Shown here: positions 1 to 64,000 of the stretch, in pieces
Numbering within the stretch: position 1 is the stretch's first letter
How the letters are laid out: every line of letters starts with the position of its first letter
Notes under the pieces: generated by a model
Seen by the model: only the letters and a program-made list of their open reading frames with translations
Database searches by the model: none
What the model was told of the DNA's origin: nothing
Position numbers and translations under genes: made by a program
Assembly (NCBI RefSeq): GCF_003977665.1
Contig: NZ_RYYV01000017.1
Coordinates: forward strand, 1-64,000
Direction of reading: 5' to 3'
Source of the DNA: Dyella choica
GTDB lineage: Bacteria; Pseudomonadota; Gammaproteobacteria; Xanthomonadales; Rhodanobacteraceae
DNA length: 64,000 nucleotides

Positions 1-213
1 ACGCGGTTCATCGGCATGGCGGCACCTCCGCTTGAGGGATGCCGCCATGCTCGCCCTACCTCTGCTCACCTACTGAGACTCGACGCTAATCAAGCGTGTA
101 GTAGGGGAGGGCTGGGGTGGGGTGAAGCAATCTCGCGGTGAAGTCAGGCTGTGTGGCAAGCTCGTGCAACCCCACCCGACCCTCCCCTCGAAAGCAGGGG
201 AGGGTCAGTGCCA
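1..213. repeat. Gene-free left edge with palindromic elements
   Basis: No coding region was recognised here. Near positions 15-49 a hairpin pairs ATGGCGGCA with TGCCGCCAT but has no T tract. Around 101-115 and 181-206 lie AGGGGAGGG and CCCTCCCCT arms of a C-rich palindromic repeat family that recurs at 7889-7922, 56617-56653 and 60317-60345. The right arm ends just past the stop codon of the following leftward gene, where a terminator would be expected. Confidence 0.6.
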
Positions 214-1194
214 TCAGTGCAGCTCGCTATATTGCACCGGCAACCATTCATAGCCGGAACCGGCCTTGCGCACGTGGCCTATGGCAGGGAAGTTCAGGTG
301 CGCACCGGCGATGTAGTAACCCTCTTTGGCGGCGTCGGCCAGCACATGGTCACGCACGGATAGCGCCGACTGACTGTCGGTATCGAATTGAATGGTGATG
401 TCGGGCTGCGCGAACTGGATCGCGGGCACATGCAGGACATCGCCCCAGACCAGCATCTTCTGGCCCTTGCTCTGGATCATGTAGCCGGTGTGGCCGGGCG
501 TATGGCCCGACAAATCGACGGCACGAATGCCCGGAACCAGCTCGGTTTCGCCATGGAAAGGCTTGAAGCGGCCCGCCTGGACGTAAGGGTTCAAGGCGTC
601 CATGGCGATCTTGAAGAAATCCTTCGCTTCCTTCGGCGCCTTGTCCATCTGCGCCGGGCTCAGCCAGAAATCGGCATCGCGCTGGTCGGCGCGAACGATC
701 GCATTGGGAAACACGCGCTTGCCGTGATCCACCAGGCCGCCGACGTGATCGAGGTGCATATGGGTGATGTAGACCTCGTCCACTTGTTCCGGCTTGTAGC
801 CGCTCGCTTTCAAGCGGGCCAGCAGCTTGCCCACGTTCGGGCCGTAGAAGGCGCCGGAACCCGTGTCGATCAACACCAGCTTGCTGCCGGTATTGACCAG
901 GAACGCGTTGAAATTCATTTCATAGGGCGGTTGTATGAAGGACGCCGCCAGGGTCTTGTTCGTCTGCTCCGGTGTTGTGTGGGTAAGCAGATTTTGCACG
1001 GGCAAGGGCGAGGTGCCATCGCTCAGTGCAGTGATCTCGAAATCGCCCAGCATCATCCGGTAATACGCGGGCGCCGAAGTCTTGGCCATGGGAGCGGCGG
1101 CGTGTGCGGATTCGACGGAGGCACCGCCGATCACGGTGCCTAGCAGCAATGCGGTAGTCATTGCCGCGCGTACAAAACGTTGTTTCGTGCTCAT
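214..1194 (-). CDS. Periplasmic MBL-fold hydrolase, methyl-parathion-hydrolase-like
   Basis: A 326-residue secreted metallo-beta-lactamase-fold hydrolase. An N-terminal signal peptide (residues 1 to about 32, ending AHA) is followed by the segment YYRMMLGDFEITALSDG, which I recognise from the methyl parathion hydrolase (MPH/OPHC2) group. The dinuclear metal motif HMHLDH lies at residues 145-150, and a later SGHTPGH segment gives another metal-ligand histidine. I start at the Met before STKQRF because it begins a clean signal peptide; the frame stays open upstream to 1308. The true substrate is unknown: MPH relatives act on lactones or esters as well as organophosphates. It lies downstream of a LysR gene on the same strand, 123 bp away. 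Confidence 0.9.
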   Translation of the reverse strand: MSTKQRFVRAAMTTALLLGTVIGGASVESAHAAAPMAKTSAPAYYRMMLGDFEITALSDGTSPLPVQNLLTHTTPEQTNKTLAASFIQPPYEMNFNAFLVNTGSKLVLIDTGSGAFYGPNVGKLLARLKASGYKPEQVDEVYITHMHLDHVGGLVDHGKRVFPNAIVRADQRDADFWLSPAQMDKAPKEAKDFFKIAMDALNPYVQAGRFKPFHGETELVPGIRAVDLSGHTPGHTGYMIQSKGQKMLVWGDVLHVPAIQFAQPDITIQFDTDSQSALSVRDHVLADAAKEGYYIAGAHLNFPAIGHVRKAGSGYEWLPVQYSELH

Positions 1195-1317
1195 GCTGTT
1201 GTCCTGATTATCGTGGGGTGGCCGGTTGGGACAGATCGACAAAAAAGCTTCATGCCCGACAGCGGCGCGAATCGTGGTGAATGGTGCAAGGTCTGTCAAG
1301 AAAGCCAAGGCTAGCTT

Positions 1318-2205
1318 TCAAACGCCCGAAGACCGGCGCGCCGTGTCCAACAGCCATTGCCGGAACAAAGCGGCAGATGGCGAATCCGGCCGTCGCGACG
1401 ACGACACCAGGTAATAGGCACCCGGTGCCGGTGCCGATAGCTTGCCGATACGGATCAAGGAGCCTGCTGCGATCGCGTCTGCCGCCAAAGCGCTGCGTGC
1501 CAGTGCAACACCTTGCCCTGCCTCGGCGGCCTGCATCAGCAGGGCCGAATCGCTGAAGCTCGGGCCGTAGGTCATGCGGTCCGGTCGGTGTCCGACTTGC
1601 GCGAACCAATCTTCCCAGCTCCGGAAGTCGTCGCGCAGCAGCAGGCAGGATTTGAGGTCAGACAGACCGCGAATTTTCTTGTCTGCGGCGTAGGTTCGCG
1701 AAGCCACTGGAAACAAGGCTTCGTCAAACAGTTTTTCGCTGTGCAGGCCCGCCCAGCGTCCCTTGCCGTAGCGCAGTCCGAAATCGCACTCGTCCTCATC
1801 GAGGTCCTGCAGCGCCGGTGTGGCGTGCAGCTTCAATTCGATGTGCGGATGCGTCGCCATGAAAGCGCCCAGACGAGGCATCAGCCAGCGGCTTGCCAGC
1901 GATGGCGGCGCGGTAATCGACAGTCGGCTGCCGTCGCGCGCTCGCAATGATTCACCTACCTCCGCCAACTGCTCCAGCACGTTGCCGACTACCTCCAGCA
2001 GCTTGCTGCCTGCCGTGGTCAAGGCCACGTCACGCCGGTTTCGCTGGAACAATTTGGTGGCGTAGAACGATTCCAGCGCCTTGATTTGATGGCTGACGGC
2101 GCTGGCGGTGAGGTGCAGCTCTTCGGCCGCACGCGCGAAATTCCGCGCACGCGCCAATGCCTCGAAAGTACGCAAGGTGTGCATTGGGGGCAGTGGCTTT
2201 CGCAT
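1318..2205 (-). CDS. LysR-family regulator, GcvA-like subgroup
   Basis: A 295-residue LysR-type transcription factor. The N-terminal winged helix-turn-helix (about residues 5-65, with the core NFARAAEELHLTASAVSHQI) is followed by a periplasmic-binding-like effector domain. The wording of the HTH and the RYGKGRWAGL segment resemble the GcvA/AmpR-type subgroup rather than CbbR types. It is divergent from the alpha/beta hydrolase at 2323 across a 117-bp intergenic region, the classic LysR arrangement, and lies upstream of the MPH-like gene on the same strand. It is therefore likely to control one or both hydrolases; the inducer is unknown. Confidence 0.93.
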   Translation of the reverse strand: MRKPLPPMHTLRTFEALARARNFARAAEELHLTASAVSHQIKALESFYATKLFQRNRRDVALTTAGSKLLEVVGNVLEQLAEVGESLRARDGSRLSITAPPSLASRWLMPRLGAFMATHPHIELKLHATPALQDLDEDECDFGLRYGKGRWAGLHSEKLFDEALFPVASRTYAADKKIRGLSDLKSCLLLRDDFRSWEDWFAQVGHRPDRMTYGPSFSDSALLMQAAEAGQGVALARSALAADAIAAGSLIRIGKLSAPAPGAYYLVSSSRRPDSPSAALFRQWLLDTARRSSGV

Positions 2206-2322
2206 CGGATGGCTTCCACAGGATGAATCTGCTTCATCGCACGATGAAAACGGATCGCTTCAGGCGGCGATGGCTGCGCCGAATAATAGCGCGCACCGCA
2301 AACGCACCCCTAAGGATCGCGC

Positions 2323-3270
2323 ATGATCTATCGATGGCTGCTGTGCCTGGCCCTGGCCGTTGCTTTCTTCAGCCCGGCAACCCGGGCTGCCTCGCTGCAT
2401 GAAGGCTGGCAGGAGGTGGATGGCTTGCATCTTTTCTATCGTGAAGGCGGCAACCCCAAGGCGCCGACGATCGTCTTCCTGCACGGCAATCCGCTTTCTT
2501 CCATCATGTATGCGAGGGTGATGGAGGAACTGGCTGCCAGCCAGCCGGTGCATGTGATTGCCATGGACTATCCGTCCTTCGGCTATTCCGATGCACCGGA
2601 TCACACGTCCTACCGCTATACCTTCGATCATCTGGCCGAGACGGTCAGCCATTTCCTCAAGCTGCGCGGCATCGAGCGATACGCTTTGTACATGCAGGAC
2701 TATGGCGCGCCGGTCGGGTTTCGGCTGATCAGCGCCAACCCGCGCGCCATCACTGCCATCATGGTTCAAAACGGCGTAATCCACCTGGATGGCTTTCCCA
2801 CCGCGCAGGACCCTGATGGGGAGTTGCGGCGCCATTGGCTGCAGCGCAACCCTGCCGTCGATGCGCGCCGCACTGCCTATATCCATGCCCTGAGTTTTCC
2901 TCAGGCCGAGCACTGGTCCGATGAAGACCATGCCGGCGCCGATGCCACCGTGCAGATGATCGCCGCCTTCCAGCGTCCCGGCGTGATCGAAGCGCGCAAC
3001 GACCTGTGGTTCGACTACGGCAGCAACGTCGCACGCTATCCGGCCTGGCAAGCCAGATTGCGCAGCTTGCACGTTCCGGTCCTGGTGCTGTGGGGCAAGC
3101 AGGACATGTTCTTTACGACGCCAGGGGCCGAGGCCTATCGGCGCGACGCCCCCCAGGCGGAAGTTCACATTCTTGACAGCACCCACTTTGCCACGCTGGA
3201 TGCTCCGGACCAGGTGGCGGCGCTGCTGGGCGATTTTTTTCGCCGGCATCATGACGAGCTGCGCAGATGA
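2323..3270 (+). CDS. Exported alpha/beta hydrolase, dehalogenase-like active site
   Basis: A 315-residue alpha/beta-hydrolase with a signal peptide (residues 1 to about 23, ending TRAA). The oxyanion-hole motif HGNP is at 54-57. The nucleophile elbow reads MQDYGAP, so the nucleophile would be Asp126, as in haloalkane dehalogenases and epoxide hydrolases, rather than Ser. The catalytic His is probably His288 in STHFATLD. The family is widespread in proteobacteria and usually annotated only as alpha/beta hydrolase or haloalkane-dehalogenase-like; substrates are mostly untested. It is divergent from the LysR gene. A periplasmic location follows from the signal peptide, which is unusual because most dehalogenases are cytoplasmic. 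Confidence 0.88.
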   Translation: MIYRWLLCLALAVAFFSPATRAASLHEGWQEVDGLHLFYREGGNPKAPTIVFLHGNPLSSIMYARVMEELAASQPVHVIAMDYPSFGYSDAPDHTSYRYTFDHLAETVSHFLKLRGIERYALYMQDYGAPVGFRLISANPRAITAIMVQNGVIHLDGFPTAQDPDGELRRHWLQRNPAVDARRTAYIHALSFPQAEHWSDEDHAGADATVQMIAAFQRPGVIEARNDLWFDYGSNVARYPAWQARLRSLHVPVLVLWGKQDMFFTTPGAEAYRRDAPQAEVHILDSTHFATLDAPDQVAALLGDFFRRHHDELRR

Positions 3271-3309
3271 TGGAAGCGCCTGGGTACTTCGCACGGCCGA
3301 ATCTTGCCT

Positions 3310-3484
3310 CGCGGTCATTCCGGCGAAGGCCGGAATCCAGTTTCAATACGTAGTGCGAAGCGCTCGATATAAAGATGATGATGTGTCCTTCGGACGAGTA
3401 TTTAGACTGGATTCCTCGCTCCTCAAAGCCAGGTACATCCATGTATCTTCCCCGCGTACCGGCCTGCGCCGGAATGACGGTGAG
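3310..3484. repeat. REP family B, interrupted inverted pair
   Basis: The left unit begins GGTCATTCCGGCGAAGGCC and continues GGAATCCAG, itself a hairpin. The right unit begins CTGGATTCC at 3408 and ends CGCCGGAATGACGG at 3484, the reverse complement of the left but interrupted by about 40 bp. Related units occur at 38421-38513 and 62029-62132. The 314 bp between the hydrolase stop and dapB holds nothing else I recognise. Confidence 0.75.
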
Positions 3485-3584
3485 GTAAGTAGAGGCTCCT
3501 CGCAAGCTCAAGTTTCTTTGGCGGGGTTGGGCAAGGTGGCAAATCTTGCGAAGATGTGGGGCAACAAGCGCCAGGACACCCCGC

Positions 3585-4388
3585 ATGACCCAAGCCCTCC
3601 GCCTAGCCATCAACGGTGCCTCCGGCCGCATGGGCCGTGCCCTGCTCACGCTGGTGCGCGAGGACCGGCGCTTCGAACTGGCTGGCGCCCTGGTGTCCGC
3701 AGGCTCCGTGCACCACAACACGCCGGTCTTTCCCGAATTGCCCGTTTCGCTGCGCTATACGCACGACTGGAGCGCAATGACGGCAGATGTCGTGATCGAT
3801 TTCAGCGGCCCGGATGGCCTTGTCGAAGCACTGGGCTACTGCACGGCGCAGCGTGCCGCCCTGGTCACCGGAACGACCGGCATCGACGCATCGCTGCAAG
3901 CCAGGCTCGATCAAGCGGCGCAGCACATTCCGCTACTGCACGCCGCCAATTTCAGCCTGGGGGTTGCGGTACTGAAGCGCTTGTTGCGTGATGCGGCCGT
4001 GGCGCTGCCCGACTGGGACCTGGAAATCGTCGAGGCCCATCACGGCCGCAAGGAAGACGCGCCTTCAGGCACCGCGCTCGCGTTGGGAGACGCGGCTGCC
4101 CAAGCGCGTGGCACGAACCTGGAGAAAGATGCTGTGTACGCGCGCGAAGGCCGTCCCGGTGCACGCCGTAGCGGTAGCATCGGTTTTGCCGTCGTGCGCG
4201 GTGGCGATGTGGTGGGTGAGCACACGGCGTTGTTGCTCGGGCAGGGCGAGCGCATCGAGCTGGGCCATCGTGCCACCGACCGCTCGATCTTTGCGCGCGG
4301 TGCATTGGAAGCAGCAGCGTGGCTGGCCGGTCGAACGCCCGGCAGCTATGCCATCGACGACATGTTGCAGGCTCGGCTTTCGCGTTGA
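3585..4388 (+). CDS. dapB: 4-hydroxy-tetrahydrodipicolinate reductase DapB
   Basis: Reduces 4-hydroxy-tetrahydrodipicolinate to tetrahydrodipicolinate with NAD(P)H in the diaminopimelate/lysine pathway; cytoplasmic. The 267-residue protein has the family's usual length. GASGRMG at 11-17 is the dinucleotide-binding loop. EAHHGRKEDAPSGTA at 150-164 holds the catalytic His152-His153 pair, Lys156 and the substrate-binding DAPSGT. I chose the ATG before TQALRLAING because the Rossmann strand must start there; the open frame extends back to 3546. It stands apart from other lysine genes here. Confidence 0.97.
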   Translation: MTQALRLAINGASGRMGRALLTLVREDRRFELAGALVSAGSVHHNTPVFPELPVSLRYTHDWSAMTADVVIDFSGPDGLVEALGYCTAQRAALVTGTTGIDASLQARLDQAAQHIPLLHAANFSLGVAVLKRLLRDAAVALPDWDLEIVEAHHGRKEDAPSGTALALGDAAAQARGTNLEKDAVYAREGRPGARRSGSIGFAVVRGGDVVGEHTALLLGQGERIELGHRATDRSIFARGALEAAAWLAGRTPGSYAIDDMLQARLSR

Positions 4389-4511
4389 GCACGCGCAATC
4401 GATTCTTTCATATGATTTAAAGAATTCTGTCGCAAATATTTGCCATGGTTGCGCCCCCCTTCACATAAATTTGCGATCCGGCGTCCACCGCCGGACGGAG
4501 CAGGCGCAACA

Positions 4512-6779
4512 ATGATGCAGAAGACCTTGCTGGCGGCCGCCATGGCCCTGGCCTATTGCCCCATGTCGTCGTTGGCCAATGACACGGATGCTGCCGCGTC
4601 AACGCCGGAGAAATCCAAGAGCCTGGAAACCGTATCGGTGATCGGCCAGGGCGAAACCCGCCAGGTGCAACGTGTGACCAGCAAGGACGTTGCCGTGCTG
4701 CCGCCCGGCACCAGCATCCAGAAAGTGCTCAACCGCATGCCTGGCGTGAACGTGCAATCGAACGATGCGTTCGGCGCCAATGAGGAATCGGAAACGATCA
4801 GCCTGCGCGGTTTCAATGGCCAGCGCCTGGGCTATACGCTGGATGGCGTGCCGTTGGGCGACAACGCCTACGGCAACTACAACGGCCTCAACATCAGCCG
4901 TGCGCTGATCGCCGAGAATTTCGGCGGAGCCGAACTGGCCGAAGGCATCGGCAGCCTGGGCACTGCTTCCACCAGCAACCTCGGCGGCGCCATCCAGTAT
5001 TACTCCGACGATCCCGCCACCACGTTCGGCGGCCGCATCGCGCAAACCGTCGGTACCGACCAGAATCGCCGCACCTATGTGCGGGTGGACACGGGCGATT
5101 ACCACGGGTTTTCGATGTATGTGTCGGGTATTCGCGCCACCGCCGACATGTGGGCGAGGCCGAATCTGCCAACGTCCACCAAGCAGTACAACCTGAAGGC
5201 GGTGTACGAGTTCAGCGGCGGACGCATCACCGGCTTCGCCGATACCTCGCGCACTTCGCAGGCCGACTACGCCTATCTGTCCAAAAGCGGCATGGCGCGC
5301 GGTCTGGGCTGGGACTGGAACCTGTATGCGCCCGACTGGCAGCGTGCGTTGAATGCTGCGCGCGGCATTTTCACCGGCGGCGTCAACAACATCAACGATG
5401 CGTACTACCAAAGCCGCGCCCTGCGCAATGACAATCTTTATTACCTGGCCGGCGATTTCAATCCTGCGGATACGGTGACGCTGCACGCGCAGGTCTACCA
5501 CCATGAGGACGAGGGGCAGGGCCACTGGTGGGCGCCGCAGCAGGTGTCGTATCCGGGCACGCCGGCGGCGATCCCGATTTCCATTCGCAGCACCAACTAC
5601 AAGATCAATCGCACCGGCGCGGTTGCTTCGGTGGCGTGGGATCTGCAGGGCCATCATCTGGAAGCCGGCCTGTGGTACGAAAAGAACTACCACGATGTGC
5701 AACGCAACTTTTACTGGATCACCGGCCCGATCAACGACGATCGCTTTCTTACCGATCCCAATCGCCTGTTGTTCAACCAGCGCTACGTGATCACCACCAA
5801 GCAGGCTTACCTGCAGGACAGCTTCAAGCTGCTCGACGACAAGCTCAGCGTGGATGTGGGCGTGAAGAGTCCGCACACCCTCATGACCGCCCAGGAAGCG
5901 CCGGGCATCAAGGTGGAGGCGCCAGTGGCAAATGGCCGCCTCAGCGCCAGCAAGGCGTTGTTGCCGCAGGTGGGGCTGGGCTATCAGCTGGGTGGCGGCC
6001 AGGAGCTGTTCGCCTCCTACGCCGAGAACATCGCGGCCTACCAGGGCGGTGGCGCAAGCGGACCGCTGCTGGTGACGCAGGCTTCGTACAACGCCACGCT
6101 GGGTAATCTGAAGCCGGAGCAGTCGCGCACCCTGGAAGGCGGCTATCGCATTTCGCAGCGCGAGTTCGACGCTTCCGCGGCCGTCTACCATGTGAAGTTC
6201 GACAACCGCCTGCTGTCGCTCAATCCTTGTCCCAGCATCCAGCAGGGCACCACGCCGGCCTGCACCACCCGCTTCTACAACGTGGGCTCGGTGACCAGCA
6301 AGGGGGCGGAATTCACCTTCATCTGGCGTCCGGTCGCGCATCTGGAGTGGTACAACTCGGCATCGTTCAACCGCTCCACCTACGACAATAACTACGTGCA
6401 GAATGGAGTGGTAGTACCGACCCGCGGCCGTACCACGGTGGACACGCCCAACCGGATGTTCGCCAGCGAAATCAGCTGGGTCTATGGCCGCTGGAACGTG
6501 AGCCTGCGCGGCAAGTACACCGAGTCGCGTTTCTACACCTACACCAATGACCAGGGTTTCGGCGGCTACACCGCGTTCGACTTGGGCGCGGGCTACGACT
6601 TCGGTCCGGTCGGTTTTGCGCGTGACGTGCGTTTGTCACTCAACATCACCAACCTCACCGACAAGCGCTATGCTTCCAACCTTACCGCGTTCACCAACAA
6701 TGATCCGCAGGGCACGGTGCTGGCCTTCCACGCCAGCGCACCGCGCCAAAGCTTTCTGACGCTGGACCTGAAATTGTGA
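4512..6779 (+). CDS. TonB-dependent outer-membrane receptor
   Basis: A 755-residue outer-membrane receptor: signal peptide (MMQKTLLAAAMALAY..., about 23 residues), a TonB-box-like stretch ETVSVIG near residue 38, a plug domain (NRMPGVNVQSND ... ETISLRGFNGQRLGYTLDGVPLG) and a C-terminal beta barrel with many aromatic girdle residues, ending LTLDLKL. The start is the first of two adjacent ATG codons after a purine-rich GGACGGAG. The next gene, a periplasmic glycerophosphodiesterase, begins at or within 12 bp of this stop codon. The pair probably imports a phosphodiester or other phosphorus compound; this substrate assignment is inference from context only. Confidence 0.93.
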   Translation: MMQKTLLAAAMALAYCPMSSLANDTDAAASTPEKSKSLETVSVIGQGETRQVQRVTSKDVAVLPPGTSIQKVLNRMPGVNVQSNDAFGANEESETISLRGFNGQRLGYTLDGVPLGDNAYGNYNGLNISRALIAENFGGAELAEGIGSLGTASTSNLGGAIQYYSDDPATTFGGRIAQTVGTDQNRRTYVRVDTGDYHGFSMYVSGIRATADMWARPNLPTSTKQYNLKAVYEFSGGRITGFADTSRTSQADYAYLSKSGMARGLGWDWNLYAPDWQRALNAARGIFTGGVNNINDAYYQSRALRNDNLYYLAGDFNPADTVTLHAQVYHHEDEGQGHWWAPQQVSYPGTPAAIPISIRSTNYKINRTGAVASVAWDLQGHHLEAGLWYEKNYHDVQRNFYWITGPINDDRFLTDPNRLLFNQRYVITTKQAYLQDSFKLLDDKLSVDVGVKSPHTLMTAQEAPGIKVEAPVANGRLSASKALLPQVGLGYQLGGGQELFASYAENIAAYQGGGASGPLLVTQASYNATLGNLKPEQSRTLEGGYRISQREFDASAAVYHVKFDNRLLSLNPCPSIQQGTTPACTTRFYNVGSVTSKGAEFTFIWRPVAHLEWYNSASFNRSTYDNNYVQNGVVVPTRGRTTVDTPNRMFASEISWVYGRWNVSLRGKYTESRFYTYTNDQGFGGYTAFDLGAGYDFGPVGFARDVRLSLNITNLTDKRYASNLTAFTNNDPQGTVLAFHASAPRQSFLTLDLKL

Positions 6780-6790
6780 GGAAGCGGAGC

Positions 6791-7885
6791 ATGAAAACGC
6801 TACTATGGCTGACCTGCTGCCTTGGAGCCGTAGCCATGTCCACCAGCGTGCGTGCCGACGAAAAGCCGATCGCCGCCAAGGTGCTGGTAATCGGCCATCG
6901 GGGCGCCAGCGCGTTGCGGCCCGAGCATACCCTGGCCTCGTATGGCCAGGCCATTGCCGATGGCGCGGACTACGTGGAACCCGACCTGGTGATGACCAAG
7001 GACGGCGTGCCGGTGGCCCGGCACGAGAATGAGATCAGCGGCACTACCGACGTAGCCGGCCATCCGGAGTTCGCCTCGCGCAAAACGACCAAGACGATCG
7101 ACGGGCACCGTGTCACCGGCTGGTTCACCGAAGATTTTACCCTGGCTGAACTGAAGACCCTGCGTGCGCGCGAACGACTGCCGGAGTATCGCAGCACGCA
7201 ATACGACGGCGATTTCCAGGTACCGAGTTTCGATGAGATCATCGACTTCGTCGCAACCGAAGCGGCCACGCGTGGGCGCGTCATCGGCATCATTCCGGAG
7301 ATCAAACACAGCACCTATTTCCAGAAGCTGGACCTGCCGATGGAAGATCGCGTGCTGGCGATCATTGCCGCGCATCACTACACGCAGCGTGCGCCGGTGG
7401 AAATCCAGTCGTTCGAAATCGCCAATCTGCGCTATTTGCGCGGCAAACTGGGCAAGAGCCACCCGAACGTACGCCTGCTGCAGTTGATCGATGATGCGCA
7501 TGAGCAGCCGTACGACGTGACGGCAGCGGGTGGCAAGCTGAGCTATGGCGACATGACCACGCCGGCGGGCTTGCGCGAGATCGCCACCTATGCGGATGCG
7601 ATCGGCCCCAACATCCGCGCGATCATTCCCTTGCAGGCCGACGGCCGCCTGGGCGCGCCCACACCGCTGGTGCATGATGCGCATGCGGCCGGCCTGGAGC
7701 TGCATCCGTATACGTTTCGTCCGGAAAACCACTTCCAGGCGAAGAATTTCTGGCAGGGCAGCGATCCGAAGACCTTCAACGAGGCCGGTTCGATCGCGGA
7801 GATCCGCACCTATCTTGGCGCGGGGATCGACGCCTTCTTTACCGACGACCCGGCCATCGGGCGCAAGGCGGTCGATGGGCGCTAA
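6791..7885 (+). CDS. glpQ: Periplasmic glycerophosphodiester phosphodiesterase
   Basis: Hydrolyses glycerophosphodiesters to glycerol 3-phosphate and an alcohol in the periplasm. The 364-residue protein has a signal peptide (about 1-22, ending SVRA) and the GDPD signature: HRGAS at 36-40 (His36, Arg37 bind phosphate), Glu45 in RPEHTLASY, and EPDLVMTKDGVPVARHE supplying the metal-binding Glu/Asp and second catalytic His. The start is the ATG after AGCGGAGC; a GTG at 6776 overlapping the receptor stop is an alternative. It is coupled to the TonB-dependent receptor, so the two probably form one phosphorus- or carbon-scavenging operon. Confidence 0.92.
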   Translation: MKTLLWLTCCLGAVAMSTSVRADEKPIAAKVLVIGHRGASALRPEHTLASYGQAIADGADYVEPDLVMTKDGVPVARHENEISGTTDVAGHPEFASRKTTKTIDGHRVTGWFTEDFTLAELKTLRARERLPEYRSTQYDGDFQVPSFDEIIDFVATEAATRGRVIGIIPEIKHSTYFQKLDLPMEDRVLAIIAAHHYTQRAPVEIQSFEIANLRYLRGKLGKSHPNVRLLQLIDDAHEQPYDVTAAGGKLSYGDMTTPAGLREIATYADAIGPNIRAIIPLQADGRLGAPTPLVHDAHAAGLELHPYTFRPENHFQAKNFWQGSDPKTFNEAGSIAEIRTYLGAGIDAFFTDDPAIGRKAVDGR

Positions 7886-7888
7886 CTA

Positions 7889-7922
7889 GCTCCCTCCCCT
7901 ACGTGTAGTAGGGGAGGGAGCC
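7889..7922. repeat. C-rich palindrome (family C)
   Basis: GCTCCCTCCCCTACGTG followed by TAGTAGGGGAGGGAGC forms a 14- to 15-bp stem immediately after the glycerophosphodiesterase stop. It probably acts as a transcription or mRNA-end structure. It is the cleanest copy of the family also seen at 56617-56653. Confidence 0.75.
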
Positions 7923-7945
7923 GCTTGTTTTGAGTAGCTCGGATG

Positions 7946-7974
7946 TTGAGGGCTCGCGTTAAAGCCTGTAGCAT
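7946..7974 (+). promoter_or_regulatory. Sigma-70-type promoter for riboswitch transcript
   Basis: TTGAGG (7946-7951) and TAGCAT (7969-7974) are separated by 17 bp, the optimal spacing for a housekeeping sigma factor. Transcription would start near 7981, about ten bases ahead of the first conserved riboswitch block. This is a prediction from spacing and match only. Confidence 0.6.
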
Positions 7975-7990
7975 CCGCGCCACTCACTGT

Positions 7991-8140
7991 CATTGGGGAG
8001 TAGCCATCCTCCTGCGGCGGCCGCCAGGCGCGCATGCATCGAGGAATCCGCGTCAACATACTTGAAGCCTAGGCTTCATGGCGCGGGTGGTTGTCGCAGG
8101 CATTCGGTTTGCGGCAGTCCGGCGAGACCTTTGGCCACGA
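7991..8140 (+). ncRNA. yybP-ykoY manganese riboswitch
   Basis: Three blocks diagnostic of the yybP-ykoY class are in order: GGGGAGTAGCC at 7995-8005, GCGTCAACATACT at about 8050-8062, and GTCCGGCGAGACCTTTGGC at 8117-8135. In characterised members these form the Mn2+-binding junction between two stacked helical legs. The closing P1 helix is not perfect in primary sequence here. Downstream, CCGGCCGGGCGAGCG (8151-8165) pairs with CGCTCGCCCGGCCCGG (8189-8204) to give a strong hairpin ending seven bases before the ATG and covering its weak ribosome-binding site. With no T tract, translational control seems more likely than termination. It precedes a cation exchanger, a plausible Mn2+ exporter. Confidence 0.88.
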
Positions 8141-8211
8141 CGCGCTTACCCCGGCCGGGCGAGCGGCGTACGTGCGCCATTGGTTTGCGCTCGCCCGGCC
8201 CGGAATTCACC

Positions 8212-9213
8212 ATGCTCATCACGGCGTTGCTGTTCCTGCTTTCCGCGGCAGCGATCTACGCAGCCTGCGAGTACTTCGTCAACAGCATCGAATGGCTGGG
8301 GCACAAGCTCAAGCTCGGCGAGACCGCCACGGGTACGGTGCTGGCGGCATTCGGCACGGCTTTGCCGGAAAGCGCGGTGACGTTCGTGGCGGTAATGATG
8401 GGGCGCACGGCCGAGGTACGCGACATCGGTGTCGGCGCGGCGATGGGCGGTCCCCTCGTATTGGCCACGATTGCCTACGCGGTGGTGGGCATTGCGCTGT
8501 GGAGCTGTCGTCGACGCTTGGGGCGCGCCACGATGCACGTGCAGGTGAAAAGTGCGCGGCTGGCGCGCGACCAGGGGTGGTTCCTGTCGATCTTCATCGT
8601 GAAATGCGCGCTCGGCTTGGCGGCCTTCGCCTTCAAGCCGTGGCTTGGTGTCCTGTTTCTATTGGCCTACGCGCTTTACGTGTGGCGTGAATTGAAGGAT
8701 GAGGGCGATGCAGCCGACCACGAGGAGCTCGAGCCACTGAAATTTCAGCCGCGTGCGTCGACGCCGTCGATGCTGGCTGTGTCGTTGCAGGCGACGCTTT
8801 CATTGCTGGTGATTGCGATGGCCTCGCACTTCTTCGTTTTGCAGCTGCAAGGCATCGGACTGGCCCTGCATCTTGCGCCGCACCTGGTGGCGCTGGTGCT
8901 CAGTCCGGTGGCTACGGAACTGCCCGAAACCATGAATGCGCTGATCTGGGTGCGCCAGGGCAAGGAACGGCTTGCGCTGGCGAACATCTCCGGTGCCATG
9001 ATGATTCAGGCCACCGTGCCCAGCGCTCTCGCGATCTTCGCCACACCCTGGCTGTTCGATGCGCCGCTGGTGGTGTCGGGCGTGCTGACCATGCTGGCGA
9101 TCGTCTATTTGTGGGGATTGTTCAAGCGCGGCCGGGTCGATGGCCGTGCCTTGGTGCCGGCTGGTTTGCTCTACTTGGTGTTTGCGTTTTACGTCGCGCA
9201 CAGTCTCATGTGA
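8212..9213 (+). CDS. CaCA-family cation exchanger under Mn2+ riboswitch
   Basis: A 333-residue inner-membrane protein of the Ca2+:cation antiporter superfamily. It shows the two inverted alpha repeats: AAFGTALPESAVT near residues 45-57 in the first half and LSPVATELPETMNAL in the second, each with the metal-binding Pro-Glu pair. About ten hydrophobic segments are present, with a charged cytoplasmic loop (ELKDEGDAADHEELEPLKF) in the middle. The start is the ATG after the riboswitch hairpin; the open frame runs back to 7993 through the riboswitch and is not coding there. Most relatives are called sodium/calcium or calcium/proton exchangers. Control by a Mn2+-sensing element suggests manganese export. 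Confidence 0.9.
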   Translation: MLITALLFLLSAAAIYAACEYFVNSIEWLGHKLKLGETATGTVLAAFGTALPESAVTFVAVMMGRTAEVRDIGVGAAMGGPLVLATIAYAVVGIALWSCRRRLGRATMHVQVKSARLARDQGWFLSIFIVKCALGLAAFAFKPWLGVLFLLAYALYVWRELKDEGDAADHEELEPLKFQPRASTPSMLAVSLQATLSLLVIAMASHFFVLQLQGIGLALHLAPHLVALVLSPVATELPETMNALIWVRQGKERLALANISGAMMIQATVPSALAIFATPWLFDAPLVVSGVLTMLAIVYLWGLFKRGRVDGRALVPAGLLYLVFAFYVAHSLM

Positions 9214-9222
9214 GGCCTGGGC

Positions 9223-9975
9223 TCAGGACTCGCCCAGGCGCGATAGCTCAAGCTTGGCCGCCTTGAGCCACTCCTGCTCCTTGCGACGATAGTAGCGGGG
9301 CATCAGCTGGGCGCGCCGAAGCTGGCTCTGCAGCACGTTGCGCGCTTCGTCGCGGTGCTGGCTGCGGCCTAGCAGGCGGCCGTAGCGAAAGCGCCCTTCT
9401 TCTCCCGGATAACTGTCGGCCAGCACGCGGTACTCCGCCAGCGCGGCTTCGGTTTCGCCTAGTTCTTCCAGGCAGCGCGCATACAGCAATTGGCCATCGC
9501 TCGATTTGTAGTTGGGATTGGCCTTGGCCAGGGCGTCCAGCGTCTGGCGCGCATCGGCAAATTGATCGCTGCCGGCCTGCGCCCGGGCCAGCCCCAGCAT
9601 GAAGTCCGGATCGGTGGCGTACATGCCGCCGAGCAGGCCCTGATACAGTTCCTGCGCGTTGACGTAATCGCCTTGCTGCAGGCATTCCTCGGCGAGGCGG
9701 CGGCGATTGTCCACCGTATTGCTGATTTCAAGCTGCCGTTGCAGCTCGCGCCGGCGGCGCTGCGGATCGATCATCTTCATCGCGGTCCGGGCCGCCGTAC
9801 GCCCGCGCGGATCATGGCGCAGATCGGGAATGACCGCGATCACCACATAGACCAGTACGGCGAGATAAGACCCGATCAGGATCAGCCAGATCCAATACAG
9901 CGGGCGGCCACTGCGGATCACGTGCACGGCGCAGGCGATCTGCAGGCCCAAGGACAACAGGAACACGAACGACAT
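9223..9975 (-). CDS. TPR protein with N-terminal membrane anchor
   Basis: A 250-residue protein. Residues 1-55 contain two hydrophobic segments (MSFVFLLSLGLQIACAVHVI and WIWLILIGSYLAVLVYVVIAV) resembling the PLDc_N-type membrane module. Residues about 95-230 are helical tetratricopeptide repeats (EECLQQGDYVNAQELYQGLL; ARCLEELGETEAALAEYRVL). It is likely an inner-membrane scaffold with cytoplasmic TPRs. It is the last gene of the leftward cluster that begins at 13718, 83 bp after a small membrane-protein gene, but an operon link is not proven. Converges with the cation exchanger gene. Confidence 0.8.
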   Translation of the reverse strand: MSFVFLLSLGLQIACAVHVIRSGRPLYWIWLILIGSYLAVLVYVVIAVIPDLRHDPRGRTAARTAMKMIDPQRRRRELQRQLEISNTVDNRRRLAEECLQQGDYVNAQELYQGLLGGMYATDPDFMLGLARAQAGSDQFADARQTLDALAKANPNYKSSDGQLLYARCLEELGETEAALAEYRVLADSYPGEEGRFRYGRLLGRSQHRDEARNVLQSQLRRAQLMPRYYRRKEQEWLKAAKLELSRLGES

Positions 9976-10058
9976 GGTTTCCCTCGAAGCAATTCCTACG
10001 CACGATATTACGCCACGGGCTTGATGCGGGCGCCGATTTGCATCGCAAGCGCCTCATT

Positions 10059-10382
10059 TCATCGGAAGTTCTCGCCAATGCCGGACACGAGCCCAAAGCA
10101 GGCTGCGACCAGCAGCAGTATGACGGCCGAAGCTGAGGCCACTCCCATCAGCAGGCCTTTGCCGGTGCGTGGGGCGTCGCCGGAAAGCATGCGGATGCCG
10201 ATCACCACGATCACGACCGGAAGCAGCAGTCCCAAGGGAAGGCCGCCGATCGGGACGAGCACGATCTCGCCCAGGATCATGCTCACCCAGGCGAGGACGA
10301 TGCCTGCCCCCAGCGATCCATCGTCGCCGGGCGGCTTCGGTTCGGGCGAAGATTCATAGGCACCGGGCGGAATATCGATCAT
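10059..10382 (-). CDS. Small membrane protein, paralogue B
   Basis: A 107-residue protein with a Pro/Gly-rich polar N terminus (about 25 residues) and three hydrophobic stretches (GAGIVLAWVSMILGEIVLV; LGLLLPVVIVVIGI; VASASAVILLLVAACFG). It is clearly paralogous to the gene at 10401: both share the order AWxxMILG, then LLLPV, then RTGKGLL, then LLLVAACFG. I know no named family. It is separated from its paralogue by 18 bp. Possible roles include a membrane accessory subunit for the radical SAM/Lgt-like cluster; this is inference from position. Confidence 0.78.
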   Translation of the reverse strand: MIDIPPGAYESSPEPKPPGDDGSLGAGIVLAWVSMILGEIVLVPIGGLPLGLLLPVVIVVIGIRMLSGDAPRTGKGLLMGVASASAVILLLVAACFGLVSGIGENFR

Positions 10383-10400
10383 GGCGGGTTTTTCCAGCGG

Positions 10401-10724
10401 CTACTCGCCGATGCCGCCTCGCAGCATGCCAAAGCACGCGGCGACCAGCAGCAGCGCGACGGCAAAGATCGAGGCCAACCCCAGCAGCAGACCCTTGCCG
10501 GTGCGCTGCTTGTTGCCGGCGAGCATGACGATGCCGGCGACGAGGATGCCAACCGGAAGCAGCAACAATAAGGGGAAAACCCTGGTGGAAATGAGCAAGA
10601 TCCCGCCCAGGATCATGATCAACCACGCGAGGCCGATGCCGCCCGCCACCGAACCGCTGTCGCCTTGCGGCTCCGGGTCGGATAGCGGCGACTGAGGCGG
10701 CTCATACGGTTGGGTACCGCTCAT
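10401..10724 (-). CDS. Small membrane protein, paralogue A
   Basis: A 107-residue protein of the same design as its neighbour at 10059: polar, Pro-rich head (MSGTQPYEPPQSPLSDPEP), then three hydrophobic segments with the conserved RTGKGLLLGLAS linker and LLLVAACFG. Its ATG overlaps the TGA stop of the radical SAM gene (ATGA), so translation is probably coupled and the products are likely wanted in step. No family is recognised. The tandem pair looks like a local duplication that has diverged to roughly half identity by eye. Confidence 0.82.
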   Translation of the reverse strand: MSGTQPYEPPQSPLSDPEPQGDSGSVAGGIGLAWLIMILGGILLISTRVFPLLLLLPVGILVAGIVMLAGNKQRTGKGLLLGLASIFAVALLLVAACFGMLRGGIGE

Positions 10725-12157
10725 GACGCACCTTTCTCGACGGCACGGGCTTGTTCGATTTCACGCCGCAGCGCGGCGAGCTTTTCCGCCTTGTCGTCGC
10801 GGTAGAACAGATTGAAGGTGTCGAACGGAATGATGCGGCCATCCGGCTGTGCGATGTGCACACAGGATTTTTTCACCGCGCGCAGGTCGAAGCCGTGTGC
10901 GTCGATGAATTGCATGATCAGCACGCGGAACACGTTGCGATAGGAGAGTTCGGCCGGCGCCTGCACTTGCGGTAGGCAGCACAGCAGGTCCGACAGCGAA
11001 CAGGCCTGCGATTCGGGCGAATGGTTGGTGGCGAACAGCTCGAACACGTGTGCGCGCAACTGTTCATCGCGTTCGACCACGATGGTGTTGCGTCCCTTGC
11101 TGACCAGGGTTTCAGGCGAGACGAAGCGTGTCAGCGGCAGCACCTGGCCGCCCAGCTTCAAGGCATAGGCCATCGCCAGGCAATCGGGATTGCAGGGCAC
11201 GGGGATCAGGTCGTCGGGGCGGAAGATCGTACTTTGCTCGAGGATGCGGCGGCGCACTTCGCTCAAGGTGAGGCGATCGCGTTCGGCGTCATAGCCCTCC
11301 AGGCGGCCGGCCGCCTGGATCGGCTGAAAGGTGACGCCACGCACGCAAGGCTGGGTGAGGGCGAACTCGATGATCGAGCCCAGCTCATCGTCGTTGAGGC
11401 CTTTCTTGACGGTGACCACCAGGGTGGTGGAGATGTCGTGGCGGTTGAGGTGCTCCAGCGCCTGTAGGCGGATGTCGCGCAGTTTCGCGCCGCGCAGGTC
11501 CTTGTGCACTTCATCGCGCAGCGAATCGAATTGCAGGTAAAGCTCGAAGCCGGGCTGGTAATCGGCCAGCCTGGCCGCGAAGTCCGCTTCGCGGGCGATG
11601 CGCAAGCCATTGGTGTTGACCATCAGGTGCCGGATCGGCCGTTGCCTGGCGGCATCGAGGATGGCGAAGAAATCCGGATGCAGGGTGGGCTCGCCGCCCG
11701 AAATCTGCACCACATCGGGTTCGCCTTCGTTGGCGACCACGGCATCGAGCATGCGCTCGACCGTGGCCAGGTCGCGGTAACCCGGCCGGTGCGGGCCGCT
11801 TTCCGCGTAGCAGATCGGGCAGCGCAAGTTGCAGTGATCGGTGATTTCCACCAGGGTCAGGCACGAGTGCTGCATGTGTTCCGGACACAGCCCGCAGTCG
11901 TAGGGGCAGCCGAAATGCTGCGCCGTGTTGAACTGTTGCGGCAGTTCCGGCGGTTTGATGTAGACCTCGCGGCATTGGCGGTAGTACGCCGCGTCGTCCG
12001 CGATCAGCACGCGTTCGCGGCCATGATGCGGGCACCATTTTTCGAGATAGACGCGCTCGTCCTTGATCAGGATTTTTGCCTCGATGCGGCGCAGGCAGGT
12101 GCTGCAGATCGATACGGCGCTGTCGTAGAACAGGTACGGCCTTACCTTGGCTCCCAT
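10721..12157 (-). CDS. Radical SAM enzyme of the Tes (tetraether synthase) type
   Basis: A 478-residue radical SAM protein whose cysteine layout matches the COG1964 group that includes archaeal tetraether lipid synthase Tes (MJ0619). A rubredoxin-like head has Cys18, Cys21 and Cys42-HH. GCPYDCGLCPEH gives Cys84, Cys88 and Cys91 for an auxiliary cluster. The SAM-cleaving motif is CNLRCPIC (Cys109, 113, 116), followed by ISGGEPTLHP for SAM binding. A C-terminal region (CNPDC; QACSLSDLLCC; KKSCVHI) could hold a third cluster. Tes joins lipid tails through C-C bonds; bacterial relatives are largely untested. I start at MGAKVRPYLF because residues upstream are encoded by a repeat element. Upstream is an Lgt-like gene; downstream is a coupled membrane protein. 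Confidence 0.88.
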   Translation of the reverse strand: MGAKVRPYLFYDSAVSICSTCLRRIEAKILIKDERVYLEKWCPHHGRERVLIADDAAYYRQCREVYIKPPELPQQFNTAQHFGCPYDCGLCPEHMQHSCLTLVEITDHCNLRCPICYAESGPHRPGYRDLATVERMLDAVVANEGEPDVVQISGGEPTLHPDFFAILDAARQRPIRHLMVNTNGLRIAREADFAARLADYQPGFELYLQFDSLRDEVHKDLRGAKLRDIRLQALEHLNRHDISTTLVVTVKKGLNDDELGSIIEFALTQPCVRGVTFQPIQAAGRLEGYDAERDRLTLSEVRRRILEQSTIFRPDDLIPVPCNPDCLAMAYALKLGGQVLPLTRFVSPETLVSKGRNTIVVERDEQLRAHVFELFATNHSPESQACSLSDLLCCLPQVQAPAELSYRNVFRVLIMQFIDAHGFDLRAVKKSCVHIAQPDGRIIPFDTFNLFYRDDKAEKLAALRREIEQARAVEKGAS

Positions 12158-12174
12158 GCGCTGCGGTTCCCCGT

Positions 12175-12247
12175 GTAGGCTGGGATGCAAATCCCAGCAT
12201 TGCCATGCATGCACCACCGCGATGCTGGGATTGTCATCCCAGCCTAC
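12175..12247. repeat. GTAGG REP doublet (family A, copy 1)
   Basis: Two hairpins in inverted order: GTAGGCTGGGATGCAAATCC followed by CAGC on the left, and GCTGGGATTGTCATCCCAGC followed by CTAC on the right. The right half encodes the last residues and TGA stop of the Lgt-like gene (12234), and the left half ends 18 bp from the radical SAM start. The doublet therefore sits inside the putative operon and could uncouple its expression. Confidence 0.85.
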
Positions 12248-12980
12248 GTGCTGCGTTTCCCTTGGTCATCAGATACGCGATCCGTGGAATATCGCGATGG
12301 TAGTAGAGCAGCCCGGTGATGCAAAGCCATTGCAGGCCGGACAAATGCCCCGGGTAGGCAAAGAACAGCGGCTTGATGAACTTCACCAGCAGGCGGAAGC
12401 CCAGATAGCCGATCATGAAGGCGCGGAAGCGATCGCCCGGCGCGAAGTGATGGCGCCGCGCATGGATCCAGGCGTACTGCGCGAGCAGGTAGAGGATTTC
12501 GTAGATTTGCGTGGGATGGCGCGCGATGCCGTCGCCGAAATCCACACCCCAGGGCAACGAAGTGGCGTTGCCATAGGTGTGATCCTGCAATCCGGCCAGG
12601 TAGCAGCCGACACGGCCGATGCACATGCCCACGGTAAGCGGCAGTACGAACGCATCGCCGGTGGATTGCCGGATGCCGGCGACCTTCTTGCACAGTTCCA
12701 CGCCGAGCAGGCCGCCGAGCAGCGCGCCGATGATGGACTTGCCCTGCAGCAGGTTGCGCACGTCGGGGAAGTCTCGAAACGCGGTCAGCGGATCGTCCAG
12801 CCAGTAGCTGAGTTTGGCGCCCAGGGCGGCGCCGACGATGGCGCTCACGGCAATCCATGCCACTTCGTCCTTTTGCTTGAACGCGCCGGGCGCAAGGCGT
12901 TGGCGTGTCCATACAAAGGTGCGAAAGCCGACTGCATAGGCCAACGCCTCGCACAGGGTGTGAAGCGCGACGGGTGTCAT
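12234..12980 (-). CDS. Lgt-like integral membrane protein lacking the HGG motif
   Basis: A 248-residue polytopic protein of the prolipoprotein diacylglyceryl transferase superfamily. It keeps the GR signature (MCIGRVGCYLAG) and the C-terminal HPTQIYE motif corresponding to HPSQLYE of Lgt, plus TSLPWGVDFGDG. The segment where E. coli Lgt carries the essential His of SFHGG reads IIGALLGGLLG, so that His is missing. It is shorter than true Lgt (about 290) and is probably not the housekeeping enzyme but a transferase or lipid-binding relative. Between a 2OG oxygenase (39 bp upstream) and a Tes-like radical SAM enzyme, it probably handles the same lipid or lipid-linked substrate. Confidence 0.85.
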   Translation of the reverse strand: MTPVALHTLCEALAYAVGFRTFVWTRQRLAPGAFKQKDEVAWIAVSAIVGAALGAKLSYWLDDPLTAFRDFPDVRNLLQGKSIIGALLGGLLGVELCKKVAGIRQSTGDAFVLPLTVGMCIGRVGCYLAGLQDHTYGNATSLPWGVDFGDGIARHPTQIYEILYLLAQYAWIHARRHHFAPGDRFRAFMIGYLGFRLLVKFIKPLFFAYPGHLSGLQWLCITGLLYYHRDIPRIAYLMTKGNAARRLG

Positions 12981-13019
12981 GGGCGAAAGCCGGACGAGAG
13001 CATCGGACAGCTGCAGACC

Positions 13020-13718
13020 TCAGTCGGGGTGCGCAGCATTGCGATCGCGCCCGGCGCCCAGCTTGCGATCGAGCACGCCGAACAATTTCTTGAACGCACG
13101 GGAGAATTTGCCGCGCTTGGTCTTGCGCAGTTTTTCTTCCTCGCTGGTCAGCCAGGCCACCTGGATCACGCGGCGCTCGCCTTCGTAGGGAAGGTGGCCG
13201 TGAAAGGAATTGTCGCAGCGCTTGAACACGGCGAATTCGCCATACAGCGGCTTGAGTTCGGGGGCGACCAGGTCGTCGATGCTGTCGATGCGATGGAGGA
13301 AACGCAGGCAACCGTCGCTAGTGTCCGGCCACCGCGTATTGAGGTAGAGCAGGGCGGTGGCGACCTTGGACCGGCTGTCGGTGTGGATGGTGCCATGGCG
13401 CTTGTTCAAGGCCCGACAAAGGGTGACCAGAGTGGGGTAATGGCCCAGGTTGTCGATGCCCAGATGGCGGCCGATCGTGCTGGCGAACTGAGGCGTGGTC
13501 AGTTGCTGCACCAGCGCGTTGACCGAGGGGCCGCAGTCGGCCGGATCATAGGGAAAGAAGCCGGCACTGGTGTACTTGGGGAAGTCCCTCTCCAGGTCGC
13601 CGCGCGCTTCATCCGGCAGCTGGCCGTGAGCAATCAGGAACGGAAACGGGTGCTGGCGCACATCCGTATCCGGGCGATCGAGCCGGGCAGGGTCCAGCAG
13701 TAGGGCGGTCGCATTCAT
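13020..13718 (-). CDS. 2OG-Fe(II) dioxygenase family protein
   Basis: A 232-residue protein of the prolyl-4-hydroxylase/PiuC-like 2-oxoglutarate-Fe(II) oxygenase fold. The Fe-binding facial triad is visible as HTD in KRHGTIHTDSRSK and the distal His in NSFHGHLPYEGERRVIQ, with the following Arg able to bind 2-oxoglutarate. The C-terminal tail is rich in Lys/Arg. No signal peptide is seen, so it is cytoplasmic. First gene of the leftward cluster; 39 bp separate it from the Lgt-like gene. The substrate is unknown, but the company it keeps suggests a lipid, a sugar head group or a membrane protein. Confidence 0.87.
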   Translation of the reverse strand: MNATALLLDPARLDRPDTDVRQHPFPFLIAHGQLPDEARGDLERDFPKYTSAGFFPYDPADCGPSVNALVQQLTTPQFASTIGRHLGIDNLGHYPTLVTLCRALNKRHGTIHTDSRSKVATALLYLNTRWPDTSDGCLRFLHRIDSIDDLVAPELKPLYGEFAVFKRCDNSFHGHLPYEGERRVIQVAWLTSEEEKLRKTKRGKFSRAFKKLFGVLDRKLGAGRDRNAAHPD

Positions 13719-13951
13719 CGAACTGAAGTAGCTTTCCCGGCTAAGTGTTTGCCCAGTCTAGCGCGGGCGTGTCGCCAGTGCGCCATGTTGCGCTCTGGGA
13801 AAATTGGTTTGTGAGCACTGGATTCGGGTGGACAGCAAGCCGCTCGAAGCCTATCATTTCAACCCGCCCGAGACTTTCCTTCACCTAAGGTCCACAAGCC
13901 TGCTTCGATGCGGCTTGCGGACCTTGCTGTACCTAAAAAGGCGGCCCCTCC
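13719..13951. promoter_or_regulatory. Divergent 2OG oxygenase/carA region with carA leader hairpin
   Basis: This 233-bp interval separates the 2OG oxygenase gene from carA. Near its carA end AAGGTCCACAAGCC (13887-13900) pairs with GGCTTGCGGACCTT (13912-13925), a 13-bp stem broken by one A-C mismatch, 26 bp before the carA ATG. There is no T run, so it is not a normal terminator; it may be a leader or attenuation structure for pyrimidine or arginine control. No gene is seen in the interval. Confidence 0.5.
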
Positions 13952-15079
13952 ATGCCTCATCCCGCTCTGCTTGCCCTCGAAGACGGCAGCGTATTCCACG
14001 GCCACTCCGTAGGTGCGACTGGCGAAACCGTCGGCGAAGTGGTTTTCAACACGGCGATGACGGGTTATCAGGAGATCCTCACCGATCCCTCCTATGCCCG
14101 CCAGATCGTGACCCTTACCTATCCGCACATCGGCAACACCGGCTGCAATGTGGCGGATGCCGAATCCGACCGGGTGCATACCGCCGGCCTGATCGTACGC
14201 GACGTGCCGCGCCGACCCAGCAATTGGCGCAGCACCGAGAGCCTGCCCGACTACCTTGGGCGGCATGGCATCGTCGCCATCGCCGGCATCGATACGCGCC
14301 GGCTTACGCGCATCCTGCGCGACAAGGGTGCGCTCAACGGCTGCCTCGTGGCAGGCGAATCGATCGACGCCGAGGCGGCGCTGGCCAAGGCGCGGGCCTT
14401 CCCCGGCTTGAACGGCATGGATCTGGCCAAGGTGGTCAGCGTCAACAAGCCCTACAACTGGAACGAGGGTGTGTACGACCTCGACCACACCGCGTTCCAT
14501 GAGACCGACAAGCGTTTCAACGTGGTGGCCTACGACTACGGCGTGAAGCGCAACATTCTGCGTCTGCTGGCCGAGCGTGGCTGCGAGATCACGGTAGTGC
14601 CCGCGCAAACGCCCGCTGCGGAAGTGCTGGCGATGGAACCGGATGGCGTGTTCCTCTCCAACGGCCCTGGTGATCCGGCTGCCTGCGACTACGCCATCGC
14701 CGCCGCGCGCGAATTTCTCGCCGCGGAAATTCCGCTGTTCGGCATTTGCCTGGGGCACCAGATCATGGGCGCCGCGTTGGGCGCGAAGACCATGAAGATG
14801 AAGTTCGGCCATCACGGCGCGAACCATCCGGTGAAGGACCTCGACGACGGCCGCGTGCTGATCACCTCGCAGAACCACGGCTTCGCCGTGGATGCGTCCA
14901 CGCTGCCTTCGAACGTGCGCGTCACGCACACGTCGCTGTTCGATGGATCGCTGCAAGGTTTCGCCTTGACCGATCGACCTGCGTTCTGTTTCCAAGGCCA
15001 TCCCGAGGCGAGCCCAGGCCCGCACGATATCGGCTATCTGTTCGACCGTTTCGCCAAGCTGATGCAGGAGACCCGCTGA
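13952..15079 (+). CDS. carA: Carbamoyl-phosphate synthase small subunit
   Basis: Glutamine amidotransferase subunit that feeds ammonia to CarB for carbamoyl phosphate, used in arginine and pyrimidine synthesis; cytoplasmic. The 375-residue length is normal. The N-terminal CPSase domain includes [20 protein letters not shown], and the class I GATase domain carries FGICLGHQ with nucleophile Cys266 and the C-terminal QGHPEASPG holding the His/Glu of the triad. carB follows after one base. A structured leader precedes it. Confidence 0.98.
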
Positions 15080-15080
15080 G

Positions 15081-18304
<3,224 letters not shown>

Positions 18305-18308
<4 letters not shown>

Positions 18309-18781
18309 GTCGCGCACCCATTACCAAGACCGGTTCGGAACGCCTGCGCTCGGAGCTGGAACGCCTGAAATCGGTCGAGCGTCCCAAGATCATCGCGGCC
18401 ATCGCCGAAGCGCGCGCGCACGGGGATCTGAAGGAAAACGCGGAATACCACGCCGCGCGCGAGCAGCAGAGCTTCATCGAGGGCCGCATCAAGGAACTGG
18501 AAGCGGCGCTGTCCACGGCCGAAGTGATCGACGTGTCGCGCCTGAGTCCGGGCAGCAAGATCGTGTTCGGCGCGATCGTGGAACTGGAAGACGAGGAGAG
18601 CGGCGAGGCGGTGAAGTACCAGATCGTCGGCGACCTGGAAGCGGACATCAAGCAAGCCCTGATCGCGGTGTCCTCGCCGATCGCGCGTGCGCTGATCGGC
18701 AAGAGCGCGGGCGACAGCTTCGAATTCCGCGCGCCGAACGGGGTGAAGCGGTACGAGATCACCGGCGTCAGCTACGAGTGA
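18305..18781 (+). CDS. greA: Transcription elongation factor GreA
   Basis: Binds the RNA polymerase secondary channel and stimulates cleavage of backtracked transcripts. The 158-residue protein has the N-terminal coiled coil with the acidic tip ([20 protein letters not shown], Asp and Glu at its hairpin end) and a C-terminal FKBP-like domain ending YEITGVSYE. It is translationally coupled to carB (ATGA), the carA-carB-greA order common in gammaproteobacteria. A relic copy of its last 28 codons lies 170 bp downstream. Confidence 0.98.
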
Positions 18782-18820
18782 TGAGTCATTCCTCTGGCTC
18801 TGCCGGAGCGGTAGTAGCGC

Positions 18821-18904
18821 GTAGGCTGGGATGGAAATCCCAGGGATGGAAATTCCAGCAGTCGGGACGCCGCGTGGAAAGCTGGGATTTTCATCCCAGC
18901 CTAC
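18821..18904. repeat. GTAGG REP doublet (family A, copy 2)
   Basis: GTAGGCTGGGATGGAAATCC starts the left hairpin and CTGGGATTTTCATCCCAGC followed by CTAC closes the right. The left arm has an extra partial duplication (GGGATGGAAATTCC), making it about 10 bp longer than other copies. It separates intact greA from the greA-like relic. Confidence 0.85.
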
Positions 18905-18942
18905 GCGCTGGCTGCCAAATCAGCTACGGATGACATCCGGAC

Positions 18943-19035
18943 CGCTCGATCGGCAAAAGCGAAGGCGACAACTTCAAGTTCATCGCGCCCCATGGCGTGA
19001 AATGGTATGAAATAACCAGCGTCAGCTATCCATGA
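18943..19035 (+). pseudogene. Relic of a second greA 3' end
   Basis: The frame beginning ATCGGCAAAAGC encodes IGKSEGDNFKFIAPHGV, then KWYEITSVSYP and a stop. This aligns without gaps to the end of the intact GreA ([17 protein letters not shown], then [11 protein letters not shown]), about 20 of 28 residues matching. No start codon or upstream GreA sequence is present; the preceding bases are a REP doublet. It is either the residue of a tandem greA duplication or of recombination with a diverged greA. Confidence 0.85.
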
Positions 19036-19086
19036 ACGATGCCGCCGCCAGGGTGTCCCATGTTTTTTTGATGGAGGACCCCTGGC

Positions 19087-19833
19087 ATGGCAAAGGTTGC
19101 TTTGATTACTGGTGCAAGTCGTGGCATAGGTCGCGCGACGGCAAGACTACTCGGTGCGCACGGGTGGTCGGTTGGAGTCAATTTCGCGCGAGACGAGCAA
19201 GCTGCCCAGGAGACCGTCAGGCAAGTTTCCCAGGCTGGTGGTAGCGCATGTGCCATTCGCGGCAACGTTGCCGACGAAGCCGATGTCATTGCCATGTTCG
19301 ATGTGTTGGAGGGGGCGCTTGGTCGTATCGATGCCCTGGTCAACAATGCAGGCATCGTCGCTCCCGCCATGCCATTGGCCGACATGAGCGTTACGCGGAT
19401 CAAGCAATTGTTCGATATCAACATATTGGGCGCCTATCTATGTGCCCGTGAGGCCGCGCGGCGTATGTCCAGGGGGCGCGGTGGCGCTGGTGGCTTGATA
19501 GTCAACGTATCGTCTGTGGCGGCGCGCCACGGAGGGCCGAACGAGTATGTGGACTATGCAGGGTCGAAGGGTGCGATGGACACGATGACGATCGGCCTTG
19601 CCAAAGAACTCGCCAGAGAGGGCGTTCGTGTCAACGCCGTTCGCCCTGGCTTCATCGATACCGAAATTCATGCGAGCGGAGGGTGGCCGGATCGCGCCGC
19701 GGTGCTTGGGGCGCAAACACCGATCGGTCGCTCGGGATCCGCGGACGAGGTTGCCGAAGCGATCGTCTGGCTGCTGAGCGATGCAGCATCGTACGTAACC
19801 GCTGCGCTGCTCGACGTGAGTGGTGGCCGCTAG
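19087..19833 (+). CDS. Short-chain dehydrogenase/reductase (FabG-like)
   Basis: A 248-residue classical SDR. TGASRGIG at residues 8-15 is the cofactor loop, NNAG follows, and the catalytic Ser/Tyr/Lys are in VNVSSVAARHGG and YVDYAGSKG. The C terminus ends AALLDVSGGR, typical of sugar or 3-oxoacyl reductases that keep the FabG fold. The residue after the first strand favours NADP(H) but does not settle it. The substrate is unknown. It stands alone, with a greA relic upstream and a strong bidirectional terminator downstream. Confidence 0.92.
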   Translation: MAKVALITGASRGIGRATARLLGAHGWSVGVNFARDEQAAQETVRQVSQAGGSACAIRGNVADEADVIAMFDVLEGALGRIDALVNNAGIVAPAMPLADMSVTRIKQLFDINILGAYLCAREAARRMSRGRGGAGGLIVNVSSVAARHGGPNEYVDYAGSKGAMDTMTIGLAKELAREGVRVNAVRPGFIDTEIHASGGWPDRAAVLGAQTPIGRSGSADEVAEAIVWLLSDAASYVTAALLDVSGGR

Positions 19834-19869
19834 CAAAAAGCGCCTGTGCATCCGCGGCGATTCAAGCAA

Positions 19870-19917
19870 ATGCGCCATGAAAAAAGCCGCTTTGCAGCGG
19901 CTTTTTTCATGGCGCAT
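19870..19917. terminator. Perfect 22-bp bidirectional terminator
   Basis: ATGCGCCATGAAAAAAGCCG plus CT pairs perfectly with its complement across the 4-base loop TTGC, giving a 22-bp stem with A6 on one side and T6 on the other. It can act as an intrinsic terminator in both directions, ending the rightward SDR transcript and the leftward rpmJ transcript. Confidence 0.92.
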
Positions 19918-19931
19918 CGGCGATCAAACGA

Positions 19932-20057
19932 TCAACGCTGACGCGCCTTGAAACGCGGATTGCTCTTGCAGATCACGAACACTTTGCCGCGACGGCGCAC
20001 AACCTTGCAGTCACGGTGCCGCGCCTTGGCGGACTTCAAAGAGGAAAGCACCTTCAC
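19932..20057 (-). CDS. rpmJ: 50S ribosomal protein bL36, zinc-free (type B) form
   Basis: A 41-residue protein from a GTG start, too short for usual gene callers: it begins [20 protein letters not shown] and ends [13 protein letters not shown]. It matches the YkgO-like C-minus form of L36: only two of the four zinc ligands remain (Cys17 and Cys30), the first Cys and the final His of the zinc ribbon being replaced. Such forms work without zinc. A ribosome-binding site AGGAGCC lies upstream of the GTG. A strong terminator follows directly. Confidence 0.95.
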
Positions 20058-20120
20058 GGCAGGCTCCTGGAACGAAGTGAATCAAAGAAAGCACGCAAGT
20101 ATAACGATTTGAATTACTTA

Positions 20121-21032
20121 TCACAAGCCCAAGGCCGCCTTGGCTTCGGCAACGGTATCCAGGAACTGCAGCACGACCGGCGACGGGTTATCGGCATCGC
20201 TGGCGACCGCCAGCAGCAGGTAGGCATCCGGATCGGCCAGCGGCACGTAGTTTACCCCGGGAATCTTCACCACCTGCATGCTGGCGGGTATCAGCGCGAG
20301 GCCCATGCCGGCGGCAACCAGGGCCAGCAGGCCGTTGATCTGCTGGGCGTGTTGCCGGATCACCGGGTGGAAGCCGGATTTGGCGGCCAGGCGTACCAGC
20401 CGGTCGTAAAGCGTGGCAGCCAGTTCGCGCGGCTGGACCACAAAGGGATCGCCCGCTACCTCGCCCAGCTCCACGCTTTGCCGCCCAGCCAGGCGGTGCC
20501 CCTCGGGCAGGGCGAGCAGCAGCGGTTCGCGGTCGATCACATCCAGCCGCAAGGCGCGCGCGTCGTCCTCATGCAGGGGGACGTCGCGGACGAAGCCCAC
20601 ATCCAGCTGACCGCCGCGAATGGCCGAGAACTGAGGCTCGGTGTACATCTCGCTAAGCCATACGCGCACGTTGGGAGCGTTCTGGCCGAGTCTCAGCAGC
20701 GTCTGGGGCAGGGCAGGATGAAAGGACACGGACACTGTGTAGGCCAACTTCAGGTGGCCGCTATAGCCCGCAGCGGCCTCCGCTACCTGGGAGCGGGCCT
20801 CGTCGGCCAGCGCCAGGATCTGCCGCGCCTGGTCGAGGAAGAGTCGGCCAGGCGGAGTGAGGGCGACGTTGCGTTTGTCGCGTTCGAGCAGGCGCACGCC
20901 CAGGTCCTGTTCCAGTGCCTGGATCTGCTGGGAGAGCGGCGGCTGGGAAAGGTGCAGGCGTTGGGCCGCACGGGTGAAGCTCAGTTCCTCGGCCACCGCG
21001 ATGAAGTAGCGCAGCTGGCGAAAATCAAACAT
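20121..21032 (-). CDS. LysR-family transcriptional regulator
   Basis: A 303-residue LysR-type regulator: N-terminal winged HTH (FTRAAQRLHLSQPPLSQQIQ at about 20-39) and a substrate-binding domain with the RGGQLDVGFVR and GMGLALIPASM stretches typical of the BenM/CatM/CynR-like class. No divergent gene adjoins it: the next rightward gene begins 400 bp away. The AT-rich stretch just upstream (21030-21085) probably contains its own promoter and autoregulatory site. Target and inducer are unknown. Confidence 0.93.
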   Translation of the reverse strand: MFDFRQLRYFIAVAEELSFTRAAQRLHLSQPPLSQQIQALEQDLGVRLLERDKRNVALTPPGRLFLDQARQILALADEARSQVAEAAAGYSGHLKLAYTVSVSFHPALPQTLLRLGQNAPNVRVWLSEMYTEPQFSAIRGGQLDVGFVRDVPLHEDDARALRLDVIDREPLLLALPEGHRLAGRQSVELGEVAGDPFVVQPRELAATLYDRLVRLAAKSGFHPVIRQHAQQINGLLALVAAGMGLALIPASMQVVKIPGVNYVPLADPDAYLLLAVASDADNPSPVVLQFLDTVAEAKAALGL

Positions 21033-21431
21033 ATATGACTTTCGAATAAGTTGGGGTCTAAATATATATTTGATTCTGTATCGCGTCGATCATAATATTC
21101 TCTCCGTCGCGCCACTGACCCCTCCCCCCGAGTGGCGCTGACCCTCGCCCCGCAGCGACGCTACCCCCGCGGTATTCGGCCTCCCTCCCCAGAGCCACTA
21201 CCGACGCGTCGCTAGCGGGGCGCTTCCTTTCTCTTTCCCGTTTTGGTCGTATCGCCGCCAGCAAGCGGCCATCGAGCAGCAAGCAGTGCTTAGCCGTAAC
21301 TGATGCGTGAGTTCGTGCAACGCCAACGTGAAGCACCGGCCTATGATGAGAGCGGCGAGTGAAAGTCATCAGGACGCTCGAAGCCAAGCAAGACCGCGAC
21401 GTCAGGCGTCCACCAACCCGGGAGAATGCCC
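21033..21431. other. 400-bp gene-free interval
   Basis: The first 50 bases are AT-rich (repeated ATATAT near 21031 and 21062), plausible as LysR promoter and operator. The following C-rich stretch (about 21110-21230) contains no frame with coding character that I trust. The last 30 bases carry the GGGAGA ribosome-binding site of the DUF1272 gene. No RNA gene recognised. Confidence 0.5.
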
Positions 21432-21680
21432 ATGCTGCAAATGAGGCCCAACTGCGAATGCTGCAACAAGGACTTGCCGGCTGAAACCAAAGGCGCATTC
21501 GTGTGCTCATTTGAATGCACTTTCTGCGAGGAGTGCGTCAGCTCCGTCCTTGGCGGTGTTTGCCCGAACTGCGGTGGGGGGCTTGTCCCCCGTCCCCCGC
21601 GAGCGGTGGCCTTGCTTGCCAAATATCCGGCTTCCACGCAGCGCGTCCACAAGCCTGGCGGCTGTGCCAAGGCTGCGTAG
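21432..21680 (+). CDS. DUF1272 zinc-ribbon-like protein, copy 1
   Basis: An 82-residue cysteine-rich protein of the DUF1272 family, function unknown. It begins MLQMRPNCECCNKDLP and has the paired metal-binding clusters CECC, CSFECTFCEEC and CPNCGG, suggesting one or two zinc sites. The start is the ATG seven bases after GGAG; an in-frame ATG two codons earlier is too close to the ribosome-binding site. Its TAG stop is the TAG of a GTAGG REP unit. A second copy follows at 21840. Confidence 0.9.
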   Translation: MLQMRPNCECCNKDLPAETKGAFVCSFECTFCEECVSSVLGGVCPNCGGGLVPRPPRAVALLAKYPASTQRVHKPGGCAKAA

Positions 21681-21700
21681 GCCGGGATGACAATCCCTGC
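21677..21700 (+). repeat. Partial GTAGG REP unit (family A)
   Basis: GTAGGCCGGGATGACAATCC followed by CTGC is the left arm of the family, with a degraded partner (GCGGGATGG near 21722). Its second to fourth bases are the stop codon of the DUF1272 copy 1 gene. Confidence 0.65.
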
Positions 21701-21839
21701 ATCTCACAGGCTGGCCATAGCGCGGGATGGCCGCTGCTGCGTACTTACCGCGGAATCAGTCTAGTATTGCCATGGAGGCGTCCGCGAAAGGCTGCGCCTC
21801 GGGTCGGTTCTTGGATGTCCATAAACCCAGGAGGCTCCC

Positions 21840-22088
21840 ATGTTGCAAATGAGACCAAACTGCGAGTGTTGCGACAAAGACCTACCGCCTGAACGCGAAG
21901 GTGCGTTCATTTGCTCATTCGAGCGCACGTTCTGCGAGGAATGCGCCAGCTCGATACTCGGCGGTGCCTGCCCCAACTGCGGTGGCGAGCTTGCCCCTCG
22001 TCCCGCGCGATCGCCGGACTTGCTCGCCAAGTATCCAGCTTCCACGCAGCGTATCTTCAAGCCTCTTGACGGCGTCCAGGCGGTATAG
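21840..22088 (+). CDS. DUF1272 zinc-ribbon-like protein, copy 2
   Basis: An 82-residue tandem paralogue of the gene at 21432, with about 70 percent identity by eye (MLQMRPNCECCDKDLP). One cysteine of the central cluster is changed: CSFERTFC here against CSFECTFC in copy 1, so a metal ligand may be lost. The upstream bases also resemble those of copy 1 (GTCCATAAACCCAGGAGG against GTCCACCAACCCGGGAGA), showing that the ribosome-binding region was duplicated too. Function unknown. Confidence 0.88.
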   Translation: MLQMRPNCECCDKDLPPEREGAFICSFERTFCEECASSILGGACPNCGGELAPRPARSPDLLAKYPASTQRIFKPLDGVQAV

Positions 22089-22092
22089 CCGC

Positions 22093-24201
<2,109 letters not shown>

Positions 24202-24247
24202 CTATTCGTGTGAGGCGCAAGTGGTCCCGCAGGGGCAGGGGGCTGGC

Positions 24248-24556
24248 TCAGACCAGCAATTGTCGTACCAATTCCACGTATCGCTGCATGGCTTCGCCCT
24301 GCGGCATGCCCTTCAGGCGTCCCCATGCCTCCTGCTTGGCAGTGCCGATGAAGTCGAAGAAGCTCGTCGGCTGACAGTCGTGCACGTCACCTTCCAGCGC
24401 TTGTTTGTAGAGCGCGTAGAGCGAGAGCAGAGTGTCGTTATCGGGTCGTTGTCTCAGTTGCCGGGCCTCGTCTGCGGCCTGGTGGAACTGGCTGTCGAGC
24501 TCATTGATGGGAGCCGGCTGGAAGTCGGATACGGTCGATGAGGAACTGGTAAGCAT
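24248..24556 (-). CDS. Acyl-CoA-binding protein
   Basis: A 102-residue protein with the four-helix acyl-CoA-binding fold: the core LSLYALYKQALEGDV, then KQEAWGRLKGMPQGEAMQRY and VELV, as in eukaryotic ACBP. It buffers and delivers long-chain acyl-CoA in the cytoplasm. A 15-residue polar N-terminal extension (MLTSSSSTVSDFQPA) is extra. Position before fadH suggests a fatty-acid-degradation role. ACBPs are patchy in bacteria. Confidence 0.92.
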   Translation of the reverse strand: MLTSSSSTVSDFQPAPINELDSQFHQAADEARQLRQRPDNDTLLSLYALYKQALEGDVHDCQPTSFFDFIGTAKQEAWGRLKGMPQGEAMQRYVELVRQLLV

Positions 24557-24616
24557 GCGCCTGGCACCCCTGGAAACGCGATAAACTAAGCACTTCCCGT
24601 GCCATCAGGTCCGTCC

Positions 24617-25297
24617 ATGCCAACACGCCAGTCCGTGCCCGTACTCACCATCGACGGACCCTCCGGATCTGGCAAAGGCACAATAAGCCGGCTGGTGGCC
24701 GAACACCTGGGCTGGCGCCTGCTGGATTCCGGAGCATTGTACAGGGCGGTGGGCTACGCTGCGGGCATGGCCGGACTGGACTTGTCCGATGCCGAGGCCG
24801 TCACCCGCTGCGCGCAAACCACCAGGATCCAGTTTCGTGCGGCGACCCATGATGGCGAAACGCGCGTAATCGTCAATGGCCACGATGCCACCGACGAGCT
24901 GCGCACCGAGACGGCCGGCGCCGCCGCTTCGGCCATTGCCTCGATTCCGACCGTGCGCCAGGCGCTGGTCGACCTGCAGCTGGGCTTCCGCAAGGCGCCC
25001 GGCCTGGTGGCCGACGGGAGGGACATGGGCACGGTGATCTTCCCCGATGCGGCGTACAAAGTATTCCTGACCGCCAGCGCCGCCGAAAGGGCGAAAAGAC
25101 GTTATAAGCAGTTGAAGGAAAAGGGGCTGAGCGTTACACTTGCTTCCCTCCAGAGCGAAATTGAGGCGCGTGACGCCCGCGATGCATCGCGAGCCGTGGC
25201 GCCGCTCAAACCCGCCCGCGATGCGGTGCTGGTGGATACCACCGGCATGGGGATCGAGGATGTGGTCGCTGAAGTTTTGGCCGTCGTGAATCCGTAG
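24617..25297 (+). CDS. cmk: Cytidylate kinase
   Basis: Phosphorylates CMP and dCMP with ATP. The 226-residue protein has the P-loop GPSGSGKGT near residue 14, the NMP-binding insertion typical of long Cmk, [14 protein letters not shown] in the middle and the LID-region [13 protein letters not shown]. An ATG at 24617 places the P-loop at the normal distance. The cmk-rpsA-ihfB order downstream is the standard one in gammaproteobacteria. Confidence 0.97.
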
Positions 25298-25318
25298 AGG
25301 GTTGCGGCGGTATTGGCG

Positions 25319-25342
25319 CTTCATGTCGCGGCATGAAGTTTT
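25319..25342 (+). terminator. Hairpin terminator between cmk and rpsA
   Basis: CTTCATG and CATGAAG form a 7-bp stem with loop TCGCGG, followed by TTTT at 25339. It is a modest intrinsic terminator or attenuator inside the 161-bp cmk-rpsA interval. The remainder of that interval is the rpsA leader, where ribosomal protein S1 is known to act on its own mRNA in related bacteria. Confidence 0.55.
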
Positions 25343-25458
25343 GGGTCAACGGTGCGAGGGAGCGATCCCGAACACCCACAACCGGTGGGCCTGTCCATCT
25401 GCGCAAATATCCGACGGCGCGCAGTGGGTCGAGGGCCTTTTCTTATTTTGGAATCAAC

Positions 25459-27132
25459 ATGACTGAAAGTTTTGCCGAGCTGTTTGAACAGAGCCAACAG
25501 GCCATTTCTAAGCTGAAGCCGGGCGCCATCGTCACCGGCATTGTGGTCGAGATCCGCAATGACGTTGTCGTGATCAACGCCGGCCTGAAGAGCGAAGGCA
25601 TCGTTCCGATCGAGCAGTTCAAGACCGAGAACGGCGAGTTGGAAGTACGCGTTGGCGACGAGGTGAAGGTAGCCCTCGACGCACTGGAAGACGGCTTCGG
25701 CGAGACCAAGCTCTCCCGCGAGAAGGCCAAGCGTTCCATGGTGTGGGACGACCTTGAGCAGGCCTTCGACAAGGAAGAGACCATCACCGGCAAGATCTCC
25801 GGCAAGGTCAAGGGCGGCTTCACCGTCGACATCAAGGATGTCCGCGCATTCCTGCCGGGCTCGCTGGTCGACGTGCGTCCGGTACGCGATCCGGTGTACC
25901 TGGAAGGCAAGGATCTCGAATTCAAGATCATCAAGCTGGACCGCAAGCGCAACAATGTGGTGGTCAGCCGCCGCGCCGTCGTCGAGACCGAGTTCTCCGA
26001 AGAGCGCGAGAAGCTGCTGGAACGCCTGACCGAAGGCGCGGTGGTGAAGGGCACGGTCAAGAACCTCACCGACTACGGCGCGTTCGTGGACCTGGGCGGC
26101 ATCGACGGCCTGCTGCACATCACCGATATGGCGTGGAAGCGTGTGCGCCATCCGTCCGAAGTGGTCAACGTCGGCGACGAGCTGGACGTGCGCGTGCTGA
26201 AGTACGATCGCGAGCGCAACCGCGTGTCCCTGGGTCTGAAGCAACTGGGCGATGATCCGTGGGTGGCTATCTCGCGTCGCTACCCGGTCGGCAGCCGTTT
26301 GTTCGGCAAGGTCTCCAACGTCACCGATTACGGCTGCTTCGTCGAGATCGAGCCGGGCGTGGAAGGCCTGGTGCACGTGTCCGAAATGGACTGGACCAAC
26401 AAGAACGTCAATCCGGCCAAGGTGGTGCAGGTCGGCGACGAGACCGAAGTGATGGTGCTGGACGTGGATGAAGAGCGTCGCCGCATCTCGCTGGGCATCA
26501 AGCAGACTCGCTCGAACCCGTGGGAAGCTTTCGCCGCCACGCACAAGAAGAACGACAAGGTGTCCGGCCAGATCAAGTCGATCACCGATTTCGGCATCTT
26601 CATCGGCCTGGACGGCGGCATCGACGGCCTCGTGCACCTGTCCGACATCTCCTGGCAGGCATCCGGCGAAGACCTCGTGCGCAACTTCAAGAAGGGCGAC
26701 GAGATCGAAGCGGTGGTGCTGGCCGTGGATCCGGAGCGCGAGCGCATCTCGCTCGGCATCAAGCAGATGGAGCAGGATCCGTTCGGCCACTTCATGGCCG
26801 TCCATCCGCGTGGCGCGATCGTCAACGGTACGGTGAAGGAAGTGGACGCCAAGGGTGCGGTGGTGGACCTGGGCGACGGCGTCGAGGGTTATATCCGCGC
26901 CAACGATATCGCCAAGGAGCGCATCGACGATGCCACCCAGCATCTGAAGGTGGGTGACAAGGTGGAAGCGAAGTTCACCGGCATGGACCGCAAGGGCCGC
27001 CAGCTTTCGCTGTCGATCCGCGCCAAGGATGAGGAAGAGCTGCAAGACGCCATGGCCGAATACTCGTCCGCGTCGGGTGGCACGACCAAGCTTGGTGCGC
27101 TGCTCAAGGAGCAGCTCAACAAGGCTGACTGA
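25459..27132 (+). CDS. rpsA: 30S ribosomal protein S1
   Basis: Ribosomal protein that binds mRNA and helps initiation. The 557-residue protein contains six S1 RNA-binding repeats; repeats 3-6 are easily seen by the recurring [25 protein letters not shown] signature (for example [19 protein letters not shown] and [19 protein letters not shown]). The start [14 protein letters not shown] is the canonical one; the frame is open upstream to 25333 but that part is leader. A strong hairpin follows the stop. Confidence 0.98.
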
Positions 27133-27145
27133 TAGAGTGCCTAGG

Positions 27146-27170
27146 TCGGGGCGGCGTTGCGCCGCCCCGA
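27146..27170 (+). terminator. rpsA terminator hairpin
   Basis: TCGGGGCGGCG pairs with CGCCGCCCCGA across loop TTG, an 11-bp GC-rich stem fourteen bases after the rpsA stop, followed by TTCGTT. It probably reduces transcription into ihfB rather than ending it entirely. Confidence 0.75.
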
Positions 27171-27200
27171 TTCGTTCCACGTCACGGACATTGGGGACCC

Positions 27201-27500
27201 ATGACCAAATCCGAGCTGATTGAGGCGCTGGCCAGGCGTCAGACCCACCTTGCGTTCAGCGATGTCGAGCTGGCGGTCAAGAATGTCATCGAGCAAATGA
27301 GCCAAGCCCTGGCCCATGGCGAGCGCATCGAAATTCGCGGCTTTGGCAGTTTCGCCTTGCACTATAGGCCCCCGCGCATGGGGCGCAATCCGAAGACGGG
27401 TGAATCGGTGGCCCTGCCCGGCAAGCACGTTCCGCACTTCAAGCCCGGCAAGGAGTTGCGTGAGCGCGTCAACCTGCGGCTGGAGCAGCAGCTCGGCTAA
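27201..27500 (+). CDS. ihfB: Integration host factor beta subunit
   Basis: DNA-bending nucleoid protein, partner of IhfA. The 99-residue protein starts [14 protein letters not shown] and contains [24 protein letters not shown], the beta-arm with the intercalating Pro of NPKTG. The start follows GGGGACCC. The location after rpsA is standard. Confidence 0.96.
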
Positions 27501-27589
27501 GGCCCTCTTCGACACAAGCTTGTTCCGACAGGCAGGCGGCTTCGGGCCGATCCTGCCTTTTTCTTTTTGCGGGTATCGTAGATGGCGCC

Positions 27590-27663
27590 GTAGGCTGGGT
27601 TGTCAAACCCAGCATTGCCATGCGTGCAACCTGCGCGATGCTGGGTTTGACAACCCAGCCTAC
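27590..27663. repeat. GTAGG REP doublet (family A, copy 3)
   Basis: GTAGGCTGGGTTGTCAAACC plus CAGC and GCTGGGTTTGACAACCCAGC plus CTAC. Both hairpins carry GGGTT with AACCC, whereas copy 1 carries GGGAT with ATCCC, so both sides of each stem have changed together. It lies in the 256-bp gap between ihfB and lapA. Confidence 0.88.
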
Positions 27664-27756
27664 ATCAGCCGACCCAGTCTCGAATCCGGCAGTCTGCCTG
27701 AATTGCGCCTTCACATTCCCCTGTGAGCTGTTCAGTCAATCGGGTAAAGTCGCACG

Positions 27757-28017
27757 ATGCGATTGATCGTCATGCTGCTATTGCTAGTGTTCGTGGCCGG
27801 GGGAGTGGTCCTTGGGGCGCTCAATGCGGACCTGGTCGGCTACGACCTTGCCTTTGCGCGCGTCCAGGTCCCCAAAGGGGCCGCCTTGCTGGCCACTTTG
27901 GCACTGGGCTGGATACTCGGTGGCCTGACGGCATGGCTGGGCGTTACCACGCGGCATCGCCGCGAACGACGAAGCACAGCGAAAGCTCAGGGCGCCAAGG
28001 CAAGCAAAGCACCATGA
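27757..28017 (+). CDS. lapA: LapA-like membrane protein (DUF1049)
   Basis: An 86-residue inner-membrane protein with two transmembrane segments (MRLIVMLLLLVFVAGGVVLGA and GAALLATLALGWILGGLTAWLG) and a basic C-terminal tail. LapA works with LapB in lipopolysaccharide assembly and in controlling LpxC turnover. Its stop overlaps the lapB start (ATGA). The lapA-lapB pair after ihfB is typical. Confidence 0.92.
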   Translation: MRLIVMLLLLVFVAGGVVLGALNADLVGYDLAFARVQVPKGAALLATLALGWILGGLTAWLGVTTRHRRERRSTAKAQGAKASKAP

Positions 28018-29189
28018 GCGTCTTTTATTCGCTGCTGGCACTGCTCATACCGGCAGCCTTCCTAAGTGGCTGGTGGACGGCGCGGCGTGCCGGGGTACGC
28101 CGTTCGGGTGCCCAGGTCAGCGAGCTGTCCTCCGACTATTTCCGTGGCCTGAACTACCTGCTGAATGAAGAGCAGGACAAGGCGATCGAGGTGTTCCTCA
28201 AGCTCGCCGAATACAACCGCGACACCGTGGAAACGCACTTAGCGTTAGGCAACCTGTTCAGGCGCCGCGGTGAAGTGGACCGAGCCATCCGTCTGCATCA
28301 GCACCTGGTCTCCCGTCCCGGCCTGTCGGAAGGGATGAAGACCGTGGCTTTGCTGGAACTGGGCGAAGACTACATGCGCGCCGGCCTGCTCGACCGCGCC
28401 GAAGCGCTGTTCTCCGATCTGGTCGCCATGAACGCGCATGCGCCTTCGGCCCTGCGTCATCTGATCGCGATCTATCAGCACGAGCGCGACTGGCACAAGG
28501 CCATCGAACACGCACGCCGACTGGAAACGATGACCGGCGAGGAAGAGGCCACCACCATCGCGCAGTTCTATTGCGAGCTGGCCGAGCAATCCCGCCAACA
28601 CGGCGCCCGCGCCGAAGCAAGGGAATATCTGCAGCAGGCTTTCGCTTCCCAGTCCAACTGCGTGCGCGCGTTCATGCTGACCGGACGCCTGCATGCGGAG
28701 GAAGGGCAACACGCGGAGGCAGTGGAGGCGTACGAGCGCGCAGTCGAAGCGGATATCGCGTTCGTACCGGAAATCCTTCCGCCCTTGCTCGACAGCTATG
28801 CCCGCTCTGCCCAGATGGAACGGGCGGAGCGCTTTCTGCGCGACATGCTGGGGCGCTATCACGGCATCTCGCCGGTGCTCGCGCTGACGCACCTGTACCA
28901 ACAGCGCGATGGTGAAAAGCCGGCGATTGAATTCCTTACCTCGCAATTGCGGCAACGCCCCTCCGTGCGCGGACTGATGGCCTTGATCGATGCGACCATG
29001 GACAAGATCGAAGGCGAAGCGCGGGAAAACTTCCTGATCTTGCGCGACCTCACGCGCAAGCTGCTCGAAGGCCAGGCCATGTATCGCTGCAGCCATTGCG
29101 GGTTCGGCACCAAGGCACATCACTGGCAGTGTCCCAGCTGCAAAGGCTGGAGCACGATCCGGCCGATCCACGGCGTGGCCAATGAGTGA
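28014..29189 (+). CDS. lapB: Lipopolysaccharide assembly protein LapB
   Basis: A 391-residue inner-membrane-anchored TPR protein. The N-terminal helix (MSVFYSLLALLIPAAFLSGW) anchors it; residues about 50-340 hold repeated TPR helices; the C terminus carries a rubredoxin-like metal site YRCSHCGFGTKAHHWQC followed by PSC. LapB promotes FtsH-dependent LpxC degradation and links phospholipid and LPS synthesis. It overlaps the glycosyltransferase gene by 8 bp, so lapA, lapB and the sugar genes are probably one transcript. Confidence 0.96.
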   Translation: MSVFYSLLALLIPAAFLSGWWTARRAGVRRSGAQVSELSSDYFRGLNYLLNEEQDKAIEVFLKLAEYNRDTVETHLALGNLFRRRGEVDRAIRLHQHLVSRPGLSEGMKTVALLELGEDYMRAGLLDRAEALFSDLVAMNAHAPSALRHLIAIYQHERDWHKAIEHARRLETMTGEEEATTIAQFYCELAEQSRQHGARAEAREYLQQAFASQSNCVRAFMLTGRLHAEEGQHAEAVEAYERAVEADIAFVPEILPPLLDSYARSAQMERAERFLRDMLGRYHGISPVLALTHLYQQRDGEKPAIEFLTSQLRQRPSVRGLMALIDATMDKIEGEARENFLILRDLTRKLLEGQAMYRCSHCGFGTKAHHWQCPSCKGWSTIRPIHGVANE

Positions 29190-30228
29190 CGCGCTCGTGG
29201 CTGGCCTTGCCCCGATCGCGCTTGCTGTGGTGTTTGCTTTCCTGATCGCTCTGGGCGTGGTGCGGGCGGCCATTGCCTATGCGTATCGCCGCGGCATGTT
29301 CGACCAGCCGGGGCAGCGGCGTTCGCACAAGATTGCGACTGCGCGCGGGGGTGGCATCGGCATTGTCGTGGCCGTGCTGCTGATGATGCCGATATGCCTG
29401 CTGCAGCAGGCTTCGCCGTGGCCGCTTCACCTCGTCGTCATGTTGCTGCTCGCTACGGCGATGATTGCGTGCATCGGCTGGTGGGACGATCACAGTTCCT
29501 TGCCGGTGCTTCCACGCCTTGGCGTGCAATTATTGGCTGTCGTGCTGTTTTTGCTGGGGCTGATCAGTGGGCCGCTGAGCTGGCTCTGGTTGCCGCTATG
29601 GGTGCTTGGCGGTGCGTGGAGCGTCAATTTGCATAATTTCATGGATGGGATCGACGGCCTGTTGGCGCAGCAGGGCATCTTCGTAGCCGGCGGACTTGCG
29701 GTGCTCGCGGGCTATATCGGCCAGCCTGTGCTGGCGGGTACGGCCGGCTGTGTGGCCGCAGCCTGCCTGGGCTTTTGGTGCTACAACCGCTCGCCGGCCC
29801 GCATTTTCATGGGGGACGTGGGCAGTGCAGCCGTTGGCCTGCTGCTGTTTGCACTGACGGCGATGCTGTGGCGCCTGCGCTGGCCTCTGGTGTGGCCGGC
29901 CCTGATCCTCAGTTCAGCTTTCATCACGGATGCCAGCCTTACCCTGCTCACTCGTATGCTCACAGGCAGGCGCTGGTACGCTGCGCACCGCGAACATCTG
30001 TATCAATGGATAGTGCGCAGGGGTTATACGCATAGGGCAAGCGCTGGCTGGTATTTGGGCTGGAATCTGGTGATAGCGGCACCGCTGGCTGTGTGGGCGG
30101 CGCTGCAACCAGGGATGGGGCTGCCGGCATGCATCGTCACTTATTCGATGGCGGCTGCCGTCTGGGTTCATGCCAAGCGCCGTTTGATCAGGCGAAATCG
30201 ATACAGGATTCGTCATGTCCTTACGTAA
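29182..30228 (+). CDS. Polyprenyl-phosphate sugar-1-phosphate transferase (GT4 family)
   Basis: A 348-residue multi-pass protein of the MraY/WecA/WbpL superfamily, which transfers a UDP-linked amino-sugar 1-phosphate to undecaprenyl phosphate. Visible motifs are GWWDDHSS (the DD pair binding Mg2+), NLHNFMDGIDGL, ARIFMGDVGS and the cytoplasmic AAHREHLYQW loop near the C terminus. About ten transmembrane helices. The WbpL-like loop and the WbpM-like next gene suggest initiation of an O-antigen or exopolysaccharide unit with a deoxy-amino sugar rather than enterobacterial common antigen. Confidence 0.92.
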   Translation: MSDALVAGLAPIALAVVFAFLIALGVVRAAIAYAYRRGMFDQPGQRRSHKIATARGGGIGIVVAVLLMMPICLLQQASPWPLHLVVMLLLATAMIACIGWWDDHSSLPVLPRLGVQLLAVVLFLLGLISGPLSWLWLPLWVLGGAWSVNLHNFMDGIDGLLAQQGIFVAGGLAVLAGYIGQPVLAGTAGCVAAACLGFWCYNRSPARIFMGDVGSAAVGLLLFALTAMLWRLRWPLVWPALILSSAFITDASLTLLTRMLTGRRWYAAHREHLYQWIVRRGYTHRASAGWYLGWNLVIAAPLAVWAALQPGMGLPACIVTYSMAAAVWVHAKRRLIRRNRYRIRHVLT

Positions 30229-32110
30229 ATGGGTTGGCACAGTTCATCCGCGCGCGGCAGTGGTCCTGCACGACCTGCTGGTTACCGCGCTTGCCTGGTG
30301 GGTGGCGAAGGAGCTGCGCTACGCGCTCGATCCGAAGCTGATCATCACCTTCGAACCTTACGAATTTCCGATCGTGCTGATGGTGCAGGGCCTGATCTAT
30401 GCATGGACCGGCTTGTACAAAGGCGTGTGGCGCTTCGCCAGCCTGCCGGACCTGTGGAATATCCTGCGCGCGGCCATAGTGGGCACCGTGGCAATCGGCG
30501 TTTCTCTGTTCCTGTATGGACGTCTGGATGGCGTGCCGCGCTCGGTGTTGCTGCTGTATCCCTTCGTGTTGGCCTTGTTCCTCGGTACGCCGCGCCTGGC
30601 CTACCGCTTCTGGAAAGACAGCCGCATCGATCTTTTCATGAGTGCCAAGACGCAGCGCGTGCTGATCGTCGGAGCGGACAGCGCCGGCGAAGCGCTGGCA
30701 CGCGATCTGCATCGCGATAGCCGTTACATGGTGGTCGGTTTCGTGGACGACCGCCGTTCGCTGCGCGGTGCGCGTATCAACGGCAAGCCGGTGCTGGGTT
30801 CGTTGGAGCAATTGCCTGAAGTGGCCAAGGAGTCGGCCGTGCAAATGTTGCTGATCGCCTTGCCGGGCGCCGGCGCACGGCAGATGCGGCAGGTGGTGGA
30901 ACTGTGCGATCGCACAGGCCTGCCGTACCGTACGGTGCCCAAGCTAGAGGACGTCGTCGCCGGCCGCGCACAGTTCAACCAGATCAAGGAAGTGTCGATC
31001 GAAGACCTGCTCGGCCGCGATGCCGTCGAGCTGGACTGGACGAAAATTCGTGAAACGCTGACCGGCCGCCGCGTGCTGGTCACGGGCGGCGGCGGCTCGA
31101 TCGGCTCGGAATTGTGCCGGCAAGTTGCGCGGCTCGGTGTGCAGGCGCTGACGATCGTCGAATCCTGCGAATACAACCTGTATCAGATTTCGCAGGAATT
31201 GCGTGCCGCCTATCCGGAGCTGCTGCTCAACAGCATGCTCACCGATTGCGGCGACCCCATTGCCATGCGGCGCCTGTTTGCCGAATCGAAACCGCAGGTG
31301 GTGTTTCACGCGGCCGCCTATAAACATGTGCCCATGTTGCAGGGACAGCTGCGCACCGCGGTGCGCAACAACGTGCTAGCGACGCGTGCAGTGGCTGATT
31401 TGTCGAGCGAAATGGGCGTGGAATGCTTCGTGCTGATTTCCACCGACAAGGCTGTCAATCCCACCAGCGTGATGGGCGCGTGCAAGCGCATCGCGGAAAT
31501 CTGGTGCCAGAACCTCAATGCTCATTCGAAGACGCACTTCATCACCGTGCGATTCGGCAACGTGCTGGACTCAGCCGGTTCCGTAGTACCGCTGTTTCGC
31601 CAGCAGATCCAGTCCGGCGGTCCCGTAACCGTCACGCACCCTGAAATCTCGCGCTACTTCATGACCATTCCGGAAGCCACGCAGCTGATCCTGCAGGCGG
31701 CGGCCATCGGGCAGGGTGGTGAAATCTTCGCGCTGGACATGGGCGAGCCGGTGAAGATCCGCGACCTCGCCGAGCAGATGATCCGGCTGGCCGGCAAGAA
31801 GCCCGGCACGGAAGTATCCATCGTCTACACCGGCCTGCGCTCCGGCGAGAAATTGTTCGAGGAACTGTTTCATCCGCTGGAAAACTACAGCGCGACGACA
31901 CACAACAAGATATTCCTTGCACAGCACCGGCCAGTATCGTGGGAGCTGCTGCAGGCGCAGATGGTCAAGGCCGCCGAAGCCGTCCGCAGCTTCAATGAGG
32001 ACGAGCTGCGCCAGTGTGTATCCAGTCTGCTTCCATCATTCAGTTGGAGCGACGCTGCCCCATCCGGCAACGTGATTCCGTTACGCCGCAACGACATCGG
32101 AGAGAAGTGA
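30215..32110 (+). CDS. CapD/WbpM-type UDP-sugar 4,6-dehydratase
   Basis: A 631-residue inner-membrane protein: about four N-terminal transmembrane helices (residues 1-130), a Rossmann domain (VLIVGADSAGEALARDL) and a C-terminal extended SDR domain (VLVTGGGGSIGSELCRQ). The catalytic segment ISTDKAVNPTSVMGACKR has Met where ordinary SDRs have Tyr, the SMK triad described for WbpM and FlaA1. It probably converts UDP-GlcNAc to a 4-keto-6-deoxy sugar for surface polysaccharide. It overlaps the preceding transferase gene by 14 bp and abuts galU. Confidence 0.94.
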   Translation: MSLRKWVGTVHPRAAVVLHDLLVTALAWWVAKELRYALDPKLIITFEPYEFPIVLMVQGLIYAWTGLYKGVWRFASLPDLWNILRAAIVGTVAIGVSLFLYGRLDGVPRSVLLLYPFVLALFLGTPRLAYRFWKDSRIDLFMSAKTQRVLIVGADSAGEALARDLHRDSRYMVVGFVDDRRSLRGARINGKPVLGSLEQLPEVAKESAVQMLLIALPGAGARQMRQVVELCDRTGLPYRTVPKLEDVVAGRAQFNQIKEVSIEDLLGRDAVELDWTKIRETLTGRRVLVTGGGGSIGSELCRQVARLGVQALTIVESCEYNLYQISQELRAAYPELLLNSMLTDCGDPIAMRRLFAESKPQVVFHAAAYKHVPMLQGQLRTAVRNNVLATRAVADLSSEMGVECFVLISTDKAVNPTSVMGACKRIAEIWCQNLNAHSKTHFITVRFGNVLDSAGSVVPLFRQQIQSGGPVTVTHPEISRYFMTIPEATQLILQAAAIGQGGEIFALDMGEPVKIRDLAEQMIRLAGKKPGTEVSIVYTGLRSGEKLFEELFHPLENYSATTHNKIFLAQHRPVSWELLQAQMVKAAEAVRSFNEDELRQCVSSLLPSFSWSDAAPSGNVIPLRRNDIGEK

Positions 32111-32983
32111 GTGAGTAAGCCATTGCGCAAGGTGGTGTTTCCGGTAGCCGGTCTAGGCACGCGTTTTCTTCCGGCCACCAAGGTGGTTGCCAAGGAAATG
32201 CTGCCGGTGCTGGACCGACCCCTGATCCAGTACGCCGTCGACGAAGCCGTCGATGCAGGGGCCGATACGCTGGTATTTGTCACCAATCGCTACAAGCACG
32301 CCATCGCCGACTACTTCGACAAGGCTTACGAGCTGGAAGCCAAGCTGCTGGAGAAGGGCAAGGATGACCTGCTCGCCCTGGTGCAGGGCACGCTTCCCCG
32401 TCATGTGCGCGCGATCTTCGTGACCCAGCCCGAAGCCCTGGGGTTAGGCCATGCGGTGCTGTGTGCCAAGCCGGTAGTGGGCGATGAGCCATTCGGCGTG
32501 GTCCTGCCGGACGACCTGATCTGGAACCGGGGCAAGGGCGCCCTGCGCCAGATGGCGGAACTGGCCGAGGCCGAACAAGCGGGCGTCATCGCGGTCGAGG
32601 AAGTGCCGCATGACCAGACCGACAAGTACGGAATTGTCGATGCCGAAGCGGTGGATGAGCGCAGCGCACGCATCCGCTATATGGTCGAAAAGCCCAAGCC
32701 GGCGGAGGCACCCTCCAATCTGGCCGTCGTCGGTCGCTACGTGTTGCCGGGCCGCATCTTCTCGTTGCTGGAACAGACCAAGCCCGGCGCAGGCGGTGAA
32801 ATCCAGCTCACTGACGCCATCGAAACTTTGCTGACCGAGCAGGGCAAGGTACTGGCCTATCGCTTCGAAGGCACTCGCTTCGACTGCGGCAACAAGGCCG
32901 GCCTGGTGCGGGCCACCATGCATATGGCGATGCAGGATCCGAACCTGGCGAAGGTGGTGCGCGAAGTCGCCAAGGCGTATTGA
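32111..32983 (+). CDS. galU: UTP-glucose-1-phosphate uridylyltransferase
   Basis: Makes UDP-glucose from UTP and glucose 1-phosphate. The 290-residue protein has FPVAGLGTRFLPATKVVAKE, the nucleotide and sugar-phosphate binding loop, followed by MLPVLDRPLIQY, and later GLGHAVLCAK and the KYGIVDAE and FDCGNKAG segments. The GTG start directly follows the previous stop, with GGAGAGAAG as ribosome-binding site. Together with pgm at 62186 it can supply UDP-glucose for cell-surface sugars. Confidence 0.97.
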   Translation: MSKPLRKVVFPVAGLGTRFLPATKVVAKEMLPVLDRPLIQYAVDEAVDAGADTLVFVTNRYKHAIADYFDKAYELEAKLLEKGKDDLLALVQGTLPRHVRAIFVTQPEALGLGHAVLCAKPVVGDEPFGVVLPDDLIWNRGKGALRQMAELAEAEQAGVIAVEEVPHDQTDKYGIVDAEAVDERSARIRYMVEKPKPAEAPSNLAVVGRYVLPGRIFSLLEQTKPGAGGEIQLTDAIETLLTEQGKVLAYRFEGTRFDCGNKAGLVRATMHMAMQDPNLAKVVREVAKAY

Positions 32984-33022
32984 TTGGTTCGACGTAAGAA
33001 GCGCCTCGCTTCGCCTCCCTGT

Positions 33023-33094
33023 GTAGGTTGGGGTGCAAACCCCAACATGATCATCTCCACACTGTGCGGTGTTGGGACTTGCACTCCAACCTAC
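33023..33094. repeat. GTAGG REP doublet (family A, copy 4)
   Basis: GTAGGTTGGGGTGCAAACCC on the left and GTTGGGACTTGCACTCCAAC plus CTAC on the right. Stem bases are GGGGT with ACCCC instead of GGGAT with ATCCC. It sits between converging galU and the leftward GDPD gene, at the left edge of an AT-richer islet. Confidence 0.85.
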
Positions 33095-33142
33095 ACAAAG
33101 CGGGGCGCGCATACCTTGCGGCGACGGGTACATAGGCCTGGG

Positions 33143-34414
33143 TCAGTTGAGAAGCATTGAAACGATGATTACCTCCGATTCGGGGGCGTATGACCGCCAT
33201 AGTGCTTTGCCATAACGGTCGGTGGCGCGACCCTTCAAGTTCAAATCCTGGATTAAAGCAGTGCTTCGATCAGTCGTGATGGAGCCAAAGTGTTGGGAGT
33301 AAAGAAAGCTCCAGTCTCCCCTCTTGTCATCGGTGTCCCGCTGGCCGTTGAACTCCGCATATTTACTGGAAAGTTGATAGCAGCATTCGCCATTGTTATT
33401 TACAAAGGCTTTATCTGATGGGATGCCCGATGATCCAGCTGTTTCTCCACCGCCCAGCCAATCAGGAATGGCATTGAATATGCCAACTGAAAGATTGTTC
33501 TGAGTGGCGAAGTTCATTGTCTCCGACAACAGCCCATTCTCCTGTTTCAAATCGATCTCAGGAGCCAGAAAGTATCCGGACGATGAATTTTTCCAGCTCT
33601 CCAACGACAGTAGCGGAGAGGAATGTATGTCATTGAGCGCTTTTTCCATATTTGTCGTGTATATGGGTATCACCTTCGGTGCATGAGTGACGCCATTTTT
33701 CTTCATGTCGCTCGCATAATCTGCGCCGTTTGGATAGACGGTGGCGTTAATTTTTAGCACCGTAATATCCGCGGCGCTTATGGGCGGCATGGTCGTTTCG
33801 TGAGAATAGTCGCGGCGGTCGGCATCAACGAGTTTGGCCAGGGCTATGACGGCCTCTTTGGTTTTGACGTCCCAGACAAGGGCGGTGGACATGCGATGTC
33901 TGTAGTAATAGTCATACACATCCTTGATCAAGGGGGCGGACCAGGCTCCTATGGTTTGCATCGTCCGAGAATTTTTGAGCCTCAATTGTCTAAAGTCGGA
34001 CAAGGACGTATTGCTGGCAAGTGGATTGTATCCAGTATTTTTGTAGGGATCGAATAGCGGCTGCCCTTTAAGATCGCCAATATCCGTCGTGCCGCCGAGG
34101 TTGAAGTCGTGCATGACGACGGGCGTGCCATCTGCTAGCGTTTTGACATCCAATTCAACGGCTTCAATGCACGCTTCGTCGGCTTTCTGCAGTGCGATTG
34201 GGCTGTTTTCAGGCGCGATCACAGTCGTGCCTGTGTCTGCTCGCCACAGCCCTCGGTGGGCGATGACAACGGGATTGATGCCATGCTCATCCGGTGTCGC
34301 CATGGCCTCAATAACACGGCGCGGGTCGTAACATCCAGCATGTGCGATGATAGATTGCATTGATGAAAATAGGCATGCCACTGCCAATGCCAGTCCCAGA
34401 CTTTTGTGTTTCAT
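33143..34414 (-). CDS. Secreted glycerophosphodiesterase-like protein in AT-rich islet
   Basis: A 423-residue protein with a signal peptide (MKHKSLGLALAVACLFSSMQ, cleavage after AHA) and a GDPD/PI-PLC-like barrel: NPVVIAHRGLWR, then APENS, EAVELDVKTLADGTPVVMHD and FNLGGTTD. These are the catalytic His/Arg, metal Glu/Asp and second His of the family. It is longer than GlpQ-type enzymes, with a C-terminal region of unknown role (NNNGECCYQLSSKYAEF). Its base composition and codon choice (many A/T-ending codons) differ sharply from all neighbours, a sign of horizontal gain. Similar proteins are found among secreted phospholipase- or toxin-like enzymes. Substrate unknown. Confidence 0.85.
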   Translation of the reverse strand: MKHKSLGLALAVACLFSSMQSIIAHAGCYDPRRVIEAMATPDEHGINPVVIAHRGLWRADTGTTVIAPENSPIALQKADEACIEAVELDVKTLADGTPVVMHDFNLGGTTDIGDLKGQPLFDPYKNTGYNPLASNTSLSDFRQLRLKNSRTMQTIGAWSAPLIKDVYDYYYRHRMSTALVWDVKTKEAVIALAKLVDADRRDYSHETTMPPISAADITVLKINATVYPNGADYASDMKKNGVTHAPKVIPIYTTNMEKALNDIHSSPLLSLESWKNSSSGYFLAPEIDLKQENGLLSETMNFATQNNLSVGIFNAIPDWLGGGETAGSSGIPSDKAFVNNNGECCYQLSSKYAEFNGQRDTDDKRGDWSFLYSQHFGSITTDRSTALIQDLNLKGRATDRYGKALWRSYAPESEVIIVSMLLN

Positions 34415-34753
34415 ATGATGAGATCTTGTAGTCGCGTCGATAAGAAATAAATATATGAGCAAGGTATCGCGCATCGCAGATGCGCTCGCAAGACTTTTGG
34501 AGGTGACCGGGTCGGTCTGTTTTTTCGGGTCGTATTCAATGATGTGCTCTACGATAGCAAAGATGCGTCCACTTGATAGGAGATCAGGTGGTCATGATTT
34601 ATTGCATTTTTTTGCACGCGTCGTTACGAGTGCGTCCAACTCGTTCGAGTCACTCGTTGAACAGCATATGGAGTCAGTGGGCTTGCGAGCCCGCGCGAAA
34701 TGGTTTTTTGTAACGTATTGATCCTGGCTTGAACAAGATTTCTGCTCTGTTCG
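34415..34753. other. AT-rich gene-free flank of the GDPD islet
   Basis: This 339-bp stretch shares the low GC of the GDPD gene up to about 34745, where composition returns to the local norm. It presumably holds the GDPD promoter. An 88-codon rightward frame (34455-34721) exists but has no convincing ribosome-binding site or recognisable sequence. Confidence 0.5.
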
Positions 34754-35527
34754 TCAGGTCATCAAAAACGCGCCCGCCCCGATGGTCAAAACACCAATGG
34801 CTCGCGCCACAAGTTTGCCTGCCGGTGCAAAGCGTTCTGCGATGATGGCTGACGTGACGAGCGCCATCGCGCGCAAATCCATCACTCCTATCACCAGCTG
34901 AATCGCCGTCAGATTGGCGCAGCTCAGGCAGCAATGCAGTCCCAGGCACATGCCTTGCCGCCACGCCGCACCTGGTTGCCCCGGCAAGGTGCGAGTATGC
35001 CTCAATGCGTCCCGGCAACGAGTGAGCTGGCGCGCTTTCCACGGCGTGAACTGGGTGGCGCCCGCCAGCAAGACCATTACGCCGACCATCAGCGGAACAC
35101 TGCGTGCCAACGCCGGGGATTGCATCTCCGCGGCGGCCAACGCAGCACCCAATGGAAACACGAGCATGCCGAACACGCTCCATGCGAAGAAATAGCCGGT
35201 GCCCACCAGCACGGTCAGCATGTCCAAATGCATTCCATCAGTCGCGCTTACGGCCTGGCGATAGCGTCGTAGCGTGGGCACCAGGGATGGCAGCATCATC
35301 GCGACCATCATCACCTCCCACATGACCAGGAACGATGCCGCGGTGCCGCTCCAGCTGTGCCCGGGCATCCGCATCCATATCATCGACAGGGTCCAGCCGC
35401 CTGGCATAGGCATGACATCCATGCCGGACATGGGCGCGCCCCCGACGACCGTCAGCGTTGCGCTGAGCGTGAAGAGCAAGGCCGAGGCGGCGAAGAAGGC
35501 GCGTTCGGAGGCGGGTACGGCGATCAT
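34754..35527 (-). CDS. DUF2182 integral membrane protein
   Basis: A 257-residue polytopic protein of the DUF2182 family (predicted metal-binding membrane proteins). Met-rich and conserved segments include WEVMMVAMMLPSLVP near the first third and GMCLGLHCCLSCANL in the second half, the latter with three cysteines and a His that could bind metal. About six or seven transmembrane helices. The family often neighbours DUF1326 genes, but none is seen here. Lies 75 bp downstream of the DUF899 gene on the same strand, so the two may be cotranscribed. Confidence 0.88.
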   Translation of the reverse strand: MIAVPASERAFFAASALLFTLSATLTVVGGAPMSGMDVMPMPGGWTLSMIWMRMPGHSWSGTAASFLVMWEVMMVAMMLPSLVPTLRRYRQAVSATDGMHLDMLTVLVGTGYFFAWSVFGMLVFPLGAALAAAEMQSPALARSVPLMVGVMVLLAGATQFTPWKARQLTRCRDALRHTRTLPGQPGAAWRQGMCLGLHCCLSCANLTAIQLVIGVMDLRAMALVTSAIIAERFAPAGKLVARAIGVLTIGAGAFLMT

Positions 35528-35602
35528 GGGCTACTCGAAGCGGCAGGTCTCATGCGATAGACGAAGCGGGCGCCACGATTTCGACACTCAGCGTGGCTTT
35601 GC

Positions 35603-36370
35603 TTACCGCTTGCTGTACTCGTCGTGGCGGCGCCACCAGACGTTTGTTTCGTTGCGCCCCTTGGGCGCGCGGTCCAGCCACTGGAACATGCCCCACAAGC
35701 CGTCCAGGCCACGCGCGTAGGTGGAATAGCTGTGATAGACAACGCCGTCTTCGAGCACGAACGCGCTCATGCCCGGCCTTTCGCGCACGAAGGCCAGTGC
35801 ATCGGTTCCGGTCGCGGCTGCGTGTTCGACAACGACCTGCGGAAACTGGGTCGTCGCGTCCATCGCCTGGCCGCCTTGCTCATAGTTGTATTCGTAGGTC
35901 CCCTCACGTTGTTGTTGTTCGGTGATGGAGACGGTGAAATCGAAGTTGAAGTCGCCGCCGTGAGAAGATGCCCATGGAAAGGTCCAGCCCAGGCGCCGCT
36001 TGTACGCCTGCAGCTTCGCCAGCGGTGCGCGCGATACCGCCCACAGCATCACGTCGTGGTTGGCCAGATGCTCGGCGAAGCCATTGAAGCCGTCGGCGAT
36101 CGCCGAGCAGGATGGACAGCCTGCAGCGAAATCCGGTCCGAACATGAAGTGATAGACGAGCAGTTGCGAGCGCCCGCGGAACAGGTCGGCCAGCGAAGCA
36201 CCGCCTTCGTCGGTATCGAAGCGATAGCCCTTGTTGATCGGCACCCACGGCAGCTCTTGCCGTTGCCGTGCCAGCTCGTCGCTGCGATGAGTAAGCTCCT
36301 TTTCCGCCTTGAGCAGCTCGATCCGTGCTGCCAGCCATTGTTCGCGTGTTCCGATCATGTGCGTGGTCAT
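35603..36370 (-). CDS. DUF899 thioredoxin-fold protein
   Basis: A 255-residue cytoplasmic protein of the DUF899 family, which has a thioredoxin-like fold. The segment FGPDFAAGCPSCSAIADGF carries CPSC at the position of the thioredoxin CxxC active site. The N-terminal ELPWVPINKGYRFDTDEG is a family hallmark. Function is unknown; a redox role is inferred from the CxxC. It is divergent from the regulator at 36493 across about 120 bp. Alternative start at the fifth codon. Confidence 0.88.
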   Translation of the reverse strand: MTTHMIGTREQWLAARIELLKAEKELTHRSDELARQRQELPWVPINKGYRFDTDEGGASLADLFRGRSQLLVYHFMFGPDFAAGCPSCSAIADGFNGFAEHLANHDVMLWAVSRAPLAKLQAYKRRLGWTFPWASSHGGDFNFDFTVSITEQQQREGTYEYNYEQGGQAMDATTQFPQVVVEHAAATGTDALAFVRERPGMSAFVLEDGVVYHSYSTYARGLDGLWGMFQWLDRAPKGRNETNVWWRRHDEYSKR

Positions 36371-36492
36371 GCTATTTACTCCGCTCGTCGAAGGTTCTGT
36401 ACCTGCTGCATTCGCCTCGGCCTGGTGGTGCGAGGCCGTGGGATATAGTTAGCGCGAGGCTCCGAACGGGTGGGAGTGACAAATGTGGCGCG

Positions 36493-37719
36493 ATGGCGAT
36501 GGATTCACTGATCACGGCTGCGGCGCGCGCGCTCGCCACGGGTGACCCCCTCGGCGCCCTGAAGCGGGTCGCGCTGCGCGAGGATGCGCCCAGCCTTGCG
36601 CTGCGGGGCATCGCCATGGCGCAGCTCGGCGACTTTGCCCGAGCGAAGTTGCTGTTGCGCAGGGCGGCGCGTGGGTTCGGGTCCAGGGAGGCGGTGGCCC
36701 GGGCGAGGTGCATCGTGGCCGAAGCCGAAATCGCGCTCGTATCACGCGACCTGGGTTGGCCGGTGAAGGCGCTCGAAGCCGCGCGTGCAACGCTCGACTC
36801 GCATGGCGATCGCATCAATGCCGCGCATGCGCGCAATATCGAAGTCCGGCGCCTGCTACTGCTCGGTCGCCTTGACGATGCCGAACGCATGCTTGCCGAC
36901 CTGGACCCAACGCCGTTTCCTCCCGCGTCCAGAGCCGCCCACGAGCTGGTCGTAGCAGGCATAGCGATCCGGCGCTTGCAGACGAAACGTGCGCGGGCCG
37001 CGCTTCAGGTGGCCGGACAGGCTGCACGCGCGGCGCGTATCCCGGCACTGATGGCGGAGGTCGAAAGCGCATCACGCGTGTTGGAGATGCCGGCCGGTCG
37101 TGTGATCGCACGGGGCGAAGAGCACCTACTGCGGCTGGATGAGGTCGAAACGTTGCTGGCATCGCCCACGTTCGTCGTGGATGCATGCCGTCATGTTGTG
37201 CATGGTGCAGATGCGGTCGTTTCGCTTGCCACACGCCCCATCCTGTTCGCGTTGATGCGCCATCTAGGGGAGGCTTGGCCTGGGGACGTGCCGCGTAGCA
37301 CGCTCATCGCAGATGCCTTTCGTATCAGGCACGCCGATGAGACGCATCGCGCACGATTGCGGGTCGAAGTCGGGCGCCTGCGCGCCATATTGCGGCCGTT
37401 GGCGGACATAAGCGCGACGGAACTAGGCTTTGCGCTGCTGCCGCACGCCGCATGCGAAGTTGTCGTGCTGGCTCCGCCAGTTGAGGACCGGCATGCCGCA
37501 GTACTCGCCTTGCTCGCCGACGGCGAGTCCTGGTCCAGCTCGGCTTTGTCGATGGCCCTGGGCGCGAGCCCCCGCACGGTCCAGCGAGCGCTCGAATCGC
37601 TTGCTGCGGATGGCAAGGTACAGTCGTTCGGCCGCGGGCCCGCGCGTCGCTGGATGACCCCGCCGGTGCCGGACTTCCCGTCGATATTGTTACTCCCAGG
37701 CCCGCTGCCCATTGACTAG
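36493..37719 (+). CDS. Winged-helix regulator with long helical N-terminal domain
   Basis: A 408-residue protein. Residues 1 to about 190 are Ala/Arg-rich helical repeats resembling TPRs (GIAMAQLGDFARAKLLLRRA). The middle (about 235-300) resembles an OmpR-like or SARP-like winged helix (FALMRHLGEAWPGDVPRSTL). The C terminus holds a second helix-turn-helix: WSSSALSMALGASPRTVQRA followed by LESLAADGKVQ. It is probably a transcription factor for the divergent DUF899/DUF2182 genes or the downstream propeller gene 30 bp away. I know no named orthologue. The start is chosen at MAMDSL; the frame stays open upstream. Confidence 0.75.
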   Translation: MAMDSLITAAARALATGDPLGALKRVALREDAPSLALRGIAMAQLGDFARAKLLLRRAARGFGSREAVARARCIVAEAEIALVSRDLGWPVKALEAARATLDSHGDRINAAHARNIEVRRLLLLGRLDDAERMLADLDPTPFPPASRAAHELVVAGIAIRRLQTKRARAALQVAGQAARAARIPALMAEVESASRVLEMPAGRVIARGEEHLLRLDEVETLLASPTFVVDACRHVVHGADAVVSLATRPILFALMRHLGEAWPGDVPRSTLIADAFRIRHADETHRARLRVEVGRLRAILRPLADISATELGFALLPHAACEVVVLAPPVEDRHAAVLALLADGESWSSSALSMALGASPRTVQRALESLAADGKVQSFGRGPARRWMTPPVPDFPSILLLPGPLPID

Positions 37720-37749
37720 GATGATTCACTCATTGACCAGGATGAAGCC

Positions 37750-38388
37750 ATGAAACGTTCCGCAGCCAAGATTCTCCGCGAGTACGGCCCCTTTCCTGGT
37801 ATCGACAAGGTGGCTGGCGTGACGTATGACGGCCACCAGGTCTGGTTCGCATCCGGCGAAAAACTCAATGCCCTCGATCCGGACAGCGGCAAGCTGTTGC
37901 GGTCGGTCGATGTCGCCGCCCATGCCGGCACGGCCTTCGATGGCCAATACCTGTTCCAGATCGCCGAGGACCGTATCCACAAGATCGATCCGCAGAGCGG
38001 CCGCGTGCTGGCCACCATCCCGGCGCCCGGCGGCGGTGGCGACTCGGGGTTGGCCTGGGCCGAAGGCTCGCTTTGGGTCGGAGAGTACCGGGAACGGAAG
38101 ATCCACCGCATCGATCCTCAAACCGGAGCCATACTCAGCACCATCGAGTTCAACCGCTTCGTCACCGGCGTCAGCTGGGTCGACGGCGAGCTGTGGCATG
38201 CCACCTGGGAAGGTGACGACAGCGATGTGCGCCGCGTCGATCCGCAGACGGGAGAAGTGCTGGAGCGGCTCGAAATGCCGGCCGGCATGGGCGTGTCAGG
38301 CTTGGAATCCGATGGCGGCGAGCGGTTTTTCTGCGGCGGCGGCAACACCGGCAAGCTGCGGGCGATCTTGCGGCCCAAGCACGAGTAG
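37750..38388 (+). CDS. Small beta-propeller (Vgb/glutamine-cyclotransferase-like) protein
   Basis: A 212-residue protein built of repeated propeller strands with a recurring IDPQTG or LDPDSG signature (ALDPDSGKLL, KIDPQSGRVL, RIDPQTGAIL, RVDPQTGEVL). It has no signal peptide, so cytoplasmic. Four to five blades are visible, too few for a full propeller, so it may dimerise or be a shortened form. Cotranscribed with the regulator upstream (30-bp gap). Function unknown; relatives are annotated as virginiamycin-B-lyase-like or glutamine-cyclotransferase-like. Confidence 0.8.
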   Translation: MKRSAAKILREYGPFPGIDKVAGVTYDGHQVWFASGEKLNALDPDSGKLLRSVDVAAHAGTAFDGQYLFQIAEDRIHKIDPQSGRVLATIPAPGGGGDSGLAWAEGSLWVGEYRERKIHRIDPQTGAILSTIEFNRFVTGVSWVDGELWHATWEGDDSDVRRVDPQTGEVLERLEMPAGMGVSGLESDGGERFFCGGGNTGKLRAILRPKHE

Positions 38389-38706
38389 TCGAATACCGGC
38401 TGGCGTACTCGCCATTGCCGTCATTCCCCGCGAAGGCGGGAGTCCATTTTCAAGGATGCGTCATCCTCACTGCCGTCATTCCCGCTTGCGCGGGAACGAT
38501 GGCTCCAGTGCTATTGCACTGTCATGCTCTTACCGGATCGTGCCAGAATCGTGTCCGCGAGCTGCCATATCCAAGCGGCAGCCTGGGCATGGGGAATCTC
38601 GTGCCGACGCAAGTCTTATGCCTTCTGCATAAGGCTCCCCTTACGATGAAGAGCGCCTGGCCGGCAAGCGGCCGGGTCAACTAACGGATTGAACACAGGG
38701 CGCATT
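38389..38706. repeat. REP family B units in a 318-bp gap
   Basis: Two units in direct order: CCGTCATTCCCCGCGAAGGC and GGGAGTCC at 38420-38448, and GCCGTCATTCCCGCTTGCGC followed by GGGAACGATGGCTCCAG at about 38475-38513. Each is a hairpin. The remaining 190 bp before the alpha-2-macroglobulin gene holds no gene I can support; its promoter is presumably there. Confidence 0.8.
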
Positions 38707-41700
38707 ATGGATTTGCTGCGGTTTCTGCTTCTGATTCCAGTACGGCTGCTGGGCGCTGTCTTGATGGCGCTGGGGTGGCTGCTCGGCCCGCTGGTCGGCC
38801 AGGTGAACTGGTCGGCGCCGGCCTGGATGGACACCGTACGCAGGCGCCCCCTGCATTCGCTGGGCGTTTTTGCCGCGGTTGCGCTGGTCGCTGGCGGCGG
38901 CTGGTTCGGCTGGCACTGGTACAAGAATCGGCCGCGTCCGAAGGAACCGGAGCGCATCACCTGGACGGTTCATGCACCGAACATCACCGACTACAGCCGG
39001 ATGGAGATCCATCCGCTGGACATCGATTTCTCCGCTTCCGCCGCACCCATCGAGCTGGTCGGCAATCCGGTCCCCGCCGGCATCGCCATGCAGCCGGAAG
39101 TGAATGGCCGATGGAGCTGGATTGGCGACAAGACGCTGCGCTTCACGCCGGCTGCGGACTGGCCGGTGGGGCAGCATTACACCGTGCGCTTCGACATCCC
39201 CAAAGTGTTTGCCCATCACGTGCTGATGGCCGACGATCATTTTGAATTCGAGACAAAACCGTTCAAAGTCACGCTGGGGAAAGGCGAGTTCTATCAGGAT
39301 CCGCAGGATCCCGCGGCCAAGAAAACCATCATCCGGGTTGATTTCAATTACCCGGTCGACACCGCCCAATTTGAAAAGCGTATTGCGCTGAGTTTGCAAG
39401 GTCGTGGCGATCTCAAGGCGACGCCGCTGAAATTCAGTGTGACCTACGACGCGACCAAACTCAGTGCCTGGATTCATTCACAACCATTGGATCTGCCGCG
39501 CGATGATGGCGCGGTATTGTTGACGCTCGACAGCGGCGCACGCAGCTCACGCGGCGGCTATCCTTCCGACGACAAGCTCAATACCAGTGTGCGCGTGCCG
39601 GGCCTGTACAGCCTTACCGTGGACGACATCAGTCCCACCCTGGTCGATAACGACAAGTACGAACCCGAGCAGGTGATGGTGATCAACGTCAGCGGTGCCG
39701 TGCGTGATAGCCAGCTGACCAAGCTGGTGCATGCCTGGGTGCTGCCGGACAACAAGCCGCGTGCCGCCAAACAAGACGGCGACGAAGACAGCCAGGACGA
39801 AGACAATCCCGCACAAGGCACCTATCCGTGGAGCGTCGAGCAAGTCGGTGAAGACGTTCTGCGCCAGTCCAAACCTTTGGCGCTGGAAGTGGTGCCGACG
39901 GAAAACGACTATCAAGAACTGCAAAGCTTCAAATTTCATGCGGACCCGGGCCAGCACGTATACGTGCGCGTCGAGACCGGCCTGAAGTCATTCGGCGGCT
40001 ATGTACTGGGCAAGCCGGCCACAGCGGTGGTCACCGTGCCCGACTATCCGAAGTTGTTGCGCTTCATGGGCGACGGTTCGCTGCTTTCGCTCAGCGGCAG
40101 CAAGCGCGTTTCCGTGGTATCGCGCAACTTGGTGGGCATGCGATTGCAAGTCGGTCGCGTGCTGCCGGACCAGTTGCAGCATCTGGTCAGCCTCAATCAA
40201 GGCGACTACAAGCATCCGCAATTGCCCTACAGCTTCACGGAAGACCACATTGTCGATCGCTTTGAGCTAACGCGCGCCTTCCCCACCAACGATCCCCTGC
40301 ACGCGCACTACGAAGGGGTGGATTTGGGGCAATACCTGCAATCGGGCAAACGCGGCGTCTTCCTGCTGCACCTGTCCGACTTCGATCCGGCCCAGGCCAA
40401 GAAGCAGGCCGAGCAGGCCGCCAAGGCCAAGGCGCGCGCGAAGCAGGGCATTGCACCGCCGCCCGCGGGAGCACAACCGGACGCCGACGCCGACGTCAGC
40501 ACCACGCCTTCCAGCGATGCGTCAGTCAATGCTGATTCGAGCGCGACGGAGGAAGGGGGGAATGGCGAAAGCGAAGACTCCTCCAGCCCCACCCAGGATT
40601 ATCGCCTGATCGTCGTCACCGACCTCGGCATGCTGGTGAAGCGTTCGCTGGACGGCAGCCAGGACGTGTTCGTGCAATCGATCCACAGCGGTCAGCCGGT
40701 AGCAGGCGCCACGGTGTCGGTGTTGGCGGTCAACGGTCAAACACTGTTTACGCAAGACACTAGCGCCGAGGGCGTTGTGCACTTCCCGACCTTCAAGGGT
40801 CTGGAGCGTGAAAAAAGTCCCGCCATGTTTGTAGTGAAGAAGGGCGAAGACCTGTCGTTCCTGCCGATTGGCGGCAGCGACCGGCAACTGGACTATTCGC
40901 GCTTCGACATCGGCGGCGAAGCCAGCGCCGTCAATCCCGGCACGCTGTCCGCCTATCTGTTCTCCGATCGGGGCATTTACCGTCCTGGCGACGACATCCA
41001 TATCGGCCTGATCGTCAGGGCCGCCAGTTGGATACGCAATGTCGCGGGCATTCCGCTACAGGCTGAAGTGGTCGATCCGCGCGGTGTCACGGTGAAGCAG
41101 ATGCCGCTGCAAATGGACGATTCGGGCTTCGGCGAACTGGCTTATACGCCGGGGGAGACCGCGCCGACCGGTACCTGGACGGTGAACCTGTACATCGTGC
41201 GCGATGGCAAGGCCGACACGCAGATCGGCAGCACCACCGTGCAAGTGAAGGAATTCCAGCCCGACCGCATGAAGGTCACCGCCAAGCTGTCCAGCCAGGT
41301 CGTGGAGGGCTGGGTGAAGCCCGACGGCCTGAAGGCGCTGGTCGATGCGCAGAACCTGTTCGGTACGCCGGCGGCAGATCGCCGCGTGGAAGCCTCGCTC
41401 ACGCTGCGTCCTGCAGGGTCATCGTTCCGCAGCTGGCCCGACTACCACTTCTACGATCTCCACTATGCCAAGCAAGGTTTTGAGGAAAACCTGCAGGACG
41501 GCCAGACAGACGACAAAGGCCATGCCGAGTTCGACCTGGATCTGAACAAGTACGCCAATGCGACCTATCAGCTGTACTTCGTGGCCAAAGTGCACGAACC
41601 CGAAGGTGGACGCAATGTTGCTGCCGCGACGCAATCGCTGGTTTCGAGCAATGATTGGCTGGTCGGGTATCGAAGCGCCGACAGCCTGAGCTACATCAGT

Positions 41701-44700
41701 CGCAACGCGGTGCGCAAAGTGCATCTGGTGGCGATCGACCCGCAAGCGAAGTCGATCAAACTGGATGGCCTCAAGGCCGAGTTGATCGAACGGCGCTATG
41801 TGTCCGTGCTGACCAAGCAAGGCTCGGGCGTCTACCGATACCAATCCAAGCTCAAGGAAATATCGGTCCACGCGCAGGCGCTGAATATTCCGGCCGGTGG
41901 TGTCGATGTCGCGCTGGATACCGACAAGCCTGGCGACTACGACTTGGTCATCCGGCGCAGCGGCGATGGCGTGGAAGTGAACCGGGTGAGCTATTCCGTG
42001 TCCGGCGATGCCAACCTGTCGCGCTCGCTGGATCGCAACGCCGAGCTCCAGCTCACCCTGGACAAGGCCGACTACAAACCCGGCGATACCGTCGACATTT
42101 CCATTCGTGCGCCTTATGTGGGCAGTGGCCTGATCACCATCGAGCGCGACAAGGTGTACGCGCATGCGTGGTTCCATGCCGATACCACCAGTTCAGTGCA
42201 ACGGATCACGTTGCCGAAGGATTTCGAAGGCAACGGCTACATCAACGTGCAGTTCATCCGCGACCCCTCGTCGGACGAAATCTTCATGAGTCCGCTGAGC
42301 TATGGGGTGGTGCCGTTCTCGGTGGACCTGGACGCGCGCCGAGATGCGCTCAAGGTCGATTCGCCCGACCTGGTGAAGCCGGGTGAAACGGTCACCTTCA
42401 AGCTGCATGCGGAGCATCCGGCCAAGGCCGTGGTGTTCGCGGTGGACGAAGGCATTCTGCAGGTCGCGCGCTATAAGCTCGGCGATCCGCTGAAGTACTT
42501 CTTCCGCAAGAGGATGCTCGAAGTACAGACTTCGCAGATCCTCGATCTGATCCTGCCGGACTTTGAAAAGCTGATGGCCCTGTCCGCCGCGCCGGGCGGC
42601 GATGCCGATGCGGCGATCGGCCGCCAGCTCAACCCGTTCAAGCGCAAGCGCGACAAGCCGGTGGTGTTCTGGTCGGGTATCGTCGATGTGGATGGCGACA
42701 AGGACTTCACCTATACCGTGCCCGATTACTTCAACGGCAAGCTGCGCGTGATGGCGGTGGCGGTATCGCCGGATCGCATTGGCACTTATGAAGGCGCAAC
42801 GACGGTGCGTGGCGACTTCGTGCTCTCGCCGAATGTGCCGACCACGCTTGCGCCGGGCGATGAAGTAGAGGTGAGCGTGGGTGTTGCCAACAACCTTACC
42901 GGCCTCGGCGGCAAGCAGGTACCGGTGGCGGTGAGACTTCAGACCGGCGCGCAATTGCAGGTGGTGGGCGTGGCGACGCAGAACATCAGCCTGGCGGAAA
43001 TGCGCGAGGGTGTGGTGAAGTTCCGCGTCAAGGCCACCGACAAGCTTGGCTCCGGACATCTGGCGTTCACCGCGGCCTATGCCGGGAAATCCGCACATCA
43101 AGGCGTTGACGTATCGATACGCCCGGCTGCGGCCTATCGTACCCAGGTTGATGTTGGCCAGGTATTCAGCCAAAGCCAGGCGGATTTGACGCCCGTGCGG
43201 CAGATGTTCGACGCCTATGCTGCACGCGACGCAGCCATCTCGCCGCTGCCGATAGTGCTGGCGCAAGGTGTTACCAGCTATCTGGTCAACTACCAGCATT
43301 ATTGCAGCGAGCAGGTGGTGAGCATGGCGATGCCGCGCCTGATTGTGAGCAAATGGCCGCAAGTGCCGGTGTTCGCGCGTGCCCTGCAGCCGGCCTTCGG
43401 CGGCGAAGAGGCGAAGGAGATCAGCAATCAGCAAGCGTTGGCCAAGCTGGTGGATGTGCTGCATGCGCGCCAGAACAGCGAAGGCGGCTTTGGCCTGTGG
43501 TCGGCGACACCCGACTCCGAACCTTTCGTTTCGGCTTATGCGATGAACTTGCTGCTCGAAGCACGCGATCGCGGTGCTTCGGTGCCGCAAGACATGATCG
43601 ACGCCGGCAACAAGTACCTGCAGCAGCTTGCCGCCAACGATGGCATGGATTCTATGGACAAGTTGCGCCAACGTGCCTATGCAGCCTACCTGCTGACTCG
43701 CCAAGGCAACGTCACCACCAATGCGTTGGCAGCCATCCAGAAGCGTTTGCAAGAGGCCTATCCCAAGGAATGGAAGAGTGACCTGGCCGCGGCATGGCTG
43801 GCCGCGTCGTACAAGTTGCTCAAGCAGGAGGACGAGGCCAATCGCCTAATGGCCGGACCGGAGCAGGTATTGAAGCGTCCCAAGGACGATGTCACCTATG
43901 ACTACACTTACTACTACGACCCACTGGTACGCGATGCGAGCGTGCTGTACCTGCTCGCCAAGCATTTTCCCGAGCGTGCGAAAGCCTTGCCGGCGCGCGT
44001 GTTCGAGAACATAGCCTGGCCATTGGCGCACGACCGCTACAACACGCTTTCTTCGGCCATGACAGTGCTGGCCTTGGACAGCTATGCCAGCCAGACGGGC
44101 AAGGAGCTGGACAAGCTGGGCATCCAGGAGGTGCATGCCGACGGTAGCGTGAAATCCATCGCCAGCCTCCAGGGCGATTTGCTGCAGGCGGGGAGCTGGG
44201 ATGCGGCTGCCACCAAGCTGCGCTTCCTCAATCAAAGCAGCCTGCCGGCTTGGCGTGTTGCCAGCCAAAGCGGCTACGATCGCGTACAGCCGGACAAAGC
44301 GATCGCCAACGGTATCGAGATCCTGCGCGACTACACCGATAAGCAAGGCAAGCGTCTGGACACGGCAACCTTGGGCGAAGAGATCGACGTGCACGTGAAG
44401 ATACGTGCGATCGGTCATGACGCCGTCGGCGACGTCGCCATCGTGGACTTGCTGCCCGGCGGCTTCGAGCCGGTCATCGAACCCCCTCCGGCCGTGGACG
44501 GGGCTACCGGAAGCGACGGCAACGCGGACAGCAATACCAGCGCGCCGCAGGCGTGGCGCTCGCCGATCGGATTGGACTCCTCGACCTGGCGGCCCGAGTA
44601 TGCGGATATTCGCGAGGATCGCGTGGTGATTTATGGCCAAGCGACGCCGGACGTTCGCGAGTTCGTGTACCGCATCCGTGCGACGAACGCGGGTACCTTC

Positions 44701-44796
44701 GCAGTGCCGCCTGCCTATGCCGAGTCAATGTATGAGCGTACGTTACAGGCGCGTTCGGCCGGTGGGGCGTCGTTGAAAGTGGTGGACAAGCCTTGA
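38707..44796 (+). CDS. Bacterial alpha-2-macroglobulin with thioester (YfhM-like)
   Basis: A 2029-residue protease-trapping protein of the cell envelope. Residues 1-85 hold two hydrophobic segments (MDLLRFLLLIPVRLLGAVLM and LGVFAAVALVAGGGWFGWHW) that anchor it in the inner membrane instead of the usual lipoprotein signal. Immunoglobulin-like MG domains follow, with the family segment LSAYLFSDRGIYRPGDDIHI at about 750. The thioester motif CSEQ is present at Cys1533-Gln1536. A low-complexity Ala/Asp/Ser-rich insert lies at about 560-635. It pairs with pbpC downstream, as in many proteobacteria, to protect and repair a damaged envelope. Confidence 0.95.
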   Translation: MDLLRFLLLIPVRLLGAVLMALGWLLGPLVGQVNWSAPAWMDTVRRRPLHSLGVFAAVALVAGGGWFGWHWYKNRPRPKEPERITWTVHAPNITDYSRMEIHPLDIDFSASAAPIELVGNPVPAGIAMQPEVNGRWSWIGDKTLRFTPAADWPVGQHYTVRFDIPKVFAHHVLMADDHFEFETKPFKVTLGKGEFYQDPQDPAAKKTIIRVDFNYPVDTAQFEKRIALSLQGRGDLKATPLKFSVTYDATKLSAWIHSQPLDLPRDDGAVLLTLDSGARSSRGGYPSDDKLNTSVRVPGLYSLTVDDISPTLVDNDKYEPEQVMVINVSGAVRDSQLTKLVHAWVLPDNKPRAAKQDGDEDSQDEDNPAQGTYPWSVEQVGEDVLRQSKPLALEVVPTENDYQELQSFKFHADPGQHVYVRVETGLKSFGGYVLGKPATAVVTVPDYPKLLRFMGDGSLLSLSGSKRVSVVSRNLVGMRLQVGRVLPDQLQHLVSLNQGDYKHPQLPYSFTEDHIVDRFELTRAFPTNDPLHAHYEGVDLGQYLQSGKRGVFLLHLSDFDPAQAKKQAEQAAKAKARAKQGIAPPPAGAQPDADADVSTTPSSDASVNADSSATEEGGNGESEDSSSPTQDYRLIVVTDLGMLVKRSLDGSQDVFVQSIHSGQPVAGATVSVLAVNGQTLFTQDTSAEGVVHFPTFKGLEREKSPAMFVVKKGEDLSFLPIGGSDRQLDYSRFDIGGEASAVNPGTLSAYLFSDRGIYRPGDDIHIGLIVRAASWIRNVAGIPLQAEVVDPRGVTVKQMPLQMDDSGFGELAYTPGETAPTGTWTVNLYIVRDGKADTQIGSTTVQVKEFQPDRMKVTAKLSSQVVEGWVKPDGLKALVDAQNLFGTPAADRRVEASLTLRPAGSSFRSWPDYHFYDLHYAKQGFEENLQDGQTDDKGHAEFDLDLNKYANATYQLYFVAKVHEPEGGRNVAAATQSLVSSNDWLVGYRSADSLSYISRNAVRKVHLVAIDPQAKSIKLDGLKAELIERRYVSVLTKQGSGVYRYQSKLKEISVHAQALNIPAGGVDVALDTDKPGDYDLVIRRSGDGVEVNRVSYSVSGDANLSRSLDRNAELQLTLDKADYKPGDTVDISIRAPYVGSGLITIERDKVYAHAWFHADTTSSVQRITLPKDFEGNGYINVQFIRDPSSDEIFMSPLSYGVVPFSVDLDARRDALKVDSPDLVKPGETVTFKLHAEHPAKAVVFAVDEGILQVARYKLGDPLKYFFRKRMLEVQTSQILDLILPDFEKLMALSAAPGGDADAAIGRQLNPFKRKRDKPVVFWSGIVDVDGDKDFTYTVPDYFNGKLRVMAVAVSPDRIGTYEGATTVRGDFVLSPNVPTTLAPGDEVEVSVGVANNLTGLGGKQVPVAVRLQTGAQLQVVGVATQNISLAEMREGVVKFRVKATDKLGSGHLAFTAAYAGKSAHQGVDVSIRPAAAYRTQVDVGQVFSQSQADLTPVRQMFDAYAARDAAISPLPIVLAQGVTSYLVNYQHYCSEQVVSMAMPRLIVSKWPQVPVFARALQPAFGGEEAKEISNQQALAKLVDVLHARQNSEGGFGLWSATPDSEPFVSAYAMNLLLEARDRGASVPQDMIDAGNKYLQQLAANDGMDSMDKLRQRAYAAYLLTRQGNVTTNALAAIQKRLQEAYPKEWKSDLAAAWLAASYKLLKQEDEANRLMAGPEQVLKRPKDDVTYDYTYYYDPLVRDASVLYLLAKHFPERAKALPARVFENIAWPLAHDRYNTLSSAMTVLALDSYASQTGKELDKLGIQEVHADGSVKSIASLQGDLLQAGSWDAAATKLRFLNQSSLPAWRVASQSGYDRVQPDKAIANGIEILRDYTDKQGKRLDTATLGEEIDVHVKIRAIGHDAVGDVAIVDLLPGGFEPVIEPPPAVDGATGSDGNADSNTSAPQAWRSPIGLDSSTWRPEYADIREDRVVIYGQATPDVREFVYRIRATNAGTFAVPPAYAESMYERTLQARSAGGASLKVVDKP

Positions 44797-44810
44797 GCGT
44801 GCCGAATGAC

Positions 44811-44881
44811 AGAAGGGGGGTGTAAGCCCCAACATCGCGATGTGCGTGCATGGCAAGGCTGGGGTTTACACCCCAGCCTAC
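44811..44881. repeat. GTAGG REP doublet (family A, decayed left arm)
   Basis: The right hairpin GGCTGGGGTTTACACCCCAGCC plus TAC is intact; the left arm is reduced to GGGGGGTGTAAGCCCCAAC. It lies between the alpha-2-macroglobulin and pbpC genes and may separate their expression. Confidence 0.75.
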
Positions 44882-44915
44882 GCATCTGAGGCAGGTGTTG
44901 GCTGTTTTGGTACCC

Positions 44916-47312
44916 ATGCAGACGTCCGCATTCATGAAACTGTTGCGCAGCGCCGGCCGCTGGATTGCGCGCTGGCAAAACTGGCTCGTCGCAGCGGCAT
45001 TGCTGCTGGCCGCGCTGGTTGGTTGTCGCTGGTGGCCGCACCCATCGTTGCGCAGCTGGCTGCCATCTTCCACGGCGGTCTACGACAGCAAGGGACACCT
45101 GTTGCGCCTGACACTCTCCAGTGATCAGCAATATCGCCTGTGGGTGCCCTTGAAGGATATTTCCCCGCAACTGGTCGACGGGGTATTGCTGCACGAGGAC
45201 CGCTGGTATGCGTGGCATCCGGGAATCAACCCCTATGGTTTGCTGCGTGGCGCCTGGGTTACCTACGTGCGGCATCGCGCCCCGCAAGGAGGCTCGACTG
45301 TCACGATGCAGTTGGCGCGCCTGCTATGGGGGCTCAATACACGGACACCGCTGGGCAAGCTGCGCCAGATCGGGCGCGCCGCGCAGCTCGAATTGTTCTA
45401 TTCCAAGCACGACATCCTCGAGGCGTACCTCAACTTCACGCCCTATGGCGCCAATGTCCAGGGTGTCGCCACCGCCAGCCTGGTGTATTTCGGCAAGCCG
45501 GCCAGCCAGCTCACCCTGCCCGAAGCCTTGACGCTGGCGGTGATCCCGCAAAATCCGTCGCGACACCTGTTGAGCGGAGACGGTGCGGACAATGCGCTGA
45601 TCAGCAACGGATTGGCCGATGCACGCAACCGCCTGTACCGGGCTTGGTTGCCTCGGCACCCTCAGGATGCCGGACTGAAGCCGCTGTTCGCGTTGCCGTT
45701 GGCGCTTCGTGCGCGCAGCCGTCTGCCGTTCGAAGCGCCGCAGGCCGTGGAGCAGGTGCTCGCTACGCAGTTGCTGAGTGACAGCACTCGCAGTGCCGTC
45801 GTAACCACTACGCTGGATCTGGATCTGCAACATATCCTGGAGCGTCAGATCGCCTTATACGTAAAGCGCAAGGCGCCGAGCGGCATTGCCAACGGGGCGG
45901 CCCTGTTGGTCGATACCCGCGACATGAGCATCAAGGCGATGGTGGGCTCGGCCGACTATCGCAATCCCGCCATCCAGGGGCAGGTGAACGGCACGCTGGG
46001 AAAACGCTCACCGGGCTCGACGCTGAAACCTTTCATCTATGCACTGGGTTTCGACCAGGGCGTGCTGCATCCGCAAACCGTTCTGCGTGACGTGCCGACA
46101 GCCTTCGGACCGTATACGCCGGAAAACTTCGACGGCAATTTTCTCGGGCCGATCACTGCGACGCAGGCGTTGATCCGCAGTCGCAACATTCCAGCGGTGT
46201 GGGTGGCCTCCCAGCTGCACGAGCCCAGTCTCTACGACTTCCTGCAGCAGGCGGGCATTGGCCGCCTGGCCAGCGAGCAGCACTACGGCCTGTCGCTGGT
46301 GCTGGGCGGCGGCGAGGTGAGCATGCAGGAGCTGGCCGGTCTCTACGCCATGCTCGCCAATCGAGGCGTGCTGCGTCCGCTGCGCCTCAGCGCCGATGAT
46401 CCTCAGCCGGAAGGAACGCGGCTCTTGAGTGGTGAAGCCAGCTACATGGTGATGGACATCCTGCGCCAGAACCCCCGGCCGGACGACGTGGTCGGCGCGC
46501 AGGAACTGCGCCTGCCGGTGTACTGGAAAACCGGCACTTCATGGGCGTTTCGCGATGCGTGGACAGCGGGCAGCTTCGGGCCCTACGTATTGGTCGTGTG
46601 GATCGGCAATTTCGACGGCAGCGGCAATCCTGCGTTCGTCGGTGTGGAAGCCGCTGCGCCGTTGTTCTTCCAGATCATCGACGCGCTGCGCGCCGAACAC
46701 GTGCCGCTGGACGAACCGATTCGCGCCATGCCGGCCGGTTTGCGGCGCGTGCAGGTCTGCCTGGCCAGCGGCAATCTGCCCACCCAATGGTGTCCGCAGC
46801 AGGGGCCGGCCTGGTTCATTCCCGGCAAATCGCCGATTCGCGTCGACAATATCTATCGCCCGGTGGTGATGGATGAAGCCACCGGCTTGCCCGCCTGCCC
46901 TCCGTACGACGGTAAGCGCACGCACGTGGAGGTCTACGAATTCTGGCCATCGGATCTGCAACGTGTGTTCCAGCAGGCCGGTATGCCACGCCGCAGCCCA
47001 CCGGTAAATTCCCATTGCAACGGCACTGAGCGCGTCAACGGGCTGCCGCCTAGCATCACTTCCCCCCTGCGCGGCAGCACCTATACCTTGCGCCTGAAGC
47101 AGCTGGCTGAGGAAAGCATACCCTTTACCGCGACCAACGACGCGGCTGTGCGCAACTTATATTGGTTCGTCGACGATGCCTACGTCGGCCGCAGCGCCCC
47201 CGGCGAGCCGTTGTATTGGCAGCCGCATGGGGCAGGGCGCTATACGGTGCGCGTGGTGGATGACCACGGGCTGGCCGACCAGCGCAACCTGGACGTGACC
47301 CTGGTTCAATAA
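44916..47312 (+). CDS. pbpC: Penicillin-binding protein 1C
   Basis: A bifunctional murein synthase of 798 residues anchored by one N-terminal helix (WLVAAALLLAALVG). The GT51 glycosyltransferase domain shows LLHEDRWYAWHPGINP and GGSTVTMQLARLL. The transpeptidase domain has the active-site SPGSTLKP (SxxK), SRN in LIRSRNIPAVW, and KTG in YWKTGTSWAF. A C-terminal PbpC-specific domain follows. The start is uncertain: ATG at 44916 or 44934, neither with a strong ribosome-binding site. It is genetically linked to alpha-2-macroglobulin, a conserved pairing. Confidence 0.94.
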   Translation: MQTSAFMKLLRSAGRWIARWQNWLVAAALLLAALVGCRWWPHPSLRSWLPSSTAVYDSKGHLLRLTLSSDQQYRLWVPLKDISPQLVDGVLLHEDRWYAWHPGINPYGLLRGAWVTYVRHRAPQGGSTVTMQLARLLWGLNTRTPLGKLRQIGRAAQLELFYSKHDILEAYLNFTPYGANVQGVATASLVYFGKPASQLTLPEALTLAVIPQNPSRHLLSGDGADNALISNGLADARNRLYRAWLPRHPQDAGLKPLFALPLALRARSRLPFEAPQAVEQVLATQLLSDSTRSAVVTTTLDLDLQHILERQIALYVKRKAPSGIANGAALLVDTRDMSIKAMVGSADYRNPAIQGQVNGTLGKRSPGSTLKPFIYALGFDQGVLHPQTVLRDVPTAFGPYTPENFDGNFLGPITATQALIRSRNIPAVWVASQLHEPSLYDFLQQAGIGRLASEQHYGLSLVLGGGEVSMQELAGLYAMLANRGVLRPLRLSADDPQPEGTRLLSGEASYMVMDILRQNPRPDDVVGAQELRLPVYWKTGTSWAFRDAWTAGSFGPYVLVVWIGNFDGSGNPAFVGVEAAAPLFFQIIDALRAEHVPLDEPIRAMPAGLRRVQVCLASGNLPTQWCPQQGPAWFIPGKSPIRVDNIYRPVVMDEATGLPACPPYDGKRTHVEVYEFWPSDLQRVFQQAGMPRRSPPVNSHCNGTERVNGLPPSITSPLRGSTYTLRLKQLAEESIPFTATNDAAVRNLYWFVDDAYVGRSAPGEPLYWQPHGAGRYTVRVVDDHGLADQRNLDVTLVQ

Positions 47313-47314
47313 TC

Positions 47315-47388
47315 GTAGGTTGCGATGCAAGCCCCAACCTCAGCATCCGGCCAAGCATCGCAATGTTGGGGTTTGCCCCCCAACCTAC
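47315..47388. repeat. GTAGG REP doublet (family A)
   Basis: GTAGGTTGCGATGCAAGCCC on the left and ATGTTGGGGTTTGCCCCCCA plus ACCTAC on the right. It begins two bases after the pbpC stop codon and ends 36 bp before the next start. Confidence 0.82.
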
Positions 47389-47424
47389 GCTATCCTCGCC
47401 CCCTTAACCGCCCGGTTCATCTCC

Positions 47425-48714
47425 ATGAAGCAAGCCTCGGTGCCGTCCTATTACCGCGCCACGGCCACGCCGTACGAGCCGCATGCACCTCTGCAGGACC
47501 GCGTCGAGACGCGCGTTGCGATCATCGGTGGCGGGTTTGCCGGGCTGAATACCGCCATGGGACTCGCCGAGCGTGGCGTGCGCGATGTCATCGTGCTGGA
47601 GCGGGAGCAGGTCGGCTTCGGCGCTTCGGGCCGTAATGGCGGCTTCGTCTTCGGGGGTTATTCGCTGGGCGAGGAAGCGTTGCGCCATCAGTTGGGCGAC
47701 GAGCGTGCCAAGCGCATCTTCGATCTCACCACCGCAGCGGTGCAGTGCATACGCGAACGTGTGACACGCTACGCCATCGCTTGCGACATGGTCGACCAGG
47801 GCGTGATCTGGGCCAATTGGTTCCGTGATCCGAACGTACTGCGCAAACGGCAGCGATTGCTGGCCGAGCAGTACGGCGTGCAATGGGATTGGCTGCCGCA
47901 GGAAGAACTGCGCGAACTGGTGCGCAGCGAGCGTTATTACGACGGACTGTACGAACGCAATGCCTTGCATTTGCATCCGTTGAACTACGCCATCGGACTC
48001 GCGGCGGCAGCCGTGCAGAAGGGGGTACGCATTTACGAGAACAGCGACGTATGGCGCCTTCACCGCGAACGCAGTCATTGGCGCATCAGTACGCCACAAG
48101 GCGAAGTGCAGGCCGAGCATGTGGTCTTGGCATGTGGGGGCTATCTCGCTGGTTTGCGCCGGCAAATCGATCGCGCCGTATTGCCGATCGCCACCTATGT
48201 CATGGTGACGGAGCCGCTGGGCGATCGCTTGGATGAATGCCTTCAGACGCGTGCCGCCGTCTACGATACGCGCTTCGCCTTCGACTATTACCGGCCCTTG
48301 CCCGATACGCGGCTGCTGTGGGGTGGCAGGATCTCGATACGCAACCGTTCCGCAGCGGCTGTGCAGCGCGTCCTGACCCACGACCTGCTGCGCGTTTTCC
48401 CGGGCTTGAAGGGCCTGCGCGCCGACTACGCCTGGTCCGGTTTGATGAGCTATGCGCGCCACCAGATGCCGCAGATCGGCACCGCCGGCGATGGTCTATG
48501 GTGGGCGCAGGCATTTGGCGGTCACGGCTTGGCGCCCACTTGCGCAGCCGGTGAACTGCTGGCCGCGGCCATTGCCGAGGCCGATGAAGGCTGGCGGCAG
48601 TTTGCCGATTACGGCCTTGCGCATGCCTACAAACCCTTTGGCCTGCTGGCGGCTCAGGCCAGCTACTGGTGGCAGGAATTCAACGACTGGTTCAAGACGA
48701 GCCTCGAAGGATGA
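47425..48714 (+). CDS. FAD-dependent amine oxidoreductase, PuuB-like
   Basis: A 429-residue DAO-family flavoprotein. The FAD loop [19 protein letters not shown] lies near residue 32, the substrate-side [16 protein letters not shown] follows, and the C-terminal [16 protein letters not shown] contacts the isoalloxazine. These are features of gamma-glutamylputrescine oxidase (PuuB) and related glycine or sarcosine oxidases. No other puu genes are nearby, so the substrate is not settled. Its TGA stop overlaps the csaA start (ATGA). Confidence 0.9.
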
Positions 48715-49064
48715 GCGTGCAGACAGTGGCGACGGAAGCAATCAGCTGGGCGGATTTCGAGAAGGTACTGATGGTGGCGGGCACCATCACGCGCGTGGAA
48801 GCCTTTCCCGAGGCGCACAAGCCGGCCTGGAAGGTATGGGCGGATTTCGGTCCCTACGGCGAGCGCAAGACCAGCGCGCAGATCGCTACGCTGTATACGC
48901 CCGAAACACTGCTCGGCCGGCAGATCGTCGGGGTGATCAATTTTCCGGAAAAGCAGATCGGGCCATTCCGCTCGCAATTCCTGCTGACCGGCTTCCCCAC
49001 CGAGCAGGGCGTGGTGATCACCAGCATCGAGCGCCCGGTGCCGAATGGGACGAGGCTCGCCTGA
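48711..49064 (+). CDS. csaA: CsaA-like tRNA-binding-domain protein
   Basis: A 117-residue single-domain OB-fold protein of the CsaA/EMAP-II tRNA-binding family. Key stretches are [40 protein letters not shown], and [19 protein letters not shown]. CsaA dimers bind the tRNA elbow and have been proposed as export chaperones. It is coupled by ATGA overlap to the flavoprotein gene. Confidence 0.93.
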
Positions 49065-49109
49065 ACTGAGCAGCAAGCCGACGCTCCGATTCTACGTCGG
49101 AGCGATTGC

Positions 49110-49181
49110 GTAGGTTGGGGTGAAAAAACCAACATCGCGCGGCACGCGGATGGCAATGATTGGGTTTGCACCCGAACCTAC
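49110..49181. repeat. GTAGG REP doublet (family A)
   Basis: GTAGGTTGGGGTGAAAAAAC opens the left hairpin; TTGGGTTTGCACCCGAACCTAC closes the right. The right boundary supplies the TAG stop codon of the leftward metallohydrolase at 49178. Confidence 0.85.
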
Positions 49182-50119
49182 GTGCCAAGCGTATCCAGCC
49201 ATACGCCAAGTCCTTGCGCATTGAGCTCGATATCCGTCCCCAGCCAATGCACCAACGCTTCGCGATCACCATGCCAGCCATGCTCCGCGGTGTGCGCGGC
49301 GTAAAGTTGCGTCAATTCATGCACCAGCCGTGCGTGGCGGTCCGATGAGCCCCTGGCGTCGAGTGCAATCACGACCATCGCATCGATCAGTTCATGCAGC
49401 TTGTGCGCCAGCTGCTCGACTTGTTCGACGCGCCCGAAGTGGGTGAGGTACATCGCGTCGGGCTTGAGCGCCAGCAGGCGCCCAATCGAAGCATGCAGCG
49501 CTTGAGGATCGAACTGCACCGGCGTGGTAGTCGGCAGGATGAAAGGCCCTTGCCGGGTGTCGAATTCGCGATAGGAGAGGCCGAAGGTATCGCCGGTAAA
49601 GCACACGTTGGCCTGTTCGTCGTAAATCGCCATGTGATGCTTGGCGTGCCCTGGCGTATCGAGGCAGCGCAGACGCCGGCCTTGCAGATCGACAAAGTGA
49701 CCGTCGGGCGCTTCCACAATGCGTTCCGCCGGTACCGGGCGAAGCCGGCCGTAGGCTTGCTGCATGACCTCTTCGCCGTAGACTGCGGTGGCGCCGGCCC
49801 ACAACTGCGAAGGATCAGCCATGTGACGGGCGCCGCGTGGATGCACTACCAAACTGGCGTTGGGCAGTCGCGCCATCAGCTCGCCCGCGCCGCCGGCGTG
49901 ATCGAGATGCACATGGGTGAGGATCAGCCAATCCACTTCCGAAGCATCTAGGCCGGCAGCGGCGAGCGCAGCCAGCAGGCGGTGCACGGAATGGTTGGTG
50001 CCGCAATCGATGAAGGCAGCATGCCGCTGGTGAACCAGCAGGTAGGCCGCATCGAATTGCGGCCGGACGAAACCGGTATCGATCGTATGAATGCCGTTGG
50101 AAGTCATGGCAGGCAGCAT
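49178..50119 (-). CDS. MBL-fold metallohydrolase
   Basis: A 313-residue cytoplasmic metallo-beta-lactamase-fold hydrolase. The metal motif THVHLDHAGGAGELM is near residue 68, followed by CLDTPGHAKHHMAIYD and FTGDTFGLSYREFD with the further metal ligands. The C-terminal helical region is typical of glyoxalase-II-like and flavodiiron-like stand-alone MBL proteins; the substrate is unknown. Its stop lies in a REP doublet. Alternative start at the fifth codon (MTSNGIHTID). Confidence 0.9.
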   Translation of the reverse strand: MLPAMTSNGIHTIDTGFVRPQFDAAYLLVHQRHAAFIDCGTNHSVHRLLAALAAAGLDASEVDWLILTHVHLDHAGGAGELMARLPNASLVVHPRGARHMADPSQLWAGATAVYGEEVMQQAYGRLRPVPAERIVEAPDGHFVDLQGRRLRCLDTPGHAKHHMAIYDEQANVCFTGDTFGLSYREFDTRQGPFILPTTTPVQFDPQALHASIGRLLALKPDAMYLTHFGRVEQVEQLAHKLHELIDAMVVIALDARGSSDRHARLVHELTQLYAAHTAEHGWHGDREALVHWLGTDIELNAQGLGVWLDTLGT

Positions 50120-50259
50120 GAGGGTCGCAGGGGCAACTATACGGTGCTTGAATCCAGCATGCCGTCACTTTTCTTAAGAGCGATCCGAAGCATTGCCCGG
50201 CCGGCCTGGACCTGCTCCAGAGTTGCCGTCAACGACCTGCCGGCAATAAGCTTGTACCC
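50120..50259 (+). promoter_or_regulatory. Divergent promoter region for copLAB
   Basis: This 140-bp interval separates the leftward metallohydrolase from copL and must contain the copper-responsive promoter. I see no certain CueR or CopR operator. The weak symmetry CTGGACCTGCTCCAG at 50207-50221 is the only candidate dyad. Confidence 0.35.
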
Positions 50260-50655
50260 ATGTCCCCGTCGTTTTCCTTGCGCCGCTTCACCACCTCGCG
50301 CCTACTGCGCGTGATGGCCTTGCTTGCTTGGTCGCTGATGACGGTGTCCATGCCGGCGGTTTCGGCCGGCGTCATGGCGGGCTCTGATCACCACGTCGCC
50401 AGCATGGCTTCGATGATGATGGACCATGCCACGCATGCCGACGCTACCACGGCAGATGGCTTGCACAACGATCACTGCTGTGGTGACACGACCCACGCGG
50501 CTTGCCATTGCGAGGCCATGTGCGCTGCGGCCCTGCTTCCCTCCGTGGCGGCATTGTACGGACCGACACGACTGGCCGTGATTCGCGCTTCGATGCGCAG
50601 CGCCGATGCCCCCACCCCTGATCTGATCCCTCCCTTGCGACCACCCGCTGTCTGA
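50260..50655 (+). CDS. copL: CopL-like copper-responsive leader protein
   Basis: A 131-residue exported protein: a signal peptide-like segment (RVMALLAWSLMTVSMPAVSAG), then a metal-binding part rich in His, Met and Cys (SDHHVASMASMMMDHATHAD, then HNDHCCGDTTHAACHCEAMC) and a Pro-rich tail. This is the layout of CopL, the gene before copAB in Xanthomonas, needed for copper-induced expression of copAB. It is 83 bp upstream of copA on the same strand. Confidence 0.88.
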   Translation: MSPSFSLRRFTTSRLLRVMALLAWSLMTVSMPAVSAGVMAGSDHHVASMASMMMDHATHADATTADGLHNDHCCGDTTHAACHCEAMCAAALLPSVAALYGPTRLAVIRASMRSADAPTPDLIPPLRPPAV

Positions 50656-50738
50656 AGCGTCCATCACATGGTTAACCGCCGGCACGCGCATCGAGCGCGA
50701 TTCGCCGCGATGTTTCGCTTCGCATTGGGAGTCACCAC

Positions 50739-52508
50739 ATGAACAGCTTCTACCCGCCGCCAGCGGTCGATGTGGCGCGGCGGCGATTCGTCCAGGGCCT
50801 TGCCCTGGGCGGCGCCGCGGCCGCGCTGGGCCTGCTGCGGCCGACCGGCGCCATCGCCTCCGGCAGTTTCGCCAGCTCCACCGTGCTCAGCGGCACGGAT
50901 TTCGCCCTGGACATTGGCCAGACGCGAGTGAACTACACCGGCAAGCCCGGCATCGCCACCACCGTCAACGGCAGCCTGCCAGGGCCCATCCTGCGCTGGA
51001 AGCAAGGCAGCGAAGTCCGCTTGCGGGTGACCAACCGCTTGCTTGTGCCGACCTCCATCCATTGGCACGGCATCATTCTTCCATTCGACATGGATGGCGT
51101 GCCCGGCATCAGTTTCGGAGGCATTGCTCCCGGGGCAAGCTTCGTCTACCGCTTCAACGTACGGCAGTCCGGTACCTACTGGTACCACGCGCATTCGGGG
51201 TATCAGGAACAGACCGGGCTGCTCGGCGCCTTGATCATCGATCCGCAAGGCAGCGAACGTTTCGCCGCCGATCGCGACTACGTGGTGATGCTCAATGACT
51301 GGAGCGACGACCATCCGGCCAGCATCTATGCACGCCTGAAGAAAAGCAGCGGCTACTACAACACCGCCCAGCCGAGCGTGGCCGATTTCGTTCGCGACGC
51401 GCAGCACCTGGGGCTGCGCGAAGCCTTCGCCAAGCGCCGCATGTGGAATGCCATGCGCATGAATCCGACCGACCTCAGCGACGTGACCGCTTACACCTAC
51501 ACGTACCTGATGAACGGATTTACGCCGGCAGGCAATTGGACCGGCCTGTTCCGTCCCGGCGAAAAGCTGCGATTGCGCGTGATCAATGGTTCGGGCATGA
51601 CCATTTTCGACCTGCGCATCCCAGGCCTGAAGATGAGTGTGGTCAGCGCCGACGGGCAAGACGTCGAGCCGGTGACGGTGGACGAATTGCGCATCGCCCC
51701 CGCCGAGACCTACGACGTCATCGTCGAGCCGCAGGAAGATCGTGCGTACAGCCTGTTCGCCCAAACCATTGATCGCAGCGGCTACGCGCGCGGCACGCTG
51801 GCGCCGCGCCCAGGCATGCAAGCCGACGTGCCGGCGATGGATCCGCGCGTATGGGTGGGCATGCAGGACATGATGGGAGGCGCGGCCTCGCCGGGAAGAG
51901 GTGGGCACAGCGGCATGCAGGGCATGCATCACGAAGCCATGAACGACATGCCAAACATGCAGGACATGCCCGGCATGGCGATGGACGATCACGCATTCGC
52001 CACCCAGCTGAAGACAGGGCCCGGCGTGGACATGCGCGTGCCGGCGCCGCGCACGAATCTGGACGATCCCGGCGTGGGTTTGCGCGACAACGGCCGCCGC
52101 GTGCTGACCTACGCCGATCTACATACGATCGGTGGCCCGATCGACCAGCGCGAGCCGGAGCGCGACATCACGCTGCGCCTGACCGGCAACATGGAGCGTT
52201 ACATGTGGTCATTCGACGGCGTGAAATTCTCCGACGCCCAACCCGTTCGCTTCCGCCACGGCGAGCGGCTGCGCATCGTGCTGGTCAATGACACCATGAT
52301 GCATCACCCGATCCATCTGCATGGCATGTGGAGCGAGGTGGAAAATGCCGCCGGCGATTTCCAGCTACGCAAGCATACGGTCAGCGTACAGCCGGCGCAG
52401 CAGATCAGCTATGCGGTCACTGCCGACAATCCGGGGCGTTGGGCCTACCACTGCCACATGTTGTTTCACATGCAGGCGGGCATGTTCCGCGAGGTGGTGG
52501 TGGCATGA
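50739..52508 (+). CDS. copA: Periplasmic multicopper oxidase CopA
   Basis: A 589-residue copper-resistance multicopper oxidase exported by Tat (RRRFVQGLALGG at residues 14-25). Copper ligands are visible as SIHWHG, YWYHAHSGYQ, the C-terminal HHPIHLHGMW and AYHCHMLFHMQAGM. A Met/His-rich insert (GMQGMHHEAMNDMPNMQDMP) is typical of CopA/PcoA copper-binding repeats. CopA oxidises and sequesters copper in the periplasm. Its stop overlaps copB (ATGA). Confidence 0.96.
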   Translation: MNSFYPPPAVDVARRRFVQGLALGGAAAALGLLRPTGAIASGSFASSTVLSGTDFALDIGQTRVNYTGKPGIATTVNGSLPGPILRWKQGSEVRLRVTNRLLVPTSIHWHGIILPFDMDGVPGISFGGIAPGASFVYRFNVRQSGTYWYHAHSGYQEQTGLLGALIIDPQGSERFAADRDYVVMLNDWSDDHPASIYARLKKSSGYYNTAQPSVADFVRDAQHLGLREAFAKRRMWNAMRMNPTDLSDVTAYTYTYLMNGFTPAGNWTGLFRPGEKLRLRVINGSGMTIFDLRIPGLKMSVVSADGQDVEPVTVDELRIAPAETYDVIVEPQEDRAYSLFAQTIDRSGYARGTLAPRPGMQADVPAMDPRVWVGMQDMMGGAASPGRGGHSGMQGMHHEAMNDMPNMQDMPGMAMDDHAFATQLKTGPGVDMRVPAPRTNLDDPGVGLRDNGRRVLTYADLHTIGGPIDQREPERDITLRLTGNMERYMWSFDGVKFSDAQPVRFRHGERLRIVLVNDTMMHHPIHLHGMWSEVENAAGDFQLRKHTVSVQPAQQISYAVTADNPGRWAYHCHMLFHMQAGMFREVVVA

Positions 52509-53284
52509 ATCGACGCACTTATGCAGGATGGCGGCGCGCGTGGCTAGCATGCGTAGCGCTCACACTGCCTTGCACCGCCATGGCGCAAGACGCCATGTCG
52601 ATGACCCATCACGACGAGCCGTCCCCGGCCATGCAAAACATGGACATGCATGACAATGCCAGTTACGGCATGCTGCTCGTCGACCAACTGGAATTGAGCC
52701 ATGGCCATAATGGCAACGGCCCGGCGTGGGAAGCCGAGGCCTGGTACGGCAACGACAGCGACAAACTGTGGTTGCGCAGCGAAGGGGAGGGCAGTCATCG
52801 GCGCATCGAGCGCGGCGATCTCGAAGCGCTGTGGGGTCATGCCGTTTCGGCCTTTTGGAATACGCAGCTGGGCGTGCGCCATGACCTGGGTATCGGGCCG
52901 CAACGCAACTGGGCTGCATTCGGCGTGGAAGGACTGGCGCCCTACTGGTTCGAACTGGAAGCAACGAGCTACCTCAGCAACCAGGGGCGTGTCGCGGCAC
53001 GCCTGCGCGCGGAATACACCTTGCGTTTCACCCAACGCCTTATGCTGCAGCCGGAGTTCGAAATCAATCTCTACAGCAAGGATGATCCGGCGCAACGCAT
53101 CGGCAGCGGTGTCTCCGATACCCAGCTGGGGCTACGTCTTCGCTACGAAATCACGCGGCAATTTGCACCTTATGTCGGCGTGGTATGGTCCCGCCGCTTC
53201 GCTACCACGGCTACGTTCACCCGCGCGGACCGCGAGAGCGTCTTCGATCGGCAATTCGTCGCCGGCATCCGTTTCTGGTTCTAG
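52505..53284 (+). CDS. copB: Outer-membrane copper-resistance protein CopB
   Basis: A 259-residue outer-membrane beta-barrel protein of the CopB/PcoB family. A signal peptide (ending AMAQ) is followed by a short Met/His-rich stretch (AMSMTHHDEPSPAMQNMDMH), then the barrel (LLVDQLELSHGHNGNGPAW ... VGVVWSRRFATTA) and a terminal Phe (IRFWF) as expected for barrel insertion. The Met-rich stretch is shorter than in Xanthomonas CopB. Start is coupled to copA by ATGA. Confidence 0.95.
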   Translation: MNRRTYAGWRRAWLACVALTLPCTAMAQDAMSMTHHDEPSPAMQNMDMHDNASYGMLLVDQLELSHGHNGNGPAWEAEAWYGNDSDKLWLRSEGEGSHRRIERGDLEALWGHAVSAFWNTQLGVRHDLGIGPQRNWAAFGVEGLAPYWFELEATSYLSNQGRVAARLRAEYTLRFTQRLMLQPEFEINLYSKDDPAQRIGSGVSDTQLGLRLRYEITRQFAPYVGVVWSRRFATTATFTRADRESVFDRQFVAGIRFWF

Positions 53285-53293
53285 GGAAAAGTC

Positions 53294-53845
53294 ATGAAAA
53301 CCATCATCAGCACACTGGCGGTCGCCGTGATTCTGGCCTTGCTCGGCTTTGCTTATGCCTGGTCGGGTTATTACAACGTAGGCGCGGATGTTCCGCATTG
53401 GCCCGCTACGTATCGCTTTTTGGACATGGCTAGGGACCGCTCGATCGAGCATCAGGCCGAATCCATCAGCGTGCCCAAGCTGGACGACCCTGCGCTGATA
53501 CTAAAAGGTGCGGGCCAATACGCGGCCATGTGCACCGGTTGCCATCTGGCGCCGGGTATGCACGATTCGGAACTGCGTGCCGGCCTTTATCCGCAGCCGC
53601 CCGTGCTGGGCCAGGAACCTATCGATCCGCGTGAGGCGTTCTGGGTCATCAAGCATGGCATCAAGCTGACCGCCATGCCGGCCTGGGGCGCCACGCACGA
53701 CGACCAGACCATCTGGAGCATCGTCGCCTTCGTGCGCAAGCTGCCCGGCATGACGCCGGCGCAGTACAAGGACATCGTCGCCAAGGCGCCGCCGGATGAA
53801 GACATGGACATGGGGCATGACCATGACGACATGCCTTCGCATTGA
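53294..53845 (+). CDS. Copper-operon cytochrome c with His/Met tail
   Basis: A 183-residue c-type cytochrome, 9 bp after copB. An uncleaved or cleavable N-terminal helix (STLAVAVILALLGFAYAWSG) exports it. The haem-binding motif is MCTGCH near residue 77, with a later Met in KLTAMPAWG as likely axial ligand. The C terminus is an acidic metal-binding tail (DEDMDMGHDHDDMPSH). Position and tail imply a periplasmic electron-transfer or copper-handling role alongside CopA; this is inference. Confidence 0.88.
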   Translation: MKTIISTLAVAVILALLGFAYAWSGYYNVGADVPHWPATYRFLDMARDRSIEHQAESISVPKLDDPALILKGAGQYAAMCTGCHLAPGMHDSELRAGLYPQPPVLGQEPIDPREAFWVIKHGIKLTAMPAWGATHDDQTIWSIVAFVRKLPGMTPAQYKDIVAKAPPDEDMDMGHDHDDMPSH

Positions 53846-54311
53846 TGAGTAGGCTGGTTGCGGCCGATCGGTTTGCGGCCGGCGGTACTCGTCCTCCTTG
53901 TGTAGGCGTGCCTTCAAGCTTCGCCGCAATCGGCCACCAGCCCCACCACGCGGGTAAACACGTACTCGGCAGGCTGATGTAGCCCTCGCGCAGCAGCCGG
54001 CGGCGCATGACGCGCCTCATCGTGCATGGAAGGGGATCCTGGGGGTCTTGCCGCAATCTCTTGAGGTTGGTCCCAATCTGCGGTTGCACGGCTTGCAGTG
54101 ATACCTGACACGCCCCTCGGTGCCTGTTGGAACAGTAGAGCTTTATGGCAGCTGCGGTGATAGCAAAATGAAGAACTCATCTACACGGGGTGTTTTTCCC
54201 CGGCTGAAATCCCGTGGAAATGCCGCAGGGGAAGACCAGCGCTTGGGTATTCATGCTCGCGCGGATTACGGTTTAATACGCATGGTCCCGGAGCGAGCGT
54301 GAGGCGATCTC
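53846..54311. other. 466-bp gap before the TSUP gene
   Basis: No supported gene. A GTAGGCTGG fragment at 53851 and a second TGTAGGCG at 53900 look like decayed REP arms. A leftward frame (53914-54180, 88 codons) has no recognisable sequence or good start. The last 30 bases hold the GTGAGG ribosome-binding site of the next gene. Confidence 0.45.
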
Positions 54312-55082
54312 TTGTTTTCATTGCACGACCTGCTGGCTGTTATGTGCGGATCGCTCGTCGGCTTTTCGCTTGCATTGATCGGCGGTGGCGGTTCGATTCT
54401 CGCCATGCCGTTGCTGCTATATGTGGTGGGCCTGAGCAATCCGCACGAGGCGATCGGGACCAGCGCGCTGGCGGTGGCCACCAATGCCTTTGCCAATCTG
54501 CTACCGCACGCGCGGGCCGGCCATGTGCGCTGGCGGGCAGCCTTTGCCTTCGCTGCTACCGGGGTGTTGGGCGCTTACTTGGGTTCGAGCCTGGGCAAGC
54601 TGATCGATGGCCGGCATCTGCTGGTGTTGTTTGCGCTGTTGATGCTGGTGATCGCCGCGCTGATGCTGCGCGGCAGGCATGCTCACGACGGCAAGGTCCA
54701 ACTGCACCGCAACATGTTTCCCCGCCTTGGCGCGGCGGGATTCGCTGCCGGCGGACTGGCGGGATTCTTCGGCATTGGCGGCGGTTTCCTGATCGTGCCC
54801 AGCCTGGTGTTCGCCAGCGGCATGGCAATCATTGAAGCGATCGGCACTTCCTTGTTTTGCGTCGGCGCATTCGGCCTGACGGCTGCCTTCAACTACGCGG
54901 CGTCCGGCTGGGTAGCGTGGTCGATGGCATGGAAATTCGTGGCCGGCGGCATGGCAGGCGGCTGGCTGGGTTCGTGGGTGGCTGAAAAATTGTCCGCCGT
55001 GCGGGGCATGCTCAGCATGCTTTTTGCTGCCGTGATCGTTGCGGTGGCCCTTTTCATGCTGGCAAAAAGCTTGCTTCCGTAG
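54312..55082 (+). CDS. TSUP-family (TauE/SafE) membrane permease
   Basis: A 256-residue inner-membrane protein with about eight helices in two related halves: GSLVGFSLALIGGGGSILAMPLLLY in the first and AGGLAGFFGIGGGFLIVPSL in the second, each with the glycine-rich GxGGG signature of TSUP sulfite/sulfonate or organic-anion permeases. It starts at TTG, eight bases after GAGG. A His-containing cytoplasmic linker (GRHAHDGKVQLHRN) joins the halves. Substrate unknown; a sulfur compound is likely. Confidence 0.9.
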   Translation: MFSLHDLLAVMCGSLVGFSLALIGGGGSILAMPLLLYVVGLSNPHEAIGTSALAVATNAFANLLPHARAGHVRWRAAFAFAATGVLGAYLGSSLGKLIDGRHLLVLFALLMLVIAALMLRGRHAHDGKVQLHRNMFPRLGAAGFAAGGLAGFFGIGGGFLIVPSLVFASGMAIIEAIGTSLFCVGAFGLTAAFNYAASGWVAWSMAWKFVAGGMAGGWLGSWVAEKLSAVRGMLSMLFAAVIVAVALFMLAKSLLP

Positions 55083-55223
55083 GGGTTTTCGGCTCGCGGG
55101 TCTGTCCGAGTGCATCTTTTTGGGCCTTTTTTGCCGTGGCTAGTTGGCGAGAGCACAAATTTCCCCTACATTTCGCTCGCCGAAAGGCATATTTCAACAA
55201 TCCAAATAACGATGGGGTAGTCC

Positions 55224-55592
55224 ATGGCAAAGAAGGCAGCAAAAAGCAAGTCGGCGTCCAAGGCCGCCGCAGCTCCGAAGCCGATCAAGGATGCGCTGAG
55301 CAAGTCCGGTCTGGTTGCGCATCTGGCGGAAACCACGGGTCTTGCATCCAAGGAAGTGCGTGGCGTTCTGTCCGCGCTGGAAGGCGTGGTGCATGCCTCG
55401 ATTCATAAGAAGGGCGCCGGCATGTTCACCCTGCCTGGTCTGCTGAAGGTCACCGCTGTCAATGTGCCCGCCAAGCCGCGGCGCAAGGGCATCAACCCCT
55501 TCACGAAGGAAGAGCAGTGGTTCGCCGCCAAGCCGGCCACCGTGAAGGTCAAGATCCGTCCGCTGAAGAAGCTCAAGGACGCTGCGCTCTGA
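55224..55592 (+). CDS. HU-family DNA-binding protein with Lys/Ala-rich head
   Basis: A 122-residue HU-like protein. The first 22 residues are a Lys/Ala-rich extension (MAKKAAKSKSASKAAAAPKP), followed by a HU core with LVAHLAETTGLASKEVRGVL and a beta arm that is short and altered (RRKGINPFTKEEQWFAAKPA). It lacks the usual RNPxTG intercalation sequence, reading INPFTKEE instead. Similar basic HU-like proteins occur across Xanthomonadales. It probably shapes the nucleoid. A strong terminator follows. Confidence 0.9.
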   Translation: MAKKAAKSKSASKAAAAPKPIKDALSKSGLVAHLAETTGLASKEVRGVLSALEGVVHASIHKKGAGMFTLPGLLKVTAVNVPAKPRRKGINPFTKEEQWFAAKPATVKVKIRPLKKLKDAAL

Positions 55593-55638
55593 TCCTCGCC
55601 TAGAGCCGTTGTGCCAAGCAGCGGCTGCAAGCAAACCA

Positions 55639-55676
55639 CGGGATGCGTCACCGCGAGGCGGCGCATCCCGTTTTTT
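55639..55676 (+). terminator. Intrinsic terminator of the HU-like gene
   Basis: CGGGATGCG pairs with CGCATCCCG around an inner CCGC-GAG-GCGG hairpin, followed directly by TTTTTT. A strong rho-independent terminator 46 bp after the stop codon. Confidence 0.92.
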
Positions 55677-55858
55677 ATGTGCACTCCCATCCCGCGCTGC
55701 GCGCCAATCCTCTTTCGTCCAAACCGGCAGCGTGGTATTACGCGCATGTCCTTGAGGGCCAAGGAAGTGTCCGCAGGGAATCAAGGGGGACGTAAGGCAG
55801 CCGCGCAAGTCAAGTAGCGTGGTCTCGCTCACCGTTTCATTCATGGGAGACGACAGTG

Positions 55859-56563
55859 ATGTTCAAGCGACTGAGTGCGGAGTTTTTGGGCACTTTTTGG
55901 TTGGTGCTGGGTGGCTGCGGTAGCGCGGTTTTGGCGGCGGCGGTTCCGAATCTGGGGATCGGTTTTGCCGGCGTGGCGCTGGCATTCGGCCTTACCGTGG
56001 TCACCATGGCCTATGCCTGCGCGGGCATTTCCGGAGCGCATTTCAATCCCGCGGTCACGCTGGGCCTGTTCTTTGGGGGCCGCTTCAGCGGCAAAGATGT
56101 CATTCCTTACATCCTCGTGCAGGTGATCGGTGCGATCGCCGCCGCCGCCGTGCTCTACCTGATCGCCAGCGGCAAGCCGGGGTTCGACGCCACCGCGAGC
56201 GGCTTTGCCTCAAACGGCTACGGCGAGCATTCGCCTGGCGGTTATTCGTTGCAGGCGTGCATGGTGAGCGAATTCGTGCTTACCGCGATGTTCCTGATCG
56301 TGATCCACGGTGCCACCGACCGTCGCGCACCGGCCGGCTTCGGCCCGTTGGCGATCGGTCTGGCGCTCACCCTGATCCACCTGATCAGCATCCCGGTCAC
56401 CAACACTTCGGTGAACCCGGCGCGCAGCACCGGCGTGGCGGTGTTCCAGGGTACCTGGGCGCTGCAGCAACTGTGGATGTTCTGGGTGGTGCCACTGCTG
56501 GGCGGCGCAGCGGGCGGCCTGATCTTCCGCTTTTTGCTGGGTGAAGACTCCAGGCGAGCGTGA
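55859..56563 (+). CDS. aqpZ: Aquaporin Z
   Basis: Water channel of the inner membrane, 234 residues with six transmembrane helices and both NPA half-helices: [12 protein letters not shown] and [11 protein letters not shown]. The selectivity-filter Arg follows the second NPA (NPARS). The start is the ATG eight bases after GGGAGA; a GTG one codon earlier is possible. Single gene, with a C-rich palindrome downstream. Confidence 0.96.
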
Positions 56564-56616
56564 CGAGTGTTCAGCCAGATGTAAGTAACGCCTGAGCTGT
56601 CGGTTTGCTTGCGACC

Positions 56617-56653
56617 TCCACTCCCTCCCCTGCAAGCAGGGGAGGGAGCTGCG
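56617..56653. repeat. C-rich palindrome (family C)
   Basis: ACTCCCTCCCCTGCAAGCAG followed by GGGAGGGAGCT forms a 13-bp stem. It lies in the 193-bp gap between aqpZ and the DedA-rhodanese gene and is nearly identical in its arms to the copy at 7889. Confidence 0.8.
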
Positions 56654-56756
56654 AAAGAGGCGGGCAGCTTTATGGGCTGCAAAACCCTCGTAAACCATCT
56701 TGCAATTCACCTCGCCAACCCCAACGATGCAGGCGTCCCGACCCGAGGTGATTCCG

Positions 56757-57743
56757 GTGACGCATGCGATCATCGAACTGATTGCCGAATACGGCTTGCT
56801 GTTGATCTTCCTCAACGTACTGGTGGAGCAGGCGGGCTTGCCGTTGCCGGCGGTGCCGGCCCTGGTGGTGGCGGGGGCGCTGTCATCCACCGGTAGGTTG
56901 CCGCTGGGCGGGGTGGTGCTGGTGGCGTTATTGGCGTGCCTGATCAGCGATTTTGCCTGGTACATCGCGGGCCGCCGTTATGGCGCGTCTGTCATGCGCA
57001 CGCTGTGCCGCATTTCGCTTTCGCCCGATTCCTGCGTCAAGCAATCGGAACTGCGCTTTCAGCGCTGGCGCGGCCGGATCCTGCTGATCGCCAAGTTCGT
57101 GCCGGGTCTTTCCACCATCGCGCCGCCGCTGATGGGCGCGATGAGGCTGCGGCCGCAAGTGTTCATGCTGCTCGATGCGTTGGGCTCGCTGCTCTGGATC
57201 GGCCTGATCGTCGGCCTGGGTTACGTGTTTTCGCAGCAGATCGACCGCGTGCTGTTCGCGCTGGCCAGCGCCGGCACGGTGGCGGTGGAAGTGCTGGCTA
57301 CACTGCTGTTCGCCTACATTGTCGTGAAATGGTGGCAGCGCAAACGGCTGCTGCTGGCCTTGCGGCTGGCGCGCATCAACGTGGATGAACTCCACCGTCT
57401 GGTCGAGGACGGCAAGGCACCGGTGGTAGTAGACGTGCGCTCGCAGGCTGCGCGGCTGGCCGACAGCCGCATCATTCCCGGCGCCCTGATGGCGAACCTC
57501 GGCGGCATTGAGCAGGAGCTCAAGCATGTGCCGATCGATCAGGAGCTGGTGATCTATTGCAGCTGCCCAAACGAAGTCTCGGCCGCCACGGCGGCGAAGG
57601 GGCTGATCATGTTGGGCTACCGGAAGGTGCGTCCGCTGCTGGGCGGACTCGACGCGTGGGCCGATGCTGGTTATGCCATAGAGCACCTGGCGGTGCAGTC
57701 GGTCGCCGTGCCCCGGGCAGTCGTGTCAGGTCACGCGCATTGA
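56757..57743 (+). CDS. DedA-rhodanese fusion membrane protein
   Basis: A 328-residue fusion. Residues 1 to about 205 are a DedA/SNARE-associated (VTT) domain: FLNVLVEQAGLPLPAVPALV, ISDFAWYIAGRRYG and KFVPGLSTIAPPLMGAMRL, with the family's Glu, Asp/Arg and GxxxxxPxxxG residues. Residues about 225-310 are a cytoplasmic rhodanese domain (VVVDVRSQAARLADSRIIPG) with catalytic Cys in IYCSCPNE. DedA proteins support membrane lipid carrier recycling and proton-dependent tolerance. The GTG start at 56757 has GAGG eight bases before it; upstream in-frame ATGs lack a ribosome-binding site. The fused sulfur-transfer domain is unexplained. Confidence 0.9.
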   Translation: MTHAIIELIAEYGLLLIFLNVLVEQAGLPLPAVPALVVAGALSSTGRLPLGGVVLVALLACLISDFAWYIAGRRYGASVMRTLCRISLSPDSCVKQSELRFQRWRGRILLIAKFVPGLSTIAPPLMGAMRLRPQVFMLLDALGSLLWIGLIVGLGYVFSQQIDRVLFALASAGTVAVEVLATLLFAYIVVKWWQRKRLLLALRLARINVDELHRLVEDGKAPVVVDVRSQAARLADSRIIPGALMANLGGIEQELKHVPIDQELVIYCSCPNEVSAATAAKGLIMLGYRKVRPLLGGLDAWADAGYAIEHLAVQSVAVPRAVVSGHAH

Positions 57744-58218
57744 GTGTACGCAGGCTGGGATGGCAATCCCGGCTCCCTGGCGACGCCGGATGCTGGGGTG
57801 GCCATCCCAGCCTACGCATTAGCCATCCATCGTCCAGATCATCATCGCCACGCACGATGGCGATGCCGTTCGTCGCGGAATGGCCGATCGTGACGCCGCT
57901 GGGCTGGCTGACGTAGCCGTCACCATCCACGTTGAAGATAGAAACGTGCGACGCGGTTTGGACGCGGTGACGATGACATCATCGTCTTGCCATCGAAAAT
58001 CGGCTTAGGCGTGGGGAGCACTCGCCACCCTCAGCGCAAGCAGCACTGAACTTCAGACGGCCTTTTTCATGCCTGTGCCTCGATGGGTGTATAAGGAACG
58101 ATGGCGGCATGGGGGTGTGCCGGCTATGGCAGGCATGTCGCCGGACTTATTGTTATTCTGTAACAGTCGCTCGATCCTCACTGTCTCCGGCGCATTGCGC
58201 CCTTGCGGGGAACCAGCC
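57744..58218. other. 475-bp gap with REP doublet and possible relic
   Basis: A family A doublet lies at 57750-57815 (CAGGCTGGGATGGCAATCCC and GGGGTGGCCATCCCAGCCTAC). Beyond it, leftward frames at 57820-57960 read NVDGDGYVSQPSGVTIGHSA followed by TNGIAIVRGDDDLDDG, which looks protein-like but has no start codon, and its end runs into the repeat. It may be the 3' stub of a lost gene. The last 150 bp presumably contain the S46 peptidase promoter. Confidence 0.45.
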
Positions 58219-60303
58219 ATGAAGCGATTTCTGGGTATGGCATTGACCGGTCTGCTTGCGATGGGGGCGGGCACCGCCGTGGCAGACGAAGGCATGTGGA
58301 CACTGGACCACCTGCCAGCCAAGCAAATGCAGCAGCGCTACGGCTTTACGCCGAGCCAGCGGTGGATAGATCTGGTGCAGCATGCGGCATTGCGGCTCGC
58401 CGAAGGGTGCACCGGCTCGTTCGTGTCGGCCAACGGTCTGGTGATGACCAATCACCACTGTGCCAACACTTGCTTGTCGCAACTCTCCAAGGGCCGCGAG
58501 GACTACATGTCCAACGGCTACATCGCGCTCAAGCAGGAAGACGAGCCGAAATGCCCGGACGTCGAACTCAACCAGCTCGAGTCCATCATCGACGTCACCA
58601 CGCAAGTGAATGCGGCTACGGCCGGCAAGACCGGCGCCGAGCGCGTAAAAGCCGAGCGTGCAATCGACAGTAGACTGGAGCAATCCTGCGTCGACGGCGA
58701 TGCCAAGACTTGGCGCTGCGACGTGATCACACTTTACAACGGCGGCCGCTATGCGCTGTACAAGTACCGCCGTTACCAGGATGTGCGTCTGGTGTTCGCC
58801 CCCGAGCAGAGCATCGCCTTCTTTGGCGGCGATCCGGACAACTTCAACTTTCCGCGCTACGACCTGGACGTGACGTTCTTCCGGGCTTACGTCGACAACA
58901 AGCCGGCCAGCACCCCGCAGTTCTTCAAGTTTTCGCCGCAAGGCCCCAAGGCGGGCGACATGACCTTCGTGATCGGCAATCCGGGCCAGACCCAACGCGG
59001 CATTCCGTGGGTCCAACTGGCGGCGATGCGCGACGCGCGGCTGGTACCGTTCTTCGGTTTCCTGTCCGAGCTGCGCGGCGTGCTGTGGCAATACGGCCGT
59101 GCCGGCGCGGAGCAGGGAAAGGAAGCGCAGGAAGCGCGCTTCTACATCGAAAACAGCATCAAGGTGTTCAATGGCTGGCTGCAAACCTTGGCCGATGAGA
59201 ACTTCATCGAGCATAAGAAGAAGCAGGATGCGACCTTGCGCGAATGGATGGCGGCCACACCGGATCGACGTGCCAAATACGGCGACCCCTGGGCTGAGCT
59301 GGAACGCGCCCAGCAGAGCAGCAAGGACTTGAGGGCGCGCTACGACATGCTGGAAGCGGGTGCGGGCTTCAACAGCCGGGCAGGTGAACTGTTCGAATAT
59401 GCGCGCACCTTGGTACGCGCCGCGGCTGAACGCGGCAAGCCCGATGGTGAGCGCCTGCCGCAGTTCCGTGAAGCCAATCTGCCGGCGGTGGAACACACGC
59501 TGGAATCGAATGCGCCGGTCTATCCGCACTACGAGCAGACCTTGCTGTCCTGGTCGCTGGAAAAGCTGCGTCAGGTACTAGGGGCGGACGATTCCACCGT
59601 GCATGAGGTGCTCGGCAAGCAATCGCCCGATCAGCTCTCACAACAATTGGTGAGTGGCACCCAACTGGCAGATCCCGCGGTACGCAAGCACCTGTGGGAT
59701 GGTGGCGAAAAGGCGGTCGAAGCGTCCAACGATTCGATGATCAAACTCGTGCGGCAGATCGATCCGGAAGCGCGCCAGGTGCGCAAGGCGTACGAGGATG
59801 AAGTCACCGCACCCACCGACAAGGCCGATGAAACCATCGCCAAGGCACGCTTCGACCGCGAAGGCATGTCCAGCTATCCGGATGCCACCTTCACGTTGCG
59901 CCTGTCCTACGGCAAAGTGGTGGGTTGGAATGAAAACGGTGCGCCGGTACCGCCTTTCACCTATATCGGCGGCTTGTACAAGCGCGCTACCGGCGCCGAT
60001 CCGTTCCAGTTGCCCGACAGCTGGGTCAAGGCCGAGGGCAAGCTGAATGCGAACACACCGATGAATTTCGTCACCGACAACGACATCATCGGCGGCAACT
60101 CCGGCAGCGCCGTGATCGATCGCGAAGGACATGCCGTAGGCCTGGTCTTCGACGGCAACATCCATTCGCTCGGCGGCGATTTCGTCTACGACGGCAGCAA
60201 CAATCGCACCGTGGCGGTGGATACCGCCGTGCTGGTGGAATCAGTGCGCAAGGTCTACAACTTGCCGCGTCTTGCGGATGAGTTGACGCAAGGTCACCTG
60301 TAA
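58219..60303 (+). CDS. S46-family dipeptidyl-peptidase (DPP7-like)
   Basis: A 694-residue periplasmic serine exopeptidase that removes dipeptides from peptide N termini. The signal peptide ends AVADEG. The chymotrypsin-fold triad is seen as His80 in MTNHHC, Asp in the GGDPDNFNFPRYD region, and Ser in IGGNSGSAV. Helical regulatory domain in the middle. The stretch after the Ser reads LVFDGN; in S46 enzymes a Gly here marks DPP7-type preference for hydrophobic P1 residues, while DPP11 has Arg. The ATG follows a GGGGAA site; the open frame extends upstream to 58069. Confidence 0.94.
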   Translation: MKRFLGMALTGLLAMGAGTAVADEGMWTLDHLPAKQMQQRYGFTPSQRWIDLVQHAALRLAEGCTGSFVSANGLVMTNHHCANTCLSQLSKGREDYMSNGYIALKQEDEPKCPDVELNQLESIIDVTTQVNAATAGKTGAERVKAERAIDSRLEQSCVDGDAKTWRCDVITLYNGGRYALYKYRRYQDVRLVFAPEQSIAFFGGDPDNFNFPRYDLDVTFFRAYVDNKPASTPQFFKFSPQGPKAGDMTFVIGNPGQTQRGIPWVQLAAMRDARLVPFFGFLSELRGVLWQYGRAGAEQGKEAQEARFYIENSIKVFNGWLQTLADENFIEHKKKQDATLREWMAATPDRRAKYGDPWAELERAQQSSKDLRARYDMLEAGAGFNSRAGELFEYARTLVRAAAERGKPDGERLPQFREANLPAVEHTLESNAPVYPHYEQTLLSWSLEKLRQVLGADDSTVHEVLGKQSPDQLSQQLVSGTQLADPAVRKHLWDGGEKAVEASNDSMIKLVRQIDPEARQVRKAYEDEVTAPTDKADETIAKARFDREGMSSYPDATFTLRLSYGKVVGWNENGAPVPPFTYIGGLYKRATGADPFQLPDSWVKAEGKLNANTPMNFVTDNDIIGGNSGSAVIDREGHAVGLVFDGNIHSLGGDFVYDGSNNRTVAVDTAVLVESVRKVYNLPRLADELTQGHL

Positions 60304-60316
60304 GCTGCTAGCGATG

Positions 60317-60443
60317 CACTAGGGGAGGGCTAGGTGGAGTGGAGCAACCTCGCGACAATGTCCGAGGTTCGTAGGCTGGGTTGCAAAACCCAGCATTGCG
60401 ATGCGTGCAACACACGCAAAGCTGGATTGTCATCCCAGCCTAC
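60317..60443. repeat. C-rich arm plus GTAGG REP doublet (family A)
   Basis: An AGGGGAGGG family C arm at 60320 is followed by a full family A doublet at 60371-60443: GTAGGCTGGGTTGCAAAACC and GCTGGATTGTCATCCCAGCC plus TAC. The two hairpins differ from each other (GGGTT/AACCC on the left, GGATT/ATCCC on the right), suggesting a chimera of two subtypes. Confidence 0.85.
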
Positions 60444-60526
60444 GAGTGGGCGGTTACGAAAAAAATCAGGCCACCGATGGAGGCTGTCCACGGGTGGCCT
60501 TGAATTATCTGAAATCAGGCAGCTGG

Positions 60527-60775
60527 TCAGGCTCGTTTTATCAGCCGGATCAGGAACAACAGCACGACTGCGCCAACAGTCGCGGTGATGATGGACATGA
60601 TCCATCCACCGCCGACATGGATGCCAAGTACGCCCGTCAGCCAGCCCCCTACGAATGCGCCGGCAATGCCGACGATGATATCGACCAGCAAACCGAAGCC
60701 GCTGCCTTTGACGAACTGACCGGCCAGCCAGCCGGCGATGGCGCCGATGATCAGCCACGCGAAAATGCCATGCAT
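60527..60775 (-). CDS. GlsB/YeaQ/YmgE-family small membrane protein
   Basis: An 82-residue inner-membrane protein of the transglycosylase-associated protein family, usually stress-induced. Three hydrophobic segments (FAWLIIGAIAGWLAGQFV; LLVDIIVGIAGAFVGGWL; IMSIITATVGAVVLLFLIRL) and Gly-rich packing motifs fit the family. The start is taken at MHGIFAW, with another Met two codons earlier. Confidence 0.92.
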   Translation of the reverse strand: MHGIFAWLIIGAIAGWLAGQFVKGSGFGLLVDIIVGIAGAFVGGWLTGVLGIHVGGGWIMSIITATVGAVVLLFLIRLIKRA

Positions 60776-60882
60776 GTACAAACCCCCAAATTGAACGATG
60801 TCATCGAGTCATGACGGATGGGAATGTATCAGTTCGCTTTGACAAAGGGATTCGGAAAATTCCTAGAACCCGTGGGTGGCCT

Positions 60883-60911
60883 GTAGCCTGGGATGACCAT
60901 CCCGGCATTGC
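60883..60911 (+). repeat. Single GTAG-type REP hairpin
   Basis: GTAGCCTGGGATGACCATCC followed by CGGC is a single left-type hairpin with no right partner. It lies immediately before the GH94-like relic and marks a likely deletion junction. Confidence 0.65.
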
Positions 60912-60927
60912 GTATGTTGCTTGTATG

Positions 60928-61263
60928 ACAGCCGGGTTTCGCAACATAGGCCTACACTGGCAAGCCTGGCCCACGATTAGCGCGGGCGCAGCGCCGCCGG
61001 AGCGCCGCCAGCGGGCGCTGGAATCGCTGCACGGCCTGCGGGGTGGAGGTGAAAGCCTGTACATGGACCCCGTGCTTCCGCCAGACTGGACGCAGTACCG
61101 CCTGAGCTACCGGCACCGCCAGACCGACTGCAAGGTCGTCGTGCATGCAGCGCAGGGCGGGGCAGAATCGCGCCGCATCCTGTTCAACGGCAAGCCGGTC
61201 GAGGGTGACCGCCTGCTACGGGTCGACGATGGCGGCGAGCACCACCTGGATGTTTATTCGTGA
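60928..61263 (+). pseudogene. Relic: C-terminal tail of a GH94/GT36-type enzyme
   Basis: The reading frame ending at 61263 encodes ALESLHGLRGGGESLYMDPV, then LPPDWTQYRLSYRHRQTDCK, and ends LLRVDDGGEHHLDVYS. This matches the final segment of cellobiose-phosphorylase / cyclic beta-glucan synthase-type (GH94) proteins (GLR..G..L..DP..P.DW, then DDG.EH.V.V). Only the last 75-85 residues of a normally 800- to 2800-residue protein remain, and the catalytic domain is absent. A REP hairpin lies at the break. The stop overlaps the GTG of the next gene (GTGA), so the original operon junction survives. Confidence 0.75.
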
Positions 61264-61940
61264 ATCAAGCCAACGCTTCGCATGTATTCTTGCTCGACGT
61301 CGACAACACCCTGCTCGACAACGATCGTTTCAGCGCCGACCTGGGCGCGCACCTCACGCGTGAGTTCGGACCGGCCGAATGCGATCGCTATTGGGCGATC
61401 TACGAACAGCTGCGGGCTTCGCTGGGCTATGTCGACTATTTCGGCGCACTCCAGCATTTTCGCCGGGAAAACGACACGCGTCCGGGCGTATTCACCTTGT
61501 CGTACTGGCTGCTCGACTATCCGTTCGAGCAAAGGCTGTACGCCGGCGCGTTGGAGGCCGTGGAGCAACTCGGCAAACTCGGACGCGCCGTGATCCTTTC
61601 CGATGGAGACATCGTGTTCCAGCCGCACAAGATCGAGCGCGCCGGTATCCATGGCGTGGTGCGCGGCGAAGTGCTGATCTTCGTGCACAAGGAATTGGCG
61701 CTGGATGCGATGCAGGCACGCTATCCCGCCTCCCACTACGTGATGGCGGACGACAAGCCCGAGCTGCTGGCGAAGATGAAGCGCCGGCTCGGCGACCGGC
61801 TGACCACGGTGTTCGTGCGCCAGGGCCATTACGCCTTGCAGGCGAACCTCGCCGAGCTGCAGCCCCAGCCCGACTACACCATCAACGCAATCAGCGAGCT
61901 GCCGGCCCTGGCGGCGGAGCTCGTGCGGGCCACGGCCTGA
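61260..61940 (+). CDS. HAD-superfamily hydrolase
   Basis: A 226-residue HAD phosphatase-like enzyme. Motif I is LLDVDNTLLDND (nucleophile Asp and acid/base Asp, residues about 13-15), motif II is VILSDGD, a Lys lies in the PHKIERAG region, and motif IV is VMADDKPEL. A helical cap lies between motifs I and II. The start is a GTG overlapping the stop of the GH94-like relic. Its former partner suggests a role with phosphorylated sugars, but this is inference; pgm follows at 62186. Confidence 0.88.
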   Translation: MNQANASHVFLLDVDNTLLDNDRFSADLGAHLTREFGPAECDRYWAIYEQLRASLGYVDYFGALQHFRRENDTRPGVFTLSYWLLDYPFEQRLYAGALEAVEQLGKLGRAVILSDGDIVFQPHKIERAGIHGVVRGEVLIFVHKELALDAMQARYPASHYVMADDKPELLAKMKRRLGDRLTTVFVRQGHYALQANLAELQPQPDYTINAISELPALAAELVRATA

Positions 61941-62028
61941 ACGAACGGCCACCGCCAACGCGGCGCAGACGGAGGATTGATGTGCCTTCGCCGATAATTT
62001 GCCGCAGCCTTGAGACGCCTCAGGGCCG

Positions 62029-62132
62029 TCATTCCCGTGTAAGCGGAGGCGCTTTTCAACAGCGAATGCTGGTCAATCCAGGTTTGCTTGTCCATCCGGA
62101 GCAAGATGGAATCCCGCTTACGCAGGAATGAC
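62029..62132. repeat. REP family B, inverted pair
   Basis: GCCGTCATTCCCGTGTAAGC on the left and GGAATCCCGCTTACGCAGGA plus ATGACGG on the right. The outer arms are inverted complements, about 60 bp apart. It fills the 245-bp gap between the HAD gene and pgm. Confidence 0.78.
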
Positions 62133-62185
62133 GGACTGGGCGGGCCATCGAATTCCAATCGTTTTCACCTGAGGAACCCCCACAC

Positions 62186-63835
62186 GTGAACCCCAACGCT
62201 GACGCACTCGCCGGAAGGCCCGCTCCTTCATCCATGCTGGTGGACGTGCCCAAGCTGCTGCAGGCCTATGCAGCACTGCGCCCGGACCCTTCCGAACCGA
62301 CCCAGCGCGTGAGCTTTGGCACCTCCGGCCATCGCGGCTCTTCGTTCGACTCGAGTTTCAACGAATGGCACGTGCTAGCCATCACCCAGGCGATTTGCGA
62401 TTACCGCCACCAGCAGCACATCACCGGCCCTTTGTTCATCGGTATCGATACGCACGCGCTGTCCCAGCCTGCGTTCGAAAGCGCACTTGAGGTGCTGGTC
62501 GCCAACGAGGTGGCGGTAGCCATTTCGGCCGGCGCTGAATACACGCCCACGCCCGCCGTGTCGCACGCCATCCTCACCTACAATCGCAATCGCCTCGAGG
62601 GATGGGCCGACGGCATTGTCGTCACCCCATCGCACAACCCGCCCGCCGATGGCGGTTTCAAGTACAACCCGCCCAATGGCGGTCCGGCCGAAACCGAAGT
62701 CACCAGCTGGATCCAGCAACGCGCCAATGGCTTGCTCGAAAGCCGGCTCGATGGCGTGAAGCGGATGAGCTACCCGCAAGCGCGGCGCTCCAGCCTGGTG
62801 CGGGAATACGATTTCCTCGGGCATTACGTCGATGACCTGAAAAACATCATCGACTTCGATGTGATCCGCGGCTCGGGCGTGCGCATGGCGGTCGATCCGC
62901 TCGGCGGTGCGGGCGTGCATTACTGGCAACCCATTGCGCAGCGTTACGGCATCGACCTGAGCATCGTAAGCGACTCGGTCGATGCCACGTTCCGCTTCAT
63001 GAGCGTGGATTGGGACGGCAAGATCCGCATGGATCCTTCCTCACCCTACGCGATGCAGCGGCTGATCGGCCTGAAGGATCGCTACGACGTGGCTTTCGCC
63101 TGTGATACCGATCACGACCGGCACGGCATTGTCTCGCGCAGTGCCGGCCTGATGCCATCGAATCATTACCTGTCGGTGATGGTGGATTATCTGTTCCGCC
63201 ATCGCCCGCAATGGACCGACCAGGCCAGCGTCGGCAAGACGGTGGTGAGCAGTTCGCTGATCGATCGGGTGGCCAGGCGTTTGGGGCGCAGGCTGTACGA
63301 AGTGCCAGTGGGTTTCAAATGGTTCGCCGAGGGCCTCTTCAAAGGCGTGCTGGGTTTCGGCTGCGAAGAAAGCGCGGGCGCTTCCATGCTGCGCCACGAC
63401 GGCAAGGTGTGGACCACCGACAAGGATGGCATCGTGCCGGCGCTGCTCGCCGCGGAAATGACTGCGAGCCTGGGTAAGGATCCTGGCGAACTGTACGCCG
63501 ATCTGACCAGTGCCTTGGGCAGGCCCTATTCCAGCCGCGTGGATGCAGCCGCGAGTGCTCAGCAGAAGGCCAGGCTCGCCAAGCTCTCGCCGCAGCAGTT
63601 GCAGAGCAAGGAACTGGCCGGCGAGAAAATCGTCGAAGTGCTCGATCGAGCACCTGGCAATAACGCGCCGATCGGCGGCATCAAGGTTGTGGCGGAAAAC
63701 GGCTGGTTCGCCGCGCGTCCCTCGGGCACCGAGGAAATCTACAAGATCTACGGCGAAAGCTTCCGCAGCGAGGAACACCTGCAGGCGATCCTGCAGGAGG
63801 CGCAGGGCATCGTGGATGCGGCGCTGGCCAGCTGA
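62186..63835 (+). CDS. pgm: Phosphoglucomutase (alpha-D-glucose specific)
   Basis: Interconverts glucose 1-phosphate and glucose 6-phosphate. The 549-residue protein has RVSFGTSGHRGSSFD near residue 42, the phosphoserine motif VVTPSHNPPADGG, the metal loop CDTDHDRHG, the sugar-binding GFGCEESAGAS and the phosphate-binding RPSGTEEIYKIYGE at the C terminus. It starts at GTG, 12 bases after GAGGAA. With galU it links central metabolism to UDP-glucose and surface sugars; it may also consume the product of the lost GH94-type phosphorylase upstream. Confidence 0.97.
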   Translation: MNPNADALAGRPAPSSMLVDVPKLLQAYAALRPDPSEPTQRVSFGTSGHRGSSFDSSFNEWHVLAITQAICDYRHQQHITGPLFIGIDTHALSQPAFESALEVLVANEVAVAISAGAEYTPTPAVSHAILTYNRNRLEGWADGIVVTPSHNPPADGGFKYNPPNGGPAETEVTSWIQQRANGLLESRLDGVKRMSYPQARRSSLVREYDFLGHYVDDLKNIIDFDVIRGSGVRMAVDPLGGAGVHYWQPIAQRYGIDLSIVSDSVDATFRFMSVDWDGKIRMDPSSPYAMQRLIGLKDRYDVAFACDTDHDRHGIVSRSAGLMPSNHYLSVMVDYLFRHRPQWTDQASVGKTVVSSSLIDRVARRLGRRLYEVPVGFKWFAEGLFKGVLGFGCEESAGASMLRHDGKVWTTDKDGIVPALLAAEMTASLGKDPGELYADLTSALGRPYSSRVDAAASAQQKARLAKLSPQQLQSKELAGEKIVEVLDRAPGNNAPIGGIKVVAENGWFAARPSGTEEIYKIYGESFRSEEHLQAILQEAQGIVDAALAS

Positions 63836-63982
63836 GAGGGGCTTTGCTGTCATGGGTCGCCAGCCAGGCCAGCGCCTGGGGCTGGACATCGTTGTCATTT
63901 CGTCGACACAATTGCATTGCTGCGGACGGGCCTGCGCTAGGCTCGCCTTCCTATGTTGCCCGGCAATGCGCGAGGGGATGCC

Positions 63983-64000
63983 ATGGCGAATGTCGAGTTG
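63983..64000 (+). CDS. Start of a gene truncated by the window edge
   Basis: ATG at 63983 follows a strong GAGGGG ribosome-binding site (63972-63977) and opens MANVEL before the window ends. The first residues resemble sugar ABC transporter ATPases of the MalK/UgpC type (MAxVxL), but six residues cannot establish this. Confidence 0.4.

Follow-up and report, generated by a model that had tools for sequence, protein, structure and literature searches.

Three kinds of protein make up the conserved unit at this Dyella choica locus: an Lgt-like membrane protein, a radical SAM (rSAM) protein resembling Tes, and small proteins, one to four in number, that bear a Cys close to the far end of a membrane helix. 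One large, mostly bacterial rSAM branch travels with the Lgt-like gene and the small Cys membrane proteins, and this trio probably makes an uncharacterised lipid or lipid-tagged membrane molecule. In the window, which is the whole stretch of 64,000 nucleotides analyzed (contig NZ_RYYV01000017.1), the cassette lies among six leftward ORFs at 9223-13718 on the minus strand. In the search of the open-access literature, a description of the trio was absent among the matches listed. The features of the locus are as follows.

13020..13718, minus strand: 2OG-Fe(II) oxygenase-like gene; context only, a family core gene outside the module.
12234..12980, minus strand: Lgt-like integral membrane protein, 248 aa.
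12175..12247, no strand: REP-like inverted repeat (arms of 29 nt) that lies between the Lgt-like gene and the rSAM gene; not counted as a functional part.
10721..12157, minus strand: Tes-like rSAM protein, 478 aa when read from ATG 12157, with the ORF itself extending to a GTG at 12217.
10401..10724, minus strand: small membrane protein 1, 107 aa, whose last membrane helix carries Cys97 close to its end (LLVAACFGM); the gene has an ATGA overlap with the rSAM stop.
10059..10382, minus strand: small membrane protein 2, 107 aa, a tandem paralogue of protein 1 (LLVAACFGL).
9223..9975, minus strand: TPR membrane protein; context only, outside the module.

The preliminary description of this DNA had presented these genes as a possible lipid-modification operon, and its gene coordinates and spacings were all correct on re-reading: the 2OG and Lgt-like genes are separated by 39 bp, the rSAM gene and the first 107-aa gene share an ATGA overlap, and the two 107-aa genes are 18 bp apart. 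The rSAM protein most likely starts at ATG 12157 and not at GTG 12217, because the GTG lies inside the repeated inverted element (12175-12247) and homologues align from the ATG. The promoter and terminator scan gave a signal no higher than that in shuffles. The first gene calls (longest ORF, GC3) and the first neighbor clustering were noisy and were used as leads.

The Lgt-like gene was found at 70 of the 80 rSAM loci, which span several phyla, and six of the misses were contig ends. Small Cys-helix ORFs adjoined 64 of the 70 Lgt-bearing pairs compared with 5 of 136 control genes, under a small-ORF rule written after the discovery loci were seen and with pair windows that span two genes and are therefore longer than control-gene windows. 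Of 17 pairs not in the discovery set, 15 also had such an ORF alongside; at least six of the 17 are close kin of discovery loci, and when those were left out, 9 of 11 pairs had a small Cys ORF. None was detected at the other 6 discovery pairs and 2 further pairs. When the search was extended to the wider order, no small Cys ORF was found at locus L038, even under relaxed criteria, or at the contig fragment L045; ORFs of 132 aa (L047) and 158 aa (L148) came up but were unlike the small-protein group and were left uncounted. Across relatives, the Lgt-like and rSAM genes were present or absent together, as was the small protein within the family, and because of this shared presence and absence the module is not a chance arrangement. 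These results bear out the conserved neighborhood of rSAM, divergent Lgt, and small membrane protein genes that had been proposed from the window.

The operon as first drawn stood in its core (rSAM, Lgt-like, and small proteins) but not in its boundaries, which had taken in the 2OG and TPR genes. The 2OG gene was present in 59 of 60 family genomes, compared with 9 of 60 for the cassette, and it still lay beside carA in all five cassette-free loci examined. No 2OG match at E<=1e-5 was found in six more distant holders (G062, G073, G074, G090, G094, and G096). The TPR gene was present in one of the five cassette-free loci, and its position changes among loci. Family-wide presence and the cassette-free loci thus ruled out the 2OG and TPR genes as module members. 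A six-gene lipid operon in which the oxygenase supplies a hydroxylation step would fit the shared strand and the 39-bp gap in the window, but it is highly improbable given the family counts, the carA neighborhood, and the six holders without a 2OG match; as a conserved unit, the six-gene set including the 2OG gene is refuted.

In all nine family holders examined (the window and eight others), the cassette adjoins the same 2OG gene. The fourfold-site divergence over seven relatives was 0.22-0.40 for the rSAM gene and 0.17-0.45 for carA and carB. Given this common location on the 2OG side and the similar divergence, recent transfer within the family is not favored. In the plasmid scan, 8 of 72,556 records matched the rSAM protein at E<=1e-40. 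Four of these were examined: the Persicobacter and Nonomuraea records carry an Lgt-like gene, accompanied by a small Cys ORF in the Persicobacter record only, and the Mycolicibacterium and Halorarius records carry neither. Viral carriage was rejected, with distant rSAM matches only in the viral scan (best 3e-15 among the matches listed), as was a defence role, for which the matches were generic viperin and 2OG ones only. The four proteins queried had no match in PHROGs.

The three-cluster Tes-type Cys layout noticed earlier in the rSAM protein could be placed on residues. The rSAM cluster Cys are C129/C133/C136 (CX3CX2C), the N-terminal cluster site consists of C104/C108/C111 (CX3CX2C) with H114/H117, and the C-terminal Cys set is C342/C413/C414/C452. 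A rubredoxin-like CX2CX20CX2H site (C38, C41, C62, and H65), missing from the preliminary description, was added. The residues of the rSAM, N-terminal, and rubredoxin-like sites are each kept in 78-81 of 81 alignment rows. The AlphaFold model of the protein (pLDDT 72.6) ranked 7tom first (E 3.4e-32, TM 0.76/0.73), and the modeled structure has the fold of a lipid-tail-coupling enzyme. In this respect the idea of a lipid-making trio was upheld, but its membrane-spanning product is not established, because the protein scores 273.6 bits against the curated NCBIfam equivalog cut-off of 450 bits for Tes. Five Lgt-paired homologues scored 262-298 bits on the same model, all below 450. Met439 and Tyr459 of Tes are reported to be invariant across 1,000 archaeal homologues, and variants of both are reported to be active in vitro. 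Their equivalents in the window protein are Met435 (Met in 38 of 81 rows) and Ile455 (Tyr in 0 of 81 rows, which mostly have Ile or Phe).

It is possible, although on balance doubtful, that the rSAM protein joins ordinary phospholipids at their tail ends, in the way that Tes joins archaeol, so that a membrane-spanning phospholipid is made while the Lgt-like protein handles PG head groups or presents PG and the small proteins serve as membrane subunits. GDGT-MAS is the best structural match, and the rubredoxin, N-terminal, and RS sites of Tes have conserved counterparts in addition to a C-terminal Cys set. Furthermore, bacterial Tes homologues are suggested in PMC8941075 to be makers of branched tetraethers, and the bacterial enzyme Mss is proposed in PMC13274423 to couple tails once the head group is in place, with PG lipids. 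However, the score under the Tes cut-off weighs against this reading, which also does not account for why the small proteins carry a Cys and occur in tandem. Many holders, moreover, are mesophiles that are not known for such lipids (Bradyrhizobium, Hymenobacter, and Collimonas).

The Lgt-like protein contains an LGT domain, and its modeled fold is Lgt-like; Foldseek gave no significant match for its model, and 5azb came first only on a second look with VIA-align. It keeps the GR and HPTQIYE motifs and lacks the His of the HGG motif, as had been noticed. The equivalents of Arg143 and Arg239 of E. coli Lgt are R123 (70 of 71 rows, with one gap) and R196 (71 of 71), and Tyr235 and Glu202 are kept as Y192 and E161. 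The equivalents of His103 and Asn146, in turn, are Ile84 and Cys126. Position 84, which corresponds to His103 of HGGL, was His in 0 of 70 homologues, with Val, Leu, Glu, Ile, or Met instead. His103 is reported to be essential in E. coli Lgt, and transferase activity may have been lost, given its absence throughout these homologues. A separate canonical Lgt is present elsewhere in the same genome.

The two 107-aa membrane proteins are 60% identical to each other. Small proteins with a Cys near a membrane-helix end, often in tandem, lie beside the pair in several phyla, with one to four copies per locus. They are highly variable in sequence and length and have little in common beyond the Cys helix; across families, they were grouped by traits and not by demonstrated common descent, and small protein 1 of the window had no match at E<=1e-3 in four holders outside the family (G062, G073, G074, and G082). 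The Cys is predicted to lie on the periplasmic side. The canonical lipobox pattern is [LVI][ASTVI][GAS]C; it was matched at 3 of 85 Cys sites, and the -1 residue was G, A, or S at 26 of 85. In being tandem and variable with a common Cys, the proteins resemble RiPP precursors. They had been taken for paired subunits, but their occurrence beside the pair in several phyla, their variability, their frequent tandem arrangement, and the lack of much in common outside the Cys helix suggest a substrate rather than a mere subunit pair.

We consider it unlikely that the small Cys proteins serve as scaffold or redox subunits, with an rSAM protein acting on some other hydrophobic substrate (e.g., a quinone, terpenoid, or peptide) and the Lgt-like protein as a non-catalytic lipid-binding anchor. 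The missing His103 and Asn146 equivalents are consistent with such an anchor. In addition, a nested rSAM branch in the tree has DUF547 and methyltransferase genes alongside in place of Lgt (two genomes, with Pfam assignments for one), and more distant Tes-like proteins adjoin methyltransferase genes; the rSAM fold thus serves several contexts. Nevertheless, the two catalytic Arg and the Tyr hardly vary, a degree of conservation beyond the needs of an anchor, and one to four copies per locus would be unusual for a fixed subunit.

Our own tentative preference, held with less than even confidence, is that the trio is a dedicated three-component membrane-modification module producing a lipid or lipopeptide, in which the Cys proteins would be the acceptor of the Lgt-like protein and the rSAM protein would act on acyl tails. 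The composition and conservation of the trio were observed directly, and we infer its chemistry. The Lgt-like protein would take phosphatidylglycerol, proposed as donor because the catalytic Arg/Tyr/Glu set is kept, and would move diacylglyceryl onto the small-protein Cys. This Cys is predicted to be periplasmic, like that of lipoproteins, in a non-lipobox context, and the His with a proposed role in binding the lipobox peptide is absent. The rSAM protein, through a Tes-like hydrophobic tunnel, would abstract H from an acyl tail, and its C-terminal cluster would help to form a C-C (or C-S) bond, yielding a lipid or lipopeptide that has modified tails and possibly spans the membrane. Several observations run against the module reading, among them the few lipobox matches, the loss of His103 across the Lgt-like family, the Tes Met439/Tyr459 residues not kept across the rSAM family, and a Cys predicted to be periplasmic where rSAM chemistry is cytosolic. 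A more specific proposal, which we regard as improbable, is a new kind of lipopeptide: the dedicated, His-less Lgt paralogue would place a diacylglyceryl group on the Cys close to the transmembrane-helix end, and the Tes-like rSAM protein would then link the acyl tails with a further lipid. The resulting membrane peptide, anchored by a lipid that spans the bilayer, would be expected in bacteria from many phyla and perhaps in some archaea.

According to proposals in PMC8941075 and PMC11868695, bacterial Tes homologues may make branched tetraether lipids, which are palaeoclimate proxies. Because the rSAM branch described here travels with Lgt-like and small Cys genes, and its tested members score below the Tes cut-off, a member of it should not be taken as a tetraether gene without a test. 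Lipidation of the small proteins, if real, would amount to a new protein-lipid modification across several phyla.

Among known systems, the Lgt-like protein differs from Lgt (5azb) at His103 and Asn146, and it matches six NCBIfam Lgt models, all below cut-off. The top NCBIfam score of the window rSAM protein was with TrsS, an rSAM (seleno)protein (NF045646), at 334 bits across almost the entire length, under the TrsS cut-off of 490 bits; this comparison is by profile score. Mss, said in PMC13274423 to share the Tes architecture, is, like Tes, a lipid-tail-coupling enzyme, but a bacterial one. With Tes/GDGT-MAS (MJ0619, 7tol/7tom), the rSAM protein shares the domain order, the rubredoxin-like site, the N-terminal cluster site, the RS cluster, and the C-terminal domain, at 28% identity in the fold alignment. 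In contrast to Tes, however, the window family has Cys-Cys at 413-414 (78 of 81 rows each), a Cys of Tes in the aligned stretch is replaced by Asp/Glu, and the Lgt-like partner and the small Cys proteins are features of the window side.

The genome of this Dyella choica strain is 5.49 Mb, and the window sits on its contig 9. Leftward of carAB, the genes run in the order 2OG-Fe(II) oxygenase-like (2OG), Lgt-like, Tes-like radical SAM (rSAM), two 107-residue membrane proteins and a TPR membrane protein, past which lies a convergent Na/Ca exchanger-like gene. When re-measured on the window ORFs, the intergenic spacings quoted in the preliminary description were all correct. The rSAM frame opens at GTG 12217, inside an inverted repeat with 29-nt arms, and ATG 12157 is the start that matches the homologues. 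The repeat, located between the Lgt-like and rSAM genes, is one of the REP-like doublets with GTAGGCTGGGATG arms in the window:

12175-12247, REP-like doublet holding GTG 12217
18821-18904, REP-like doublet
27590-27663, REP-like doublet
57750-57815, REP-like doublet
60371-60443, REP-like doublet

A 13-base piece of the repeat arm had 19 matches in the window (≤2 mismatches), compared with 1.6 expected from shuffles.

The Lgt-like and rSAM genes, together with the small membrane proteins, form a real and conserved module, the chemistry of which we infer. In a sample of 100 genomes (the own genome and its relatives), the rSAM gene was matched in 16 (E ≤ 1e-40) and the Lgt-like gene in 15 (E ≤ 1e-10). 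The co-occurrence envisaged from the sequence alone was borne out, as the Lgt-like gene was confined to rSAM-positive genomes (15/16); the sole exception without an Lgt-like match, G082, carries an rSAM fragment at a contig start. Within the family of D. choica, both genes were found in 9 of 60 genomes, and the first small protein tracked them there, with matches in 8 of the 37 family genomes searched, precisely the module holders among those 37. Outside the family, this protein gave a single weak match (4.4e-4) in one non-holder and none in the holders or partial holders G062, G073, G074, and G082. In one family genome, G030, the rSAM gene was in two pieces (L041 7282-8734), possibly reflecting a frameshift or an assembly error.

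The 2OG gene (window 13020-13718) was present in 59/60 family genomes and still adjoined carA at all five module-free family loci examined. The exchanger gene was near by at four of these, directly or with the TPR gene alone intervening, and was not found in the fifth (L144). In the cassette-bearing family relatives examined (L031-L037, L041), the module lay on the non-carA side of the 2OG gene in 8/8, with the exchanger gene beyond it wherever the latter was found. The fourfold-site divergence of the rSAM gene was similar to that of neighboring genes. We infer an old insertion followed by repeated loss within the family.

GTDB species genomes were scanned with a ten-sequence alignment, and the best 80 of 495 candidate loci encoding relatives (52-88% identical) came, by record title, from Proteobacteria, Acidobacteria groups, Bacteroidota, Planctomycetota, Bacillota (Brevibacillus, Cohnella), Myxococcota, Elusimicrobia, a MAG assigned to Cyanobacteria, and two assigned to Archaea (binning as deposited). 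In class and phylum samples, the rSAM family was rare (11/369 genomes at E ≤ 1e-25 and 12/398 at E ≤ 1e-100, the own genome counted in both). An Lgt-like gene was present on 70 of the 80 loci, including a contig-edge piece (L081): upstream on the same strand in 66 (46 of them ≤60 bp from the rSAM gene), downstream in three, and on the opposite strand in one. Among the 10 loci lacking it, six had contig ends within 500 bp, and the gene was absent despite longer flanks at four (L079, L097, L113, L115). In a midpoint-rooted tree, built by FastTree as the single method and without Tes or TrsS references, L113, L115, and L151 formed one nested Lgt-less branch that also includes the contig-edge locus L108; L079 and L097 fell at scattered positions.

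Small hydrophobic proteins of approximately 56-136 residues recurred next to the pair, often in tandem. In a first pass, at least one two-helix ORF was found at 62/80 loci, some being parts of other genes. A Cys-helix rule was then defined (45-160 residues, a membrane helix, and a Cys after 14 hydrophobic residues, the last 12 uncharged). Such an ORF was present at 64/70 Lgt-bearing discovery loci but beside only 5/136 control genes of the same loci, with 800-bp flanks in both and pair windows longer because they cover two genes; it was present at 0/4 Lgt-less loci with longer flanks and 2/6 contig-edge loci. Because the rule was written after viewing the discovery loci, it was applied unchanged elsewhere, and 15/17 other Lgt-bearing loci had a Cys-helix ORF (missing in L150 and L180), duplicates being left out (L172 = L127, L181 = L115) and wider-order loci L031-L047 kept apart. 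Of the 17, six or more are closely related to discovery loci (Bradyrhizobium-like L171, L173, L175, and L176; Collimonas-like L170; L145, which pairs with L076), and 9/11 remained positive once these six were removed. Without the Cys requirement, a Cys was found in 77/86 adjacent small two-helix ORFs versus 3/13 distant ones.

The last charged residue ahead of the Cys helix was K/R in 77/91 proteins; the Cys lay a median of 20 residues past the last charged residue (n = 91) and ≤15 residues from the C-terminus in 50/91. From this charge placement and position, the Cys is predicted to face the periplasmic side. A C-terminal FH or MH was seen in 12/85, and only 3/85 Cys sites fit a lipobox. Shared position, size, topology, and Cys, not demonstrated common ancestry, place the proteins of different phyla in one group; the window pair matched no Pfam, NCBIfam, PHROGs, or PADLOC family above cut-off, with weak sub-threshold Pfam matches alone. 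We tentatively consider that the Lgt-like protein would lipidate the small-protein Cys, with the rSAM enzyme working on the acyl tails.

rSAM relatives also occurred in other contexts. At L113 (7965-11201) and L115 (7974-11142), Lgt and the small Cys proteins are absent, and DUF547 and methyltransferase-like genes come after a same-family rSAM gene (Pfam for L113 only). L148 7595-11686 (G336) contains two adjoining Tes-like rSAM genes, which share 33% and 29% identity with the query, and no Lgt lies on that stretch. Distant Tes-like rSAM plus methyltransferase pairs without Lgt were seen on a plasmid of Mycolicibacterium vanbaalenii (L265 4971-7339) and on a haloarchaeal plasmid (L266 3974-6137). 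A second, distant pair type (26-28% identical rSAM, Lgt-like, and ferritin-like-looking genes) was observed in three order-level genomes:

L044 4494-8505, distant pair type
L046 ~7688-13195, distant pair type
L047 ~7326-11312, distant pair type

The ferritin-like call is a sub-threshold Pfam match for L044 only and was made by inspection for L046 and L047. A fatty-acid hydroxylase gene (PF04116) was near by in both distant-type loci scanned with Pfam (L044, L046), and short Cys-helix proteins were also found at these two. LplT/acyltransferase-type genes lay near the pair in 8 of the best 80 of 495 loci (Pfam for L054 only):

L054 5099-6979, LplT/acyltransferase fusion-type gene
L052, L055, L059, L073, L074, L077, L085, similar gene

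These gene neighborhoods support a lipid role. The alternative that the rSAM enzyme joins phospholipid tail ends is, in our view, only slightly less likely than the lipopeptide reading, in which the small proteins are lipidated, and we rate each below even odds.

The tetraether lipid synthase Tes (GDGT-MAS, 7tol) was the best solved relative of the rSAM protein by sequence (E 3.5e-64). An AlphaFold model built with 10 sequences (pLDDT 72.6, pTM 0.78) aligned with 7tom at TM 0.76/0.73, and the next rSAM folds reached TMq 0.35-0.39. The NCBIfam scores (TrsS, 334 bits; Tes, 273.6 bits) were both below the cut-offs of 490 and 450 bits, as were those of nine more proteins (six of the rSAM family, two from G336, and one type II). 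The rubredoxin, N-terminal, and RS metal sites of Tes all have counterparts in the rSAM protein, whose C-terminal part has a conserved Cys set. At the position of Tes Met439, Met occurs in 38/81 family rows, and at that of Tyr459, Tyr occurs in 0/81; the Tes report describes M439A and Y459F/L variants as active, and its authors infer a C-S linkage with the C-terminal cluster (PMC9433317). The rSAM family has a conserved Cys pair at 413-414 (78/81 each) that the aligned stretch of Tes lacks, suggesting that the two enzymes may hold the C-terminal cluster in different ways.
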